This document shows, one piece after another, positions 1 through 64,000 of a stretch of DNA of 64,000 nucleotides (positions are counted from its first letter, which is position 1; each line of letters begins with the position of its first letter). Origin of the DNA: Falsiroseomonas algicola (GTDB lineage: Bacteria; Pseudomonadota; Alphaproteobacteria; Acetobacterales; Acetobacteraceae); the NCBI RefSeq assembly GCF_011040385.1, contig NZ_JAAIKB010000007.1, positions 1 through 64,000 on the forward strand. Reading direction: 5' to 3'. Position numbers and translations under genes: made by a program. The notes beneath the pieces were generated by a model that was not told the origin of the DNA, did no database searches, and saw only the letters and a program-made list of their open reading frames with translations.

Positions 1-81
1 TGCCGCTCCATCGCCTCTAACAGCAGCGAATCAGCACAAACAACCTTGCGCAAGCCGAGTTGTGTGAATGCCGTAGCGCAA

Positions 82-135
82 GCGCGGGGGAGGGAGAGGC
101 ACGGCGCGGGCGAGGGAGAAGCGCGGGGGAGGGAG
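82..135. repeat. Three imperfect 15-bp direct repeats downstream of the Mn-catalase gene
   Basis: The unit GCGCGGGGGAGGGAG occurs at 82-96 and 121-135, and a one-base variant lies at 104-118. The spacing is 22 and 17 bp. The repeats sit just past the catalase stop codon in non-coding DNA. They have no dyad symmetry, so they do not look like a terminator. Function unknown; they may be simple purine-rich slippage repeats. Confidence 0.5.
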
Positions 136-142
136 GGTTTGG

Positions 143-1048
143 TTACGAGGCCTTCCAGAGCTTCTGGGCGATCTCGAAGATCTCCTCCGGCGCATAGTCC
201 GGCGTGAAGGCGGAGGAGGCGCCGGCGAGGTCGGGGATCTTGCCGGACTCCGGGGGGCCGTTCATCACGACCAGCGGGCCGGTGCCGTCATAGGTGGTCT
301 CGTCCTCGGACCAGATGCCGGCGATCGCCTTGTAGTCCTCCGGGCTGTTCGTATAGAGGCGCCGGTGGATTCCCTCCGCCTCGTACTTGGCGGATTCCTT
401 GATGTTGGCCAGCGGGATGTTGGGCACGGGCAGCATCTTCTCGATCGACACGCCGGTGATCTTCTTCAGCGCCAGCGCATAGGCCTGGGCGTGCACGCTG
501 CCGCGCACCAGGAGGTAGCCGCAGACCTCCCGCGCCGTCTCGTCCGACACGGTCTCATAGACGCGCAGCTTGTGCATGCGCGCGCCGCATTCCAGGAAGA
601 AGTTGTGCAGCAGGTCCAGCACCAAATTGCCGGTGTGGAAGACGAAGGTGCCGTTCCAGGGGCGGCCGCTGCTGTCGAAGGGCAGGCCGGCGCCGCCGCC
701 GGTGAAGAAGCTGCCAGGGTCGCGGACGTCCTTCATCATGTCGAAGGGCGTGTCGCCGGGCTCGCCCTTGGGTGCCGCCCCGGGCGGGCCATTGGCGAGC
801 AGCGCGCAGCCATTCGTCACCAGCTCGACATGGCCCAGCTCCTCCGCCGTGATGGAGGCGACCAGATCGTAGAAGGGCCGCAGCTTCGACTTGGAGCGGA
901 AGTTGAAGGACTGGAACATGTAGTTGTTGAGGGTCGACATCTCCCCGAACTTGCCGCCGAGCAGCTCCTGCAGGGCGGAGGCGGCGTTGGGGTCGGCGCG
1001 CTTCGGCTCCGGCAGGTCGATCAGCAGCTTGTCCATGCGCATGAACAT
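143..1048 (-). CDS. Manganese-containing (non-heme) catalase
   Basis: Breaks down hydrogen peroxide to water and oxygen at a dimanganese centre in the cytoplasm. The 301-residue product has the ferritin-like four-helix core of Mn catalases: the block FGEMSTLNNYMFQSFNFR near residues 35-51, then AEELGHVELV. The expected metal ligands are visible as E36, E70, H73, E153 and H186. Length is normal for the family. The start MFMRMDKL matches the usual MF-R-D-L beginning and has a GGAG about 8 nt upstream. It is a single gene facing away from the window interior, with dnaE2 ending 114 bp upstream. It probably adds peroxide protection beside the DNA-damage genes, but co-regulation is not shown. Confidence 0.93.
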   Translation of the reverse strand: MFMRMDKLLIDLPEPKRADPNAASALQELLGGKFGEMSTLNNYMFQSFNFRSKSKLRPFYDLVASITAEELGHVELVTNGCALLANGPPGAAPKGEPGDTPFDMMKDVRDPGSFFTGGGAGLPFDSSGRPWNGTFVFHTGNLVLDLLHNFFLECGARMHKLRVYETVSDETAREVCGYLLVRGSVHAQAYALALKKITGVSIEKMLPVPNIPLANIKESAKYEAEGIHRRLYTNSPEDYKAIAGIWSEDETTYDGTGPLVVMNGPPESGKIPDLAGASSAFTPDYAPEEIFEIAQKLWKAS

Positions 1049-1162
1049 CGGGGGCGTCTCCGTTGGTGGTTCGGAGGGGCAACGCGAGCGGCGCGGGATC
1101 GCCCATGGATGTTCCGCATGCTGGGAACAGATGGCAGTCTAGGTGTTGGACTGCTTGTTGCG

Positions 1163-4100
1163 TTACCGGAAGTCGCGGGATGGCGGCAGGGCAGCGGCGT
1201 TCCGTTTCGCGTCGCGGATCGCGGGGTCGCGGGGGTCGTGCAGGTTGGGGCGCTCCACCTCATCCGCGCGGGCCAGGGTGCGCTTCCAGGCGGGGTCGTC
1301 ATCGTCGAGGCGATGCAGGCCATCCAGCATGGCGGACCAGTCATGCAGGCGCTTCACCAGCAGGTGGATGATGGGCACGGCGGATTGCTCATGCCGTTCG
1401 ACGCGGCCCTCCGCCATGACCAGGCGGGCGCCGACCACGGCGGCGCGGTCGCGGGTGACGATATCGGGGTAGAGGACGAGGTTGGCGGTGCCGAACTCAT
1501 CCTCCACGGTGAAGAAGACCACGCCCTTGGCGCTGCCGGGGCGCTGCCGCACCAGCACCAGGCCCGCGAGCTTCAGCCAGCGTGACTGCCGCGCGGCGGT
1601 GAGGGCGCGGGTATCGACGGCGCCGCGGTCGCGGATGGCGGCGCGCAGCAGCGCCATGGGGTGGCGGCGGAGCGAGAGGCCGGTCGCGGCATAGTCCAGC
1701 ACCGTCTCCTCCCCGGCGGTCTCGGGCGGCAGCAAAGGGAGCTGCGCGTCGCGGGCCTCGGAGAGGGGGAGGGGCGCCTCGATGCCGGCCGCTTCCCAGA
1801 GGGCACCGCGGCGGCCCTGCGACAGCGGGCCGAAGGCATCGGCGCGGGCGAGGGCCTGCATGGCGCCGCGATCGAGCCGCGCGCGGCGGGCGAGGTCGGG
1901 GATGTCGGCGAAGGGGGTTTCGGCGCGCGCGGCGGTCAGCGCTTCCGCGTGGTGCTGGTGCAGGCCGGCGATGAGGCGGAGGCCGAGGCGGAGGGAGGGC
2001 TGTGGCGTGCCGCTGAAGCCCTCTCCCCCCAGCGGGGGGAGAGGGTTGGGTGAGGGGGGCCGTGCCAAGACGTCATCGTGTGGGATGTTGGCGTTGCGCT
2101 GCGCCGACGCTGTCTCGCCACCAGCGCTGCGCGCGCCCCCCTCACCCAACCCTCTCCCCCCGTCGGGGGGAGAGGGCTTTTGGGCAGTAGAGGGAGAGGG
2201 ATTCGAAGAAGCGGCGGGCATCTCCAGCGTGCAGTCCCAATCCGACCGCGTGACATCCGCGGGCAGCACCGCCACGCCATGCTCCCGCGCATCGCGCACG
2301 ATCTGCGCGGGCGCGTAGAAGCCCATGGGCTGGCTGTTCAGCAGCGCGGCGGCGAAGGCGGCGGGGTGGTGGCGCTTGATCCAGGCGGAGATGTAGACGA
2401 GCTGCGCGAAGCTCGCCGCGTGGCTTTCGGGAAAGCCATAGGTGCCGAAGCCCTCGATCTGCTTGAAGCAGCGTTCGGCGAAGTCGGGTTCGTAGCCCCG
2501 GGCCACCATGCCGCCGCAAAAGTCCTGGCGGAATTTCCAGATCTCGCCGGTGTTGCGGAAGGTCGCCATGGCGCGGCGGAGCTGGTCGGCGCGGGAGGGG
2601 GAGAAGCCGGCGCCGACGATCGCGATCTGCATCGCCTGTTCCTGGAACAGCGGCACGCCGAGCGTCTTCGACAGCACGCCTTCGAGTTCCTTGGAGGGGT
2701 AGGTCGGCTCCTCCTCCCCGTTCCGGCGGCGGAGATAGGGGTGGACCATGTCGCCCTGGATCGGGCCGGGGCGCACGATCGCGACCTGCACGACCAGGTC
2801 GTAGAACTTCGCGGGGCGCAGCCGCGGCAGCATGTTCATCTGCGCGCGGCTTTCCACCTGGAAGACGCCGACGGAATCCGCGCGCTGCAGCATGGCGTAG
2901 GTGGCGGGATCGTCCTGCGGGACGGAAGCCAAGGTCCATTTTTCGCCCGTCGCGCCCTCGATCAGGTCGAAGGCGCGGCGGATGCAGGTGAGCATGCCGA
3001 GGCCCAGCACATCGACCTTGAGGATGCGCAAGGCCTCGATGTCGTCCTTGTCCCATTCGATGGTGGTGCGGCCTTCCATCGCGGCCTTCACGACGACGGT
3101 GTGCTCGATCAGCGGGCCCTTGGTGATGACGAAGCCGCCGACATGGGTGGCGAGGTGCCGGGGGAAGTCCTGCACCTCCTCCGCGATCTCCATCGCCATG
3201 CGGAGCTTCGGATCGCCCTCCGGCGCATAGCCATTGTCGGCGGCGAGGTCATTGAGTGACTTGTCGCCGGAACCCCAGACGGATTTGGCGAGGCGCGCGG
3301 TGACGTCCTCCGTCAGCCCCATCGCCTTGCCCACTTCGCGGATGGCGCTGCGCTCGCGGTAGCGGATCAGGGTCGCGGTCAGCGCGGCACGATCGCGGCC
3401 GTATCTCGAGAAGATGTGCTGGATGACCTCCTCGCGGCGCTCATGCTCGAAATCGACGTCGATGTCGGGCGGTTCGTCGCGGGCGGCGCTGATGAAGCGC
3501 TCGAACAGCATGTCGTGCTTGTCGGGCGGCACGGCGGTGATGCCGAGCACGTAGCAGATGGCGGAATTGGCCGCCGATCCGCGGCCCTGGCAGAGGATTT
3601 CCTTCGACCGCGCGAAGCGCACGATCTCATGCACCGTCAGGAAATAGGCGGCGTAGTCGAGCTGCGCGATGAGCGCGAGTTCATGCGCGATCTGCCGCGC
3701 CACCTTGGGCGGTGTGCCAAGGGGGTAGCGTTCCAGGCAGGCGGCCTCCACGCGCAGCGCCAGCGTCTGCTGGGCGGTCAGGCCGGGGTCCAGGATCTCC
3801 TCCGGATATTCGTAGGAGAGGTCGCGGAGCGAGAAGCTGCAGGCGCGGGTGACGCGGAGCGTGGCGGCGAGGGCTTCCGGATGGCGGGGCAGGCGGCGGG
3901 CGACTTCCTCGGGCGGCAGCAGATGGGCCTCGGCGTTGGGTTCGGCGGCGAAGCCTAGCTCCTCCACCGTGGTGCCGAGGCGGATGGCGGCGAGCACATC
4001 GGCGACGCGGCGGCGTTCAGGCGCGTGGTAGCGCACGCCGCCGGCGGCGATGAGGCCGAGCCCCGCGCTGCCCGCGGCCTCCGCCAGGCGATCGAGCCGG

Positions 4101-4612
4101 GCCTGGTCGTCGCCGCGGCAGCGATGATCGACGGCCAGCATGAGGGGGAGCGCGAGGCGCCTGCCGAAGGCATTGGCATCGGCGCGCAGGCGCTGCGCCA
4201 GGGCGGGATCGGCGTTCGGGATGCGGGCGAGGACCTGGCCCTCCGCGGCGGCGATGAGGGCATCGCGGGTCAGGCGCGTCTCGCCCTTCTCGCCTTCCAT
4301 CCGGGCCTCCGACAGCATGCGGCAGAGGCGGCCCCAGGCGGGGCGGTCCGACGGCCAGGCGAGATATTCGGTGGCGTCGTCGAGCACGAGGCGGATGCCC
4401 GGGACGTAGCGGATGCCGACCTGCTCCGCCGCCACCATGCCGCGCACCAGCCCGGCGACGGAGTTGCGGTCCGCGATGCCGATGGCGGGCATGCCCAGCA
4501 CCTTGGCGGCGGCGACGAGTTCGCGGGGGTGGGAGGCGCCTTCGAGGAAGGTGAAGTTCGACAGCGCGGCGAGTTCGGCGAACACGCCTAGAGATGCCCA
4601 TGGATGAACCAC
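1163..4612 (-). CDS. dnaE2: Error-prone DNA polymerase DnaE2 (ImuC), C-family
   Basis: Alternative DNA polymerase III alpha subunit that performs translesion synthesis with ImuA and ImuB in the SOS response. A PHP domain is at the N terminus (SNFTFLEGASHPREL, then ADRNSVAGLVR) and the catalytic PDIDVDF motif is near residues 382-388. An OB-fold region (LAGLVLVRQRPGSAKGVVFFTVEDE) is near the C terminus. The GTG at 4612 is chosen as start because it overlaps the end of imuB; a second GTG at 4585, just after the imuB stop, is equally possible. The product, about 1149 residues, is longer than the usual 1050-1080 because about 75 residues (roughly 798-874) come from a palindromic element inserted in frame between the finger region and the domain starting SLRLGLRLIAGL. 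All catalytic motifs seem intact, so it is probably active. Confidence 0.93.
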   Translation of the reverse strand: MVHPWASLGVFAELAALSNFTFLEGASHPRELVAAAKVLGMPAIGIADRNSVAGLVRGMVAAEQVGIRYVPGIRLVLDDATEYLAWPSDRPAWGRLCRMLSEARMEGEKGETRLTRDALIAAAEGQVLARIPNADPALAQRLRADANAFGRRLALPLMLAVDHRCRGDDQARLDRLAEAAGSAGLGLIAAGGVRYHAPERRRVADVLAAIRLGTTVEELGFAAEPNAEAHLLPPEEVARRLPRHPEALAATLRVTRACSFSLRDLSYEYPEEILDPGLTAQQTLALRVEAACLERYPLGTPPKVARQIAHELALIAQLDYAAYFLTVHEIVRFARSKEILCQGRGSAANSAICYVLGITAVPPDKHDMLFERFISAARDEPPDIDVDFEHERREEVIQHIFSRYGRDRAALTATLIRYRERSAIREVGKAMGLTEDVTARLAKSVWGSGDKSLNDLAADNGYAPEGDPKLRMAMEIAEEVQDFPRHLATHVGGFVITKGPLIEHTVVVKAAMEGRTTIEWDKDDIEALRILKVDVLGLGMLTCIRRAFDLIEGATGEKWTLASVPQDDPATYAMLQRADSVGVFQVESRAQMNMLPRLRPAKFYDLVVQVAIVRPGPIQGDMVHPYLRRRNGEEEPTYPSKELEGVLSKTLGVPLFQEQAMQIAIVGAGFSPSRADQLRRAMATFRNTGEIWKFRQDFCGGMVARGYEPDFAERCFKQIEGFGTYGFPESHAASFAQLVYISAWIKRHHPAAFAAALLNSQPMGFYAPAQIVRDAREHGVAVLPADVTRSDWDCTLEMPAASSNPSPSTAQKPSPPDGGRGLGEGGARSAGGETASAQRNANIPHDDVLARPPSPNPLPPLGGEGFSGTPQPSLRLGLRLIAGLHQHHAEALTAARAETPFADIPDLARRARLDRGAMQALARADAFGPLSQGRRGALWEAAGIEAPLPLSEARDAQLPLLPPETAGEETVLDYAATGLSLRRHPMALLRAAIRDRGAVDTRALTAARQSRWLKLAGLVLVRQRPGSAKGVVFFTVEDEFGTANLVLYPDIVTRDRAAVVGARLVMAEGRVERHEQSAVPIIHLLVKRLHDWSAMLDGLHRLDDDDPAWKRTLARADEVERPNLHDPRDPAIRDAKRNAAALPPSRDFR
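1991..2221. repeat. Palindromic repeat insertion inside dnaE2
   Basis: Two 41-bp copies of one sequence lie in opposite orientation at 2019-2059 and 2136-2176, differing at two central bases, with 76 bp between them. Each copy contains its own hairpin: CCCTCTCCCCCC, three loop bases, then GGGGGGAGAGGG at 2019-2045 and its counterpart. The element keeps the dnaE2 frame open and encodes low-complexity Pro/Gly/Ser sequence (for example PSPPDGGRGLGEGG and PSPNPLPPLGGEGF). It has no ORF of its own and resembles a non-autonomous REP/MITE-like element. The precise ends and any target duplication cannot be fixed without an uninterrupted homologue. Confidence 0.8.
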
Positions 4613-6117
4613 CGCGCCTCCGCCCCGAAGCCGAGGCGGCAGACCCAGAGGCGGGCGCCGGTGGCGAGTTCCACGCGGTAATAGTCCCGCGCCTGGCGGC
4701 CGGGCGGGTCGCGCCACCATTCGGGCTCCAGCCGCTCCGGCCCCTCCGCCGCGCGCACCCGCAGCGCCTGGTTGCCGATGCGCAGCAGCTGCGGCGGTGC
4801 GTCGGGCAGCAGGGCCATGGCCGAGACCTCCCGCGGCCGGCGCAGCAGGCGGACGGGGCGCATGGCGCGGGGCCAGCCTTCCGGCACCGTGACGGCGGCG
4901 GTGGCGGCGACGCGCATCGCCTCCCGCTCCGGCCAGTGGGAGGGGCGGGGTGCCAGGCGCCAAAGCTGGGTGCGCTGGGCCAGGCGGTCGAAGAGGCGGG
5001 CCAGCTCCTCCTGCCGCGCGGCGGCGCCGGCGCCGGCGAAGCCGGATTGCAGGCCGGTCAGGGGTTCGGTGACGGCGGCGGCCAGGCCCATGCGTTCGAA
5101 GCCGTGGCCGGGCTCCAGCGCATCCAGCCGGTCGCGGAACAGGCGGGCGAGATGCGCGGGATCGCGGCTGGCGAGGCTGGTGCCGATCGCGATCTCCTGC
5201 ACCCCGCCATCGACGCGATGCGCCCGTAGCACCAGGCGCCGCGCGCCCTGGGACTGGGCCGTCAGCCGGGCGCAGAGGGCATCGAGCAGCAGCGGCATCA
5301 CCGCATCGATGCCGGCGCGCGTCGCGATGGGTTCCAGGAATTCCCGCGACACCTCGAAGACCGGGGGCGGGCGGAGCGGCGTGATGGGGGTATCGAGCAG
5401 GCCGGAGGCCTCGTCCAGCGCGCGCAGCAGCGCCGCGCCGAAGCGGCGGGAGAGCGGGCCGCGGGGCTGGCGGTGCAGGTCCGCGACACGCCGCAGGCCG
5501 AGGCGCGAGAGCGCCGCGACGGTGTCGGGATCGATCGGCAGGGCCGAGAGGGGGAGGGCCGCCACCGCCTCCCGGTCCCCGCCCGGGGCCACCACCAGCC
5601 CGTCCCGCCCGCCGCGCGCCAGGGCCAGGGCGGCGGCGGCGGCATCGGCCACGACGCCGCGGGCCTGCACGCCGAGCCGCGCCAGGCCGGCCGTGGCGCG
5701 GGCCATCAGCGCGGCCTCTCCCCCTGCCAGATGGGCGGCGCCGGCGATGTCGAGCAGCAGGGCATCGGCGCCACGCGTCGCGACCAGCGGCGTGAAGCGC
5801 AGGCACCAGAGGCCGAGGTCGCGGAGGAACAGGGCATCGGCGGCGGGATCGGCCTCCAGCGCCTGCGCCTCCGGCGCCACGGCCCGGGCATCGCCCAGCG
5901 CCTGGCCGGGGCGGATGCCGGCCACGCCATCGCAGGCCACCACCGCGCGGCGGGGCCCGATTCCCTGCCAGAGCAGCACGGGGCCTTCCAGGCCGAGGCG
6001 CCGCAGCCGGTCCACGGGCAGGGAAGGCAGCAGCAGGGCCAAATGGCGGCGGGCGGACGATTCGAGGGGCAGGTCGGTGCCGGCGCCCATCGTGGTGACG
6101 GTCATTGTGGCGGTCAT
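4588..6117 (-). CDS. imuB: ImuB, Y-family polymerase-like SOS mutagenesis protein
   Basis: Catalytically inactive relative of Y-family DNA polymerases that links ImuA and DnaE2 to the beta clamp during damage-induced mutagenesis. The 509-residue product begins the family core at RRHLALLLPSLPVDRL (about residues 23-38). It has a helix-hairpin-helix stretch ALPLSALPIDPDTVAALSRLG and a little-finger-like region PPPVFEVSREFLEPI. The acidic residues that bind metal in active Y polymerases are not evident, as is usual for ImuB. An ATG at 6090 is an alternative start. The gene overlaps dnaE2 and lies 21 bp downstream of a near-consensus LexA box, so the pair should be one SOS operon. The usual partner imuA is not adjacent; it lies about 23.5 kb away. 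Confidence 0.9.
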   Translation of the reverse strand: MTATMTVTTMGAGTDLPLESSARRHLALLLPSLPVDRLRRLGLEGPVLLWQGIGPRRAVVACDGVAGIRPGQALGDARAVAPEAQALEADPAADALFLRDLGLWCLRFTPLVATRGADALLLDIAGAAHLAGGEAALMARATAGLARLGVQARGVVADAAAAALALARGGRDGLVVAPGGDREAVAALPLSALPIDPDTVAALSRLGLRRVADLHRQPRGPLSRRFGAALLRALDEASGLLDTPITPLRPPPVFEVSREFLEPIATRAGIDAVMPLLLDALCARLTAQSQGARRLVLRAHRVDGGVQEIAIGTSLASRDPAHLARLFRDRLDALEPGHGFERMGLAAAVTEPLTGLQSGFAGAGAAARQEELARLFDRLAQRTQLWRLAPRPSHWPEREAMRVAATAAVTVPEGWPRAMRPVRLLRRPREVSAMALLPDAPPQLLRIGNQALRVRAAEGPERLEPEWWRDPPGRQARDYYRVELATGARLWVCRLGFGAEARWFIHGHL

Positions 6118-6137
6118 CCCGGGCTGCCATGGCTAAT

Positions 6138-6152
6138 GTTCGCTATTTGTAC
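6138..6152 (-). promoter_or_regulatory. Probable LexA box upstream of imuB-dnaE2
   Basis: GTTC-GCTATTT-GTAC on the plus strand matches seven of the eight fixed positions of the alphaproteobacterial direct-repeat LexA site GTTC-N7-GTTC. It ends 21 bp before the imuB start codon, where a repressor would block transcription. Perfect copies of the same site occur before lexA and imuA in this window, which supports the call. Confidence 0.65.
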
Positions 6153-6204
6153 TCATGGCGGGTGTGGCGATCAAGCCGCAATACTTCTCCATCGAGGCGG
6201 AATC

Positions 6205-6269
6205 GGGTGACAATAATCACCCCAGGGTTGCGTATACCGAACAGACGCGGTTTCATCACGGAACCGTGA
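6205..6269. promoter_or_regulatory. Two small dyads in the imuB / UDP-sugar dehydrogenase divergent promoter region
   Basis: GGGTGA and TCACCC flank CAATAA at 6205-6222, and TCACGG and CCGTGA flank AA at 6256-6269. Both lie 40-110 bp before the dehydrogenase start, in a stretch richer in A and T than the coding DNA. They could be operator sites for an unknown regulator of the glycan genes. No matching regulator is recognised. Confidence 0.3.
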
Positions 6270-6311
6270 GGTGACCGGGCGGCCATCGAGACCCGGCGAA
6301 GACGAGGCAGG

Positions 6312-7676
6312 ATGCCCGATACGAATGCGGCGGCCGGATCGATCCCCCTGGCCGCCGCCGACCTGCTGCGGCGGATCGAGGCAAGGGACGCCATCGTGGG
6401 CGTCATCGGCCTCGGCTATGTCGGATTGCCGCTGGCGCTCGCCACCATCCGCGCCGGCCACCGGGTGATCGGCTTCGACATCGATGCGCCGAAGGTCGCG
6501 GGGCTGAACGGCGGCCGGTCGCCGCTGCGCCATATCGGCGATGCCGCGCTCGGCGACGCCATCGCCGCCGGCGACTTCCAGGCCACCACCGATTTCGACC
6601 GGCTGGAGGAGGCGGATATCCTCCTCATCTGCGTGCCGACGCCGCTCGACCGGCACCGGGAGCCCGACCTCTCCTTCGTCGAGGGCACGGCCCGCGCCAT
6701 CGCGCGGCGGCTGCGCAGCGGGCAGATGGTGGTGCTGGAATCCACCACCTGGCCGGGCACCACGCTGGAACTGGTGAAGCCGATCCTGGAGGAAACGGGG
6801 CTGCGCAGCGGCCTCGACTTCCTGCTGGCCTATTCGCCGGAACGCGAGGATCCCGGCAACGCCGTCTTCACCACCGCGGCCATCCCGAAGGTGGTCGGGG
6901 GGGACGGGCGCGTGGCGCTCGACCTCGCCTGCGCCTTCTATGCCGGCATCGTCTCCCGCGTCGTGCCCGTCTCCTCCGCCGCCACGGCGGAGGCGGTGAA
7001 GCTGACGGAGAACATCTTCCGCGCGGTCAACATCGCCCTCGTGAACGAGCTCAAGACCATCTACGACGCGATGGGGATCGATGTGTGGGAGGTGATCGAG
7101 GCGGCCTCCACCAAGCCCTTCGGCTACATGCCCTTCCAGCCCGGCCCCGGGCTCGGCGGCCACTGCATCCCGATCGATCCCTTCTACCTGACGTGGAAGG
7201 CGCGGGAATTCGGCGTCAACACGCGCTTCATCGAACTGGCGGGCGAGGTGAACACGCTGATGCCGCGCCTGGTGGTGGAGAAGCTGGCCCAGGCGCTGGA
7301 CCGGCAGGCAAGGCGGGGGCTGAACGGGGCGCGCATCCTGCTGCTCGGCATGGCCTACAAGCGCAACGTGGACGATTTGCGCGAAAGCCCGTCCCTGGTG
7401 CTGACGCGGCTGCTGGAAGCCCGCGGCGCCCGGGTGGACTACCACGACCCGCATGTGCCGGAGGTGCCGCGCACGCGGGAGCATCCGGAACTCGCGGGGC
7501 GGCGGTCCGTGCCGGCGGATGCAGGGAGCGTGGCGCGCTACGACGCGGTGCTGGTGGCGACGGACCATGACGCGGTGGACCACGCCGCCATCGCGCGCGC
7601 GGCGCGGCTGGTGGTGGATACGCGCAATGCCTGCGCGCGGGCCGGCGTGCACGGCCCGCACATCGTGAAGGCGTGA
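6312..7676 (+). CDS. Nucleotide-sugar dehydrogenase, UDP-GlcNAc 6-dehydrogenase-like (WbpA family)
   Basis: Predicted to oxidise the C6 hydroxyl of a UDP-N-acetylhexosamine to the uronic acid in two NAD-dependent steps, supplying amino-uronic acid donors. The N-terminal Rossmann motif VIGLGYVGLPLALA is near residues 35-48. The substrate-binding central motif is PGPGLGGHCIPIDPFYLTW, whose Cys is the expected thioester nucleophile. The C-terminal UDP-binding domain starts near ILLLGMAYKRNVDDLRESPS. The extended GGHCIPIDPFYL motif favours the WbpA/WbpO type over UDP-glucose dehydrogenase. It overlaps the next gene, a 2-epimerase, by 4 bp. The exact substrate (UDP-GlcNAc or UDP-ManNAc) cannot be fixed from sequence. 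Confidence 0.85.
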   Translation: MPDTNAAAGSIPLAAADLLRRIEARDAIVGVIGLGYVGLPLALATIRAGHRVIGFDIDAPKVAGLNGGRSPLRHIGDAALGDAIAAGDFQATTDFDRLEEADILLICVPTPLDRHREPDLSFVEGTARAIARRLRSGQMVVLESTTWPGTTLELVKPILEETGLRSGLDFLLAYSPEREDPGNAVFTTAAIPKVVGGDGRVALDLACAFYAGIVSRVVPVSSAATAEAVKLTENIFRAVNIALVNELKTIYDAMGIDVWEVIEAASTKPFGYMPFQPGPGLGGHCIPIDPFYLTWKAREFGVNTRFIELAGEVNTLMPRLVVEKLAQALDRQARRGLNGARILLLGMAYKRNVDDLRESPSLVLTRLLEARGARVDYHDPHVPEVPRTREHPELAGRRSVPADAGSVARYDAVLVATDHDAVDHAAIARAARLVVDTRNACARAGVHGPHIVKA

Positions 7677-8749
7677 GGCTCCTCCACCTGGTCGCGGCCG
7701 CGCGGCCGAACCTGCCGAAGATCGCGGCGCTGTGGCGTGCGCTCGGCGGGGATGACGGCTTCTGCACGCCGCGCATCCTGCATACCGGGCAGCACCATGA
7801 CGACGCGCTGTTCGGCCAGCACCTCGGCGACCTCGGCCTGCCGGCGCCGCATATCGCGCTCGGCGTCGCGGGCGGCAGCCATGCGGAGCTGACGGGCCGC
7901 ACCATGATGGCCTGCGAGGCCGCCTGGCGGGTAGAGCGGCCGGGGCTGGTCGTCGTGGTCGGCGATGTCGATGGCACGCTGGCGGCGGCGCTGGCGGCGC
8001 GGAAGATGGGCATCCCCGTGGCCCATCTGGAAGCCGGGCTGCGCGGCGGCGACTGGGCGATGGCGGAGGAGATCAACCGCCGCGCCGTCGATGCCATCAG
8101 CGACATCCTCTGGACCACGAACGAGGCCGATGCGGCGATGCTGGTGGCGACCGGCCACCACCCCATGCGCGTCCGCGCCGTGGGCAACACCATGGCGGAC
8201 ACGCTGCTGCACAGCCTGGATCGCGCCCGCGCCCGCGCCTTGCCGTCCGGGCTGCTGCGCGGCGGCTACGGGGTGGTGACGCTGCACCGGGCGGAGAATG
8301 TGGACCACGCGCCCCGCCTCGGCGACTGGCTCGACGCGATCGCGGAAGTGGCCCGCCACCTGCCGCTGGCCTGGCCGATGCACCCGCGCGCCCGGCTGCG
8401 GATGCAGTCCTTCGGGTTGAAGCCGCCGCCGGGGGTGCGGGTGCTGCCGCCGCTCGGCTACCTCGATTTCGTGGCGCTGCTGGATGGCGCCGCCTTCGCG
8501 GCCAGCGACAGTGGCGGCGTGCAGGAGGAGGCGATGCTGCTCGACACCCCCTGCCTGACATTGCGGGACAGCACGGAACGGCCGCTGACGCTGTCCAGCG
8601 GGCGCCTGGTCTCACCGGCCACGCTGGTGCCGGCGGTGGCGGAGGTGCTGGCCGGCGCCTGGCCACGGGCCCTGCCGGTGCCGCTCTGGGACCGGGAGGT
8701 GGGGGCGCGCATCCGGGCGCATCTGGCGGAGCTGCTGATCGGCGGATAG
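7673..8749 (+). CDS. UDP-N-acetylglucosamine 2-epimerase (non-hydrolysing type)
   Basis: Interconverts UDP-GlcNAc and UDP-ManNAc, or the corresponding acid form in a WbpI-like role. The 358-residue product shows the family landmarks ILHTGQHHDDALF (about residue 38), VVGDVDGTLAAALAA, AHLEAGLRGGDWAMAEEINRR, SDSGGVQEEAMLLDTPCLTLRDSTERP and a C-terminal UDP-binding half. The GTG start forms a 4-bp overlap with the preceding dehydrogenase stop, so the two are almost certainly translated together. With the dehydrogenase it would make a UDP-ManNAcA-type donor. Confidence 0.87.
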   Translation: MRLLHLVAAARPNLPKIAALWRALGGDDGFCTPRILHTGQHHDDALFGQHLGDLGLPAPHIALGVAGGSHAELTGRTMMACEAAWRVERPGLVVVVGDVDGTLAAALAARKMGIPVAHLEAGLRGGDWAMAEEINRRAVDAISDILWTTNEADAAMLVATGHHPMRVRAVGNTMADTLLHSLDRARARALPSGLLRGGYGVVTLHRAENVDHAPRLGDWLDAIAEVARHLPLAWPMHPRARLRMQSFGLKPPPGVRVLPPLGYLDFVALLDGAAFAASDSGGVQEEAMLLDTPCLTLRDSTERPLTLSSGRLVSPATLVPAVAEVLAGAWPRALPVPLWDREVGARIRAHLAELLIGG

Positions 8750-8758
8750 CCTGCCGGC

Positions 8759-9595
8759 ATGATCGACGCGCCGAAGGACCCCGATGGGCTTTACCGGTCG
8801 GGGCTGCTGGGCGCGGATCGCGCCGGCCTGCCCGAGCCCGCAGACATGGTGGATTTCGACCTCTCGCCCGGCGGGATCGCCGCGCTGGCGGCGCGGGGCG
8901 TGGCGGTGACGGGGGCGGCGGGCGCGGACAACTGGGTCTGGCTGCCGCGTACCGGCACGGTGGGGCAGGTGACGCTGCGCCTGCTGCGCCAGGCATCCGG
9001 CAATGCCATCCTGCTCGGGCCGCGGAGCGACCGCTGCCGTGCCGCGCTGACGGTCGGCGGCCACCGTGGCGTGGTGGTGCTGGGGGGGACGACGGGCACG
9101 GTCAACCTCAAGCTCACGATGAACGGCCTCGGCAACCTGTTCATCCAGGGCGCGGAGGGGTCGGCCAACAGCCTGGATTGCCTGCTGGACGGCGAGGGAC
9201 GGCGGATCGCCATCGGCGCGGGGTGCATGATCTCCTACGGCGTGCAGCTTCGCACCTCCGACAGCCACGCCATCCTCGACATCGCGGGCGGGTGCCAGGT
9301 GAACATGCCGGAGGATGTGGTGGTGGAGCCGCATGTCTGGCTGGCGCGGGACGTGGTGGTGATGAAGGGCGTCACCATCGGCCGGGGATCGGCGGTGGGG
9401 GCGCGCAGCCTGGTGACGGCGGATGTGGCCCCCTGCACGCTGGTGGCCGGCGTGCCGGCGCGGGTGCTGCGGCAGGGCGTGACCTGGAGCCGGGCGAGCC
9501 GGCCGGATGCCAGGCGCATCGCGGCACGGATCGCGGAGGTGGTGGAGGGCGCCGCCCCGGCGGGCGGGACGGCGACGACGGACGCCGAGGACTGA
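8759..9595 (+). CDS. Hexapeptide-repeat acyltransferase (left-handed beta-helix)
   Basis: Likely O- or N-acyltransferase acting on a glycan or nucleotide sugar. The 278-residue product has an unusual N-terminal half (about residues 1-130) and a C-terminal half with the imperfect hexapeptide pattern of LbH transferases: IAIGAGCMISYGVQLRTSD, then VVVEPHVWLARDVVVMKGVTIGRGSAVGARSLVTADV, then VAGVPARVLR, the typical end of the coil. The candidate catalytic His is in the SDSHAI segment near residue 167. It starts 9 bp after the epimerase stop, so it probably ends the three-gene plus-strand operon. The acceptor is unknown. Confidence 0.78.
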   Translation: MIDAPKDPDGLYRSGLLGADRAGLPEPADMVDFDLSPGGIAALAARGVAVTGAAGADNWVWLPRTGTVGQVTLRLLRQASGNAILLGPRSDRCRAALTVGGHRGVVVLGGTTGTVNLKLTMNGLGNLFIQGAEGSANSLDCLLDGEGRRIAIGAGCMISYGVQLRTSDSHAILDIAGGCQVNMPEDVVVEPHVWLARDVVVMKGVTIGRGSAVGARSLVTADVAPCTLVAGVPARVLRQGVTWSRASRPDARRIAARIAEVVEGAAPAGGTATTDAED

Positions 9596-9603
9596 CGACG
9601 GCG

Positions 9604-10395
9604 TCAGCCCGCCGAAGCGGGCGCGGCATCCGCCTGGCGGTCGAGATGCGCCGCCAGGCCCGGGTCCAGCTTCAGGCGATGGGCAAGCGCGCCGAGCCAG
9701 GCGCGTTCCGCCGGCTGGTCCGGGTCCATGGCCATGCGGGCGGCCAGGTAGAGCTCCGCCGCCTGCTCCGGCGTCCCGGCCGCGGCGGCGATGGCGGAGA
9801 CGGGAATGTCCTGTTCGAGCGCATCGAAGACGAAGGCACGGGCTTCGGCATCGAGGCCCATCGCCTCCACCCGTTCGACGATGCGGTTGCGCTCCGCCGC
9901 ATCCACATGGCCATCGGCCTTGGCGGCACCGACCATGGCGCGGATCAGGGCGAGTTCGAAGGGCTGGCCGTCGGCGGCGGGGGTGGCACCGGGCTGGAAG
10001 GCGGGAGGCAGCGCCGCGGCGTCCGCCGGGGTGGCGGACGGGGTGACGACCGGGGCGGTGGCGGGCGCCTGGCCCTGCTGCCAGTTCTGCCAGGCGCGGT
10101 GCGCCAGCGCGCCCAGCACGGCGGCGCCGCCATGGCTGAGCACGCCGCCGCCCATCTTCCGCAGCCGCTTGCCGCCCAGCACCATGCCGAGGATGCCGCC
10201 CGCCGCGGCGCCGCCGGCGAAGCTGCCGCGGTCGATGCCGCCAAGCGCGCCCCGCGCCCGATCCATCAGGCCGCCTGCGGCGGCGGGCAGGCCGCCTGCG
10301 GCGGCGGGGTCCACCAGGCCACCCGGCGCATTGGCCTGGGAAGCGGCGCCCCGCGCCTGGCCGAGGAAGCTGTCGAGCAGTGATTTCGCGTTCAT
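9604..10395 (-). CDS. TerB-family / DUF533 protein
   Basis: Cytoplasmic or membrane-associated protein of unknown role, related to YebE and tellurite-resistance TerB proteins. The start is placed at MNAKSLLDSFLGQ, the conserved beginning of DUF533 proteins; an in-frame ATG lies one codon upstream. The N-terminal third is Gly/Ala-rich with a glycine-rich hydrophobic patch (AAGGILGMVLGGK). The C-terminal half is a helical TerB-like domain (ALIRAMVGAAKADGHVDAAERNRIVERVEAMGL), with the acidic DGHVDAAE turn typical of the fold. It contains a perfect 21-bp tandem duplication. It is convergent with the acyltransferase gene, with only 8 bp between stop codons. Confidence 0.75.
   Translation of the reverse strand: MNAKSLLDSFLGQARGAASQANAPGGLVDPAAAGGLPAAAGGLMDRARGALGGIDRGSFAGGAAAGGILGMVLGGKRLRKMGGGVLSHGGAAVLGALAHRAWQNWQQGQAPATAPVVTPSATPADAAALPPAFQPGATPAADGQPFELALIRAMVGAAKADGHVDAAERNRIVERVEAMGLDAEARAFVFDALEQDIPVSAIAAAAGTPEQAAELYLAARMAMDPDQPAERAWLGALAHRLKLDPGLAAHLDRQADAAPASAG
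10267..10308. repeat. Perfect 21-bp tandem duplication in the TerB-family gene
   Basis: Two identical 21-bp units abut at 10267-10287 and 10288-10308, beginning CAGGCCGCCTGCGG. They preserve frame and duplicate seven residues, giving the Ala/Gly-rich stretch PAAAGGLPAAAGGL in a linker. This looks like replication slippage. Confidence 0.85.
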
Positions 10396-10429
10396 CATGA
10401 GGCGGAGGTTGGAGCGCCCGCGCGCCCCT

Positions 10430-10465
10430 TCAACCAAAGATGACGTGAGCGTCATCTTTGGTTGA
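10430..10465. terminator. Perfect 16-bp hairpin downstream of ugd
   Basis: Arms at 10430-10445 and 10450-10465 are exactly complementary around a TGAG loop. The hairpin lies 11 bp past the ugd stop codon and about 35 bp before the TerB-family start, so it could end ugd transcription. No U-run follows on either strand, so intrinsic termination is not proven. The AT-rich stem is unlike the G+C-rich hairpins elsewhere in the window. Confidence 0.55.
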
Positions 10466-10476
10466 GGGAATGACCC

Positions 10477-11814
10477 TCACTCCGCCGCGACGCTGACCTT
10501 GCCGAGCTTCGGCATGGCGCCGACGCGGATGTAGTCGAAGCCGGCGCGGGCCACTTCCTCCTCCCGGTACACGTTGCGGAGGTCCACGATCACGGCGCCC
10601 TTCATCACCTGGCGCAGGCGCTTGAGGTCGAGCGCGCGATAGGCATCCCATTCCGTGACCAGCACCAGCACATCGGCGCCCGTCGCGCAGTCATAGGCGC
10701 TGTCGGTGTAGGTGACGTTGTGCAGCACGGCCTTGGCCTGGTCCATGCCGACCGGGTCATGCGCGCGGATCTTCGCCCCCGCGCGCTGCAGCGCATCGAT
10801 GATGTTGATGGCGGGCGCGTCGCGCATGTCGTCGGTGTTGGGCTTGAAGGTCAGGCCGAGCACGGCGACGGTCCGGCCCTGGACGGAACCGCCGCAGGCC
10901 CGCACCACCTTGCGCGCCATCGCCGTCTTGCGCGCATCGTTCACCGCGACGACGCTTTCGACGACGCGGAGCGAGACGCCGTAATCCTGCGCGCTGCGGA
11001 TCAGCGCCAGCGTGTCCTTCGGGAAGCAGGACCCGCCATAGCCCGGGCCGGCGTTCAGGAACTTGGAGCCGATGCGCTTGTCCATGCCGATGCCGCGCGC
11101 CACCAGCTGCACGTCGGCGCCGACTTCCTCGCAGAGATCGGCGATCTCGTTGATGAAGGTGATCTTGGTGGCGAGGAAGGCGTTGGCGGCGTACTTCGTC
11201 AGCTCCGCCGTGCGGCGATCCGTGAACAGGATCGGCGCGGCGTTGAGCGAGAGCGGGCGGTAGAGTTCCGCCATCACCGCCTTGGCGCGTTCCTCATTCG
11301 CGCCGATGACGACGCGGTCGGGGCGCTTGAAATCCTCGATCGCGGCGCCCTCGCGCAGGAATTCCGGGTTGGAGACGACGGAGAATTCGGCGTCCGGGCG
11401 GGTTTCCCGGATGATACGCTCCACCACGTCGCCGGTGCCGACGGGGACGGTCGATTTGGTGACGACGACGGTGTAGCGCGTGATCGCCTGCGCGATCTCC
11501 TTCGCCGCGGCGCGGACATAGCTGAGATCGGCATGGCCATCGCCGCGGCGCGACGGCGTGCCGACGGCGATGAAGACGGCGTCCGCTTCCGCCACCGCGC
11601 TGGCGAGGTCGGTGGTGAAGGAGATGCGGCCGGCGGCGGCGTTGCTGGCGACCAGCGCATCGAGGCCGGGCTCATAGATGGGGATCCGGCCCTGCTTCAG
11701 GTCGTCCACCTTCTGCTGGTTCACGTCGACGCAGATCACCTCATGCCCGAAATCCGCGAAGCAGGCCCCGGAGACCAGGCCGACATAGCCGGAACCAATC
11801 ATCGTCACGCGCAT
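10477..11814 (-). CDS. ugd: UDP-glucose 6-dehydrogenase
   Basis: Oxidises UDP-glucose to UDP-glucuronate with two NAD in the cytoplasm. The 445-residue product begins MRVTMIGSGYVGLVSGACFADFGHEV, a classic Rossmann start; an upstream extension in the same frame is rejected. Other landmarks are YEPGLDALV, EFLREGAAIEDFKRPDRVV, ANAFLATKITFINEIADLCE, and the catalytic motif GPGYGGSCFPKDT whose Cys is the thioester nucleophile. The C-terminal domain includes VAVLGLTFKPNTDDMRDAPA. Its product feeds the UDP-glucuronate 4-epimerase at 18.3 kb. It lies 123 bp downstream of the giant glycosyltransferase gene on the same strand. Confidence 0.95.
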   Translation of the reverse strand: MRVTMIGSGYVGLVSGACFADFGHEVICVDVNQQKVDDLKQGRIPIYEPGLDALVASNAAAGRISFTTDLASAVAEADAVFIAVGTPSRRGDGHADLSYVRAAAKEIAQAITRYTVVVTKSTVPVGTGDVVERIIRETRPDAEFSVVSNPEFLREGAAIEDFKRPDRVVIGANEERAKAVMAELYRPLSLNAAPILFTDRRTAELTKYAANAFLATKITFINEIADLCEEVGADVQLVARGIGMDKRIGSKFLNAGPGYGGSCFPKDTLALIRSAQDYGVSLRVVESVVAVNDARKTAMARKVVRACGGSVQGRTVAVLGLTFKPNTDDMRDAPAINIIDALQRAGAKIRAHDPVGMDQAKAVLHNVTYTDSAYDCATGADVLVLVTEWDAYRALDLKRLRQVMKGAVIVDLRNVYREEEVARAGFDYIRVGAMPKLGKVSVAAE

Positions 11815-11937
11815 GGCAGTGCTCCATCTGTCCGGCCGGGGGCGAGGGGAGCCCGGAATGCGGACCAAGCGGGGGAAAGGCGCCGGTCGGCGCCTTCCGG
11901 GATCATCGCCGGGCGGGGTTAACGCCCGGCCAGCGGT

Positions 11938-14900
11938 CTATTGCCACACCACGCCGAGGGTGTGCACCAGGACACCGAGCTTGCGCTCGTCATTGCCCTC
12001 CCCGGCCTCGGCCGGGGAGACGGCGGCGGCGCGGCGCAGGCTGACGGGCACCTCGGTGCCATCGCGGCTGAGGCGGGCGCAGTCGATCTCCACCTTCTGG
12101 TGGGTGAAGTCGTCATTCTCGAAGCGCAGCGTGGTGGCGGCGACGCCGTCCACCCGCACCTCGACCATGGCGGGGCCGCTGACCTGGGTGCCGAAGACGC
12201 GGCCGAACAGCTCCATGCTGAGCGTCTGGCCGGCTTCCGCCGGGCGGGGCAGGCGGATCTCCGCCGTCTCGGCATGCGACCAACGGCCATCCGGTTCCGG
12301 GTCGAACCAGCCGGAGAGGGCGACGCCTTCCATCTGCCCGTCGACCGAGAAGTCCAGCATGGTGCTGAGCTTGGGCACGGCGGGCGGGGCCGGCGCCTCG
12401 GTCGCTTCCGCGGCGGCCTGTTCGGCGACGGAGGGGGCGGCGACTTCCTGCGCCACAGGCTCCGGCTCGGGCTCCGGCGCCGGGGGCGGCGGGGGCGGGG
12501 GCGGGGGCTCGGGCTCCGGCGGGCGCTCCACCTCCTGCAGCAGGCGGTGGCGGCCGAGGCCGGCGGTGGCGAAGCGATCGCGCGCCTTGCGTTCATTGGT
12601 GCCGGGGCCGACCAGCAGCGCCGCGGTCAGCTGCATGCCGAGCAGGCGGCCGTCATTGTTGATGCCGGCTTCCTTCGGCGAGACGGCGCCGCGGCGGCGG
12701 AAGAACAGCGTCGCGACGGGCGTGTCGCCCAGGCGCTCCGCCAGGCCGCGCACCTCCGCCAGCACGGTGCGGTCGCCGGTGAATTCCCAGCGGTCCAGCA
12801 GCGTGCCGTTCAGCTCCACCTCCACCACCGCGGGTTCCGCGGGGGTGCCGGCGATGGTGCGGCAGAGCACGAAGAGCCTCCAGGCCTGGTCGTCGCCGAC
12901 CACGGGCGCTATGGCCAGGCCGCCGGCATCGCCGCGGCTCCAGCAGCCCGAATGCTCCGCCGGATACCACTCGCCGCGCATGGTGATGGCGGCTTCCTCC
13001 TCCTGCGCCTTGGTGGCGGGGTCGGCGCCGAACTTCAGGATGCGGCCGCTGCGGAGGACGGGCAGCGGGCGACGCGCGACGCGGGCGAGGCGGAGGCCGA
13101 GCGGGCGTTCATCGGTGGAGCCCTTGACGGTGAAGGGCGACAGCGCGGCATCGACCGAGAGGGTCAGGTCCACCGCGCCCTCGGCATCGACGGCATGCGG
13201 GGGGATCGGCACGTCGATGGCGCCCATCTTCCCGGCTTCCAGCGCGTAGCGGCCGAGCACGCGGCTGCCGGCCGAGGCGACGACGTTCACCGCCGTCGCG
13301 CCGGGGGCGGGGCTGAAGCCCTCCACGTCGAGCGACAGCAGGGCGCCGTCCTGCGCCGCCTCCTCCCCCAGTTGCAGGGGCAGGATGGCGGTGTCGCCGA
13401 AGCTCCAGGTCGCGACCCGTTCGGGGGCGTGCCAGTCGAAGCCGAGTGCCGCGCGCAGCGCCGCAAGCTCCGTCGCCTGCTGGCTGGAGGTGATGGCGAG
13501 GGTGCCGCCGGGTGCCACCGCGAGTCGCCCGCGGGTGGGGCTGGTGCCGGCGAGGCGGGCGACGAAGCCGATCACGCCGAAGCCGTAGCCTTCCTCCGCC
13601 GCGCCCAGTTCCAGCGCCTTGGGCGCACGGGCATCGGCCGCCACGAGGTCGATGGTGATGGGTTCCGACCGTGCGCGGAGCGTGGCGGGCAGGCGCAGCG
13701 TGACGGTGGCGGGGGCGTCGCTGGTGAAGGTCCAGGCGCCCACCTCCTCCCCATTCGCGAGCGCGAGCAGGAGGAGCGGCGCGGCCGCGGTCGCGACCGG
13801 GCGGAGCCGGAGATCGATGTCGAGGTCGCGGCCCGGCATCGCGGAGACCGAGAATTCGAGGCGCGGGCGGAGATCCGTGCTGATCATGCCCCAGCCCGAC
13901 CGCGTGCCCCAGGCGCCGGCCAGGAAGGGCTGGATCGGCGTCTCGCCCCCCAGCCCATAGGGCTGGCCGAGCGTCACGCGATGGGCGAGCTTGGGCGGCG
14001 CGCCGAAATAGGCGCTGGCATCCTTCACGCCGGAGAGTTGCGCCAGCGCGACCTTGGCGATGCCGAGCCCGACCAGGCGCGGGTCGTCGGACTTGCTGAC
14101 CTGGCGCACGGGGGTGAGGGTGCTGCTCTCGAACTCGATGCGCACGATCTTGCCGCGGGCGGCGAGGGCGGCCGGCACCACGGCGTGCAGCACCTGCAGG
14201 TCCCCGCCCCGGATCTTCCAGCGCGCCACCGGCGTGCCATTGGCGAGCACGCGCACCTCGAAGGGCGTGTTGGGGAAGGAGAGGGCGCGCGCCTCCGCCA
14301 TCAGCACCAGCGGTTCGGTGGGGGGCACGCCGGGTTCGAAGAGGAGTTCGCTGCGCACATGGTTGGCCCAGCAGCCCCAGCGTTCCAGCGGGTGCCAGCC
14401 GCCGCCGCGGATGCGCGATGCCGCCACGCGGTCGGCGAAGTTGACGACGGCGCCGAGGGTATAGGGCCGCGGCGGGCGGGCGCGGTCCTGGCTGTCCGCC
14501 AGCAGGTCCAGCAGGTGTTCGGCGGATTCGTTCCAGCCGAAGGGGCGGTAGCCGTCGCGGATCTTCGCCTCCGCCGCGGCGCGGGCGGTGCGGCTGCCGG
14601 CGTAGAATTGCAGCTTGGTGGCCCAGGCCGCGACATCCAGCGGGTCCAGCAGCTCCACCAATCCAGGCGCGATTTCCGGCACCGAGGAGGTGTCGGCGGC
14701 GATGCAGAGCTTGCCGTGGCGCAGGCTCTCCCCGACCGGCAGGCCCCAGCCCTCATAGAGTGAGGGATAGACCGTCATCAGGCAGTTCTCGTAGAGCCAG
14801 TCGAGCACGAGGTCATCGACGCCATCGAGGATGGTGACGTGGTCCTTCAGGCGGGCGTCGCCGCGCAGCGCGCGGGCCACGTCATGGCCGTTCCAGGCGA

Positions 14901-17727
14901 CGCCGCCCACGATGACGAGGTGGGGGCAGCGCGGGCCCATGCGCTCCGCCAGCTTCAGCCACACGTCGTAGAGCAGCTTGTGGTTCTTGCGCTGGTGGAT
15001 GGCGCCGACGGTCAGCACGAAGGGCTTCCGGCCGAACTGCTTCTCGATCGCCGCGGTGGCCTTGGGGTCCTCCGCGTGCAGGATCTGCTGGATCTCGTCG
15101 CCTTCGCGCAGCACGACGACATCGGGGATGAAGAGGCCCTGGATGCGGGCGCCGTATTCCTCCACGTCCCGGCGCGTGGCCTGGGAGATGGCGACGATCT
15201 GGTCGGCGCCGTCGAGCAGCATGGTCAGGTTCTGTTCGAAGACCGGGGCATAGCCCTCGTTGAACCAGAAGGGGAACTTGGTCGGGATGATGTCGTGGAT
15301 GATGGGCGTCAGGCGCAGCCGGTGCAGGCGGGCCAGCGCCACCACGTTCTCGGCATAGAGCGCGTTCTGCATCCAGCCGCTGCCGGGGACGATGTAGTGC
15401 GCGCCGGCGGGCAGGGAGAGCAGGGGCGGCGGGTTGTCGTCGTAATGCGCCAGCAGGCGGGACAGCTTGCCGGCGCGGATGCCCTCGAACGGCATCTCGA
15501 CGAACTGCTTGGCCTTGTTGTTCCAGGCGATGAAGCGGATGTCGGCGCGCGCATCGGCGCGCAGCGCCAGCGCCAGCGCGGCTTCGACGCGCGCGATGCC
15601 TGTCCAGCGGCCGCTGTGGTTGGCGCTGGTGGTCACGTCATAGACGATGGTGACGGGCTTGTAGTCGCCCGCCGAGGCGACGTCCTGGCTGCCGGAGGGT
15701 GCGAGCGCGCGCGGCAGGATGGCCGCGCGTTCCGGCATTGCGGAGGCGCGGGCCTTGGCGCTGCCGATCGCCTTGGCATAGACGGCTTCCGTGCCGTCGC
15801 GGTGGCGTTCCCAGCTGTAGGTGGTGGCGATGAAGTCCTTCTGCGCCGCGATCCCCGCGGCATCGAGCGGCGCCTCATAGGCTTCCAGCACGGCGCGGCG
15901 GATGGAGGCGGGGTCGCCCGGGTCGCAGTAGCGGGCGCGGTCGCCGAAATACTCGCTCTCCCCGCTCTCGTCGCTCAGCACCAGGTTGGCGCCGGAGGCG
16001 GCGGCTTCGAGGGCGGCCAGCGGCGCGCCTTCCGCCCAGCTGGCCAGCACGGCGACGCGCGCCGCGGCGAAGGCGGAGGCGAGGAGGGGGGAGTTGGGCG
16101 GCAGCCGGTCGATCACCGTCACGTTGGGCGTGCGGTGCTTTTCCAGGATGTCGCGATAGGGCTGGTTGGCGGTGTGGCCGATCAGCACGATCGGCAGGTT
16201 GGTGTCGCGCAGCGCATGGACCAGCATGACCTGGTTCTTCCGCGCCTCGATCCGCGCGACGCAGAGCACGAAGTCCTTGAGGCCGTATTCCTGCTCGAAC
16301 AGCGCGGGGTCGGCATCGGCGAAGAGCTTCGCGTCGACGGGATTGTGCACGACCGTGCCGTGTTCGACCGGCGCGCCGATGCGGGCGAGGCGCGTGCGCT
16401 CCCGCTCGCTCAGGAAGATCATGTGGTCGGAGAGCGTCGCCATCTCCCGCACCGCGGCGTGGAAGCCGGGCACGGCCTCGGCGCCCGGTTCGTCGCTGGC
16501 GCGGCGGGCGCGGAGTTCGGCGATGAAGGGGGCGAGGGCGGCGTCGGTGGCGGCGCCGGGCTCGGCATCCGCCAGCAGCTTCGGCAGCTTCTCCTGCCAC
16601 AGGTCGCGGCGCGTCAGGTCGAGGAAGATGGGGGAGAAGACGAGCGGCCGGCCCGCCTGCCGGCCGCGGCGCAGCAGGTCCAGCGCCGACCAGGGCGACC
16701 AGGTGTTGAAGGCATGCACCAGGTCGAGGTCGCCGAAGCCCTTGGCGGCGGGATGGACGCGGAGCTCCGTCTCGATGCCCGACAGCGTCAGTTCCCGCGC
16801 CAGGCGCGGCACGCGGACGGTGGGGCCGCCCTGTGACTTGTTCTCGTTCCCGTGCAGGAAGAGCCCGACCTTGCGCGGGCGGTCGGCGCGGCGGGCCTTG
16901 GTCTCCGGCGCGCTCAGCGTGATGCCGTGCTGCTTCGCCAGCGCCTGGAAGACGCGGTCATGCCCCTCCGCCCAGGCATCCCAGGTGCGGTCCATGACGG
17001 AGGCGCGCAGTGCCCGCTTCTTCTCCACCAGCTCCAGCAGCACGCGGCGGAGGTCCGCCACGTCGCCCACCTGGTATTCGACATGCGGGAATTCCGGCAC
17101 CCAGCCGATCGCAGGGGCGATGATCTCCGTCCCGCTGGCCAGCGCCTCCACCACGCACATCGGGCCGCCTTCATAGAGGGCGGGGACGAGCACGTAGTCC
17201 AGGCTGCGGTAGTAGTCCGGCAGTTCGGCGCCGGGCAGTTCCAGGGCGGGGCCGGGCCAGCCGGTGCCGGTGAAGGACCACTCGATCTCCGGGATGTCCT
17301 GCACCGCGGCGACCAGGTGCTCCCCCTTCCGGCCGGTGTGGTAGGTGCGGCCGACGACGCCGATGCGGAGCTTCGGCTTGAAGGTCTCCGTATCCACGCC
17401 GGGCGAGATGGTGGTGACGTGTCCGATGCCTGCGTCGCGCAGCACGCCTTCATAGAGGCGGGCATGGCAGATGCAGTGCTCCACCTCCCTCGCCACATTG
17501 AAGAACTGGTCGTAGGCCGGGCCCTCCGGCTCCAGATGGGCGAAATAGGCGACCTCGACGGGGGACAGGCGCTGCCCGCGGCAGGAATAGGTGACGTAGT
17601 ACTGGATGGCCGCCTTGGGATCGCGGCCATCGCCGAAGGTGACGTAGGGAAGGCGGTCGGCGACTTCGGAGGCCAGCTTCTCCAGGATCCAGCCACGGTC
17701 AGACGTGACGATGTTCACCGTTGTCAT
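11938..17727 (-). CDS. Giant multidomain glycosyltransferase (three GT-B modules plus five C-terminal repeat domains)
   Basis: A 1929-residue cytoplasmic protein likely to add several sugars in one glycan. The start MTTVNIVTSDRGW is preferred over an upstream ATG because the extra 45 residues are low complexity. Module 1 (about 1-280) has ISPGVDTETFKPKLRIGVVG and VPALYEGGPMCVVEALASG. Module 2 (about 281-680) has VARIEARKNQVMLVHAL and ASWAEGAPLAALEAAASG. Module 3 (about 690-1090) has HDIIPTKFPFWFNEG, TVGAIHQRKNHKLLYD and YPSLYEGWGLPVGESLRHG. These are GT4-type donor motifs. Beyond residue 1100 come five related beta-rich domains, starting near 1105 (GWHPLERWGCW), 1272 (GAWGTRSGW), 1428 (DWHAPERVATW), 1581 (GEWYPAEHSGCW) and 1803 (GWFDPEPDGRW). 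A Pro/Glu-rich linker at about 1729-1780 precedes the last. The target glycan is unknown. Confidence 0.85.
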   Translation of the reverse strand: MTTVNIVTSDRGWILEKLASEVADRLPYVTFGDGRDPKAAIQYYVTYSCRGQRLSPVEVAYFAHLEPEGPAYDQFFNVAREVEHCICHARLYEGVLRDAGIGHVTTISPGVDTETFKPKLRIGVVGRTYHTGRKGEHLVAAVQDIPEIEWSFTGTGWPGPALELPGAELPDYYRSLDYVLVPALYEGGPMCVVEALASGTEIIAPAIGWVPEFPHVEYQVGDVADLRRVLLELVEKKRALRASVMDRTWDAWAEGHDRVFQALAKQHGITLSAPETKARRADRPRKVGLFLHGNENKSQGGPTVRVPRLARELTLSGIETELRVHPAAKGFGDLDLVHAFNTWSPWSALDLLRRGRQAGRPLVFSPIFLDLTRRDLWQEKLPKLLADAEPGAATDAALAPFIAELRARRASDEPGAEAVPGFHAAVREMATLSDHMIFLSERERTRLARIGAPVEHGTVVHNPVDAKLFADADPALFEQEYGLKDFVLCVARIEARKNQVMLVHALRDTNLPIVLIGHTANQPYRDILEKHRTPNVTVIDRLPPNSPLLASAFAAARVAVLASWAEGAPLAALEAAASGANLVLSDESGESEYFGDRARYCDPGDPASIRRAVLEAYEAPLDAAGIAAQKDFIATTYSWERHRDGTEAVYAKAIGSAKARASAMPERAAILPRALAPSGSQDVASAGDYKPVTIVYDVTTSANHSGRWTGIARVEAALALALRADARADIRFIAWNNKAKQFVEMPFEGIRAGKLSRLLAHYDDNPPPLLSLPAGAHYIVPGSGWMQNALYAENVVALARLHRLRLTPIIHDIIPTKFPFWFNEGYAPVFEQNLTMLLDGADQIVAISQATRRDVEEYGARIQGLFIPDVVVLREGDEIQQILHAEDPKATAAIEKQFGRKPFVLTVGAIHQRKNHKLLYDVWLKLAERMGPRCPHLVIVGGVAWNGHDVARALRGDARLKDHVTILDGVDDLVLDWLYENCLMTVYPSLYEGWGLPVGESLRHGKLCIAADTSSVPEIAPGLVELLDPLDVAAWATKLQFYAGSRTARAAAEAKIRDGYRPFGWNESAEHLLDLLADSQDRARPPRPYTLGAVVNFADRVAASRIRGGGWHPLERWGCWANHVRSELLFEPGVPPTEPLVLMAEARALSFPNTPFEVRVLANGTPVARWKIRGGDLQVLHAVVPAALAARGKIVRIEFESSTLTPVRQVSKSDDPRLVGLGIAKVALAQLSGVKDASAYFGAPPKLAHRVTLGQPYGLGGETPIQPFLAGAWGTRSGWGMISTDLRPRLEFSVSAMPGRDLDIDLRLRPVATAAAPLLLLALANGEEVGAWTFTSDAPATVTLRLPATLRARSEPITIDLVAADARAPKALELGAAEEGYGFGVIGFVARLAGTSPTRGRLAVAPGGTLAITSSQQATELAALRAALGFDWHAPERVATWSFGDTAILPLQLGEEAAQDGALLSLDVEGFSPAPGATAVNVVASAGSRVLGRYALEAGKMGAIDVPIPPHAVDAEGAVDLTLSVDAALSPFTVKGSTDERPLGLRLARVARRPLPVLRSGRILKFGADPATKAQEEEAAITMRGEWYPAEHSGCWSRGDAGGLAIAPVVGDDQAWRLFVLCRTIAGTPAEPAVVEVELNGTLLDRWEFTGDRTVLAEVRGLAERLGDTPVATLFFRRRGAVSPKEAGINNDGRLLGMQLTAALLVGPGTNERKARDRFATAGLGRHRLLQEVERPPEPEPPPPPPPPPAPEPEPEPVAQEVAAPSVAEQAAAEATEAPAPPAVPKLSTMLDFSVDGQMEGVALSGWFDPEPDGRWSHAETAEIRLPRPAEAGQTLSMELFGRVFGTQVSGPAMVEVRVDGVAATTLRFENDDFTHQKVEIDCARLSRDGTEVPVSLRRAAAVSPAEAGEGNDERKLGVLVHTLGVVWQ

Positions 17728-18295
17728 GCGTCGATTCGTCCCAAGGTCTACCGCGAGGCCTGCCTGGCCCCGAGGGGCCGGAGGGAGTGGAGGTCGCCGT
17801 CCGGGTGGATGCCCGGCAGCCGGCAAGCCGGTGAAGTGAACATGCTGGTCACGACCCGGCAACCGTGCCGCGATTCCGTTCTGGCATCGCCTGGTTCGAT
17901 CAGGGGTGGGGAGGCTGGCTGTGGCACGCCGGGCTGTTTAACGCGGAGCGTGATGGCGTTGCCAGCCCTGAGAGCGACTCTTAATGCAATCGCCATGGCA
18001 TCCCAGGGTTGTGGTTGATGATTTCGGGTGCAACCTTGCCTCATGCCGTAGCACCACAGCGTTGTGTCGGGGTGGCGGCCGGCCGATCCCGCGTTTCGCA
18101 CGGTTGCGTCCTGCCGGGCTTGCATCTGGCCGGGCGGCGCCCTGGCCGGTATAGGGCGGGGGTGTCCGATCCCGCCCCAGGGGATTTTCCCGCACCCCGC
18201 CTTCCGGCGGGACGCGGAGACCAAGGAAGCCGCCCGATGCCCCTCCCTACCCCCGTCATGCCCGGCATCCCCCTTCCGGCGCCGGTGCGCTGAGC
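17728..18295. promoter_or_regulatory. 568-bp divergent intergenic region
   Basis: Separates the giant glycosyltransferase (minus) from the 4-epimerase (plus) and must hold promoters for both. No convincing gene was found. On the plus strand TTGCCA at 17959-17964 lies 17 bp from TAATGC at 17982-17987, a weak sigma-70-like pair within a locally AT-richer stretch (about 17935-18060). It would give a leader of about 300 nt for the epimerase. No riboswitch or strong operator was recognised. Confidence 0.35.
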
Positions 18296-19276
18296 ATGGG
18301 CAAGGTCCTCGTCACCGGTGCCGCCGGCTTCATCGGCGCGCATGTCGCCCAGGCCCTGCTGGCGCGGGGTGAGCAGGTGGTCGGGCTCGACAACCTCAAC
18401 CCCTATTACGACCCGGCGCTGAAGCGCGCGCGGCTGGCGGCGCTGACGGGAAAGGCCGAGGCGGGGGCCTTCGCCTTCCACCAGATCGACCTGTCGGACC
18501 AGGATGCGGTGCTGGCGCTGTTCAAGGCCGATCCCGCGATCGACCGCGTGGTGCATCTGGGCGCGCAGGCCGGCGTGCGCTGGTCGCTGGAAGCGCCCTT
18601 CGCCTATACGGCCGCCAATGTCACCGGCCACCTGGCGATCCTGGAGGCGGTGCGGCGGAGCGAGGGGCGGATCGGCCACACCGTCTATGCCTCCACGAGT
18701 TCGGTCTACGGCTCCCGCACCGATGGCGCCTTCCGGGAGGGTGACCGGGTGGACAGCCCGGCCAGCCTCTATGCCGCGACCAAGGCGGCGGGGGAGCTGA
18801 TGTCGAAGGTCTATGTGGACCTCTACAAGCTGAAGCTGACGGGGCTTCGCTTCTTCACGGTCTATGGCCCCTGGGGCCGGCCCGACATGGCCTATTGGCT
18901 CTTCACCGACGCGATGCTGAAGGGCCGGCCGATCCGGCTGTTCAACGAGGGGAAGATGCGTCGCGACTTCACCTTCGTGGACGACATCGTGGCCGGCATC
19001 ATCGCGGCGCTGGACCATGCGCCGGCCGCGGCCTCGCATCGCCTCTACAACATCGGCAACAGCAACCCGGAAGAGCTGCTGGACATGGTCGGCATGCTGG
19101 AGGAGTTGCTGGGCGCGAAGGCGGTGACGGAGCTGCTGCCGATGCAGCCCGGCGACGTGCCCGCCACCTTCGCCGACGTCTCCGCCATGAAGCGTGATTT
19201 CGGCTGGCAGCCGACCACCGACCTGCGCACCGGGCTGACGCGCTTCGTCGGCTGGTGGCGCGGCCATTTCGGCTGA
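18296..19276 (+). CDS. NAD-dependent epimerase, probable UDP-glucuronate 4-epimerase
   Basis: Predicted to interconvert UDP-glucuronate and UDP-galacturonate. It is an extended SDR protein with the NAD motif GAAGFIGAHVA near residues 8-18 and LDNLNPYYDPALKRARL, which is characteristic of UDP-GlcA 4-epimerases. VHLGAQAGVRWSLEAP, the catalytic STSSVYG and YAATK (Tyr-Lys) follow, then FFTVYGPWGRPDMAYW. Length (326 aa) is normal. The product complements Ugd, which makes UDP-GlcA on the opposite strand 6.5 kb away. It probably heads a plus-strand operon with the two following glycosyltransferases (gaps 18 and 83 bp). Confidence 0.9.
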   Translation: MGKVLVTGAAGFIGAHVAQALLARGEQVVGLDNLNPYYDPALKRARLAALTGKAEAGAFAFHQIDLSDQDAVLALFKADPAIDRVVHLGAQAGVRWSLEAPFAYTAANVTGHLAILEAVRRSEGRIGHTVYASTSSVYGSRTDGAFREGDRVDSPASLYAATKAAGELMSKVYVDLYKLKLTGLRFFTVYGPWGRPDMAYWLFTDAMLKGRPIRLFNEGKMRRDFTFVDDIVAGIIAALDHAPAAASHRLYNIGNSNPEELLDMVGMLEELLGAKAVTELLPMQPGDVPATFADVSAMKRDFGWQPTTDLRTGLTRFVGWWRGHFG

Positions 19277-19294
19277 TCCGGCCCGGTCCGATCC

Positions 19295-20416
19295 ATGTCC
19301 AGTGACCTATCCGTGGTGCAGGCGCCCATCATCATCTTCGCCTTCGCCCGGCCCGACTACCTGCGCCGGCTGTGCCGGTCGCTGAAGGCGCAGCAGGGCG
19401 TCCTGCTGGACGAGGCCTCAATCCACCTGATGCAGGATGGTGCGAAGTCCCGGCGTTCGGCCATCACCTATGCCGATCCCGCGTTGATCGAGGCGAGCAT
19501 CGCCGCCTTCCGGGAGGTCTTCCCGCGCGGCCAGGTGCATCCGGCGCCGGAGAACCTCGGCGTCGCGATGAACATCCTGCGGGGGGAGCGCCACGCCTTC
19601 CAGACGCTGCGGGCCGACATCGCCTATTTCTTCGAGGAGGACCTGGAGCTCGGCCCCGCCTACCTCGCGATGATGGAGGTGCTGGCGGCGCGCTTCGGGC
19701 GGCACAAGCGGCTCGGCTATTTCGCGGCCTATGGCGACCACCGCCGGCAGGGCGACCCGCAGGCGCCGCAGATCGTGCCGCTGGAACACCATTGGGGCTT
19801 CGGGCTGACGCGGCATTGCTGGCAGGCGCTGCAGCCCTGGCTGAAGCCGTTCCACCAGGTCTACCAGCAGGTGGACTACCAGGCGCGGCCGCATCTGCGG
19901 ATCGTCGAGCTGTTCGAGAGCTGCCGCGTCTCCTCCATGGCGTCGTCGCAGGACGTGGCGAAGACCATGGCCTGCGCCGATCTCGGCTTCGCGCGCATCA
20001 ACACGGATGTGGGCTTCGCCCGCTACATCGGCGCGGTGGGGGAGAGCTTCCGGGAGGATCGCTTCGCCGCCCATGGCTTCGCCGAGGTGCCGGTGGCGGA
20101 GACGCTGCCGGCCACGCTGCCCGAAGGCTCGGCCGAGATACTGGACCGCATCGCGGCGGAGAAGTTCGAGGCCTGCAGCGCCCATCGGCGCGATGCCTAT
20201 GAGCGCGAACTGGCCGTCATGCGCCGCACCTTCTTCAACCCCGACCGCCTGGTCACTCGGGAGGAGCTGGAGGCGCTGTGGCGGCTGCTGATGGACCGGC
20301 TGCCGACCGACGACGAATACTACGCGAAGAATGTCGGCGTGCGCACGCTGCGGCAGGTGCGCCGGTCGCTGCTCCGCAGCCGCGAGGCGCAGGGCAAGGG
20401 GTTCTACCTCGGCTGA
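19295..20416 (+). CDS. Glycosyltransferase, GT-A fold (GT2-like)
   Basis: Probably transfers a sugar during surface glycan synthesis. The 373-residue product opens with a GT-A strand-helix start IIIFAFARPDYLRRLCRSLKAQQGV. It has the acidic metal/nucleotide motif AYFFEEDLELGPAYLAMMEVL near residues 110-130 and HHWGFGLTRHCWQAL, then SSQDVAKTMACADLGFARINTDVGFARYIGAVGESF. Pattern and length suggest relatives of the GT2/GNT-I-like family. It is a clear paralogue of the N-terminal half of the next gene, with the same order of motifs, implying tandem duplication. Donor and acceptor unknown. Confidence 0.78.
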   Translation: MSSDLSVVQAPIIIFAFARPDYLRRLCRSLKAQQGVLLDEASIHLMQDGAKSRRSAITYADPALIEASIAAFREVFPRGQVHPAPENLGVAMNILRGERHAFQTLRADIAYFFEEDLELGPAYLAMMEVLAARFGRHKRLGYFAAYGDHRRQGDPQAPQIVPLEHHWGFGLTRHCWQALQPWLKPFHQVYQQVDYQARPHLRIVELFESCRVSSMASSQDVAKTMACADLGFARINTDVGFARYIGAVGESFREDRFAAHGFAEVPVAETLPATLPEGSAEILDRIAAEKFEACSAHRRDAYERELAVMRRTFFNPDRLVTREELEALWRLLMDRLPTDDEYYAKNVGVRTLRQVRRSLLRSREAQGKGFYLG

Positions 20417-20499
20417 GGGTGAAGCGGGACGCGGCGGTGGCCGCCTGCCCGTCGGGCGAACAGGCGGCTGCGGCCGTACAGGATGGGAAGACGAGACCG

Positions 20500-22212
20500 A
20501 TGCACGCGCCCATCGCGGTGATGTCGTTCAACCGGCCGGACTACCTGCGGCAGGTGCTGTCGAGCCTGGCGGCCCAGCAGGGGGCGGCGATCGAGGAACG
20601 GCAGGTCATCCTGTTCCAGGACAATTGGCGCAACGCGCAGAGCGGGCGCATCTGCGCCGAGGCCGCGGATATCGAGGCCTGCATCGCGGTGTTCCGGGAG
20701 ATCTTCCCGGGCGGCCAGGTGATGGCGGCGCCGAGCAACCTCGGCGTGGCGGAGAACTTCTTCCGCGCCGAGACGCACATGTTCCGGGAGATCGGCGCCG
20801 ATTGCGCCTATTTCTTCGAGGACGACCTGGTGCTGGAGCCGAACTACCTGGCGACGCTGGACCGGATGCGCGCCGCCTGCGCGGAATCCGGGCAGGTCGG
20901 CTACTTCGCCTGCTACGGCAACCTGCAGGCGACGGAGGCCGACCAGCGCAAGAATGCGCGGGTGTTGCGGCGGCTCGGCCATCTCTGGGGCTTCGGCCTG
21001 TTCCGGCGGCATTGGGAGGAGATGCAGCCGGTGATGGCGGACTACTACGCCATGGTGCTGGGGCGGGACTACCGGCTGCGGCCGACGCCGGAGATCCTGC
21101 GGCACTACCGGTCGCGCGGGATCATGGCGGGCGTCTCCTCCCAGGACGATGTGAAGAAGGCGGTGACCTACTTCCTCGGCCGGGTCGCGCTGAACACCAA
21201 TGTGGTGAATGCGCGCTACATCGGCGCGGTCGGCCTGCACATGAACGAGGCGAAGTTCGAGGCCGCGGGCTTCGCGCGCACCGTGGTGCTCGGGCTGCAG
21301 GACCAGCCCTTCGACTTCCCCGACGCGGCGCGGCTGGAGACGCTGCGGCAGGAGGAGGCGACGGCGCGGGCCCGGGCGCTGGAGCGGGAGGCCGCCGCCG
21401 CCGCCGCCAAGGCCGCCGCCGCGGCGGAGAAGGCGGCTGCCCGGGCAGCCAGGACGGGCGGGGCGGCGAAGGCCGCTGTCGCGGCGCCTGCGCTCTCCCT
21501 CGACGCCGCAACGGCTGAAGCGGAGCCTGCCTCCGGCGCGGAGGTCCCGGACGAGTTGGCGGATGGCAAGGCCCCGTCCCGGGGGAGGGACGAGGGCGCC
21601 ATCGGCAAGCCGCGCATGACGCCGGAGGAACTCGCGCTGTTCGGCCGCGTGCTGGGGAGCGGCCGGCGGCGCTACGCGGAATTCGGTCTCGGCGCCTCCA
21701 CCCTGCTGGCGGTGCGGCAGGGCTTCGAGGCGGTGGTCGGGGTGGAATCGGACCCGGCCTGGCTCGCCGCCGTATCGCGGCACGAGGAGGTCGCGGCGGA
21801 GGTCGCGGCGGGTCGGTGCAGCCTGGTGCACGGGAATATCGGGGCGGTCGGCGCCTGGGGCGCGCCGGCCGACCGGCAGGAGGTGAAGCCCTGGCCGCGC
21901 TACATCGCGGCGATGTGGGACGCCTGGGACCGTCGCGGCAGCAGCCCCGACCTGGTCTTCGTCGACGGCCGCTTCCGCGTGGCCTGCTGCGTCTCCGTCG
22001 CCCTGATGGCCGCGGCGCGCAGCGGGCAGGGGCCGATGCCACTGGTGATGATGCAGGACATCAATGACCGGCGGCCGGGCTACCAGCGGGTCTTCGACTA
22101 CTTCCACCTGGAGGAGCAGGCGGGCAGCCTCTGCGTCATGTCGCCGCGGCAGCGCGTTTCCCCGGAACGGCTGCTGGCCGCCCTGCTGGGCCACATCTTC
22201 GAAATCACCTGA
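20500..22212 (+). CDS. Glycosyltransferase-methyltransferase-like fusion protein
   Basis: A 570-residue fusion. Residues 1-285 are a GT-A glycosyltransferase paralogous to the preceding gene (APIAVMSFNRPDYLRQVLSS, CAYFFEDDLVLEPNYLATLD, GHLWGFGLFRRHWEEMQP, ALNTNVVNARYIGAVGLHMNE). Residues about 290-370 are an Ala/Glu/Arg-rich linker, probably helical and then disordered. Residues about 375-570 resemble a class I SAM-dependent fold (YAEFGLGASTLLAV, VVGVESDPAWLAAV, PDLVFVDGRFRVACCVSVAL). The start is the ATG at 20500; an upstream in-frame extension would overlap the previous gene by 139 bp. The second domain may methylate the sugar the first adds, but its substrate and activity are unproven. Confidence 0.75.
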   Translation: MHAPIAVMSFNRPDYLRQVLSSLAAQQGAAIEERQVILFQDNWRNAQSGRICAEAADIEACIAVFREIFPGGQVMAAPSNLGVAENFFRAETHMFREIGADCAYFFEDDLVLEPNYLATLDRMRAACAESGQVGYFACYGNLQATEADQRKNARVLRRLGHLWGFGLFRRHWEEMQPVMADYYAMVLGRDYRLRPTPEILRHYRSRGIMAGVSSQDDVKKAVTYFLGRVALNTNVVNARYIGAVGLHMNEAKFEAAGFARTVVLGLQDQPFDFPDAARLETLRQEEATARARALEREAAAAAAKAAAAAEKAAARAARTGGAAKAAVAAPALSLDAATAEAEPASGAEVPDELADGKAPSRGRDEGAIGKPRMTPEELALFGRVLGSGRRRYAEFGLGASTLLAVRQGFEAVVGVESDPAWLAAVSRHEEVAAEVAAGRCSLVHGNIGAVGAWGAPADRQEVKPWPRYIAAMWDAWDRRGSSPDLVFVDGRFRVACCVSVALMAAARSGQGPMPLVMMQDINDRRPGYQRVFDYFHLEEQAGSLCVMSPRQRVSPERLLAALLGHIFEIT

Positions 22213-22635
22213 CCGATTCGACATGGTCGCGCGGCCACCCGCCGTGCCGTGACGGCCGATCGATCAACCCCGGTTCCCCGAGACATGCACAACCTAACGA
22301 TTTATTCATGATTTGCTGCGCTGCGATATTGGCGTCGTGGACGAACACGTTTACGCTTCGCGCAACGGTGGCAAAAGCGCCACGGCTGTCAGGCGGCAAC
22401 CCTGCGCGATGGGGTGGGGAGCCGTGGGGCAGGGGGGCTCAACAACAAGCGCATCCTCGACAGACGCCGCCCCCGCCGGGCAGGACCGGCGGCCCGTGGC
22501 GTGCAACCCAGGGTGGCGCTTGTGGCTGAGGCGGTCCAGGGCTCGGGCGCCGGCAACCGGCGGCGTACGGGGGGCCGCCAGGGCGGGGGTGTGAGCCCCG
22601 GCACGGGTAGGCTTGAGACGGAGAAGGGATCGCTC
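22213..22635. promoter_or_regulatory. 423-bp intergenic region
   Basis: Lies between the fusion gene and the DUF4214 methyltransferase, both on the plus strand. The first half (about 22270-22390) is AT-rich for this genome and probably holds a new promoter. The reading frame of the next gene is open upstream to an ATG at 22414, but that part translates to Arg/Gly-rich sequence with no family resemblance. No RNA gene or terminator hairpin was recognised. Confidence 0.35.
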
Positions 22636-23724
22636 GTGAGCGCAGTGAAGACCTCCGAACCCGCAGCCGCGCCGCGCGCGGACCAGCCCGCGCCGGCGAA
22701 GGCGCCGCCGGCGCCGAAAGCCGCCGCGAAGAAGCCTCCGCCGAAGCCGATCGACCGCACCGCGACCGCCGCCGACGTGGCCGCCGCCTACCGCCTGCTG
22801 CTGGGAAGGGAGCCTGAATCGGAAGCCGTGGTGGCCGGCCACCTGGCCGCCGTGAAGGATATCGGCGCGCTGCGCGACCGCATCATGGGATCCGCCGAGT
22901 TCCAGCGCGTGGCCTATGCCGCCATGGCGACGCCCGGCATCCGGCGCGCGGCGGGCTACGAGCCCGTGCCGATGGAGATCGAGGTCTCCTCCAAGGAGAC
23001 GGAGCGGATGCTGGCGCAGGTCCGCCGCGTCTGGACGGAGCTGGGCCAGAAGCGGCCCTTCTTCTCCGTGCTCGGGGAGCGTCGCTTCGCGCCCGACCAG
23101 GTGGAGAAGAACCGGGAGGCCTTCGAGAAGACCGGCCGGGACGAGACCGATGTGCTGAAGCGGCGGCTGGCGGCCCTCGAGATCGATGTGGCGGACCATC
23201 CGGAGGCGGTGGATTACGGCTGCGGCGTGGGCCGCGTGACGGTGCCCTTCGGCGCGGTCTTCAAGAAGGTGACGGGGTTCGACATCTCCCAGCCGCATCT
23301 CGACCTGGCGCAGGCGGCAGTGCGGGCGGAGGGGCGGCGCAACGTCACGCTGGCGGTGGTGAAGGACATCCGCACGCTGGACGTGCCGCAGCACGACTTC
23401 TTCCATTCCCGCATGGTGCTGCACCGGAACCCGCCGCCGCTGCAGGCGCAGATCCTGCGGCGCTGCCTGGCGCGGGTGCGGATCGGGGGCATCGCCGTCT
23501 TCCAGCTGCTGACGCATCTGGAAGGCTATGCCTATGATACCGCCGCCTGGATGGCCGCGCCGCCGGCGGAGGAGCCGGAGGTGCATGTGCTGCGGCAGGA
23601 CATCGTCTTCGGCATCCTGAAGGAACTTGGCTTCCAGCCGCTGCATGTCGCGCGCGACCACAGCCTGCCGGGCTTCGACCGGATCTCGACCCAGTTCATC
23701 GCCCGGCGCGTGCGCCTTGACTAG
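22636..23724 (+). CDS. DUF4214-containing SAM-dependent methyltransferase
   Basis: Likely methylates a glycan or carrier in the surface polysaccharide pathway. The GTG start at 22636 is chosen because a GGAGAAGGG ribosome site lies about 8 nt upstream and the Ala/Pro/Lys-rich N-terminal tail begins there. Residues about 45-95 form a DUF4214-like helical domain (VAAAYRLLLGREPESEAVVAGHLAAV, then IMGSAEFQR). Residues about 190-300 form a class I methyltransferase with motif I VDYGCGVGRVTVPFG, motif II VTGFDISQPHLDLAQ and HSRMVLHRNPPPLQAQILRRC. The product is 362 residues. The next gene, 9 bp downstream, carries the same DUF4214 motif. Confidence 0.78.
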   Translation: MSAVKTSEPAAAPRADQPAPAKAPPAPKAAAKKPPPKPIDRTATAADVAAAYRLLLGREPESEAVVAGHLAAVKDIGALRDRIMGSAEFQRVAYAAMATPGIRRAAGYEPVPMEIEVSSKETERMLAQVRRVWTELGQKRPFFSVLGERRFAPDQVEKNREAFEKTGRDETDVLKRRLAALEIDVADHPEAVDYGCGVGRVTVPFGAVFKKVTGFDISQPHLDLAQAAVRAEGRRNVTLAVVKDIRTLDVPQHDFFHSRMVLHRNPPPLQAQILRRCLARVRIGGIAVFQLLTHLEGYAYDTAAWMAAPPAEEPEVHVLRQDIVFGILKELGFQPLHVARDHSLPGFDRISTQFIARRVRLD

Positions 23725-23733
23725 AACCGGTCC

Positions 23734-24426
23734 ATGACCCTGGCGCATCTGGATGCGGTGACCCAGGCCGGCATCATCGAGGGCTGGGCCTGCGACCCGC
23801 AGCGGCCGCGTGAGACCCTGGCGCTGGCGGTGCTGCTGGATGACGGGACGGCGGTGGCGGCCGGGCGGGCGGAGCTGTTCCGCGAGGACCTGATGGACGC
23901 CCAACTCCGCTACGGCTGGTGCGCCTTCCGCCTGCGCGCGGCGCTGGGGCCCGAGGCGCTGGCGGCGCAGAGGCTGCGGCTGGTGGAGGCCACGACGGGC
24001 GCGGTGCTGCATGTGCAGCCGCAGCTGCCGATCCGCCATGTCGAGCACCATGACTGCGAGACGGTGGAGGCGGTGGTGGCGGAAGACCCCACCATGCTGC
24101 GCTCCATCGACCAGCTGGCGGGGTGCGGGGATCTGTTCGCGGCCTTCATCGCGCAGGAAGGTCTGCCCGCCTTCATCCGCGCCGCCTATGGCTACGTGCT
24201 CGGACGGCCGGCCGATCCGGTCGGCTTCGCCAGCTACGAGAAGCTGATGCGCCGCGGCGCGCTGACGCCCTTCGGCCTGCTGGCCATCCTGGCGGATAGC
24301 GGGGAGTTCCGGTCCCGGCCGCGGCTGCTGCCATCCCCGGTGCAGCCGGCCTTCGTCTTCGCGACCGCCGCGGCGCCGCCGGCTGCGCCCGAGCTGACAC
24401 TGGATGACGGGGCGGACGCGGCGTGA
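23734..24426 (+). CDS. DUF4214 domain protein
   Basis: Function unknown. The 230-residue product has two parts. Residues about 1-100 contain GIIEGWACDPQRPRETLALAVLL and YGWCAFRLRAALGPE, a small beta domain of the GWA-D type often fused to glycosyltransferases. Residues about 130-200 are a DUF4214-like helical unit (FIRAAYGYVLGRPADPVGFASYEKLMRRGAL, then ILADSGEFRSR). There is no signal peptide or membrane span. It sits 9 bp after the methyltransferase and overlaps the next gene by 4 bp, so it is part of a translationally coupled operon. DUF4214 may dock these enzymes onto a shared glycan or partner; that is inference. Confidence 0.65.
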   Translation: MTLAHLDAVTQAGIIEGWACDPQRPRETLALAVLLDDGTAVAAGRAELFREDLMDAQLRYGWCAFRLRAALGPEALAAQRLRLVEATTGAVLHVQPQLPIRHVEHHDCETVEAVVAEDPTMLRSIDQLAGCGDLFAAFIAQEGLPAFIRAAYGYVLGRPADPVGFASYEKLMRRGALTPFGLLAILADSGEFRSRPRLLPSPVQPAFVFATAAAPPAAPELTLDDGADAA

Positions 24427-25499
24427 GCGGTGGTTCCGTCCTGCTTGTCTCGGTCCCGGCGGTGCATCTCTCGGGGCTGGACCTGCCCGGCTCCCTCTAC
24501 CCCTGGCGCTGCCTGCGGGATGCGGTGCTGCCGCCCGATCTGCGGCTGGCGCTGCTGCTGGTGATGCAGTCGGCGGAGGCGCAGCAGACCGAGATCCGCT
24601 TCGTCGCCCGGCCGGAAATCTTCACCCATGGCGCGGCACGCGACTGGCTGGATGCGCAGTCCGGCGGCGCGCAGGACCACCTGGCGCTGACGGATGGCAA
24701 CACGCTCCGGCTGATCCCGGGGCTGCGCAACCACATGTTCTTCTTCCCCCGCGGCATGACGTCGCGGGAGGGGGCGCTGAACCGGCTGGTGCGGCTGGTG
24801 CCGGAGGCCTTCGCGGGCCTTGCCTCCCAGGTCAACGGCACGCTGACCTTCCGGCTGGGGTCGCGCTGGATCAGGCCGCCGATGCTGCCGCTGGGCTTCG
24901 CGGTGACGCCGGTGGGCGAGCCCGCGCAATACACGCCCTTCGTCTGGCTGCCCGGCAACCATGGCTATGCCGGCGTGCTGAGCGCGAAGGAGGCGATGGA
25001 GGGCGTGCCCCTGCCGAAGCCGCCGCACTACGTGCCGCTGACCCTCGGCGCGCTGAGCGACCATCCCTTCGTGGTGGAACTGGCGAGGCAGGTGCGGGAG
25101 GTGGTGCTGGACCCCGCGAAGGGCCCGCTGCTGATCGGCCTGCCGGCGCTGGACCGCGACGATGCCGCCACCAAGGACCAGGTGGAGGCGGTGCTGGAAG
25201 CCTTCAGCCGCAGCGGCATCGCGCTGCCCCGCCTCTCCTCCTGGGCCGTGCGCTTCGTGGCGGGGATGCCGGATCCCGCCGCGCTGGCCGGCGCCCGGCT
25301 GACGCTGCATGCCCATGTCCCCTTCTGGCATTTCGGGCGGGACATCTTCGACGCGGTGGGGGAGGTGACGCTGACCGGCAGCGGGTCGCTTTCCGGCCCC
25401 GCCTCCCTCTTCTCCACCTGGCTCGGCCGCGCGGTGCCGGTGCGGCGCATCCGGCCGCAACTCGGCCTGCTGCCGGTGACGACGGGGCAGGTGCCATGA
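24423..25499 (+). CDS. Hypothetical protein of the glycan operon
   Basis: No family recognised. The product is 358 residues with a GTG start overlapping the upstream stop (GTGA) and an ATGA overlap with the following glycosyltransferase, so it is tightly coupled to both. There is no signal peptide or clear membrane span. Visible features are an N-terminal hydrophobic strand SVLLVSVPAVHLSGLDLPGSLYPWRCL, a Pro/Phe-rich middle (AQYTPFVWLPGNHGYAG) and a C-terminal LTLHAHVPFWHFGRDIFDAVG. The scattered His and Asp residues could be a hydrolase or transferase site, but no motif decides this. Its position suggests a glycan-assembly role. Confidence 0.6.
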   Translation: MSGGSVLLVSVPAVHLSGLDLPGSLYPWRCLRDAVLPPDLRLALLLVMQSAEAQQTEIRFVARPEIFTHGAARDWLDAQSGGAQDHLALTDGNTLRLIPGLRNHMFFFPRGMTSREGALNRLVRLVPEAFAGLASQVNGTLTFRLGSRWIRPPMLPLGFAVTPVGEPAQYTPFVWLPGNHGYAGVLSAKEAMEGVPLPKPPHYVPLTLGALSDHPFVVELARQVREVVLDPAKGPLLIGLPALDRDDAATKDQVEAVLEAFSRSGIALPRLSSWAVRFVAGMPDPAALAGARLTLHAHVPFWHFGRDIFDAVGEVTLTGSGSLSGPASLFSTWLGRAVPVRRIRPQLGLLPVTTGQVP

Positions 25500-26590
25500 A
25501 GCCCGCGCTCACCATCGACATCACCCCGCTGCTGGAAAGCCAGTGGACGGGCATCCCGGTCTTCACCCGCCGCCTGGTGCAGGCGCTGGACCCGCATCTG
25601 CGGCTGCATTTCTGCCAGGGCCCGAACGGGGTGCCGGAGGAGGCGGTGCGCCAGGCGATCCGCATCGGCACCGGGACCTATCTGCGCGACGCCATCCATA
25701 CGGAGGTGGAGAGCGTGCAGCAGGAGGCGCGGCGGCCGGCGATCGACCCCGCCATCCCGCTGCTCTACCCCTCCGTCAAGCCGAGCCCCGGCGCGGTGGC
25801 GCGGGAGGCCAGCACGATCCACGACATCAGCACGCTGGTGATGCCCGACACCCATGTGCCGGAGAACGTGGCCTTCCACCTGGACCCGCTGCGGGACCAG
25901 ATGGCGTCGGACGAGGTGGTGTTCTGCTGTTCGGAGGCGACGCAGGAGGCGCTCTGTGCCTATGTCCCCTGGGTCCGCCCGAAGACGCGGGTGATGTACC
26001 AGTACGTCGACTGGCCCGAGGGGTTCGAGGCCATGGACCGCAACCAGCCGGCCATCCGGCTGGGGCGCTATGCCGTGGTGATCGGCACGGTGGAGCCGCG
26101 CAAGAATCTGCGCCTGCTGCTGCGGGCGCTGGAAGAACCCTCCGTCGCCGCGGCCGACCTGCATTTCGTGGTCATCGGGGCGCGGGGCTGGATGGCGGAC
26201 CAGGCCCTGGCGCAGCTGTCGCCGCAAGCGCAGGCGCGGATCAGCTTCACCGGCTTCATTTCCGAATTCGCGAAGTACCGGCTGCTGCGGCACGCGGAAT
26301 TCCTGGTCTATCCCTCGGTCTATGAGGGGTTCGGGATTCCGGCGGTGGAAGCGATGAGCCTCGGCAAGCCGGTGCTCGCCTCGCTCAGCTCCAGCTTCCC
26401 GGAGGTGATCGGGCCGGCGGGGCTGTTCTTCGACCCCTTCAGCATCGATGGCTTCCTGGCGGCGCTGGAGGAGATGGCGAATCCGGCCCTGCAGGCGGAA
26501 CTCGCCGCCCATGCCGTGCCGCAGGCGTCGCGCTTCAACGCGGCGGTGATGGCGGCGCCGGTGCTGGAGTGGCTGGGGGTGCCGGGCTGA
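25496..26590 (+). CDS. Glycosyltransferase family 4 protein
   Basis: GT-B retaining glycosyltransferase, 364 residues. The ATG at 25496 overlaps the previous stop, and the longer upstream frame is a shadow. The N-terminal acceptor domain starts ALTIDITPLLESQWTGIPVFTRRL and contains STIHDISTLVMP. The C-terminal donor domain has AVVIGTVEPRKNLRLLLRAL near residues 195-215, HFVVIGARGWM, and the nucleotide-sugar motif YPSVYEGFGIPAVEAMSLGKPVLAS with the expected E-x7-E spacing. It is the last gene of the 22.6-26.6 kb operon and converges on the FkbM methyltransferase. Sugar specificity unknown. Confidence 0.85.
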   Translation: MKPALTIDITPLLESQWTGIPVFTRRLVQALDPHLRLHFCQGPNGVPEEAVRQAIRIGTGTYLRDAIHTEVESVQQEARRPAIDPAIPLLYPSVKPSPGAVAREASTIHDISTLVMPDTHVPENVAFHLDPLRDQMASDEVVFCCSEATQEALCAYVPWVRPKTRVMYQYVDWPEGFEAMDRNQPAIRLGRYAVVIGTVEPRKNLRLLLRALEEPSVAAADLHFVVIGARGWMADQALAQLSPQAQARISFTGFISEFAKYRLLRHAEFLVYPSVYEGFGIPAVEAMSLGKPVLASLSSSFPEVIGPAGLFFDPFSIDGFLAALEEMANPALQAELAAHAVPQASRFNAAVMAAPVLEWLGVPG

Positions 26591-26620
26591 CCCGGTCAGC
26601 CCCCCTGGTCGCTGACCTCT

Positions 26621-27340
26621 TCAGGCGCCCTGCGCATCCTTGAGCGCCTTGGCGGCCTCGTAGAACCGGCTGTGGATGAAGACCGGGTTGGCGCGGCGCA
26701 GGACCGGCAGCTGGTTCTGGAAGGTCTGGTCGTAGAACTGGAACAGCAGGAAACCGGCATCCCGCAGCAGGTCCTCCAGCGCCCGGAAGGGGGCATGCAG
26801 GGTGTTGTACGGGTTCATCGAGGCTTCCACCTGCACGAAGTCGATTCGCGGCAGCGTCCCGGCGAAGCCCTTCAGCACATCGAGGTCATGCCCCTCGGTG
26901 TCGATCTTCAGGTAGGAGATCGCCTCGATCCCATGATGGGCGCAGAACTGGTCGCCCGTGAGGATGGTGACGCTTTCGGTGTTCCGCGCCCCGGGCCGCG
27001 CCGGGATGACGCGGTTGTTGGTGCTCAGGGCGCGCGCGGTCATCATCGCCTCCCCGGAGGTGGCGCCGAGCGCGGCGTGGCAGGGCTTGATCCGGGGATT
27101 GGCCGCGACGTTGCCGGCCAGCACGGCGAAGGTGGAGGCCACCGGTTCGAAGGCATGGATCACCTCCGCTTCCGGCGCCGCCACGGCGAAAGCGGTGCAG
27201 CTCTGCCCGATATTGGCCCCGACGTCGAAGATCACCCTGAAGGCGTAGTCCGGCATCTGCCGCCGGACATGCTGGAAGAAGAGGGGAGGCCTGGCGGGCG
27301 GCAGCGCCGCCGGTGTCGCGCGGACGGGGTCGATGCTCAT
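26621..27340 (-). CDS. FkbM family methyltransferase
   Basis: Predicted SAM-dependent O-methyltransferase acting on a sugar or glycan. The 239-residue product shows FkbM landmarks: VIFDVGANIGQSCTAFA near residues 36-52 (SAM site), IHAFEPVASTFAVL, and SYLKIDTEGHDLDVLKGFAGTLPRIDFVQVEAS near residues 140-175. The C terminus has the usual LLRDAGFLLFQFYDQ. It lies alone on the minus strand, with a 238-bp divergent region to glmS. Membership of the glycan block suggests it decorates that glycan. Confidence 0.85.
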   Translation of the reverse strand: MSIDPVRATPAALPPARPPLFFQHVRRQMPDYAFRVIFDVGANIGQSCTAFAVAAPEAEVIHAFEPVASTFAVLAGNVAANPRIKPCHAALGATSGEAMMTARALSTNNRVIPARPGARNTESVTILTGDQFCAHHGIEAISYLKIDTEGHDLDVLKGFAGTLPRIDFVQVEASMNPYNTLHAPFRALEDLLRDAGFLLFQFYDQTFQNQLPVLRRANPVFIHSRFYEAAKALKDAQGA

Positions 27341-27578
27341 GGATCACTACTGCGCCTGTAGCCCGGGGCTGCCAAGCCCCGCGACCAGGGCGGGCATGAC
27401 GACCGACATGGCGCGAGGGGGGCGATGCGCCGGGGCGATGCCCGGGACGCCGGCGCAATGCCCGGAAGCATCTTATGATCGCCCCGCGGCCGGGTTTGCG
27501 GCGGCGCAGCATTCCGCCGGCGCGACAGCATCGCCTAATGTCCCGCGCGGATAAGGCTACAGGGGGACTGCCGGCTTC

Positions 27579-29402
27579 ATGTGCGGGATCGTGGGGGTGA
27601 TCGGCCGGGCGGATGCGGGTCCGCTGCTGCTGGATGCGCTGCGGCGCCTGGAATACCGGGGCTATGACAGCGCCGGCATCGCGACGCTGGTGAACGGTCA
27701 CATCGATCGCCGCCGGGCGGAGGGCAAGCTCGGCAACCTCGCCGCCGTGCTGGGCCAGGACCCGCTGCCGGGCACCACCGGCGTCGGCCATACGCGCTGG
27801 GCGACGCATGGCGCGCCGACCGAACGCAACGCCCACCCGCACGCCACTGCCCGGGTCGCCGTGGTCCACAACGGCATCATCGAGAACCACGCCGAGCTCC
27901 GCGCCGAGCTGGAAGCCGAAGGCGCGGTGTTCGAGACGGAGACGGATACCGAGACCTTCGTCCGGCTGCTGGACCACCTGCTGGCCCAGGGCCTGGCCCC
28001 CACCGCCGCCTTCGCGGCCGCGCTGAAGCGCGTGCACGGCGCCTTCGCGCTGGCCGCCATCTTCGCCGGCCATCCGAAGCTGCTGCTCGGCGCCCGGCAG
28101 GGCGCGCCGCTGGCCGTGGGGTTCGGGGAGGGGGAAATGTTCCTCGGCTCCGACGCCCTGGCCCTGGCGCCGCTGACGCGCCGCATCGCCTACCTCGAGG
28201 AGGGCGACTGGGTGGAGGTGACGGAAGGCGGCGCGCGCTTCCACGATGCCGCCGACCGGCCGGTGGACCGCGCCGTCGTCGTCACCGCCGTCTCCGGCGC
28301 CGCGGTCGGCAAGGGCAACTACCGCCACTTCATGGAGAAGGAACTGCACGAGCACCCCGCCGTCATCGGCGACACGCTCCGCCAGTACCTCGACCCCGGC
28401 ACCCACGCGGTGCGCCTGCCGCGCCTGCCCTTCGACCCGGCGGTGGTGCCGCGGCTGACGCTCTCCGCCTGCGGCAGCGCCTTCCTGGCCGCCCATGTCG
28501 GGCGCTACTGGATCGAACAGCTCGCCCGCATCCCCTGCGACGCCGACGTCGCCAGCGAACTCCGCTACCGCGACCCGCCTCTGGCACCGGGCGGGGGCGC
28601 CATCCTCGTCTCCCAGTCCGGGGAGACGGCGGACACCATGGCGGCACTCCGCCTGCTGAAGGAAGGCGGGCAGCGGGTGCTGTCCATCGTCAACGTGCCG
28701 GAAAGCACCATGGCCCGCCTGTCGGACGCCGCGCTGCTGACCGTGGCGGGGCCGGAGATCGGCGTCGCCTCCACCAAGGCCTTCACCGCCCAGCTCTCCG
28801 TCCTCGCCTGCCTGGCGCTGGGCTTCGCCCGCAGCCGCGGCACGATCGAGGTGGCGGAGGAGGAACGGCTGACCCAGGCATTGCTCTCCATCCCCGGCCA
28901 CGCCGCCGCCGTGCTGGAACAGGACGACCGCATCAAGGCCCTGGCGGCCGAGATCATGGCGGCGCGGGACGTGCTCTTCCTCGGCCGCGGATCCATGTTC
29001 CCGATCGCCATGGAAGGGGCGCTGAAACTCAAGGAGATCAGCTACATCCACGCCGAAGGTTATGCGGCGGGTGAGATGAAGCACGGGCCCATCGCCCTGA
29101 TCGACCCGGCGGTGCCCGTGATCGCCCTCTGCCCCTCCGGGCCGCTGTTCGAGAAGACGGCCTCCAACCTGCAGGAAGCCGCGGCACGCGGCGGGCGCAT
29201 CATGGCCTTCACCGACGCCACCGGCGCCCCGGCCCTGAGCCGCTTCGCCGAACAGGTCATCACCCTGCCCGGCATCGACCCCTTCGCCGCGCCGATCCTG
29301 CACAGCATCCCCGTCCAACTCCTGGCCTACCACGTCGCCGCCCTGAAAGGGACCGACGTGGACCAGCCCCGGAACCTGGCGAAAAGCGTGACGGTGGAGT
29401 AG
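27579..29402 (+). CDS. glmS: Glutamine-fructose-6-phosphate aminotransferase (isomerising)
   Basis: Makes glucosamine-6-phosphate from fructose-6-phosphate and glutamine, the entry to UDP-GlcNAc. The 607-residue product begins MCGIVGVIGR, exposing Cys2 as the glutaminase nucleophile, with RRLEYRGYDSAGIA and GHTRWATHGAPT. Two SIS domains follow (LSACGSAFLAAHVGRYWIE and LFLGRGSMFPIAMEGALKLKEISYIHAEGYAAGEMKHGP). It ends NLAKSVTVE with the conserved near-C-terminal Lys. Usual partner glmU is not adjacent. Its stop codon lies in the outer arm of a 261-bp palindrome. No glmS ribozyme was seen upstream. Confidence 0.97.
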   Translation: MCGIVGVIGRADAGPLLLDALRRLEYRGYDSAGIATLVNGHIDRRRAEGKLGNLAAVLGQDPLPGTTGVGHTRWATHGAPTERNAHPHATARVAVVHNGIIENHAELRAELEAEGAVFETETDTETFVRLLDHLLAQGLAPTAAFAAALKRVHGAFALAAIFAGHPKLLLGARQGAPLAVGFGEGEMFLGSDALALAPLTRRIAYLEEGDWVEVTEGGARFHDAADRPVDRAVVVTAVSGAAVGKGNYRHFMEKELHEHPAVIGDTLRQYLDPGTHAVRLPRLPFDPAVVPRLTLSACGSAFLAAHVGRYWIEQLARIPCDADVASELRYRDPPLAPGGGAILVSQSGETADTMAALRLLKEGGQRVLSIVNVPESTMARLSDAALLTVAGPEIGVASTKAFTAQLSVLACLALGFARSRGTIEVAEEERLTQALLSIPGHAAAVLEQDDRIKALAAEIMAARDVLFLGRGSMFPIAMEGALKLKEISYIHAEGYAAGEMKHGPIALIDPAVPVIALCPSGPLFEKTASNLQEAAARGGRIMAFTDATGAPALSRFAEQVITLPGIDPFAAPILHSIPVQLLAYHVAALKGTDVDQPRNLAKSVTVE

Positions 29403-29660
29403 CGGGGCGGGTGTTGCGCTGGTTGCTTCCAGGAGGGGCCTTGCCCCTCCCGGACCCTCCCCACCAGGGTCCAACGGGACCCTGGACCGCGAGGTGATGG
29501 GATGGGGAAGGAGGGGGCTGGCGCACCGGTGGAACGGGCGCACCAGCCCCCTCCTTCCCCATCCCATTTCCATGGTTTCCAAAGGCCCGCTGGCCTTTGG
29601 TGGGGGAGCGCGAGGGGGCAACGCCCCCTCGTGAATCATCAGCGCAACACCGCCCCGCTA
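29400..29660. repeat. 261-bp composite palindrome with five hairpins between convergent stop codons
   Basis: The whole gap between glmS and imuA is an inverted repeat. Outer arms 29400-29420 and 29641-29660 pair with one bulged base and include both stop codons (TAG and its mirror). Within lie hairpins at 29432-29450, 29464-29485, 29579-29600 and 29612-29630. In the centre are perfect 25-bp arms at 29497-29521 and 29543-29567 around a 21-nt loop. The two halves are diverged copies of one roughly 115-bp unit in opposite orientation. It probably acts as a bidirectional terminator and looks like a non-autonomous palindromic repeat element. Confidence 0.85.
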
Positions 29661-30401
29661 CGCCCGCCGTCGCCTTGTCGCCGGGATCGGGGTTGTGTCC
29701 GCTTCGGTGTCCAGTCGGTCGAGGGTGGTGCGCCAGGTGGCGGTCCAGCTGCGGGGTTGGCCGCCGCGGCAGCGCAGCAGGTCGAGGGACCATCGGGGGT
29801 CGCCGAGGCTGTGCTGGTTGCCGCCGAGGCTGGGCAGGGCGTTGACGCGCCAGCGGGTGAGGGCGGCGGAGGGGCCGGGGTCTTCGGTATCCGGGCGGAG
29901 GAGCAGGCCGAGGGCGCCGCCGGCTTCGGCGGCGAGCTGGAGGCGGCGGGCGGCGGTGAGGTCGATGTCGGCCAGGGTCAGCAGGGCGCCGGCGACGGCG
30001 GGGCAGCGCAGCGCTTCCTCCATGGCCCAGAGGGCGTCGGCGGGGCGGGGGGCGCGGACCATGATGAGGTCGGCGGGGGAGAGGCCGTAGCGGGCGAGGC
30101 CGGAGGGCCAGGCATCCGGGTCCGGGCCGATCCAGAGGATGGGGCCACCCCCGGCGGCGCCGGTCAGGCTGCTGGCCCGGCCGAGGATGAGGCTGGCGAA
30201 GCCGGTGGCGGCGCCGGCTTCGGCGGCGAGGATCTCGTGCAGCCCGGCGCGGGCCAGGCCGCCATCGGGCAGGGTGGCGTCGATGGTGTCGGCCAGGGGC
30301 ACGCTGCCGGCTTCGGCACGGGCGAGGGCGGAGGCGGCGCCGCCGCGTTCCAGGCGGCCGATGCGGGCGCGGAGCGCGGCCATGAGGGCGGGCCGGTCCA
30401 T
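29658..30401 (-). CDS. imuA: ImuA, SOS mutagenesis protein
   Basis: RecA-like accessory protein that works with ImuB and DnaE2 in damage-induced translesion synthesis. Landmarks are MDRPALMAALRARIGRLE at the N terminus, GLHEILAAEAGAATGFASLILGR, PILWIGPDPDAWPSGLARYGL, and PRWSLDLLRCRGGQPRSW near the C terminus. Start 30401 gives 247 residues. An ATG at 30458 would add 19 Pro/Ala-rich residues but lies only 4 bp from the LexA box, leaving no room for a leader. It is separated from imuB-dnaE2 by about 23.5 kb, unlike the usual imuA-imuB-dnaE2 cassette. Its stop codon falls in the palindromic element. Confidence 0.87.
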   Translation of the reverse strand: MDRPALMAALRARIGRLERGGAASALARAEAGSVPLADTIDATLPDGGLARAGLHEILAAEAGAATGFASLILGRASSLTGAAGGGPILWIGPDPDAWPSGLARYGLSPADLIMVRAPRPADALWAMEEALRCPAVAGALLTLADIDLTAARRLQLAAEAGGALGLLLRPDTEDPGPSAALTRWRVNALPSLGGNQHSLGDPRWSLDLLRCRGGQPRSWTATWRTTLDRLDTEADTTPIPATRRRRA

Positions 30402-30462
30402 GGGAAGACCGTCCGGCGGGGTGTTCGCGGCAAGGGGGGGAGGGATATCGGGGGCCATGGCT

Positions 30463-30477
30463 GTTCTTGCTATGTTC
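30463..30477 (-). promoter_or_regulatory. LexA box of imuA
   Basis: GTTC-TTGCTAT-GTTC is a perfect match to the alphaproteobacterial LexA direct repeat GTTC-N7-GTTC. It lies 61 bp before the preferred imuA start (4 bp before an alternative ATG) and about 195 bp from the divergent protease gene. It indicates SOS control of imuA. Confidence 0.85.
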
Positions 30478-30672
30478 CGACCCCGAGGTGGTCGCAGTCA
30501 AGCAGTTTGGAAAGACGGTGCCGATACGATCTTGTTTTATTATTTGAAAACAGCGTTTTGTGCGTCGTCGATGAGAAGTTGGTGGAGGTTTCGCATGGCG
30601 CTTCCATTCAACCGAACGGCTTCTTAATCCTGCTGCCGCACAACCCGGGGTCTCCATGGCGGGAGCCCCGGA

Positions 30673-31425
30673 ATGCGAGTCGCCCCTTTGTCGCGCAGGG
30701 CTTGGCTGGTGATGGGCCTGTGCCTGCCGCTCATGGCCTGTGCGCGGCTGCCGGCCGAGGAGGCGCGGGCGACGCCGGCGGCGGCCGTCGCGGCCTGGGG
30801 ATTTGCGGCCTTGTCGAGCCACGGGGCGCCGCTCGGTTCAGCCGTGGCGGTGGCGCCGGGACGGCTGCTGACCAGCGCGCATCTGCTGCCGGCGGGGGTG
30901 GAGGTTGTCGAGGCGCGGCGGGGGGATGGCATCGGCCGGGCCCAGGCCCGGGTACTGGCGCGTAGCGAGGCGATGGATCTGGCGGTGCTGGCGGTGCCGC
31001 TGGGCCTGTTCCAGCCCGTGCCGGTCGAGCAGGGCGCGGTGGTGGCGGGGCAGCGGCTTTGGGCGCTGGGATCGCCTTCGGCCGGGGCGGCGATGGCGGT
31101 GGGCGTGGTGACGCGGCCGGCCGCGGTCATGCCGGGGCGAGGGTCCGGATTCACCGCCAGGATCGGCGCGCTGATGGGGTATTCGGGCGGGCCTGCCCTG
31201 GATGAGGCGGGGCATCTGCGCGGCCTGGTGACGGCGCTGCCGGGTGGTGGTGGCGCCACGGCGCTGGCGGCGCTGACGGGCCTGGACCTGGATGGCCTCG
31301 CCCGTGGAAGCGATGGCAGGGAGGTTTTCTTCCTATCCATCGCTGCCGCACTGGCCGAATCCGAACGGATCGCGCCGTCTGGCCGGCTCCTGGCCCACCA
31401 TGGCGTGAGTCCTCCGCAACCCTGA
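30673..31425 (+). CDS. Trypsin-like serine protease, lipoprotein
   Basis: Likely an envelope-anchored S1-fold protease. A lipoprotein signal ends at LMAC with Cys23. The presumed catalytic triad is H70 (LLTSAHLLPAG), D102 (SEAMDLAVLAVP) and S171 (MGYSGGPALDEAG, a variant of the usual GNSGGP). The 250-residue length fits a single chymotrypsin-like domain with no PDZ. The ATG is preceded by a weak purine stretch (CCCCGGA). Substrate is unknown; it could be a pseudo-protease or a stress protease. The upstream 200 bp are AT-rich for this genome and hold the imuA LexA box on the other side. Confidence 0.75.
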   Translation: MRVAPLSRRAWLVMGLCLPLMACARLPAEEARATPAAAVAAWGFAALSSHGAPLGSAVAVAPGRLLTSAHLLPAGVEVVEARRGDGIGRAQARVLARSEAMDLAVLAVPLGLFQPVPVEQGAVVAGQRLWALGSPSAGAAMAVGVVTRPAAVMPGRGSGFTARIGALMGYSGGPALDEAGHLRGLVTALPGGGGATALAALTGLDLDGLARGSDGREVFFLSIAAALAESERIAPSGRLLAHHGVSPPQP

Positions 31426-31501
31426 CCGGGGCCTGACGTCCCCTGCGCGCCGATAGGGCGGAATGCCGTGGCGGGGGCACGGACAGCAGGAGGAGAGAGC
31501 G

Positions 31502-31933
31502 ATGCGGATCACGCGGATGACGATGGTGGCGGCCCTGGCCCTGGCTGCCTGTGCGGCCCCGGCCCTGAACCCGGTGGCGCCGGAAGGCGCCATCGCCAAT
31601 GAAACGCGCGGTGATGCCCAGCGCGGCCAGGCGTCCTTCTACCATCCCGAGCGCTTCACCGGCCGGCCGATGGCGAATGGCGAGCCCTTCGACCCGGAGT
31701 CCAATTCGGCCGCGCATCGCACCCTGCCGCTCGGCACGGTCGCGGAGGTGACGAATCTGCGCAATGGCGAAAGCCGGACCGTCGTGATCGAGGATCGCGG
31801 GCCGTTCATCCGCGGCCGCATCATCGATCTGTCGCCGCGAACGGCGGATGAACTCGGCATGCGGGAGAGCGGGACGGCGCCGGTGGAGGTGCGCCCGATC
31901 GGTCGTCAGGCCAATGCGGGCCGGGATGAATAG
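31502..31933 (+). CDS. RlpA-like septal ring lipoprotein / lytic transglycosylase
   Basis: Predicted outer-membrane lipoprotein that cleaves denuded peptidoglycan glycans at division sites. The ATG at 31502 is preceded by a strong AGGAGGAGAG site. A lipobox LAAC places the modified Cys at residue 17. The double-psi beta-barrel spans about residues 40-125: GQASFYHPERFTGRPMANGE, then LPLGTVAEVTNL and VVIEDRGPFIRGRIIDLSPR, with the Asp of EDRGPF as candidate catalytic residue. The 143-residue product lacks the SPOR domain of E. coli RlpA, so it is a short form. Confidence 0.85.
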   Translation: MRITRMTMVAALALAACAAPALNPVAPEGAIANETRGDAQRGQASFYHPERFTGRPMANGEPFDPESNSAAHRTLPLGTVAEVTNLRNGESRTVVIEDRGPFIRGRIIDLSPRTADELGMRESGTAPVEVRPIGRQANAGRDE

Positions 31934-31984
31934 ATCGAACCAATAGGTTGTAATTCGCGCCGGGGCTGACGACCATCCGGCGTG

Positions 31985-34183
31985 ATGTCCCTGGCCCTGC
32001 GCCCTGTCGAGCGGCTGGTCTTCATCCCGCGTCTCCGGGCGGGGATGCAGGCGGCGCTTGCCTGCCAGCAGGGGCGCTTCGCGCCCTGGCTGGCGGTGGC
32101 GCTGGGCGCCGGGGTGTTGCACTACCTGAACCTGGACCGGGAGCCGGATTGGCAGCCGCTCTGGCTGGTGCTGCCCCTGGGGGTGTTCGGCTTCTGGCTG
32201 GCGCGGCGATGGCTGTTGGCGGGCTGGGCGCTGGGGCTTGGGGCGGCCTTCCTGCTTGGGCTGGGGATCGCCGGCTGGCATGCGGCGCGCCTTCCGCCGC
32301 CGCTGACCCTGCCCTTCAGCGCCGTGCAGCTCTCGGGGGTGGTGGCGGAGGTGCAGCCGCTGCCGGATGGCAGGCGCCTGGTCCTGGAGCAGGCCCGGAT
32401 CGGGGAGGGGGAGACGCTGGCGCGCACGATCCGGGTGCGCCTGCGGGCCGACGATCCGGCCCGGCCCCTGCCCGGTGACGTGGTGTCCCTGCGCGCCCTG
32501 ATCCGGCCACCTGGCGCGCCCGTCGTGCCGGGCGGGTGGGACTTCCAGCGCGCGGCCTTCTTCTCCGGCCTGGGCGGGTCGGGCTTCGCGCTGGGGGCGG
32601 TGACGGTGGAGCCGGGGGAGGAGGCGCCGCTGCTGGCGGGGCTTCGCGCCTGGCTGGATCGGAGGGTCGCGGAAGCCATCCCGGGCGCGGCCGGCGCGGT
32701 GGCGGCGGCGCTGCTGACGGGCACGCAGAGCGCCATCCCGGAGCCGGCGATGCAGGCCATGCGCGATTCGGGGCTGGCGCACCTGCTCTCCGTCTCCGGC
32801 CTGCACATGGCGATCGTGATCGGGCTGGTCTTCGGGGTGTTGCGGGCCGCGATCGCGCTGGTGCCCTGGCTGGCGCTGCGGGTGCCGGCCAAGCCGGTGG
32901 CGGCGCTGGCCGCCTTGGCGGCGGGCGCCTTCTACATGCTGCTCACGGGGTCGCAGGTGCCGATGCAGCGCTGCCTTGGCATGGCGGCGCTGATGACGGT
33001 GGCCATGCTGGCGGGGCGGCGCGTGCTCTCGGTGCGCGTGGTGGCGGTGGCGGCCGCGGCCGTGATCCTGGTGGCACCGAACGAGGTGGCGGGGCCGTCC
33101 TTCCAGATGTCCTTCGGCGCGGTGCTGGCCCTGGTGGCGGGGCATGAGGCGCTGCGCGGGCCGGTCGCGCGTTTCCGGGCGGGCGGCGCCACGGGGTCGC
33201 GGGCCTGGCGGCGGGCGGTGCTGGTGGTGTTCGGGCTGGTCGCGACCTCCGCCCTGGCGGGCGCCGCGACGACGCCCTTCGGGCTGCACCATTTCGGGCG
33301 GCTGCAGATCTATGGCATCGCGGCCAATGCGGTGGCGGTGCCGCTGACGTCGCTGCTGGTGATGCCGGCGGGGCTTGTCGCGATGCTGGCCATGCCGCTG
33401 GGGCTGGAGGCGTGGCCGCTGGCGGTGATGGGCTGGGGGACGGAGGGCATCCTCTGGGTGGCGCGTCTAATCGCCGCCTGGCCGGATGCCGCGCCGGTGA
33501 TGGTGCCGCTGCCGGGCTGGGGGCTGGGGGTTGCCGTCTTCGGCTTCTGCTGGCTCTGCCTCTGGCGGGGCTGGCCGCGCCTGCTGGGGGTGCCGGTGGT
33601 GGTGGCGGGGCTGGCGGCGGGGCAGGTGACGCCGGCGCCGGACCTGCTGGTCTCCCCGGATGCCCGGATCGTGGCGCTGCGGACGGCGGAGGGCGTGTTC
33701 CTGCATCGCCTGCCCGGCGCCAGCAACTTCACCCGGGATTCGATGCTGCGCGCCATGGGCGCGGCGGCGGCGACCCCGCTGCCGGACAGCGGGGAGGTGG
33801 CAGGCGGCGCCATCGCCTGCACGCCGGCTTCCTGCCGCTTCCAACCCCGGCCGGGGGTGGGCGAGGCGGTGCTGCTGCGCAGCCCCCCACCCGCGCGGGG
33901 CCGCCGGGCCGATCCGCCCGACGCAGCCGCGCTGGCGGCCGCCTGCGGTCGCGCGGCGCTGATCCTGGCGCTGGAGCCGGTCCGGCCGCGCTGCCGGTCG
34001 GGGGAGACTATCGACCGCTTCGCCATGTGGCGCGATGGCGCGCAGGCGGCCTGGTTGGGCGGGGAGGGCGTGCGGGTGGTGTCGGACCGTGCCTGGCGGG
34101 GAGATCGGCCCTGGGTGCCGCCGGTGCCGCTGCCGGGCCGGGCGGAAAGCCTGCCCCTGGCACCGATCGATCCGGGTGGATGA
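31985..34183 (+). CDS. comEC: ComEC/Rec2-family inner membrane DNA uptake channel
   Basis: Predicted channel for single-stranded DNA entry in transformation. The 732-residue product has N-terminal membrane spans and a DUF4131-like domain. The Competence domain core includes GLAHLLSVSGLHMAIVIGLVFG near residues 260-280, GAFYMLLTGSQVPMQRC and PSFQMSFGAVLALVAG. The C-terminal 180 residues lack the HxHxDH metal-binding motif of the metallo-beta-lactamase domain found in full-length ComEC. The ATG at 31985 follows a GTG that could also start. It converges on lexA, with a small ORF between, an order common in alphaproteobacteria. No other competence gene is in the window. Confidence 0.88.
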   Translation: MSLALRPVERLVFIPRLRAGMQAALACQQGRFAPWLAVALGAGVLHYLNLDREPDWQPLWLVLPLGVFGFWLARRWLLAGWALGLGAAFLLGLGIAGWHAARLPPPLTLPFSAVQLSGVVAEVQPLPDGRRLVLEQARIGEGETLARTIRVRLRADDPARPLPGDVVSLRALIRPPGAPVVPGGWDFQRAAFFSGLGGSGFALGAVTVEPGEEAPLLAGLRAWLDRRVAEAIPGAAGAVAAALLTGTQSAIPEPAMQAMRDSGLAHLLSVSGLHMAIVIGLVFGVLRAAIALVPWLALRVPAKPVAALAALAAGAFYMLLTGSQVPMQRCLGMAALMTVAMLAGRRVLSVRVVAVAAAAVILVAPNEVAGPSFQMSFGAVLALVAGHEALRGPVARFRAGGATGSRAWRRAVLVVFGLVATSALAGAATTPFGLHHFGRLQIYGIAANAVAVPLTSLLVMPAGLVAMLAMPLGLEAWPLAVMGWGTEGILWVARLIAAWPDAAPVMVPLPGWGLGVAVFGFCWLCLWRGWPRLLGVPVVVAGLAAGQVTPAPDLLVSPDARIVALRTAEGVFLHRLPGASNFTRDSMLRAMGAAAATPLPDSGEVAGGAIACTPASCRFQPRPGVGEAVLLRSPPPARGRRADPPDAAALAAACGRAALILALEPVRPRCRSGETIDRFAMWRDGAQAAWLGGEGVRVVSDRAWRGDRPWVPPVPLPGRAESLPLAPIDPGG

Positions 34184-34266
34184 TCAACTGCCTGCCATGA
34201 CGGAACGGTGACGGTTACCGTTTCTTATCCCTTCGACGCGCAGACTGCAGGGACGGAAACGAGGGA

Positions 34267-34422
34267 ATGAAGGACATGATGACGACGATCGCCGCCCATC
34301 CCGCGCTGATGGACCTCGGCCTTGTCGGCATGGGTCTGTTGCTGGGCGTCGGGGCGCTCATGGCGTGGCAGCGCCTGCATGCCTGGCGCGAGCAGCGCCT
34401 GTCCGAATGGGACCCGTATTGA
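34267..34422 (+). CDS. Small 51-residue membrane protein
   Basis: Short ORF with a good GAGGGA ribosome site ending just before the ATG. The product has one hydrophobic span (LMDLGLVGMGLLLGVGALMAW, about residues 14-34) followed by a basic and aromatic tail RLHAWREQRLSEWDPY. This is a plausible single-pass protein with the tail in the cytoplasm. It is followed at once by a strong hairpin. No family is recognised; conservation in relatives would be needed to prove it is expressed. Confidence 0.6.
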   Translation: MKDMMTTIAAHPALMDLGLVGMGLLLGVGALMAWQRLHAWREQRLSEWDPY

Positions 34423-34428
34423 GGGGCT

Positions 34429-34455
34429 GAAGGGCCCGGCCTCGCGGCCGGGCCT
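34429..34455. terminator. Bidirectional terminator hairpin between the small ORF and lexA
   Basis: GGCCCGGCC, TCGC and GGCCGGGCC form a 9-bp G+C stem, extended by AAG/CTT on the outside with one bulged G. It lies 7 bp after the small ORF stop and 8 bp from the lexA stop on the opposite strand, so it can serve both. There is no long T-run. Confidence 0.7.
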
Positions 34456-34462
34456 TCGCGGT

Positions 34463-35203
34463 TCAGTACTTCCGCAGCAGGCCGATCAGGCGGCCCTGCA
34501 CCCGGACCCGGTCGGGTCCGAAGATTCGCGTCTCATAGGCGCGGTTGGCGGGTTCCAGGGCGACGGAATTGCCCCGGCGGCGCAGCCGCTTCAGCGTCAC
34601 CTCCGCCTCATCCACCAGCGCCACCACGATGGATCCGTTCTCGGCCGTGTCGCCGCGGCGGATGATGACGGTGTCGCCGTCCAGGATCCCTGCCTCCATC
34701 ATCGAATCGCCGGCGACTTCCAGCGCGTAGTGTTCGCCGCCACCCAGCAGGGCGGCCGGCACGTCCACGCTCGCCGCCGCGTCGCGCAGCGCCTCGATCG
34801 GCAGGCCGGCGGCGATGCGGCCATAGAGGGGAAGCTGCACCGCGGCGGTGTCGTTGGCGGTCTTCTGCACGCCGGCCAGGCCCGGCGCGAAATTGCCGCG
34901 GATGACGTTGGGGGAGAAGGCCGGCGCGGCGGGCGCGGCCGGGGGCGGCGCGGCCACGGGCGCGGGATCGGCGCGGCGGGGCGAGACATTCTCCGGCAGG
35001 CGCAGCACTTCGAGCGCCCGGGCGCGATGGGCGCGTCGCTTGAGGAAGCCCCGCTCCTCCAGCGCCGTGATCAGGCGATGGATGCCCGACTTCGACTTCA
35101 GGCGCAGCGCTTCCTTCATCTCCTCGAAGGAGGGGGAGAAGCCGGTGGCGCGCAGGTGCCGGTCGATGAACATCAGCAATTCGTGCTGCTTGCGCGTGAG
35201 CAT
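34463..35203 (-). CDS. lexA: LexA SOS repressor
   Basis: Dimeric repressor of the SOS regulon that self-cleaves when RecA is activated. The start is at [17 protein letters not shown] with GGAGAG upstream; the longer frame is rejected. Residues 1-65 form the winged helix ([34 protein letters not shown]). A Pro/Ala-rich linker spans about 75-96. The peptidase domain holds the Ala132-Gly133 cleavage site ([10 protein letters not shown]), Ser167 ([15 protein letters not shown]) and Lys205 (EVTLKRL). A perfect LexA box upstream implies autoregulation. Two other target operons, imuA and imuB-dnaE2, are in this window. It is convergent with comEC and downstream of moeA. Confidence 0.96.
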
Positions 35204-35262
35204 GGGTCTCTCCACTGCCGGTTCCCGGCGGGCGTTCCGCGGGGTAGGGGCGCCGTTGCCCC

Positions 35263-35302
35263 GAACAAACAAGCAACCGACGTGGATGTTCTATGTAGGT
35301 TC
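35263..35302 (-). promoter_or_regulatory. LexA box (and possible second site) of lexA
   Basis: GTTC-TATGTAG-GTTC at 35288-35302 is a perfect GTTC-N7-GTTC site, 85 bp before the lexA start. A second, weaker site GAAC-AAACAAG-CAAC at 35263-35277 reads as the reverse-complement form with one mismatch. Two sites in tandem would suit tight autoregulation. The region also separates lexA from moeA, so lexA has its own promoter. Confidence 0.8.
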
Positions 35303-35394
35303 CTGCGGCGTCGTCAAATGTTTTCCACAGACCCAGGAAAAACCTGGGGTGAATCGAGATTCTTGATCGGCGGATTGCCCAGGAATCGGCCGAA

Positions 35395-36600
35395 TCAGAG
35401 GCCGAGCCGGTCCAGCGGAATCGCCTCCACCACAGCGCCTTCCGGCAGCGCGGGGGCGTAGGGCGCACGCAGGATCAGGCATTCCGCCCGCGCCAGCGTC
35501 TTCAGCATCGACGAATCCTGCTGCGGGAAGGGCGTCGCGACCAGGCGGCCGTCGCGGTCGGTGGCCAGCGTCGCGCGCAGGTGGTCGAAGCGCTTGTCGT
35601 TCTCCGGCAGGGGCGCCCCGGCCTGGACCGGGATGGTGGGCGGGGGGCCGGCAGGCGCGCCGGAGAGGGCGGCGAGGGCCGGCATCAGGAACTGCACGGC
35701 GCAGACCATGGCGGAGACGGGGTTGCCCGGCAGACCCAGCACCGGGGTGGCGCCGAGGCGACCCCAGATCAGCGGCTTGCCCGGCCGCATCGCGATCTTC
35801 CAGAAATCCAGCGCGAAGCCGTCCTGCCCCAGCGCGGTCTGGATGAGGTCGTGGTCGCCGACGCTGGCGCCGCCGGTCGTCACCAGCAGGTCGCAGGCGC
35901 GGGCGGCGCTGGCGGTGGCGGCGATCGCCTCCCGGTCATCGGGGGCGATGGGCAGGACCAGGGGATCGCCGCCGCCGGCGCGGACCATCGCGGCGATGGC
36001 ATGGGCATTGCTGCTGACGATGCCGCCGGGGGGGATCGGGTCGCCGGGCAGGGCAATCTCGTCGCCCGTGGCGAGGATGCCGATGCGGGGGCGGCGATGG
36101 ACCATCAGCCAGGGGTGGTTGGCGGCGGCGGCCAGACCGATATCGCGGGCCGTCAGCCGGCGGCCGGGGGCGATCAGCGCCTCGCCCTCGGCGAAGTCGA
36201 GGCCCCGGCGGCGGACCCAGCGGCCGGCGCGCACGGCCTCCCGCACCTCGACCACGCCGTCGGCCGCGACGGCATCTTCCTGGAGAAGGATCCCGTCCGC
36301 GCCTTCCGGGATGAAGGCGCCGGTGAAGATCCGGACCGCCTGGCCGGGGCCGACCGTGCCCTCATAGGGGTGGCCGGCCGGCGCGGATCCCACCACGGCC
36401 AGGCGCGCGCCGAGCGCGGCATCGGTGGCGCGGACGGCATAGCCATCCATGGCGGAGACGTCGGCCGGGGGCTGCGTCAGCCGGGCGACCACGGGCCGCG
36501 CCAGGATGCGCCCCCAGCCTTCCGGCAGCGGCACGGCCTCGGCGGGGGTGGGGCCGAGGCCGGCCAGGATTCGGGCCCTTGCTTCCTCGACCGAGAGCAT
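35395..36600 (-). CDS. moeA: Molybdopterin molybdenumtransferase MoeA
   Basis: Inserts molybdate into adenylylated molybdopterin to form molybdenum cofactor. The 401-residue product shows PPADVSAMDGYAVRATDA near residues 45-60, FTGAFIPEGADGILLQED, ILATGDEIALPGDPIPPGGIVSSN and the catalytic core TTGGASVGDHDLIQTAL, then KPLIWGRLGATPVLGLPGNPVSAMV. A C-terminal domain IV follows. Its start codon overlaps the moaC stop by one base, so the two are coupled. It belongs to the trpG-trpD-trpC-moaC-moeA block. Confidence 0.95.
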   Translation of the reverse strand: MLSVEEARARILAGLGPTPAEAVPLPEGWGRILARPVVARLTQPPADVSAMDGYAVRATDAALGARLAVVGSAPAGHPYEGTVGPGQAVRIFTGAFIPEGADGILLQEDAVAADGVVEVREAVRAGRWVRRRGLDFAEGEALIAPGRRLTARDIGLAAAANHPWLMVHRRPRIGILATGDEIALPGDPIPPGGIVSSNAHAIAAMVRAGGGDPLVLPIAPDDREAIAATASAARACDLLVTTGGASVGDHDLIQTALGQDGFALDFWKIAMRPGKPLIWGRLGATPVLGLPGNPVSAMVCAVQFLMPALAALSGAPAGPPPTIPVQAGAPLPENDKRFDHLRATLATDRDGRLVATPFPQQDSSMLKTLARAECLILRAPYAPALPEGAVVEAIPLDRLGL

Positions 36601-37073
36601 CAGCTCGCCTCGTAAGTCCCGGATTTGCCGCCGGATTTATGGACCAGGCGCACATCCTCGATCCGCATGGCGCGGTCGGCGGCCTTGACCATGTCATAGA
36701 CCGTGAGCGCCGCGACGGTGACGGCGGTCAGCGCTTCCATTTCCACGCCGGTCTGGCCGGTCAGCTTCACCGTCGCCTCGATCTCCACCGCATCGGGCGG
36801 CGCGGGGGTCAGGTCCACCGTGACCTTGGAGATCAGCAGGGGGTGGCAGAGCGGGATCAGGTCGCTGGTCTTCTTGGCGGCCATGATGCCGGCGATGCGC
36901 GCCACGCCCAGCACATCCCCCTTGCCGACCTGGCCGGCCTGGATCAGGGCCAGCGTCTCCGGCGCCATCACCACGCGGCCGCGGGCGGTGGCCGTCCGGC
37001 TGGTCTCCGCCTTGGCGGAAACATCCACCATGGCGGCGCGGCCGGCCTCGTCGAAATGGGTGAGCTTCGTCAC
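36600..37073 (-). CDS. moaC: Cyclic pyranopterin monophosphate synthase MoaC
   Basis: Converts the MoaA product 3',8-cyclo-GTP to cyclic pyranopterin monophosphate in molybdenum cofactor synthesis. The 157-residue product has the family core [35 protein letters not shown] (about residues 80-95), [25 protein letters not shown] and VHKSGGKSG at the end. Length is normal. It sits 7 bp after trpC and touches moeA. moaA is not in the window. Confidence 0.96.
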
Positions 37074-37080
37074 GGGGGGC

Positions 37081-37899
37081 TCAGTCGAGGGCGGTGATCA
37101 GTTCCCGCGCCGCCGCCTCCACATCCGGCTGGCGCAGCAGGTGCTCGCCGACCAGCAGGCAGCGGGCGCCGGCGCGGCACATGCGGCGGACGTCGTCGGG
37201 GGTGCGGATGCCGCTCTCGCCGACCGGGATGCGGTCCGCGGGGATCAGCGGGATCAGCTCGTCCGATGTCCCAAGATCGGTCACCAAGGTCTTGAGATTG
37301 CGGTTGTTCACGCCGATCAGCCGCGTCTCCAGCCCCAGCGCCCGATCCAGCTCGCGCCGGTCATGCACCTCCGCCAGCACGGCCATGTCGAGCGAACGCG
37401 CCACGTCCTCCAGCTCCTGCGCCTGGTCGTCGGACAGCGCCGCCAGGATCAGCAGGATGGCATCGGCGCCCATCGCGCGGGCCTCGAAGACCTGCCAGGG
37501 GTGGACCATGAAGTCCTTGCGGAGAACCGGCAGGGAGCAGGCGGCGCGGGCCTGGACCATGTGGCCAAGGTCGCCCTGGAACCAGGGGCCGTCCGTCAGC
37601 ACGGAGAGGCAGGCGGCGCCGGCCTTCTCATAGGCCTGGGCGATGCTGGCGGGCTCGAAGGGGTCGCGGATCAGGCCGCCCGAGGGGGAGGCGCGCTTGA
37701 TCTCGGCGATCAGCCCGACGCGGCCCTCCGCGACCGCGTCGCAGAGGGCGCGGGTGAAGTCGCGCGGCGCATCGCCGGCGGCGGCGCGCTTTTCCATCTC
37801 GGAGAGGGTGACGGCGGCCGAACGCTCCCGCACCTCCTCGTACTTGTCGGCGAGGATGCGGGCCAGCGTGTCGGACATGACGGGGGTGGGGGCGTTCAT
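37081..37899 (-). CDS. trpC: Indole-3-glycerol-phosphate synthase
   Basis: Closes the indole ring from CdRP in tryptophan synthesis. The (beta/alpha)8 protein of 272 residues shows [33 protein letters not shown] near residues 78-92 (catalytic Lys), [50 protein letters not shown] and [14 protein letters not shown]. It is a single-function form with no TrpF fusion. It is placed 8 bp downstream of trpD and 7 bp upstream of moaC, implying one operon. Confidence 0.97.
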
Positions 37900-37907
37900 C
37901 GGGCTAC

Positions 37908-38933
37908 TCAGGCAGTCGGTTCGGGGGGAGGCGGCGCCGCGGCGGCGCGGAGGCGATTGAGCACACCGAGCGCCGCGCCGCCATCGATGGCGCGCGCGGC
38001 GATCGGCACGGCGTCCCGCAAGGTGGGGGCCGCGCCCGCCACGACCAAGCCGGCCGCGGCATTGAGCAGGACAACATCGCGGTAGGGGCCGGGGGCACCT
38101 TCCAGCAACGCCACCAGGGCGGCTGCGTTCTCCGCGGGGTCGCCGCCGCGCAGCGCCTCGGTCGGCGCATGGGGCAGGCCGGCATCGTCCGGCGAGACCT
38201 CGAACTCCCGGATCGTGCCGTCCTTCAGCTCCACCACCTGGGAGGGGCCGGCGAGGGTCAACTCATCGAGGCCCATGCCATGGACCAGCCAGGCGCGCTC
38301 GGTGCCGAGGCGCCCCAGCGTCTCCGCCATGGGGCGCAGCCATTCCGGGGCGAAGGCGCCGGTCATCTGCCGCTTGACCCGGGCGGGATTCGCGAGCGGC
38401 CCCAGCAGGTTGAAGATGGTGCGGGTGCCGAGTTCCACGCGGGGGCCGGCGGCGTGGCGGAGTGCCGAGTGGTGCCGGGGCGCCATCAGGAAGACCATGC
38501 CGGCTTCCGCCAGCACGGCGGGCAGGCGCTCCAGCGGCGTCTCCATCACGGGGATGCCAAGCGCCGAGAGCGCATCGGCGGCGCCGGAGCGGGAGGAGAG
38601 GGCGCGGTTGCCGTGCTTCGCCACCTTCACGCCGGCGCCGGCCACGACCAGGGCGGCAGCCGTGGAGATGTTCAGCGTGCCGGCGGCGTCGCCGCCCGTG
38701 CCGACGATATCGATGGCATCCGGTGGCGCCTCCACCGCGATCATGCGGGCGCGCATGGCCCGCACCGCGCCGGTCATCTCCGCCACCGTCTCGCCCCGCA
38801 CGCGCATGGCCATCAGCAGGCCGGCGATCTGGGCGGGGGTGGCCTCCCCGGCCATGATCATGCCGAAAGCGGCCTCGGCCTCGCTTTCCGCGAGCCGCTC
38901 GCCCTGCGCGAGGCGCGCCAGGATTTTCTTCAT
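37908..38933 (-). CDS. trpD: Anthranilate phosphoribosyltransferase
   Basis: Joins anthranilate and PRPP in tryptophan synthesis. The 341-residue product has an N-terminal helical bundle ([32 protein letters not shown]) and the PRPP-binding motif [20 protein letters not shown] near residues 77-96. [52 protein letters not shown] and [10 protein letters not shown] follow. All landmarks are intact. It lies 45 bp after trpG on the same strand. Confidence 0.97.
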
Positions 38934-38978
38934 GCTGCCGCGGTCTGCATGGCGAAGGTGTCTCGGGGTGCCATTGGG

Positions 38979-39569
38979 TCAGGCGGTAGCGAAGGCGTTG
39001 CGTTGCGCAGCCAGCGCCAGGAAATTGCGCAGCATGTCGTGGCCGTGCTCGCTGGCGATGCTCTCGGGGTGGAACTGCACGCCCCAGATCGGCAGGTCCC
39101 GATGCGCCAGGCCCATGACCAGGCCATCCGAGGTCCGGGCGGTGGGGATCAGCGTCTCGGGCAGGTCCTCCACCACCAGGGAATGGTAGCGGGTGGCGCG
39201 GAAGGGGGAGGGGAGGCCCGCGAAGATGTCCGTGCCGCCATGGGTCACGTCCCAGACCTTGCCATGTACGGGCGTCGGCGCCCGCACCACCTTGCCGCCG
39301 AAGGCCTGGCCGATGGCCTGGTGGCCGAGGCAGACGCCGAGCAGCGGCAGGCGTTCGGCCGCGGCGGCGGCGATGACATCGAGGCAGATGCCCGCCTCGT
39401 TCGGCGTGCAGGGGCCGGGGGAGAGGACGATGGCGTCCGGCTTCAGGGCCAGGGCTTCGTCGGCCGACAGGGAATCATTCCGCCGAACCTCCACCACCGC
39501 TCCAAGGTCGCCCAGGAAGTGGTAGAGATTCCACGTAAAGCTGTCGTAATTGTCGATCAGCAGGATCAT
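38979..39569 (-). CDS. trpG: Anthranilate synthase glutaminase component (TrpG/PabA type)
   Basis: Supplies ammonia from glutamine to the TrpE subunit, and often also to PabB. The 196-residue class I amidotransferase starts [20 protein letters not shown] and has [12 protein letters not shown]. The catalytic triad is C80 ([10 protein letters not shown]) with H167 and E169 (VQFHPES). Its partner trpE is not adjacent; it lies 17 kb away on the same strand across an accessory block. The nearest upstream gene on the strand is the DUF4126 gene, 75 bp off. No trp leader peptide was seen upstream. Confidence 0.95.
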
Positions 39570-39644
39570 GCGGTGGGATGGTCGCCCCGCGCCCGCGGTT
39601 AATCAAGTGTGGCGGAAGCGGGGCGGGGCTGTCCGGCGATCGGG

Positions 39645-40115
39645 TCAGCGGTTCCGGTCGATGGTCAGGGCGACGGTCAGCGCGCCGGCGGCCACGACCA
39701 GCGCATCCTCGATCAACCCGCTGCGCGTCTGGCCGATGCGGGACATGGCCCGCTTGCGGCCATCCAGCGTGAGGTAAGCCAGCGGCACGGCGGCCGCGAC
39801 GGCGACGGCCGCGCCCTGCCGTTCGCGCCCGCGCGGGGCCAAGGCGGCGCCCGCGATCCCGGCGCTCGCGATGCGCGCCAGCAGGCCGAGGAAGACGGTG
39901 CGGTCGGGCGCCGTCTTCATCTTGTCGCCCATCAGTTCCAGCGCGCCCATGGCAAGCGCGCCGAGCTTGAAGACGGGATGGTCGAGCAGCAGGAGCCGCC
40001 CGGGCGTGCGACGACCCGCAAGGCGGGCCGTGGCGATGGTCGCCATCGGGGTCATGGAGCGTGCGCTGGCGACGGCGCCGATCAGCGCGGAGGGAAGCAG
40101 CCCGGATATCGTCAT
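39645..40115 (-). CDS. DUF4126-like membrane protein
   Basis: Predicted inner-membrane protein of unknown function. The ATG at 40115 starts MTISGLLPSALIGAVASARSMTPMATIA, matching the glycine- and alanine-rich opening with an RSMT motif of DUF4126 proteins. Later hydrophobic segments are LAMGALELMGDKM, GLLARIASAGIAGAAL, GAAVAVAAAVPLAYL and EDALVVAAGALTVAL. The product is 156 residues. It is divergent from the GntR gene (74 bp) and lies upstream of trpG. This is one edge of the accessory block that separates trpG from trpE. Confidence 0.65.
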   Translation of the reverse strand: MTISGLLPSALIGAVASARSMTPMATIATARLAGRRTPGRLLLLDHPVFKLGALAMGALELMGDKMKTAPDRTVFLGLLARIASAGIAGAALAPRGRERQGAAVAVAAAVPLAYLTLDGRKRAMSRIGQTRSGLIEDALVVAAGALTVALTIDRNR

Positions 40116-40189
40116 GGCCGTCCAACACCGACGGCCTGAGGGCGTTTCCCGCACACGCGGAATGGATTGACGCCGCCCTGCCATCTGCC

Positions 40190-40879
40190 ATGGTAGATCA
40201 ACACCAACCGGGAACGTCCGCCCTGTCCGTCCTCCGTCCCTTCACCGAGACCGACCTCCAGTCGCTCGCCGCCCGCGCCTATGCGCGGATCCGGGAGGCG
40301 ATCGTGGCCGGCAGCCTGGCGCCGGGCCAGCGCATCTCCGAACGCGGCCTGGCCGCGGCGCTCGACATCTCCGCCCAGCCGGTGCGGGAGGCGCTGCGGC
40401 GGCTCGAGGTCGAGGGGATGGTGGAAACGAGGCCCCGCAGCGGGACCTATGTGGCGGATCTCGGCCGGGACCGGCTGTTCGAGATCGGGCTGATCCGCGC
40501 GACGCTGGAAGCGGTCTCCGCCCGGCTGGCGGCGGAACGCGCGACGGCGGCCGACCACGCGGCGATGCGGGCCAGGCTGGAGGCGATCGCGGGCGCGATG
40601 CGGAGCGAGGATGCGGCCGCGGTGACGCTGGCGAACGAAGCGCTGCACGATGCGATCCACGCCGCCGCCGCCAGCCGCGACGTGACGCGGCTGCTGGAGG
40701 GGCTGCGCGCCTATGACCACCTGACGCGGGAGCGGATCCTCTCCACCGCCGAGGAACGCGCCACCGCGCTGGCGGAACACCAGGCGATCGTGGACGCCAT
40801 CATCGCGGGCGAGCCCCAGGCGGCGGAGGCCGCGATGAAGGCGCATGCCTTGCGATCACTATCCGTCGCCCTGCCCTGA
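40190..40879 (+). CDS. GntR-family (FadR/FCD subfamily) transcriptional regulator
   Basis: Likely controls the adjacent catabolic cluster, with a pathway sugar acid or aldol as effector. The start is the ATG at 40190 (MVDQHQPG). The winged helix is at about residues 25-90 (ARAYARIREAIVAGSLAPGQRISERGLAAALDISAQPVREALRRLEVEGMVETRPRSG is the pattern, with PVREALRRL as the recognition helix). The C-terminal FCD domain carries the metal-type acid and histidine pattern (EALHDAIHAAAASRD, then HLTRERIL). The 229-residue size is typical. It is 36 bp upstream of the first binding-protein gene. Confidence 0.9.
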   Translation: MVDQHQPGTSALSVLRPFTETDLQSLAARAYARIREAIVAGSLAPGQRISERGLAAALDISAQPVREALRRLEVEGMVETRPRSGTYVADLGRDRLFEIGLIRATLEAVSARLAAERATAADHAAMRARLEAIAGAMRSEDAAAVTLANEALHDAIHAAAASRDVTRLLEGLRAYDHLTRERILSTAEERATALAEHQAIVDAIIAGEPQAAEAAMKAHALRSLSVALP

Positions 40880-40915
40880 CGGGGCGGCGTCAACGCATCG
40901 AGGGAGGAAAGAACA

Positions 40916-41881
40916 ATGAACCGTCGCCACCTGCTGGGGGCGCTTGCCGCCGCCGCGCTGCCGCTGCCGGCCTTCGCCCAGGCCCGCGCCTGGCCGTCCC
41001 AGCCCATCCGCGTGATCATCCCCTTCGCCGCCGGCGTGACCGATACGCTCGGCCGGCTGGTGACGCAGGAGATGGGCCGCCGTCTTGGCCAGACCTTCGT
41101 GGCGGAGAACCGGCCCGGCGCGGGCGGGAATATCGGCGCGGAGGCCTGCGCGCGCGCGACGCCCGATGGCAACACCATCTGCATGGGCACGATCAGCAGC
41201 CACGCGATCAACCCCGCCATCATGGCGCGGATGCCCTATGACAATCTGCGCGACTTCGCGCCGATCACGCAGCTCTCGCACCAGCCCAATGCGCTGGTCA
41301 TCAACAACGACGTGCCGGCGCGGAATCTGGCCGAGTTCATCGCGCTGGTGAAGGCGCGGCCGGGCTTCTACAGCTACGCCACCTCCGGCGTCGGCACCTC
41401 CACCCATCTGGCCGGCGAATCCTTCGCCCAGCTGGTGGGCGCGGAAGTGGTGCATGTGCCCTATCGCGGCAGCGGCGGCGTGATGACGGCGGTGATGTCG
41501 GGCGAGACGCCGATGTCCTTCGACAACCTGTCCTCGGTTCTGCCGCTGGCCCGCGAAGGCCGCGTCAGGCTGATCGGCGTCGGAGCCAAGGAACGCATCG
41601 CGGCGGCGCCGGACGTGCCCGCGATTGCGGAGGCGCTGCCGGGCTTCGAGAGCCTGTCCTGGCACGGCCTCTTCGCCCCCGCCAACACCCCGCCCGCGAT
41701 CGTGACGCGGCTGCATGCGGAAGCGGTGGCGGCGCTGCGGGAGCCGGCGCTGGCGGCGCGGCTGACGGAGCTGGGCTTCACGCTGGTCGGCAGCAGCCCG
41801 GACGAGTTCAGGGCCTTCATCGCGGCGGAAACGCGGCGCTGGGGCGACGTGGCGCGGCGCGCCAATCTTCGGGTGGAGTGA
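40916..41881 (+). CDS. Bug/TctC-family periplasmic substrate-binding protein
   Basis: Binds a small carboxylate in the periplasm, usually for a tripartite tricarboxylate transporter. The 321-residue protein has a signal peptide of the twin-arginine-like form MNRRHLLGALAAAALPLPAFAQA. WPSQPIRVIIPFAAGVTDTLGRL, ENRPGAGGNIGAEACARATPDG and VVHVPYRGSGGVMTAVMSGETPM are all Bug landmarks. A GGGAGGAA site precedes the ATG. No TctA or TctB membrane gene is in the window, so it is an orphan receptor. It is followed 7 bp later by a DapA-family gene. Confidence 0.9.
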   Translation: MNRRHLLGALAAAALPLPAFAQARAWPSQPIRVIIPFAAGVTDTLGRLVTQEMGRRLGQTFVAENRPGAGGNIGAEACARATPDGNTICMGTISSHAINPAIMARMPYDNLRDFAPITQLSHQPNALVINNDVPARNLAEFIALVKARPGFYSYATSGVGTSTHLAGESFAQLVGAEVVHVPYRGSGGVMTAVMSGETPMSFDNLSSVLPLAREGRVRLIGVGAKERIAAAPDVPAIAEALPGFESLSWHGLFAPANTPPAIVTRLHAEAVAALREPALAARLTELGFTLVGSSPDEFRAFIAAETRRWGDVARRANLRVE

Positions 41882-41888
41882 GAGACTG

Positions 41889-42797
41889 ATGGCAGTATCG
41901 GCACGCGTGGCGGCGGCGCTGCGCGGCGTTTCCGGCATCCTGGTCACGCCCTTCGATGGCGATGACCAGCCGGTGCCGGGGAAGCTCTCGCCCATCATCG
42001 ATCGCGCGGTCGGCGCCGGCATCGGGGCGCTGACGGTCAACGGCAATACCTCCGAGTTCTACGGCCTGACGCTGGAGGAGGCGCGGCGCATGCAGGCCGC
42101 GGTGCCGGGGCTGGTCGGCGGCCGCGCCATCGTGGTGGCGGGCGTGGGACGCAGCGTGAAGGAGGCGGCGTCGCTCGCGAAGGCGGCGAAGGCGGATGGC
42201 TGCGACGCCATCATGATCCACCAGCCGCCGGACCCCTTCCGCGCGCCGCGCGGTGTGGCGGCCTATGTGGAGCGGGTGGCGGAGGCGGCGGATGGGCTGC
42301 CGGTGCTGCTGTATCTCCGGGATGACAGCGGCGGGCTCGATGCCATCGCGCGGCTCTGCGCGGTGCCGGGGGTGGCCGGCGTGAAATGGGCGACGCCGAA
42401 CCTGCTGACGCTGGCGGCGGCCCGGCGCGCGGCGCCGCACCTCGCCTGGATCTGCGGGCTCGCGGAGCCCTGGGCGCCGCCGATGACGGCGATGGGGGCG
42501 CGCGGATTTACGTCGGGCGTCATCAACGTGGCGCCGCATCTGTCGATGGCGGTGCTCCGTGCGCTGGAGGCGGGCGATTTCGAGGCGGCAGACCGCGCCG
42601 TGCTGGCGATCGAGAGCTTCGAGAAGTTGCGGGCGCAGGAAGGCAATGGCGCCAATGTCTCCGTCGTGAAGGCGTCGCTGGCGCTCAAGGGCGAGGATGT
42701 CGGTGCGGCGCGACCGCCCGCGGCCTGGCCGCTGGCGCCGGCGGCGACGGATGCGCTGCGCGGCGTGCTGGCCGGGTGGCAGAAGGCGAGCGGCTGA
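41889..42797 (+). CDS. DapA/NAL-family class I aldolase or dehydratase
   Basis: Lyase or dehydratase acting on a 2-keto acid through a Schiff base, probably in sugar-acid catabolism and not in lysine synthesis. The 302-residue barrel shows SGILVTPFDGDDQPV, LTVNGNTSEFYGLTLEEARRM (about residues 45-65), VVAGVGRSVKEA, LLYLRDD carrying the active-site Tyr, and GVKWATPN with the Schiff-base Lys near residue 160. The YLRD and GVKWA variants differ from true DapA. It lies between two binding-protein genes and near an enolase-superfamily enzyme, which fits a dehydratase-then-aldolase route. Confidence 0.85.
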   Translation: MAVSARVAAALRGVSGILVTPFDGDDQPVPGKLSPIIDRAVGAGIGALTVNGNTSEFYGLTLEEARRMQAAVPGLVGGRAIVVAGVGRSVKEAASLAKAAKADGCDAIMIHQPPDPFRAPRGVAAYVERVAEAADGLPVLLYLRDDSGGLDAIARLCAVPGVAGVKWATPNLLTLAAARRAAPHLAWICGLAEPWAPPMTAMGARGFTSGVINVAPHLSMAVLRALEAGDFEAADRAVLAIESFEKLRAQEGNGANVSVVKASLALKGEDVGAARPPAAWPLAPAATDALRGVLAGWQKASG

Positions 42798-42860
42798 CGC
42801 CGCCGCCGGGTTGGGACAAGAACGCCGGCTGAAGTAGCCGGTTGGGGAAGGAAACGTGTC

Positions 42861-43823
42861 ATGAAGCGACGCCTGCTGGGCGCGCTCTCCGCGCTGCTGT
42901 TCGTGCTGCCCGCGGCGGCGGCGGATCTGCCGGAGCGCCCGATCCGCATCATCGTGCCCGCGCCGCCGGGCGGCACCAGCGACATCATGGCGCGGGTGCT
43001 GGCGGAGGCCGCGGGGCCGCTGCTGCCGCGCGGCGCGGTTGTGGAGAACCGCGGCGGGGCCGGCGGCAACATCGCCGCCGCCGAGGTCGCGCGCGCGGTC
43101 GCGGATGGCACGACCATCCTGCAATGCAGCTTCGGTCCCTGCGGCGCGAACCCCTCGCTCTACGCCAATCCGGGCTATGACCTGCTGCGGGACCTGGCGC
43201 CCGTCATCCTGACCGGCGCGGTGCGCAACGTGATGAGCGTGCGGCGCGACCTGCCGGCGCAGAACGTGCAGGAATTGCTGGCGCTGGCCCGCGCGCGGCC
43301 GGGGGCGCTGACCTATGGGTCGTCGGGCGTCGGCGCCTCCAACCACATCGGACCGGAACTGCTGCGGTCGCTCACGGGGATCGAGATGCAGCACGTGCCC
43401 TATCGCGGATCGGGGCCGGCGACGACCGACCTGATCGCGGGGCGCATCGACGTCTTCTTCGACAATCTCCCCTCCATCCTGCCGCATATCCGCGCCGGCG
43501 CGGTGCGGCCGATGGCGGCGGTCTCCGCGGCGCGGCTGCCGGAACTGCCGGACCTCCCGACCTTCGCCGAACAGGGCGTGGAGGGCATGGCGATCGACAG
43601 CTGGTTCGGCTTTCTCGCGCCCATGCGCACGCCTTCCCCCGCCATCGCCGCGCTGAACGCCGCCTTCGGCCGCGCGCTGGAGAATGAGGCGGTGCGGCGG
43701 CGGCTCGCGGAACTCGGCGTCGTCGTGCTGGGCGGCACGCCGGAGCAGATGGACACCTATATGCGCGGCGAAGTCGCGCGCTGGGCCGACGTGGTTCGCA
43801 AGCAGGGGATCCGCGCGGAATGA
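42861..43823 (+). CDS. Bug/TctC-family periplasmic substrate-binding protein
   Basis: Second receptor of the cluster, 320 residues. The signal peptide MKRRLLGALSALLFVLPAAAA is followed by LPERPIRIIVPAPPGGTSDIMARVL, VENRGGAGGNIAAAEVARAVADG, MQHVPYRGSGPATTDLIAGRIDVFFDNLPS and EQGVEGMAIDSWFGFLAP. These are canonical Bug motifs. It overlaps the next gene by 4 bp (ATGA). As with the first receptor, no cognate membrane subunits lie nearby. It may bind the substrate or an intermediate of the DapA and enolase-superfamily pair. Confidence 0.9.
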   Translation: MKRRLLGALSALLFVLPAAAADLPERPIRIIVPAPPGGTSDIMARVLAEAAGPLLPRGAVVENRGGAGGNIAAAEVARAVADGTTILQCSFGPCGANPSLYANPGYDLLRDLAPVILTGAVRNVMSVRRDLPAQNVQELLALARARPGALTYGSSGVGASNHIGPELLRSLTGIEMQHVPYRGSGPATTDLIAGRIDVFFDNLPSILPHIRAGAVRPMAAVSAARLPELPDLPTFAEQGVEGMAIDSWFGFLAPMRTPSPAIAALNAAFGRALENEAVRRRLAELGVVVLGGTPEQMDTYMRGEVARWADVVRKQGIRAE

Positions 43824-45025
43824 GCGCTTCGTCGAAGATCACCTGCGTCCGCACGCTGCGGGTGCCGGAACGCGCCAATCTCTGCTGGGTGGAGATCGAG
43901 ACGGCGGAAGGCCTCACCGGCCTTGGCGAGGCGTTCCGGGGCGCCGCGGCGGTGGAGGGGCAGATCCATGACCTCGTCGCGCCCTATCTGCTGGGCCGCG
44001 ATGCGCGGGACATCGAGCGGCACCATCGCTTCCTGATGACGCCCTATGTCGGCTTCGGGGCTTCCAGCGCCGAAATGCGTGCGGCCTCGGCCGTCGATAT
44101 CGCGCTGTGGGATCTGGCGGGGCAGCGGCTCGGCGTGCCCGTCCATGAAGCGCTCGGCGGCCTCTCCCGCGACCGCATCCGCGCCTACAACACCTGCGCG
44201 GGCTACGACTACAATTCCCGCCCCAACCGGCGGGAGGTGCAGGGCGCGGAGGATCGCGCCGGCCCCTATGACGACCAGGTCGCCTTCATGAACGCCCCCG
44301 ACGAGCTGGCGCATTCGCTGCTCGAGGAAGGGTTCACCGCCATGAAGATCTGGCCCTTCGACATCCATGCGGCGGAATCGGGCGGGCAGCTCATCAACCT
44401 CGATGCGCTGAACAAGGGCATGGAGCTCTTCGAGAAGATCAGGGCCGCCGTGGGCGACCGGATGGAGGTGATGGCGGAGCTGCACTCCATGTGGTCGCTG
44501 CCGGCGGCATCGCGCATCTGCAACGCGCTCGCGCCCATCCGGCCCTTCTGGGTGGAGGACCCGATCCTCAAGATGGATGACACGGCGGCGCTGGCCGAAT
44601 TGCGGCGCATGGCACCGGGCGTGCCGATCTGCGCCAGTGAAACCCTCGGCGGCAAGGTGGCGTTCCGGGACCTTCTGGTGGCTGGCGCCACCGACATCGT
44701 CATGGTGGACCTGACCTGGTGCGGAGGGCTGACGGAGGCGCGGAAGATCGCGGCCATGGCGGAAGCCTGGGCGCGGCCGGTGGCGCCGCACGATTGCACG
44801 GGGCCGGTGACGCTGGTGGCGTCGCTCCACTTCGCGCTGCACGCCGCGACGGCGATCTTCCAGGAGGTGGTGCGGGCGACGCTGGCCACCTGGTACCGGG
44901 ATCTGGTGACGGTGCTGCCGCGGGTGGAGCGGGGCTACTGCCTGCCCATGCAGGGGCCGGGGCTGGGGACGGCGCTGCAGCCGGACACGCGCAAGCGGGC
45001 GAGCGTGCGGGAAAGCCGGGCCTAG
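43820..45025 (+). CDS. Mandelate racemase / muconate lactonising-type enolase superfamily enzyme
   Basis: Probably an acid-sugar dehydratase or racemase. The 401-residue protein has the N-terminal capping domain (about 1-125) and the barrel with a KxW-type base site (FTAMKIWPFD). Metal ligands are the acidic residues of AELHSMW, WVEDPI and ASETLGG (about residues 220, 246 and 272), with PHDCTGP holding the His acid/base of the MR subgroup. The 4-bp overlap with the binding-protein gene and the GntR regulator upstream point to one sugar-acid operon. The exact substrate cannot be deduced. Confidence 0.85.
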   Translation: MSASSKITCVRTLRVPERANLCWVEIETAEGLTGLGEAFRGAAAVEGQIHDLVAPYLLGRDARDIERHHRFLMTPYVGFGASSAEMRAASAVDIALWDLAGQRLGVPVHEALGGLSRDRIRAYNTCAGYDYNSRPNRREVQGAEDRAGPYDDQVAFMNAPDELAHSLLEEGFTAMKIWPFDIHAAESGGQLINLDALNKGMELFEKIRAAVGDRMEVMAELHSMWSLPAASRICNALAPIRPFWVEDPILKMDDTAALAELRRMAPGVPICASETLGGKVAFRDLLVAGATDIVMVDLTWCGGLTEARKIAAMAEAWARPVAPHDCTGPVTLVASLHFALHAATAIFQEVVRATLATWYRDLVTVLPRVERGYCLPMQGPGLGTALQPDTRKRASVRESRA

Positions 45026-45054
45026 GCCACCGAAGGATCGACCTCGACGCCGCG

Positions 45055-46548
45055 CTGGCCCGCGCGGCGCCGGACCGGCTGTTTCTTGCCACCACGGCTT
45101 ACCTGCTGCTGCCGGCGCTGATCTTCGCTGGCGGCTTTCTCGAATGGCGCTGGGCGCTGCTGAGCCTCGCGGCGGGTGGGGCGGCCTTCGCCCTGGCGCC
45201 GGGGTGGCGGCATGCCTGGCCGCTGTCGCGGCGGGCAACGCTCGCCTGCGGCCTTGCCGCGCTGGCCTGGGGCTTCGGGGCGAGCGGGACGCATCATTGG
45301 CTCTACGCCGCGATGGATTGGCAGATCCGGGACGCGGTGCTGCATGACCTCGCGACCGGTCCCTGGCCGGTGCTCTACGCCATCGGCGACCTCGCCTGGC
45401 TGCTGCGCGCGCCGCTTGGCTACTACATGCCGGCGGCGCTGGTCGGGCGGCTGGGCGGTGTCGGCCTGGCACAATTCGCGCTGTTCCTCTGGACCGCGTT
45501 GGGCCTTTTCCTCGTGCTGGCGCTGCTGGCGGCGCTGGCGCGGGATGTGCTGCCGGGGCGGCGCCACGCGGCGCTGGTGCTGGCGCTGGTCTTCGTCACC
45601 TTCGGCGGGCTCGACCTGCTGCCGAACCTCTGGCTGGACGGGGTCGAGGGCGCGGGCATCGCCAGCTACTGGGGCCGGGGCGGGGAATGGTGGGCGCGGG
45701 AGTTCCAGTTCTCCGGCCATGTGACGCTGCTGCTCTGGGTGCCGAACCACGCGCTGCCGGCCTGGCTGCCGGCGCTGCTGCTGCTGCGTCACGGAAGGAT
45801 GCCGCGCTTTGCGGCGGTGGCGGGGCTGCCGCTGGCGGCGGCGGCGGTCTGGGCGCCGCTTTCGGCGCTGGGGGCGGGCGTGCTGGCGGGGGCGGCCTTC
45901 CTGCTGGGGGGATGGCCGATGATCCGGGCCGCGCTGGCGGGGCCGGCCAATTGGCTGTCGGTCGCGCTGGTGGTGCCGGCGGGGCTCTTCCTGATGGCCG
46001 GGTCCTCCTCCATCCCGCATGGCTTCCTGTTCAGCGTCCATGGCTGGGACAGCCTGCCGCGCCTGCTGCTGTTCCTTTTGGTGGAGGTCGGCGCGGTGGC
46101 GCTGGCCGTGCGGCTGCTGGCGACGTCCCGGCTGCTGGCCGTCGCGGTCGGGCTGCTGGCGATCCTGCCGCTCTATGTCTTCGGGCCGGGCAATGAGATG
46201 ACCATGCGCGGCGGCATCGCGGCGCTGGCTTGCCTCGCCGTGGCGGCGGCGATGGCGCTGCTGCACGCCGCGCCGGGCTGGCGGCGGACCATGCTCGCGG
46301 GGCTGCTCGGCGTCGCCGCGCTGGGTCAGGCGATGGAGGCCTCCATCCTGTTCAACGAGCCCTGGGCGCCGAGCCGCGGCTGCACCCTGCCGGAAGCCGC
46401 GGCGCAATCCGTCTTCACCGACACGGACTGGTCCCACTACGTGGTCCCCTGGCCCGAGGGCGCACTGGCGGCGCTGCTGGCCACGCCGGCGGAGCGCCGG
46501 GTGGACCCGGAGACGGTCGCGCGTTGCTGGCCGGAGGAAGGGGGGTGA
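45055..46548 (+). CDS. Polytopic membrane protein of unknown function (start codon unclear)
   Basis: About 12 hydrophobic spans in roughly 497 residues (for example YLLLPALIFAGGFLEWRWALLSLAAG, FALFLWTALGLFLVLALLAALA, LLLFLLVEVGAVALAVRLLA), ending with a soluble tail DTDWSHYVVPWPEG. No family assigned; the layout recalls glycosyltransferase-C or mannosyltransferase-like proteins. The frame is open without any ATG, GTG or TTG between the previous stop at 45025 and an internal ATG at 45313. A CTG at 45055, 17 nt after an AAGGA, is used here. The N-terminal spans before 45313 look genuine, so a rare start is likelier than truncation. It overlaps the next gene by 4 bp. Confidence 0.55.
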   Translation: MARAAPDRLFLATTAYLLLPALIFAGGFLEWRWALLSLAAGGAAFALAPGWRHAWPLSRRATLACGLAALAWGFGASGTHHWLYAAMDWQIRDAVLHDLATGPWPVLYAIGDLAWLLRAPLGYYMPAALVGRLGGVGLAQFALFLWTALGLFLVLALLAALARDVLPGRRHAALVLALVFVTFGGLDLLPNLWLDGVEGAGIASYWGRGGEWWAREFQFSGHVTLLLWVPNHALPAWLPALLLLRHGRMPRFAAVAGLPLAAAAVWAPLSALGAGVLAGAAFLLGGWPMIRAALAGPANWLSVALVVPAGLFLMAGSSSIPHGFLFSVHGWDSLPRLLLFLLVEVGAVALAVRLLATSRLLAVAVGLLAILPLYVFGPGNEMTMRGGIAALACLAVAAAMALLHAAPGWRRTMLAGLLGVAALGQAMEASILFNEPWAPSRGCTLPEAAAQSVFTDTDWSHYVVPWPEGALAALLATPAERRVDPETVARCWPEEGG

Positions 46549-47606
46549 AGGCGCCGCGCCGCGCCGTGCTCGCCGGCGGGATGCTGGCGGCCGCGCCGGT
46601 ATCGGCATCGGAGGAGCAGGCCGCGCGGGTGCTGCCGCGCGGCGTGGCGGACTGGATCGCCGGCGGCGCGGGCGGGGAGGCGGCGCTGCGCCGGAACCGT
46701 GCGGCGCTGGAAGCCGCGACGATCACCCCCCGCCTGCTGACCGGCGCCGGGCAGGCGGAGCTTTGGCTGCGCCTGGCGGGAATCGACCTGCCGCATCCCA
46801 TCGGCATCGCCCCCTTCGGCCTGCATGGGCTGATGCACCCCGAGGCTGAAGCGGCGACGGCACGCGGTGCCGGCGGGGCGCTGTTCATCGTGCCGATGGT
46901 GGCGACGCGGTCGCTGGAGGCGGTGGCCGCGGCCGCGCCCGGCGCGCCGCGCTGGATGCAGATCTACCTCCAGGCCGATCGCGGCGCGACGCGCGACCTG
47001 GCGGCGCGGGCCCGGGCGGCCGGCTACGGCGCGCTGGTGGTCACGCTCTCTGCCCCCGTCGCCGCCTGGCGGGAGCGGGACATCGCGAACGGCTTCGCGC
47101 CCGACCCCGCGCGCGGCAACGGCAATGACCGGCCCGGCTATGCGCGGCCGCTGCAGGGCGGCACGGACCCCGCGCCGACCTGGCGGGATATCGAGGCGCT
47201 GCAGCGGGAAGGACTGCCCGTGGTGCTGAAGGGCATCCTGCACCCCGATGACGCGGCGCGGGCGGCGGCGATGGGTTGCGGCGTCATCGTCTCCAACCAT
47301 GGCGGCCGGCAGATGGAGAGCCATCCCGCCAGCTTCGCGGCGCTGCCGCGCGTGGCGGATGCGGTCCGCGGCCGCGTGCCCCTGCTGATGGATGGCGGCA
47401 TACGGCGGGGCGAGGATGTGCTGAAGGCGCTCGCCGCCGGCGCCGATGCCGTGCTGGTCGGCCGGCCCGCCGCCTGGGCGCTGGCAAGCGGCGGAGCCGA
47501 TGGAGTGCAGGCGATGCTGGACCGGCTGGCGGCGGAACTCGCCACCGCGATGCGCCTCGCGGGCGTGGACAGGCTCGGCGCCATCACCCCCGCGCTGCTG
47601 GATTGA
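46545..47606 (+). CDS. FMN-dependent alpha-hydroxy-acid oxidase/dehydrogenase
   Basis: Oxidises a 2-hydroxy acid to the 2-keto acid using FMN. The GTG at 46545 overlaps the previous stop and has GGAGGAAGG just upstream; the predicted product is 353 residues. It begins with a twin-arginine-like stretch APRRAVLAGGMLAAAPVSA, so it may be exported. Family landmarks are IDLPHPIGIAPFGLHGLMHPEAE, APRWMQIYLQADR, LPVVLKGILHPDDAARAAAMGCGVIVSNHGGRQMES (flavin Lys and catalytic His) and PLLMDGGIRRGEDVLKALAAGADAVLVGRP. It lies between the sugar-acid cluster and the LysR cluster. The substrate could be a hydroxy acid from either. Confidence 0.85.
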   Translation: MKAPRRAVLAGGMLAAAPVSASEEQAARVLPRGVADWIAGGAGGEAALRRNRAALEAATITPRLLTGAGQAELWLRLAGIDLPHPIGIAPFGLHGLMHPEAEAATARGAGGALFIVPMVATRSLEAVAAAAPGAPRWMQIYLQADRGATRDLAARARAAGYGALVVTLSAPVAAWRERDIANGFAPDPARGNGNDRPGYARPLQGGTDPAPTWRDIEALQREGLPVVLKGILHPDDAARAAAMGCGVIVSNHGGRQMESHPASFAALPRVADAVRGRVPLLMDGGIRRGEDVLKALAAGADAVLVGRPAAWALASGGADGVQAMLDRLAAELATAMRLAGVDRLGAITPALLD

Positions 47607-47631
47607 CCGCCTTTCCAATTCGGAAAAGCGA

Positions 47632-48660
47632 TCAATCGCTCGCCGAAACTCGTTTGCCGTGACGCCGGCCGGCGGGCTTTGATCCGGCCAGCGCCACGGA
47701 GCGGGCGGGTTCGGAGGAAATGGTCTTGGCGCAGTCGCCGGGCTCGAGGGGCGTCGTCGCGCCCATCATCGGCATGGAGGGGAAGCTCGCCCGCAGCAGC
47801 GCCTGGAAGGCGGCGGCGGAGGGCGAGAGCCGGTGGCCGCGCAGCTGCACGATGCCGACTTCCCGCAGCAGTGGCGGATCGGTGATGCGCAGCGCCGCGA
47901 GGCCCGGTACGCGCCGGCCCGCGAGGGCGAGCTGCGGCACGATCGCCACGCCGAGCCCCTCCGCCGCCAGCGCGATCGCCGTCTCCGGCGTCTGCACCTC
48001 GCACCGCAACTGGAAGGACACGCCGATGCTGGCGGCGGCCTCCTCCACCATGGCGCGCATGGAGTTGGTGCCGGAGGTGATGATGACCGGCAGCGACCCC
48101 AGCGCCGCCAGCGTGATGCTGCCGTCGCGCCCGGCCGTGCCCGCGGGGGCGAGGGCCAGGATCTCCTCCTCCATCAGCGGCAGGAAGGTCAGGCTCGGCG
48201 CATTGGCGGGGCGTGGGCCGATGCCGAAATCCAGCTCCTGTCGCCTGATGCCTTCCAGCACCTCGGCCTGCGGCATCTCCCGGATCCGCAGCGCGACGCC
48301 GGGATGGGCGGCGTGGAAGCGGGCGAGCAGCGCGGGCAACGCGCGTTCCGCGATATGCGGCGGGCAGCCCAGCGAGATCATGCCGCCCTGCATGCCGGCG
48401 GCGGCGCGCACCTGGCGGAGCCCCGCCTCCATCTCCGCGATCGCACGGCGGGCATGCGGCAGCAGCGCCTGGCCTTCGCGGGTGAGGGAGACGCTGCGCG
48501 TGGTGCGGTGGAAGAGCGAGGCGCCGAGCTGCCCCTCCAGCTCCCGCACCTGCAGCGAGAGCGCGGATTGCGAACGGCCTGACAGCTCCGCCGCGCGGCG
48601 GAAGCTGCCGTGTTCCGCGATCAGCAGGAAGGCGTTGAGCAGCTTGAGGTTGACCGACAT
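47632..48660 (-). CDS. LysR-family transcriptional regulator
   Basis: Probable activator of the divergent CoA-transferase gene, 66 bp away. The start MSVNLKLLNAFLLIAEHGSFRRAAELSGRSQSALSLQVRELEGQLGASLF is the LysR HTH pattern (about residues 1-60). The effector domain follows (ISLGCPPHIAERALPALLARF, then GIGPRP near residue 145, and SGTNSMRAMVEE). The 342-residue length is slightly long, with a Ser/Gly/Arg-rich C-terminal tail beyond the usual end. Inducer unknown, likely a substrate of the CoA-transferase / monooxygenase cluster. Confidence 0.9.
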   Translation of the reverse strand: MSVNLKLLNAFLLIAEHGSFRRAAELSGRSQSALSLQVRELEGQLGASLFHRTTRSVSLTREGQALLPHARRAIAEMEAGLRQVRAAAGMQGGMISLGCPPHIAERALPALLARFHAAHPGVALRIREMPQAEVLEGIRRQELDFGIGPRPANAPSLTFLPLMEEEILALAPAGTAGRDGSITLAALGSLPVIITSGTNSMRAMVEEAAASIGVSFQLRCEVQTPETAIALAAEGLGVAIVPQLALAGRRVPGLAALRITDPPLLREVGIVQLRGHRLSPSAAAFQALLRASFPSMPMMGATTPLEPGDCAKTISSEPARSVALAGSKPAGRRHGKRVSASD

Positions 48661-48726
48661 CGCGCGCGCCGAATGGGGCAGGGGATCGTGACAGTGACGG
48701 GTGCGAAGGTCGAGGTGGGAGGTGAC

Positions 48727-49938
48727 ATGACGGAGACGGCGAGGCCGCAGCCCATGGCGGGCGTGAAGGTGCTGGATATCGCGACCTTCCTCGCCGCGCC
48801 CTTCGCCGGCACGATCCTCGGCGATTTCGGCGCCACCGTGCTGAAGATCGAGCATCCCGCCATGGGCGACCCGATGCGCGCCTTCGGCACGCCGACCGAA
48901 TGCGGCGACACGCTGGCCTGGCTGAGCGAGGCCCGCAACAAGCAGTGCATGACGCTTGATCTGCGCCACCCCGAGGGCGCGGCGCTGTTCCGCCGCCTGG
49001 TCGCGCAATCCGACGTGCTGCTGGAGAATTTCCGGCCCGGCACGCTGGAGAAATGGGGCCTGTCGCCGGACAGCCTGCGGGAGATCAATCCGAAGCTCGT
49101 GGTGCTGCGGGTCAGCGCCTATGGCCAGACGGGGCCGAAGCGCGGCCTGCCGGGCTTCGCGCGCGTGGCGCATGGCTTCGGCGGCCTCAGTTACCTGGCC
49201 GGGGAGGCCGATGGGCCGCCGGTGGTGCCGGGATCGACCTCGCTGGCCGACTACCTCTCCGGCATCTGGGGCGCGGTCGGCGTGCTGATGGCGCTGCGCG
49301 TCGCGGAACGCACGGGGCGGGGGCAGGATGTCGATATCGGCCTCTATGAATCCGTCTTCCGCCTGTTGGACGAGACGGCGCCTGCCTATGCCCGCAACGG
49401 CACGGTGCGGGAGCGGATGGGCGCCGATGTGCCGACCGTGGTGCCGCACGGCCACTGGCAGACGAAGGAAGGGCGCTGGGTCGCCATCGCCTGCACCAGC
49501 GACAAGATTTTCGCGCGCCTCGCACACGGCATGGGGCGGCCGGAGCTCGCGGCGCCCGATCGCTACGCCACGACGAAGCAGCGCATCGCCGGGCGGGCGG
49601 AGGTGAACGGCATCGTCGCCGACTGGGCCGCGACCATGACGATGGAGGAGCTGGGCGCGGCCTGCGACGCGGCGGAAGTGCCCTGGGGCCCGATCAACAG
49701 CATCGCCGACATCTTCGCCGATCCGCACATCGCGGAGCGCGGCAACCTGCTGCGCATCCTGGATGAGCGCGCCGGGGAGCTGGTGCTGCCCGCCCCCGTG
49801 CCGCGGCTGACCGAGACACCCGCGACGCTGCGCCATGCCGGGCGTGGCCGCGGGGCCGATACCGATGCCGTGCTGGGCGAATGGCTCGGCCTGGCACTGC
49901 GCGACATTGCTGCGCTGCGCGGCAATGGCGTCATCTAG
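48727..49938 (+). CDS. CaiB/BaiF-type family III CoA-transferase
   Basis: Moves CoA between carboxylic acids to activate a substrate for catabolism. The ATG at 48727 has a GGAGGT site. The 403-residue product has the N-terminal core GVKVLDIATFLAAPFAGTILGDFGATVLKIEHPAMGDPMR, NKQCMTLDLRHPEG, LLENFRPGTLEKWGL, and LADYLSGIWGAVGVLMALR, whose Asp is the candidate nucleophile. GRGQDVDIGLYESVFRLLD follows. It heads a plus-strand operon with the monooxygenase, binding protein, AtuA and DUF4387 genes, under the divergent LysR regulator. Confidence 0.9.
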   Translation: MTETARPQPMAGVKVLDIATFLAAPFAGTILGDFGATVLKIEHPAMGDPMRAFGTPTECGDTLAWLSEARNKQCMTLDLRHPEGAALFRRLVAQSDVLLENFRPGTLEKWGLSPDSLREINPKLVVLRVSAYGQTGPKRGLPGFARVAHGFGGLSYLAGEADGPPVVPGSTSLADYLSGIWGAVGVLMALRVAERTGRGQDVDIGLYESVFRLLDETAPAYARNGTVRERMGADVPTVVPHGHWQTKEGRWVAIACTSDKIFARLAHGMGRPELAAPDRYATTKQRIAGRAEVNGIVADWAATMTMEELGAACDAAEVPWGPINSIADIFADPHIAERGNLLRILDERAGELVLPAPVPRLTETPATLRHAGRGRGADTDAVLGEWLGLALRDIAALRGNGVI

Positions 49939-49958
49939 ACTGAGAAGGGAAGAAGCGC

Positions 49959-51326
49959 ATGGCCACCAAGGGCCGGACGATCAAGATGGTGGGCTTCCTG
50001 CAGGCGCAGAACTGCTCCATCGCCCCGGGGTCCTGGCGGCATCCCGCCGCCTCCACCGACTATCTCGGCCCCGACCATTTCACGCGGGTGGCGCGGGTGC
50101 TGGAGGAGGGGAAGTTCCACCTCGCCTTCTTCGATGATCGCCTGGCCATGCCCGACATCTATGGCCGCGACCACCGTGCGGCGGTGGAAAACGGCATCCG
50201 CGTGGTGAAGATGGATCCCGCCACGATCCTGGCGGTGATGTCGGCGGCGACGACGCGGCTCGGCCTCGGCGGCACCTATTCCACCACCTATTACGAGCCG
50301 TTCCACGTCGCGCGCCTCTTCGCCACGCTCGATTTGATGTCGCGCGGCCGCGCGGCCTGGAATGTCGTGACCTCGCTGAATGATTCGGAGGCCGCGAATT
50401 TCGGCCGCACTGAGCATCTGGCGCATGACCTCCGCTACGACCGCGCGGATGAGTTCATGGAAGCGGTCATGGGCCATTGGGACAGCTGGGAGGATGACGC
50501 GATCATCCTCGACAAGGAAAGCGGCCGCTTCGCCGACGGCGACAAGGTCCATGCGCTGAAGCATGAAGGGAAGTTCTTCCGCACCCACGGCCCGCTGCCG
50601 GTGCCGCGCAGCGCGCAGGGGCATCCCGTGCTGATCCAGGCCGGGCAGTCCGGCCGCGGCCGCCGCTTCGCGGGGCGCTGGGGGGAGCTGATCTTCGTCG
50701 TCTATCCCAACCTCGCCGCGGGCAAGAAGCAGTATGCGGAGCTGAAGGCGGCGGTGGCGGAAGCGGGGCGGGACCCCGACAGCGTCGCGGTCGCGCCCGC
50801 CTGCTACGTCAATGTCGCCGAGACCAGCGCCCAGGCGGAAGACAAGCGCGCCTTCACGGAGGCGCTGGCCAAGCCGGTCGATGCCGTGGTGCTGCTGTCG
50901 GAAGCGCTGAACTTCGACTTCGCCTCGAAGGACATGGACAGCGAGTTCACCGATGAGGAGCTGAAGCGCCTGTCCTGGGGCGGCTTCAAGGACCGCGTCG
51001 TGCAGCTCAGCGGCAAGCCCAACCCGACGGTGCGCGATTTCGTCAGCTTCTCCGGCCGCGGCACCACGCGCGAATTCCCGAACTTCACCGGCACGCCGAA
51101 GCAGGTGGCCGACCAGATGGAGGAGTGGTTCGAGGGTCGCGCCTGCGACGGCTTCGTGCTCGTCGCGTCGCAATATCCCGGCTCCTTCGAGGATTTCTCG
51201 CGGCTCGTCGTGCCGGAGTTGCAGCGGCGCGGCCTCTATCACCGTGACTACGCGGGCGCGACGCTGCGCGAGAATCTGGGACTGCCAAGGCCGGGAATCG
51301 GCGCATGGAAGGGAGGAAATTCATGA
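49959..51326 (+). CDS. FMNH2-dependent monooxygenase, NtaA/SnaA/DszA family
   Basis: Luciferase-like flavin monooxygenase predicted to oxygenate a small organic substrate using reduced flavin from a separate reductase. The 455-residue length fits the NtaA group. Motifs: KFHLAFFDDRLAMPDIYG near residues 51-70, TRLGLGGTYSTTYYEPFHVARLFATLDLMSRGRAAWNVVTS, and HPVLIQAGQSGRGRRFAG near 225-240. It starts 20 bp after the CoA-transferase and overlaps the next gene by 4 bp. No flavin reductase gene is adjacent, so one must come from elsewhere. Substrate unknown. Confidence 0.88.
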   Translation: MATKGRTIKMVGFLQAQNCSIAPGSWRHPAASTDYLGPDHFTRVARVLEEGKFHLAFFDDRLAMPDIYGRDHRAAVENGIRVVKMDPATILAVMSAATTRLGLGGTYSTTYYEPFHVARLFATLDLMSRGRAAWNVVTSLNDSEAANFGRTEHLAHDLRYDRADEFMEAVMGHWDSWEDDAIILDKESGRFADGDKVHALKHEGKFFRTHGPLPVPRSAQGHPVLIQAGQSGRGRRFAGRWGELIFVVYPNLAAGKKQYAELKAAVAEAGRDPDSVAVAPACYVNVAETSAQAEDKRAFTEALAKPVDAVVLLSEALNFDFASKDMDSEFTDEELKRLSWGGFKDRVVQLSGKPNPTVRDFVSFSGRGTTREFPNFTGTPKQVADQMEEWFEGRACDGFVLVASQYPGSFEDFSRLVVPELQRRGLYHRDYAGATLRENLGLPRPGIGAWKGGNS

Positions 51327-52291
51327 ATCAGAAGATCGGACGCCGCCTGCTGGGCGGCATGGCGCTGACGCTCGCGGCGCCGCGGGCCTTCGCGCAGGCA
51401 GCCTGGCCCGCGCGGCCGGTGCGCATCGTCGTCGCCTATGCGCCGGGCGGCGGCACGGACATCACGACGCGCGCCTTCGCCGAGGCGCTGGGCCAGCGCT
51501 TCGGCCAGACCTTCGTCGTCGAGAACCGGCCCGGCGCCAATGGCGTGGTGGGGACCGATGCGGTCGCGCGATCCGCGCCCGATGGCTACACGCTGCTCGC
51601 CGTCACCAGCACGCATGTCATGAACCGGCAGATGGTGGCGCGCCTGCCCTTCGACCCGGCCACGGACTTCACGCCGATCGGGCTGATGGCGCGCTACCCG
51701 CTGGTGCTGATGATGAATGTCGATGCGCCCTTCAGCGACCTGCCGGGGCTGATCGCCTATGCCCGCGCCAATCCCGGGCAGCTCGCCCATGCGACGTCGG
51801 ATGCGCAATCCTCCTACACCGCCAACCGCTTCGCGCAGGCGGCGGGGCTGCAGCTGACGGAAGTGCCCTATCGCGGCAGCGGCGCCTATCTCGGCGACCT
51901 CACCGGCGGGCACCTCAAGCTGGCCTGGGGCAGCCCGGCCACCGCGATGGGGCTGCTGCCGGGCGGGCGGATGAAGATCATCGCCGTCAGCTCCCCGCAG
52001 CGTTCGGCGACCATGCCGGATGTGCCGACGCTGCGGGAAGGCGGCGTGCCGGATGTGGAGTTCGATGGCTGGTTCGGGCTGTTCGGTCCCGCGCGACTGC
52101 CGGAGGCGATCACGGTGCAGCTGAACACGGCGCTGAACGAGATCGCCGCGACGCCCGCCATGCAGGCGCGGCTGCGCAGCCTGGCGGTGGATGCGGCGCC
52201 GATGGACCTGGCCGCGCTGGCCCGCACCCTGGTGCGGGAAGAGCAGCTCTGGGCCGAGGCCGCGCGCGCCGGCCTGTTGCCGAAGCCCTGA
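51323..52291 (+). CDS. Bug/TctC-family periplasmic substrate-binding protein
   Basis: Third receptor of this type in the 17-kb accessory block, 322 residues. The start at 51323 overlaps the monooxygenase stop and has AAGGGAGGAA upstream. A signal peptide with paired basic residues (IGRRLLGGMALTLAAPRAFAQA) is followed by WPARPVRIVVAYAPGGGTDITTRAFAEALGQ, VENRPGANGVVGTDAVARSAPDG and TEVPYRGSGAYLGDLTGGHLKLAW. Its position in the CoA-transferase / monooxygenase operon suggests it binds that pathway's substrate. No membrane partner genes are seen. Confidence 0.9.
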   Translation: MNQKIGRRLLGGMALTLAAPRAFAQAAWPARPVRIVVAYAPGGGTDITTRAFAEALGQRFGQTFVVENRPGANGVVGTDAVARSAPDGYTLLAVTSTHVMNRQMVARLPFDPATDFTPIGLMARYPLVLMMNVDAPFSDLPGLIAYARANPGQLAHATSDAQSSYTANRFAQAAGLQLTEVPYRGSGAYLGDLTGGHLKLAWGSPATAMGLLPGGRMKIIAVSSPQRSATMPDVPTLREGGVPDVEFDGWFGLFGPARLPEAITVQLNTALNEIAATPAMQARLRSLAVDAAPMDLAALARTLVREEQLWAEAARAGLLPKP

Positions 52292-52294
52292 CGC

Positions 52295-53665
52295 ATGAGC
52301 ACCACCGGCTACACCATGCTGTCGACCAGCGGCATCCTCGGCTACGGCTTCGCCGAGGAATCGCTGCGCATCGGCATGTCCCGCAACCCGCAGGTGATCG
52401 GCTGCGACGGGGGCAGCACGGATCCTGGGCCGCACTATCTCGGCTCCGGGACCAATTTCTGCTCCCGCCTCTCGGTCAAGCGCGACCTGCGGCTGATGCT
52501 GCAGGCGGCGGTGGCGGCGCGCATCCCCTGCATCATCGGGACCTCCGGCGGTGCGGGCGGGGAGCCCCATCTGCAGGACACGGCCGCGCTGGTGCGGGAG
52601 ATCGCGCGGGAGGAGGGGCTGAGCTTCCCCATGGCGCTGATCCATGCGGAGGCCGATCGCGCGGTGCTGAAGCGCCGCGTCGGGCAAGGGCGGGTCAAGG
52701 CGCTGGCGAAGCTGCCGGCGCTGGACGAGGCGACGGTCGACCGCGCCACCCGCATCGTCGGCATGATGGGGCCGGAGCCCATCGCCCGTGCGCTGGACCA
52801 GGGCGCGCAGGTGGTGCTGGCGGGGCGCAGCAGCGACCCCGCGCAATGGGTGGCGCCGGCGATGCGCGCAGGGCTGCCGCCGGCACCCTGCTGGTATGCC
52901 GGCAAGATGCTGGAATGCGGCGCGGAGCCGACGACGCCGAAGGAGCCGGACTGCCTGCTGGTGACGGTGCATCCCGACCACCTGGTCTGCGAGCCGCCCA
53001 ACCCGATCCGCCGCTGCACACCGCTTTCCGTCGCCAATTTCGCGCTGCATGAGAATGCGAGCCCGATCCACCACACGGAGCCCGGCGGGCTGCTGGATAC
53101 CTCCGCGGTGCGGTTCGAGGCGGTGACCGATCGCATCGTCCGCGTCAGCGGCATGACCTGGCATCCCGCCGACACCTACACGGTGAAGCTGGAGGGCGTG
53201 GAACTCGCGGGCTACCGCGCCATCACGCTCTGCGGCACGCGCGACCCCGGGCTGATCGCGCAGATCGACGAGTATCTCGCCACCCATCGCGCGAAGGTGG
53301 AGGCCAAGGCGGCGGATTTCGGCGTGCCGGCCTCCGCCTGGAAGATGGCGATCCGCACCATCGGGCGCGATGGCGTGATGGGGGCGCGGGAGATCGTGCA
53401 GGGCGCTCAGCCGCATGAACTCGGCTTCGTGGTGGAGGTGCTGGCGGAGACGCAGGAGGTGGCGAATGCGGTCCTCGCCATGGCGCGGACCAGCCTGCTG
53501 CATGCGGACTTCAAGGGCCGGCTCTGCAAGGAAGGGAACATGGCGTTTCCCTTCTCGCCCTCGGATATCGCGCTCGGCCCGCTCTATCGCTTCAGCGTCT
53601 TCCACACGGTGGCGCCGGACGATCCCTATGAGATGTTCCCCATCGAGCATGAGAGGGTCGGCTGA
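52295..53665 (+). CDS. AtuA-like acyclic terpene utilisation family protein (DUF1446)
   Basis: Family named from a gene needed for acyclic terpene growth in Pseudomonas; the biochemical role is not settled. The 456-residue product has the conserved N terminus LSTSGILGYGFAEESLRIGM, VIGCDGGSTDPGPHYLGSGTNFCSRLSVKRDL (about residues 34-65), IPCIIGTSGGAGGEPHL and VLAGRSSDPAQWVAPAMRAG, GGLLDTSAVRFEAVTDRIVRVSGM. It starts 3 bp after the receptor gene and its stop overlaps the DUF4387 gene by one base. With the CoA-transferase it suggests catabolism of a branched or terpenoid-type acid. Confidence 0.85.
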   Translation: MSTTGYTMLSTSGILGYGFAEESLRIGMSRNPQVIGCDGGSTDPGPHYLGSGTNFCSRLSVKRDLRLMLQAAVAARIPCIIGTSGGAGGEPHLQDTAALVREIAREEGLSFPMALIHAEADRAVLKRRVGQGRVKALAKLPALDEATVDRATRIVGMMGPEPIARALDQGAQVVLAGRSSDPAQWVAPAMRAGLPPAPCWYAGKMLECGAEPTTPKEPDCLLVTVHPDHLVCEPPNPIRRCTPLSVANFALHENASPIHHTEPGGLLDTSAVRFEAVTDRIVRVSGMTWHPADTYTVKLEGVELAGYRAITLCGTRDPGLIAQIDEYLATHRAKVEAKAADFGVPASAWKMAIRTIGRDGVMGAREIVQGAQPHELGFVVEVLAETQEVANAVLAMARTSLLHADFKGRLCKEGNMAFPFSPSDIALGPLYRFSVFHTVAPDDPYEMFPIEHERVG

Positions 53666-53985
53666 TGGCCCGGCTTCGCGACATCGCGCAGATCTGCAAG
53701 AGCAAGAATGCCGGCCCCTTCATGCTGACCATCGACGTGCTGTTCGAGGATGCGGCGGTCTACCGGCAGGTGAAGGCGACCGGTGTGCTGAACGCCGCGC
53801 TCTTCGCGCGGCTCTACAATGTGGCGGAGGCGGATGTGCTGTTCACGCCCTATGACACCGCCTCCGCCTTCAAGGCGACGCTGCCGCGCCTGGTCCCGGC
53901 CGGGGATTTCGGGGACACGGATGTCTATGGCGCGCAGCAGCACGCGCCGCTGCTGGAGGTGGAGATCCCAATCAACCCCGCCTGA
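53665..53985 (+). CDS. DUF4387 family protein, AtuA partner
   Basis: Small 106-residue cytoplasmic protein. Motifs RDIAQICKSKNAGPFMLTIDVLFED, LARLYNV-type (ARLYNVAEADVLFTPYDTASAFKATLPR) and GDTDVYGAQQHAPLLEVEIP match DUF4387 proteins, which commonly sit next to AtuA-family genes. The start touches the end of the AtuA-like gene, implying a stoichiometric complex or co-translation. It is the last gene of the operon. Its stop and the stop of the convergent hydrolase gene share the palindrome GCCTGATCAGGC at 53980-53991. Confidence 0.85.
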   Translation: MARLRDIAQICKSKNAGPFMLTIDVLFEDAAVYRQVKATGVLNAALFARLYNVAEADVLFTPYDTASAFKATLPRLVPAGDFGDTDVYGAQQHAPLLEVEIPINPA

Positions 53986-54834
53986 TCAGGCGAGGAAGGT
54001 CGCCGGCAGCGGCGCCGCGGCATCGGCCAGCAGGGTCGGGCCGAAGAGTCGCGGGATGTCGTTGTGAGGCGCGCTGGTCAGCAGCACGCGGAAGCGCGGC
54101 GCGCCGAGGCCTGCCTGTCCGAGCCCGGCGGCGAGGCGGCGTGACGGTGCTTCCGTCGCCGTGCCGGGGCGGGCGATGACGGCCAGCGCCGGCAGCGGCA
54201 CGCCGGGGCGGATGTCCTGCGACCGCGCGCGCGCCCAGCGCAGAACGGGGCCGTGGTCGCCATAGAGCGCGTCGAAGAGATGCGCCTCATCCACGCGCAG
54301 CGCGCCGCGGAGGCTGGTTTCCAGGATGCGGGCCAGGCCGGAGCCGCCGCCGGAATGGGCGGTGAGGATCAGCTGCGTCGGCGCCGGCAGCCTAGGGCCG
54401 AAGGGGGCGAGAGCTTCCTCGACGATCGCTTGCAGCCCGCCGGGTACCCCCATGGCGGGCCAGTCGAAGGCGCCGGGGCGGCCGGGCACGGGGCGGCCGC
54501 GGGGGAGGATGGCGATGGTGGGGGGCGAGGCGGGCAGCACCAGGCCGCTGCCGGGAAGCCGGCCCTGCACCAGGCGCAGCGGCTCGTTGGGCGCGCTGAA
54601 GCCGTGGAGGTGGATGACGATGCGCAACTGCGTGGCACCGGCGGGGATGGCGGTCCAGCGCATCGCGGCATCGGGCTCGCCGGGCAGGGTGCCATGGGCC
54701 GAGAGGGCGGCGAGGCGCGGGACCGCCATCTCCCCCGCCGGAATGCCGCCCACCACGCCCGGCCGCGGCCCGGCGCCGCAGGAGGCGAGGGCCGGCATGG
54801 CGAAGAGGGCGGCGCGGCGGGTCAGGGCGACCAT
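53986..54834 (-). CDS. Predicted lipoprotein alpha/beta-hydrolase-like protein
   Basis: Probable envelope esterase or peptidase-like hydrolase. The ATG at 54834 gives 282 residues, starting MVALTRRAALFAMPALASCGAG. The paired arginines and an ALASC lipobox place a lipid-modified Cys at residue 19. The fold suggestions are LRIVIHLHGFSAPNEPLRL (oxyanion-type strand), LILTAHSGGGSG (nucleophile elbow with Ser in HSGGG) and TSAPHNDIPRLFG near the C terminus, with the candidate catalytic His. No specific family is recognised. It is convergent with DUF4387. Confidence 0.7.
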   Translation of the reverse strand: MVALTRRAALFAMPALASCGAGPRPGVVGGIPAGEMAVPRLAALSAHGTLPGEPDAAMRWTAIPAGATQLRIVIHLHGFSAPNEPLRLVQGRLPGSGLVLPASPPTIAILPRGRPVPGRPGAFDWPAMGVPGGLQAIVEEALAPFGPRLPAPTQLILTAHSGGGSGLARILETSLRGALRVDEAHLFDALYGDHGPVLRWARARSQDIRPGVPLPALAVIARPGTATEAPSRRLAAGLGQAGLGAPRFRVLLTSAPHNDIPRLFGPTLLADAAAPLPATFLA

Positions 54835-54963
54835 GCGTGCGCCTATGCCATGGCGGCGCGGCGGGCAACACCATTCGATACGAGGAGGCAAGATGACGTT
54901 CCGACTCTGCCGACATCGAACGCGGCGGAACCGGCGTGGTTCGGAGGGCCTGGTCGGTCGTGG

Positions 54964-55188
54964 TCAGGAGGTGGCGAGCGTTCGAAACTGCACGTCGGCG
55001 AACGCCTTCCCGTAGCCGTCGGCACGGGCTCGCAGCCAGGCATCGGCCGCAGGGTCCGTTCGCGCCATCAGATGGGGGAGGATCGCGCTGGGTTCGAGGA
55101 ACTGGAGCAGTTCCGGCCGCTGGGTCTTCACGACGTCCAGGAACTCGGCGCGCCGGCTGGCGTCCGGGAATTTCAGGATGAGGCTCAT
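54964..55188 (-). CDS. Small 74-residue protein paired with the subtilase
   Basis: No family recognised. MSLILKFPDASRRAEFLDVVKTQRPELLQFLEPSAILPHLMARTDP is predicted as one strand then helices, with no signal or membrane span. GGAG lies about 8 nt before the ATG. It begins 43 bp after the stop of the S8 peptidase on the same strand, so the two are likely co-transcribed. The short strand-helix pattern is compatible with an I9-like inhibitor or chaperone for that protease, which is only an inference. Confidence 0.5.
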   Translation of the reverse strand: MSLILKFPDASRRAEFLDVVKTQRPELLQFLEPSAILPHLMARTDPAADAWLRARADGYGKAFADVQFRTLATS

Positions 55189-55231
55189 GAGCCGGCTCCA
55201 GTCTGGACGCGATCGCTGTGCGCCGCGGGCA

Positions 55232-56524
55232 TCACCTGACCGGGGTCCCGTTCACGAGCCTGTTCGCCAGAAGGCGCATGCTTGCCTCGCAATCGATGAT
55301 GCCCCTGCCAACGCAGTTCGGGCCCCCGGGGATCGCACGGCAACCATCAAGGACAAGTGAATGCACGTCATCCACCCTGAGTTCGGGCGACTGTGAAAGG
55401 AGCAGCGCCGCTAGTCCCGCCACCTGCGGGCAGGCTCCGCTTGTGCCCCACCACGGCATATCCCGCGTCTCGCAACCCCATACGACTCTACCATAGGTTG
55501 GCGCAACACAATCCGGCTTCGGCCGGCGGCTGGCCCATTCGCCGGGTCCGCGGCTTGAATTGCAGTGATCGGTGCCGGGTGTCCGGTTGCTTTCCAGCCG
55601 ATCCACGGTACCGACCGAGAGGACGCGATCGTGGGAGTTGGGGCCCCAGATGCTGTTGGGGCCATCGGCGTCGCAGCGGTATCCACACTTCAGGTGCCCG
55701 TGATTGTTGCCGGCGGCAAACACGACAACGATGCCCTCGACGATCGCCTGCAGGATCACATCCATGAACGGATGATCACGCGGCAATATGTCAGGAGGTT
55801 GACACGTATACAACGCCCAGGAGTTGCTGATCACCAGGGGGCCCGGGATCGCGCCGCTTCGGCGTGCACTGATCAGTCCCCCGTAGATGGACGCGATATC
55901 GACCGCGGTGAGGTCGGTACGCGCGGCGAGGATCGTTGCTTCCGGCGCCACGCCAGGCGAGATCGACCCGCCGCTGCCAGCAGCAATGGCGGCGCACATC
56001 GACCCGTGCCCGATGAGGTCGACCCAATGCTGGCCCGTGTACCGGCCGCCGGGATCGACCTGTGACCGGCGATCGACCGGAAAGTCGGGCAGCGTTCCGC
56101 AGATGCCGGTGTCCACGATGGCGATCGTAACGCCCCGGCCGCGGCTCCTGGTCCAGGCCAGGGGCGCATGGATATGATCCATGACGTCGGCCATGGACCC
56201 ATGATTGCCGGCCGCCCCAAGGGCGACATCCCAGAAATGGACGGAGGACGACTCCGCCGTCGGGGTCGGATCCACCGCGGAGAACTGGATGTCAGCGTAG
56301 ACTTCGGCCCCTTCGGCGCGCAGTCGCTCCACCGCTTCGGCTGACAGCTTCGCCGTGCCGATATCGGCGCCCTGGAAGATCAGCTTGCCCTGATCCAGTC
56401 CGGTGATCAGGCGTTCGGCGGGCGATCGCCGACCTGGGAGAGCCAAGGCCAGTTCGGCGGGGAAACGGATGAAGCTGGGCATGGCCTCGATCCCAGCCAC
56501 GGCGTAATCCGATACGAGTGTCAT
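55232..56524 (-). CDS. Subtilisin-like S8 family serine peptidase
   Basis: Serine protease of the subtilase clan. The triad is D138 (VTIAIVDTGICG), H173 (LIGHGSMCAAIAAG) and S362 (GTSGACPQVAGLAAL), with N273 of AAGNNHG as oxyanion Asn. Residues about 15-85 look like an N-terminal propeptide-type domain. There is no signal peptide, so it may act in the cytoplasm or be exported otherwise. Many Cys residues (for example C142, C177, C241, C280, C284) suggest disulphides. Local base composition is much less G+C-rich than the neighbours (by hand, 32 of 60 at 55741-55800), a sign of transfer. It pairs with a 74-residue protein downstream. Confidence 0.88.
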   Translation of the reverse strand: MTLVSDYAVAGIEAMPSFIRFPAELALALPGRRSPAERLITGLDQGKLIFQGADIGTAKLSAEAVERLRAEGAEVYADIQFSAVDPTPTAESSSVHFWDVALGAAGNHGSMADVMDHIHAPLAWTRSRGRGVTIAIVDTGICGTLPDFPVDRRSQVDPGGRYTGQHWVDLIGHGSMCAAIAAGSGGSISPGVAPEATILAARTDLTAVDIASIYGGLISARRSGAIPGPLVISNSWALYTCQPPDILPRDHPFMDVILQAIVEGIVVVFAAGNNHGHLKCGYRCDADGPNSIWGPNSHDRVLSVGTVDRLESNRTPGTDHCNSSRGPGEWASRRPKPDCVAPTYGRVVWGCETRDMPWWGTSGACPQVAGLAALLLSQSPELRVDDVHSLVLDGCRAIPGGPNCVGRGIIDCEASMRLLANRLVNGTPVR

Positions 56525-56733
56525 GGCTCACCACCGGCTTGGCGCCGGCCTCAGCCAAGCGGCCGAGCCGGCACACGCCGCCTTTCGCTGCTGCCCATGC
56601 CCCGGATGATCACGGCGCGGTGCCGATCACGCCGGTGCTGCCTCTCCGCTCATGGGGTTAGAACGGAACGGTATGGTCCAGCAACAATAATCGGCGTCGG
56701 TTGTAGGGCTCGAACTGCCGATGGGCAGCGCCC

Positions 56734-58239
56734 CTACCGCCGCTGCGCCGCGAAGCGCACCGCTTCCTCGGCCGCGCGGAACAGGGCGCGGGCCTTCTGG
56801 TGCGTCTCCTGGTATTCGGCTTCCGGATCGCTATCCGCCACCACGCCGGCCCCGGCCTGGACATGCATGACGCCGTCCTTCACCAGCGCGGTGCGCAGCG
56901 CGATGCAGGTGTCCATGTCCCCGTCGGCGCCGAAATAGCCGACGCCGCCGGCATAGATGCCGCGGCGGGAGGGCTCCAGCTCCTCGATGATCTGCATCGC
57001 CCGCACCTTGGGCGCGCCGGAGAGGGTGCCGGCCGGGAAGCCCGCCGCCAGCGCGTCCAGCGCATCGAGGCCAGGGCGCAGCCGGCCCACCACCTCCGAC
57101 ATGATGTGCATGACCTGGCTGTAGCGCTCGACCTGGAATTTCTGCGTGACGCGCACGCTGCCGATCTCCGCCACCCGGCCGATGTCGTTGCGGCCGAGGT
57201 CGATGAGCATCAGGTGCTCCGCCAGCTCCTTGGGGTCGGCGAGGAGCTCGACCTCCAGCCGCTTGTCCTCCTCCGGCGTCGCGCCGCGGGGACGGGTGCC
57301 GGCGAGGGGCCGCAGCTTGACCTCCCCATGCTTGACGCTGACCAGGATCTCGGGCGACGCCCCGACCAGGGAAAAACCGGAAAAATCGCAGTAGAAGAGG
57401 TAGGGCGCGGGGTTCAGGCGGCGCAGCGCGCGATACAGCGCGAAGGGCGGCAGGCCGAAGGGGGCGGAGAAGCGCTGGGACGGCACCACCTGGAAGGCGT
57501 CGCCGGCATTGATGTAGTCCTTCGCCTTGAGGACCGCGGCCTTGAAATCCTCCTTCGTGAAGTTGGAGGTCGGCGCGGGCGGCGGCGGCAGGGCGGCGGG
57601 CGGCGCCGGGCGGGGCAGGGGGCGGTCGAGCGCCGCCTCGGCCTCATCCAGCCGGGCATTCGCCAGGTCCCAGGCGGCCTGGGGGTCCATCCCGGGCTCC
57701 GGCCAGACGGGCGTCACCAGCGTGAGCGTATCCCGCACATGGTCGAAGACGGCGACCAGGGTCGGGCGGATCATCACGGCTTCCGGCACGCCCAGCACAT
57801 CCGGGTTCTTGGCCGGCAGGCGCTCCATCTGGCGGACCATGTCGTAGCCGAGATAGCCGAAGAGCCCGGCGGCGATGGACGGCAGCCCGGCCGGCATGGG
57901 CATGCGGGTCGCCTGGACCAGGGTCCGCAGGCTCTCCAGCGGCGGCGCCGCATCGGGCGCGAAGGCATGGGGGGCGGAGAGGGCGTGGCGGTTGATCTCC
58001 GCCTGCCCGTTGCGGCAGCGCCAGACCAGGTCCGGCTCCATGCCGAGCGCCGAGAAGCGGCCGCGGGCGGCGCCGCCCTCCACCGATTCCAGCAGGAAGG
58101 CGTTGGGCCGGCCCTGCACCAGGCGCAGGAAGGCGCCCACCGGCGTATCCAGGTCCGCGACCCTTTCGCGGAACAGCACCTGGCCGCGGCCGGCGGCGAT
58201 CGCCTCCCGGAAGGCGGCGAAGGAGGGCGCGGCACTCAT
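56734..58239 (-). CDS. trpE: Anthranilate synthase component I
   Basis: Converts chorismate to anthranilate with ammonia from TrpG. The 501-residue product has the feedback region LLESVEGG near residue 49, MVRQMERLP, NAGDAFQVVPSQRF, SPEILVSVKHGEVKLRPLAGTRPRG, LIDLGRNDIGRVAEIGSVRVTQKFQVERYSQVMHIMSEV and FPAGTLSGAPKVRAM. The LLES motif suggests normal tryptophan inhibition. Its start overlaps the ppiD stop by 4 bp, so it has no attenuation leader here. trpG is 17 kb downstream across an accessory block. Confidence 0.96.
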   Translation of the reverse strand: MSAAPSFAAFREAIAAGRGQVLFRERVADLDTPVGAFLRLVQGRPNAFLLESVEGGAARGRFSALGMEPDLVWRCRNGQAEINRHALSAPHAFAPDAAPPLESLRTLVQATRMPMPAGLPSIAAGLFGYLGYDMVRQMERLPAKNPDVLGVPEAVMIRPTLVAVFDHVRDTLTLVTPVWPEPGMDPQAAWDLANARLDEAEAALDRPLPRPAPPAALPPPPAPTSNFTKEDFKAAVLKAKDYINAGDAFQVVPSQRFSAPFGLPPFALYRALRRLNPAPYLFYCDFSGFSLVGASPEILVSVKHGEVKLRPLAGTRPRGATPEEDKRLEVELLADPKELAEHLMLIDLGRNDIGRVAEIGSVRVTQKFQVERYSQVMHIMSEVVGRLRPGLDALDALAAGFPAGTLSGAPKVRAMQIIEELEPSRRGIYAGGVGYFGADGDMDTCIALRTALVKDGVMHVQAGAGVVADSDPEAEYQETHQKARALFRAAEEAVRFAAQRR

Positions 58240-60140
58240 GGCACGACCTGCTGCATCAGGGTCTGGTTGATGCGCGGCGCCGCGCGGGCGCGGAGCGCCG
58301 CCTGGTAGGCGGCCTCCAGCTCATCCGCCGACTGGCCCATCAGCGTGGTGCGGGCATTGGCCAGTGCGGCCGGGTCGGCGGCCGGGTCGGCGGCGACGAT
58401 CTCCAGCAGCTGCGCGACCGCGAAGCCGTTGCGGGTCGGCACCATCGTCGCCTCGCCGACGCGGAGGCCGAAGATGGCGGGCAGCAGCTCGGGCGGGACG
58501 GTCAGGCCGGGGGTGCCGCCCTGGGCGGGCTGGCGGCCGAAGGGGCCCATGCGCTCGCTCTGCGCGCCCTGGGCGGTGGCGGCCTCCGCCAGGCTGGCGC
58601 CATTGCGGCTGGCGCCGAGCAGGGCAGCCGCCTTCTCCTCCTGATAGCGGCGGCGGGCATCGACGAGGAAGGCGAGGCGGACCTCATCGGCCACGCTCTC
58701 CAGCGGCTTGAGCGCGGGAGGCGTGATGGCCTTCAGCTCCACGGCCATGAAGCCTTCGGCCTGGCGGAGTTCCGCGAGGCGCGGGGCGCGGCCCATCTCG
58801 GCGGTGAAGATGCTGCGCAGCGCTTCCTGCCGCGCGGCGGGCGGCACGGGCAGGACCACGGGCAGGCCCTCGGCGTCGCGGCCCTCGCTGTCCAGCGTCA
58901 CGGTCACGACCGTCATGGCGTAGCGGCGGGCCGCTTCCTCCAGCGTCGCGCCGCCGGCGATGGCGTCCTCCACCCGGTTGGCGCGGTCGAAGGCCAGGTC
59001 GCCGGCGCGTTCCAGCGCGACTTCCCGCCTCAGCCGATCCGCGACCTCGGCCAGCGGCGTGGTGCTGCCGGGCGTGATGCGGGCCACGCGCATGACGTGC
59101 CAGCCGAAGGGTGACTGGACGGGCTGGGTGATGCCGCCGGCCGGGGCGGCGAAGACGGCGGTGGCCAGCGCCTCGATCGGCAGGTCGGCGCGCGTGAGGT
59201 CGCCGAGCGACAGCGCGCCGCCGCCGGCCGCCGTCGCCGCCTGCTCGATGGCGGCGAAATCGGGGTTGGCGGTCCAGGTCGCGGCGATGGCGCGGGCGGC
59301 TTCCTCGGTCGGCACCAGCGCCTGCTGGAGGTCGCGGCGCTCCGGCGTCTCGAACTGGGAATGCCGCGCCTCATAGGCCGCGGTCAGGTCGGCGTCGGAG
59401 ACCTCGACCTGGTCGGCCAGTGTTTCCGCCGTCAGCACCGCGACCGTCGCCTCCCGCAGCGCGGGGGTGGAGAAGCGGTCGGGGTTGTTGGCGTGGAAGC
59501 GGGCCAGGGCGGTCTCCGTCGGCGGCTCCGGCTCCGGCGCTTCCAGCAGCGGGAATTCGGCGACCTGGGCGATGCGCTGCTCGCGCTCGAACCGCACCAT
59601 GGCGTTGGTCAGCAGGGAAGGGGCCATGGCGCCGGTGCGCACGGCGCCGATCAGCTGGATGCGCTGGAGGTCGTCCCGCACGAGTTGCAGGAACATCGCC
59701 TCGTTCATGTCGTTCTGGCGCAGCCACTGGTCGAGGATCAGGCGGTTGAAGCGGCCGCCGGACTGGAAGTTGGGGATGGAGAAGACGTATTCCTGCACGG
59801 CGGCGTCGGGGGTGGAGATGCCGAGGCGCGTGGCTTCCAGCCGCTGGGCGCGTTCGCCGATCAGATTCTCCACCGCCTGCATGGCGACGGCGCGGCGCAG
59901 CGGCTCCTCCGGCTCGAAGCTCGGGCCGAGCTGGCGGGTCACGCGCTGCAATTCGCGGCGGGCGGCGTTCTGGGCTTCCGGCACCTCGATGCTGGCGCCT
60001 TCCATGCGCACAACGGCGGTTTCCCGCCAGAAGTTGCGGACGGTGTCCTCGATCCCCCAGATGCCGAAGGACAGCACCAGGAGGAGGAACAGGACCTTGG
60101 CGACCCAGGTCTGGGTGAGCTTGCGGAACCAGGTGATCAT
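58236..60140 (-). CDS. ppiD: PpiD-type periplasmic folding chaperone (SurA N / rotamase)
   Basis: Inner-membrane-anchored chaperone assisting periplasmic protein folding. The ATG at 60140 starts MITWFRKLTQTWVAKVLFLLLVLSFGIWGIEDTVRNF, giving one anchor span near residues 14-31. A SurA-N-like helical domain follows (about 50-200), with LILDQWLRQNDMNEAMFLQLVRDDL. A degenerate parvulin region is at about 260-355 (GGGALSLGDLTRADLPIEALATAVFAAPAGGITQPVQSPFGWHVMRV). The 634-residue length fits PpiD. It is divergent from tpiA (87 bp) and coupled to trpE, the order seen in many alphaproteobacteria. Confidence 0.9.
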   Translation of the reverse strand: MITWFRKLTQTWVAKVLFLLLVLSFGIWGIEDTVRNFWRETAVVRMEGASIEVPEAQNAARRELQRVTRQLGPSFEPEEPLRRAVAMQAVENLIGERAQRLEATRLGISTPDAAVQEYVFSIPNFQSGGRFNRLILDQWLRQNDMNEAMFLQLVRDDLQRIQLIGAVRTGAMAPSLLTNAMVRFEREQRIAQVAEFPLLEAPEPEPPTETALARFHANNPDRFSTPALREATVAVLTAETLADQVEVSDADLTAAYEARHSQFETPERRDLQQALVPTEEAARAIAATWTANPDFAAIEQAATAAGGGALSLGDLTRADLPIEALATAVFAAPAGGITQPVQSPFGWHVMRVARITPGSTTPLAEVADRLRREVALERAGDLAFDRANRVEDAIAGGATLEEAARRYAMTVVTVTLDSEGRDAEGLPVVLPVPPAARQEALRSIFTAEMGRAPRLAELRQAEGFMAVELKAITPPALKPLESVADEVRLAFLVDARRRYQEEKAAALLGASRNGASLAEAATAQGAQSERMGPFGRQPAQGGTPGLTVPPELLPAIFGLRVGEATMVPTRNGFAVAQLLEIVAADPAADPAALANARTTLMGQSADELEAAYQAALRARAAPRINQTLMQQVVP

Positions 60141-60227
60141 GGGCGTCGGGGTAGCCGAGAAAACGGCACGTTGCCAGCCCGGCCCAGGGCTTGTAGGGCC
60201 GGGGCTCGTTGGGAAAGGGAGATGCGC

Positions 60228-60974
60228 ATGACCCCGGGCGTCCGGCCGCTGATCGCGGGCAATTGGAAGATGCATGGCACGCTGCGCGAGGCCGCGGCGC
60301 TGGCGGAGGGGGTGCGCGCCGGCGCGGTGGCGGAGGCCCTGCCGGCGGACCTGCTGATCTGCCCGCCCTTCCTGCATGTCCAGGTCCTGGCCGCCGCCAT
60401 GCTGGGCCAGCCCGTGGCCGTGGGCGCCCAGGATTGCCACGCCGCCACCAAGGGCGCCCATACCGGCGACATCGCCGCGCCCATGCTGCGGGACGTCGGC
60501 GCGACGCATGTGATCCTCGGCCACAGCGAGCGCCGCGCCGACCATGGGGAGACGGATGCGGTGGTCCGCGCCAAGACCGTCGCCGCCCTGGCCGCCGGCC
60601 TGGTGCCCGTGGTCTGCGTGGGCGAGACGGAGGCTGAGCGCCTGGCGGGGCAGGCGGAGGCCGTCGTCTCCCGCCAGCTGGCGGAGAGCCTGCCGGACGG
60701 CTTCGCGGGGGTGGTGGCGTATGAGCCCGTCTGGGCCATCGGCACCGGCCGCACGCCGACCGAGGCCGATATCGCGGCGATCCATGGCACCATCCGCGCG
60801 GCGCTGGCGGCACGCTTTGGCGAGGCGGGGGCGAAGACGCGCATCCTCTATGGCGGGTCGATGAAGCCGGGGAACGCCAAGGGCATCCTGGCGCTGCCGA
60901 ATGTCGATGGCGGGCTGGTCGGCGGCGCCAGCCTGGCGGCGGCGGATTTCCTGGCGATCGCGCGCGCGGCGTGA
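60228..60974 (+). CDS. tpiA: Triose-phosphate isomerase
   Basis: Interconverts glyceraldehyde-3-phosphate and dihydroxyacetone phosphate. The start at 60228 (MTPGVRPLIAGNWKMHG) is preferred to the ATG at 60222 because AAGGGAG sits about 6 nt upstream. The active site is K14, H99 (ILGHSERR) and E166 (VVAYEPVWAIGTG), with the phosphate-binding LYGGSMKPGNAKG and GGLVGGAS. The 248-residue size is normal. It is followed by a 4-bp overlap with a small toxin-antitoxin candidate gene instead of directly by secG. Confidence 0.97.
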   Translation: MTPGVRPLIAGNWKMHGTLREAAALAEGVRAGAVAEALPADLLICPPFLHVQVLAAAMLGQPVAVGAQDCHAATKGAHTGDIAAPMLRDVGATHVILGHSERRADHGETDAVVRAKTVAALAAGLVPVVCVGETEAERLAGQAEAVVSRQLAESLPDGFAGVVAYEPVWAIGTGRTPTEADIAAIHGTIRAALAARFGEAGAKTRILYGGSMKPGNAKGILALPNVDGGLVGGASLAAADFLAIARAA

Positions 60975-61258
60975 CGGAGGAAGCGCTTCTCGACCTGGCG
61001 CGGCGCTACGCCTGGTGGCGCGTGCCGGCGGAGGCGCTGCCCGACCGCCGGCGCTTCATCGCCCAGGTCATGGAGCACGGCACCTGGGAGGATGCGCATG
61101 CCCTGCTGGCGGATTGGGGGAGGGACGCCTTCACGGGCGTCCTGCGCGACCCGCCGCCGGGGGTGCTCTCGCCGCGATCCTGGCGTTTCTGGCATGTGCG
61201 GCTTGGCTGCGGCGAACCGGCGGAGGCGGCGCCCCCCGGGCGGGTGATCCCGGCGTGA
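60971..61258 (+). CDS. Small DUF6922-like protein, candidate antitoxin
   Basis: The 95-residue GTG-start ORF overlaps the tpiA stop (GTGA) and the next gene (TGATG). Its pattern LARRYAWWRVPAEALPDRRRFIAQVMEHGTWEDAHALLADWGRDAFTGVL, then SPRSWRFWHVRLG, resembles the small proteins encoded just upstream of AbiEii-type nucleotidyltransferases (the IERVLEYG-W-LL-YG arrangement). There is no DNA-binding motif. It is probably the antitoxin of a two-gene toxin-antitoxin-like unit. The C terminus is short and Pro/Gly-rich. Confidence 0.7.
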   Translation: MTEEALLDLARRYAWWRVPAEALPDRRRFIAQVMEHGTWEDAHALLADWGRDAFTGVLRDPPPGVLSPRSWRFWHVRLGCGEPAEAAPPGRVIPA

Positions 61259-61920
61259 TGCAGCCGCGGCTCGACATCCTGCCGCCGCAGCAGCGGGACC
61301 TCTGGCCGGCCCTTGCCTTCGTCCCGCGGCGCTTCGTCCTGTATCGCGGGACGGCGATCGCGTTGCGGCTCGGCCATCGCGAATCCGTGGATTTCGACTT
61401 CTTCGCGAGCGAGGCGCTGGACCTCGATGGCCTGCTGGCGGCCTGGCCCGAACTGGCCACGGCGCCGGTCATCCGCCAGCAGCCGGACGCCTTCGCCGCC
61501 TTCGTGCCGCGGCGCGGGCTGCCGGTGCGCGTCTCCTTCTTCGGCGGGCTTGGGAACGGCCGCGTGGGGGCTCCGGAGGCAACCGAGGATGGCGTGCTGC
61601 ATCTCGCCTCTCCGCTCGACCTGCTCGGCCACAAGCTGAAGGTCATCCTGCAGCGGGCGGAGGGGAAGGACTACCAGGACATCGCCGCACTGCTGGCTGC
61701 GGGACTTTCGCTGGCCGAGGGCCTTGGCGCCGCCCGCGCCCTGTTCCCCGGCTTCCCGGTGATGGAGGCTGCACGGGCGCTCGCCTATCGCGGCGACATC
61801 GCGGAGCCCGGCCGGGTCGATGCGGCGGCGGCTGCGCGCCTCGATGCCGCGCTGGCGGACCTGCCGGCCGCGATCCCGGTGGTGCCGCTGCTGGCCGCCG
61901 GCATCGCGCCGGCCGCGTAA
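61258..61920 (+). CDS. AbiEii-like nucleotidyltransferase, candidate toxin
   Basis: A DNA-polymerase-beta-fold nucleotidyltransferase of 220 residues. The motif YRGTAIALRLGHRESVDFDFF (residues 29-49) has the G-T-A glycine site and two acidic ligands D45 and D47. The C-terminal KLKVILQRAEGKDYQDIAALLAAG carries the Lys/Arg and KD-x-x-D pattern of AbiEii proteins. Known members act as toxins in abortive-infection-type systems, some by modifying tRNA. It overlaps the 95-residue gene by one base. The pair sits between tpiA and secG, which are usually neighbours. The extended GT frame upstream of 61258 is rejected. Confidence 0.8.
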   Translation: MQPRLDILPPQQRDLWPALAFVPRRFVLYRGTAIALRLGHRESVDFDFFASEALDLDGLLAAWPELATAPVIRQQPDAFAAFVPRRGLPVRVSFFGGLGNGRVGAPEATEDGVLHLASPLDLLGHKLKVILQRAEGKDYQDIAALLAAGLSLAEGLGAARALFPGFPVMEAARALAYRGDIAEPGRVDAAAAARLDAALADLPAAIPVVPLLAAGIAPAA

Positions 61921-61966
61921 CCCACCGCTGGCCTTCCCGCGCGCGGCAGGCTAGAAGCGGGCCGCC

Positions 61967-62290
61967 ATGACCACTGTCCTCCTCGTCCTCTTCCTGCTCG
62001 TCACCTTGGCGCTGATCGGGGTCATCCTCGTCCAGCGGAGCGAGGGGGGTGGGCTCGGCATCGGCTCCTCCCAGGGCTTGGGCAGCTTCATGACGGGGCG
62101 GGGCACCGCCAACCTGCTGACGCGCACCACCGCCATCCTCGGCACCGCCTTCATGGCGCTGGCGCTGGTGCTGGCGATGCTCGGCAAGGGCCAGGCGCCG
62201 CGCGGGTCCATCCTGGATGCGGCGCCGCCCGCGGCCACCGCGCCGGCGGTCCCCGCGGCCCCGGCCGTGCCCTCCGTTCCCAACAACTGA
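61967..62290 (+). CDS. secG: Protein-export membrane protein SecG
   Basis: Small accessory subunit of the SecYEG translocon that helps SecA-driven translocation. The 107-residue product has two spans: VLLVLFLLVTLALIGVILVQ (about residues 4-23) and TTAILGTAFMALALVLAML (about 53-72). Between them is the loop RSEGGGLGIG typical of SecG, then a Pro/Ala-rich C-terminal tail. The length is normal for alphaproteobacteria. It lies 103 bp before pyrG, the usual neighbour. Confidence 0.93.
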   Translation: MTTVLLVLFLLVTLALIGVILVQRSEGGGLGIGSSQGLGSFMTGRGTANLLTRTTAILGTAFMALALVLAMLGKGQAPRGSILDAAPPAATAPAVPAAPAVPSVPNN

Positions 62291-62384
62291 GCCCGCCACC
62301 TCCGCGCCCCGCGCGGGGTTCATGGCTGTCTCCCGGTTCCACAAGGCGCGGGTGGCTTTGCTTGCCCGCGCGGCTTCGCTATGA

Positions 62385-64000
<1,616 letters not shown>

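Follow-up and report, generated by a model that had tools for sequence, protein, structure and literature searches.

The error-prone DNA polymerase DnaE2 probably possesses a permissive loop that repeatedly takes in abundant palindromic repeats, of which selection keeps those lying in frame, a reading to which we assign a probability of roughly 0.7. In Falsiroseomonas algicola this loop is extended by an inverted pair of repeats, each a predicted intrastrand triplex motif. Among the genomes compared, the site occurs both filled and empty, the reading frame stays open through the insert, other copies of the repeat lie elsewhere in the genome, and the same loop carries different repeats within the genus and in other lineages.

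In the mechanism proposed here, the triplex repeats would constitute a dispersed, probably non-autonomous family of palindromic repeats that presumably move by copying and would land either randomly or close to the ends of genes, with almost all of those inside genes being lost. An inverted pair of them would have been inserted in frame at the tip of a surface β-hairpin of DnaE2, where it would be translated as a disordered stretch rich in Pro, Gly, Ala and Ser that the enzyme tolerates. The loop would let in-frame, stop-free repeats survive whatever their sequence. We infer that the DnaE2 protein contains the insert peptide and that the insert-bearing enzyme still works.

The dnaE2 gene and its insert

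The dnaE2 frame spans 4612 to 1163 (minus strand) of the window (the whole 64,000-nt stretch of DNA analysed) and encodes 1,149 residues with no internal stop. In a profile search it scores 1312.3 bits against NF004225 (cut-off 939) over residues 10-1148, which places it in DnaE2 as a full-length member. The relevant features are as follows.

1163..4612, minus strand: dnaE2 (imuC), error-prone DNA polymerase bearing the insert (NCBIfam NF004225 match, open frame)
2003..2218, minus strand: 72-codon loop, residues 799-870 (comparison with the closest relative, G006; low AlphaFold2 pLDDT)
2016..2060, minus strand: second arm in the dnaE2 sense, an inverted copy with a C-rich third strand followed by the hairpin
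2061..2134, no strand: 74-nt spacer between the arms, with no second copy in this genome
2135..2179, minus strand: first arm in the dnaE2 sense, with a 12-bp hairpin, 3-nt loop, 2-nt link and G-rich third strand; a potential purine-motif triplex
2180..2218, minus strand: rest of the loop, on its 5′ side in the dnaE2 sense; the plus strand has another GGGAGAGGG run
4588..6117, minus strand: imuB-like gene directly upstream of dnaE2 (weak Y-family matches only)

A repeat search delimits two inverted arms of 45 nt, 96% complementary and separated by 74 nt, each containing its own hairpin of 12-13 bp. The preliminary description, made from the sequence alone, had reported two inverted 41-bp copies in the open frame of dnaE2, each with a hairpin, and both the anatomy and the coordinates prove exact: with the 3-nt loop left free, the 41-nt unit matches perfectly at 2019-2059 (+) and 2136-2176 (-), nowhere else in the window, and not once in 100 dinucleotide shuffles of it. 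The loop measures 216 nt against 3 nt in the closest relative (G006), a gain of 71 codons that is close to the 75 or so residues first estimated, and four of the six reading frames of the arm pair are free of stops. The spacer matches only itself in this genome, with weak partial matches in two relatives (G004 and G007).

Folded as single strands, the arm pair is far more stable than its shuffles (z of -12.4 as DNA and -13.2 as RNA). The third strand of the arm, read antiparallel, fits the purine strand at 12 of 12 positions if T opposite A is allowed. With a stem of 12 and loops of 3 and 2, the arm falls within the general definition of a G/C-rich intrastrand triplex (ITxF), which calls for a stem of 6-15 nt and loops of 1-6 nt and permits one mismatch above 7 nt. 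Each arm is thus predicted to be a G/C-rich intrastrand triplex motif of 12 triads that resembles the TM repeat discussed below without being identical to it.

Relationship to known repeats

In the part of their paper drawn on here, Holder et al. (2015; PMC4666352) describe the TM repeat (TM_ECO, earlier called PIT), present in 3610 copies in 262 proteobacterial genomes. In E. coli MG1655 it is given as always intergenic, with five inverted pairs. A stable triplex is reported in vitro, but a stable triplex in vivo is without support, and earlier work is cited as having found the motif to be without promoter or terminator activity. The dnaE2 arm shares the succession of C-rich strand, short loop, purine strand, short link and G-rich third strand, as well as the many copies per genome, and its core agrees with the E. 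coli sequences of Table 1 in that paper (CCCTCTCCC..GGGAGAGGG..GGGTGAGGG). By the coordinates in the same table, four of the five inverted MG1655 pairs have their hairpins outside and their G-rich strands inside, as does the dnaE2 pair. Unlike TM_ECO, which as described there has 9-nt stems and a 3-nt link and is intergenic, the dnaE2 arm has 12-triad stems and a 2-nt link and lies inside a protein gene. The strict TM_ECO pattern, CCCTCNCCC N3-6 GGGNGAGGG N3 GGGNGAGGG, accordingly has no match in the window, the stem being longer and the second link only 2 nt.

A comparable repeat is found in Enterobacter sp. 638, where CCCTCTCCCXX(X)GGGAGAGGG units occur in one hundred copies, often at the 3′ ends of genes; they have the same hairpin core as the dnaE2 arm, and the portion of that report consulted mentions no intragenic copy (PMC2869309). 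Judged by sequence, the arm is of the triplex-unit type known, from the cited portions of these reports, in E. coli, Enterobacter and other proteobacteria.

Other repeat classes can be set aside. In the sections cited here, Di Nocera et al. (2013; PMC3733652) describe REPs lying in frame within genes for DNA repair, including dnaE2, and consider flexible linkers and, speculatively, mutator effects; a shared insertion site is named there only for recB of two Xanthomonas species, and Acetobacteraceae are listed as being without CGTC repeats. The present insert resembles those REPs in consisting of palindromic repeats and dimers placed in frame in a repair gene, but the REPs belong to the GTAG or CGTC families. 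The unpaired tag of these superfamilies is absent from the arms, whose stem flanks, by eye, are AAG and TTGGGTGAGG. Mobilisation of the REPIN/RAYT kind was rejected, the Y1 transposase (PF01797) being found in none of 15 genomes of the genus and in 5 of 14 control genomes. So was a MITE with a conserved body: the spacer is unique in its genome, and the spacers of four other pairs in relatives, with which it has nothing in common, are no more similar than shuffles.

The insert had been likened initially to the Rickettsia palindromic elements, which, in the text cited, are about 150 bp long, encode a conserved peptide and lie in many genes (PMC10969869). Both are palindromic DNA that adds peptide in frame, but the units of dnaE2 are short, of triplex type, joined by a unique spacer and confined to one gene. 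With the spacer not conserved and the other copies examined outside coding frames, the kinship was dropped on anatomy, the two being set apart by description.

The type of element is therefore already known, and so are REPs in dnaE2, reported in 2013 (PMC3733652, in the sections cited). Within the literature searched, two things appear to be unreported: a triplex-type pair inside a coding frame, which stands against the purely intergenic occurrence described for MG1655 in the cited part of PMC4666352, and a single DnaE2 loop holding several unlike palindromic repeats. No report of palindromic repeats recurring at one DnaE2 loop was found in that literature, in which only Di Nocera et al. came up for palindromic DNA in DnaE2.

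Copies elsewhere in the genome

The 21-mer core of the arm has 16 exact matches in the genome and 6 with one or two mismatches, two of which overlap at a single place (C22:757759/757770). The reversed 21-mer likewise gives 16 matches. Since the unit comes close to being a mirror repeat, these coincide with the forward matches at an offset of one base, and the control provides no independent background. A hairpin pattern with 9-nt arms finds 22 places (reversed control, 0), and a wider pattern finds 66 (reversed control, 8) and brings in a second type of repeat, termed C-type, with arms CCCTCCCCCGC. In the C-type pairs inspected, the polarity is opposite to that of the T-type, with the tails outside. 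Copies of the T-type often adjoin gene ends.

As a check, the preliminary description had suggested searching the genome for the arm and seeing how often it lies in coding regions; the arm does recur, as the matches above show. A frame test for intragenic copies was applied to 54 hairpin entries of this genome, one place being entered twice (L019 and L066), and only the two dnaE2 arms lie in an open, coding-like frame. The test recognises 13 of 15 dnaE2 inserts; a stricter version, which missed 3 of 6, was replaced. The C-type places examined amount to 28 loci among the matches listed, of the 66 places found by the wider pattern. Two C-type inverted pairs with their tails outside, at G000:C6:50130-50203 and C55:135404-135477, fall outside coding frames by the same test and are of the type found in the dnaE2 loop of one relative (G013). 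Elsewhere in the genus, ten out of a larger number of places with peptide matches were checked for other intragenic pairs by open frames and third-position G+C; they are intergenic or undecided, with no clear second case, and the nearest candidate (L163) sits between two co-directional frames.

Occupancy of the loop across the genus

Fifteen genomes of the genus were compared, from this one (G000) to G014, with Falsiroseomonas stagni (G004) and F. oryziterrae among them, judging by sequence identity ahead of the loop. The loop is in frame and 126-216 nt long in seven (G000, G005, G007, G009, G011, G013 and G014) and in frame and 3-18 nt long in another seven. In the remaining genome, G012 (L032), a loop of 17 nt breaks the dnaE2 frame and may be a remnant left by a lost insert, or else an error of assembly. 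The site is empty in the nearest relatives, G006 (98% identical) and G004 (94%), which supports the view that the palindromic DNA is an in-frame insertion. Loop length also varies in relatives without palindromes, in line with the early suggestion that the position tolerates insertion.

The inserts are not alike. By eye, the loops of G000 and G011 contain T-type pairs, that of G007 contains one unit of each kind, and those of G005, G009, G013 and G014 contain pairs with their tails outside; the pair in G013 (93% identical) is C-type. The palindromic inserts of the genus thus comprise at least two repeat types in two polarities.

Genomes with a dnaE2 insert also contain more hairpins of the wider kind, 66, 66, 68, 95, 113, 135 and 216 as against 6, 24, 25, 34, 40, 49, 67 and 69 in those without (Mann-Whitney p 0.006, uncorrected for kinship and with the dnaE2 arms included in the counts); with the pattern reversed as a control, each genome gives 0-10.

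It could be that the clade's ancestor received a single insertion, which was later remodelled, recombined with other genomic copies or lost. On a DnaE2 tree built with the loop removed, G001, G002, G003 and G008, at 67-68% identity, form a separate part, and the carriers make up 7 of 11 rows of one clade, as common descent would have it. G013 and G009, which belong to different sub-clades, moreover share one C-type subtype (z 16.8 against block shuffles), but the same subtype occurs elsewhere in three genomes (L180, L184 and L190), so that G013 and G009 could have gained it separately. Among neighbouring tips, the loop of G000 holds a T-type pair, that of G013 a C-type pair, and those of G006 and G004 are empty; the fewest changes on the tree are seven for three states and five for presence alone, with the topology entered by hand and G012 scored as empty. 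Within the genus an old insertion could account for some of the carriers, but not for the unlike repeats of other lineages described below, and as an account of the whole it is tenable though somewhat doubtful.

The loop in other lineages

The comparison was extended to 107 distinct dnaE2 loci, from 80 named loci and 30 more after removal of three duplicates (L068, L069 and L082, equal to G004, G005 and G002; no other pair is identical). The sample is non-random and consists of close relatives and best matches to this protein. With long loops defined as at least 90 nt (one locus, L111, with a loop of 18 nt, counting as short), a perfect inverted repeat of at least 12 bp is present in 13 of 16 long loops and in 1 of 91 short ones (Fisher p 4e-13). 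Such stems number 24 in 5,738 nt of loop and 27 in 329,122 nt outside it. Three of the long loops have no stem of 12 bp, the longest being 11 bp in L026 and 9 bp in L078 and none being found in L108, which weighs against the permissive-loop reading. In a control of nine DnaE1-like loci (L154-L162), the hairpin pattern occurs in none and a 12-bp stem in one.

Long palindromic loops outside the genus occur in a Rhodospirillaceae MAG (L076, with a C-type layout by eye), a Rhizobium MAG (L078), a MAG labelled only Proteobacteria (L079), and Erythrobacter-like and sphingomonad genomes (L081, L093, L099, L112 and L132). By eye, the repeats in these loops are mostly unlike each other. Recurrence of the inserts was examined in the genomes of 7 of 10 loci, with the inserts of L132, L079 and L078 as queries. 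The L079 insert is a dispersed dimer with 72 matches in its own genome, both strands counted, and the L132 insert recurs at nearly full length at five other places in its own (31 matches, both strands counted) and so has the conserved body of a MITE, unlike the insert of G000. The L078 insert has four short partial matches in its own genome. Weak matches to the insert of another locus occur in the genomes of L076 (1) and L081 (2), and none was found in those of L099 and L101.

Palindromic repeats of at least four kinds occupy the DnaE2 loop, each of them dispersed through its own genome as well: the T-type, the C-type, the L079 dimer and the L132 element. Repeats within genes are usually taken as isolated accidents, whereas this loop is filled in near species and in separate lineages, and it offers a natural experiment on the entry of palindromic repeats into genes, on the pace of their turnover and on whether they alter a mutagenic polymerase.

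Such recurrence could conceivably reflect an attraction of repeats to the dnaE2 locus or its transcript, for instance through hairpin-primed copying in SOS synthesis. Several lineages and several repeat types at one loop would fit an attraction of this kind, as would the finding that, of the copies examined in this genome, those in dnaE2 alone are intragenic, and DNA repair genes are said, in the cited sections of Di Nocera et al. (PMC3733652), to be prominent among genes carrying REPs. Inspection of the insert junction by eye against relatives, however, reveals neither a target motif nor a clean target duplication, and survivor bias is a simpler account of the same pattern. Targeted capture is therefore improbable, and the preferred reading remains a loop that lets incoming repeats survive.

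A second insertion-prone site lies near residue 125 of DnaE2, where 13 of 106 rows (L032 left out) have at least 25 extra residues. Only one of these 13 long inserts contains a stem of at least 12 bp, a scarcity that neutral tolerance at a permissive loop does not by itself account for, though the inserts near residue 125 look old and shared by a clade. In Erythrobacter-like DnaE2 proteins (L096, L104 and L109 among others), inserts at this site are common to several genomes and include RRPGPDPG..DPGFRRDD-like peptides. These Erythrobacter-like inserts are perhaps decayed old repeats. In the DnaE2 of L132, a Sphingomonadaceae MAG, SRRDAE..SASLRE-like peptides are present both near residue 125 and in the loop, and a partial match to the insert lies 2.2 kb from the loop insert on the same contig, as fits a second insert in dnaE2. 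The two sites of this gene seem to hold inserts from a single repeat family.

Protein context and selection

An AlphaFold2 model of DnaE2, built on 36 sequences, has a mean pLDDT of 83.3 and a pTM of 0.83. Residues 803-859 and 863-865 fall below a pLDDT of 50, between strands at 795-797 and 873-875, and the Pfam family HHH_6 begins, at profile position 22, right after the insert. The insert had at first been placed in a linker after the polymerase core; the model locates it instead at the tip of a predicted β-hairpin where the helix-hairpin-helix domain begins, rather than in an inter-domain linker. The tip itself is predicted to be disordered.

On codon comparison, the parts of dnaE2 that flank the insert are under purifying selection, with dN/dS of 0.06-0.24 for the N-terminal part (7 of 11 pairs, the other four being blocked by a stop in G004 or G010) and 0.09-0.35 for the C-terminal part (11 of 11 pairs). 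The insert of G000 may be too recent for these flanking values to bear on it. G004 (L028) and G010 (L033) each have one in-frame stop in the N-terminal part of an otherwise conserved gene; together with the frame break in G012, these stops mean that dnaE2 is not kept intact in every species.

The position of the site some 2 kb from the start of the contig, and the tendency of repeats to break assemblies, raise the question of an assembly artefact or a decayed gene. Against this stand the unique spacer, a frame open over all 1,149 residues, the low flanking dN/dS and the presence of inserts in the same loop in many separate assemblies, which make such an explanation highly improbable.

The inserts might instead be adaptive, with the peptide or an mRNA hairpin tuning the abundance or activity of the polymerase. 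That 7 of the 15 genomes in the genus carry them in frame is compatible with such a role, as is the very stable fold predicted for the RNA, and the mutator effects speculated on in the cited sections of Di Nocera et al. (PMC3733652) would be of this kind. Sequence, length, polarity and the very presence of an insert nevertheless differ between near species, so that no particular peptide is conserved, and adaptation is an unlikely explanation. More far-reaching, and doubtful to much the same degree, is the idea that the β-hairpin tip serves as a capture site spanning lineages, at which functional inserts would retune the SOS mutasome through a disordered arm or a transcript hairpin; if it were true, repeat DNA would act as a switchable module of a mutator enzyme. 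Tolerance of repeats by a permissive loop, with selection for an open frame, is the reading preferred here.

Neighbourhood of dnaE2

The imuB-like gene upstream of dnaE2 scores 20.6 bits against IMS_C (Pfam), just below the cut-off of 20.7, and four DNA polymerase IV families match it at E-values of 3e-7 to 5e-5, all below their own cut-offs. Farther upstream, at 6312-7676 of the window, a dehydrogenase-like frame is recognisable by eye, with no imuA noticed alongside. At the other end, at 61-140 of the window and beside the 3′ end of a manganese catalase gene, there are runs such as GCGCGGGGGAGGGAG that resemble eroded C-type repeats.
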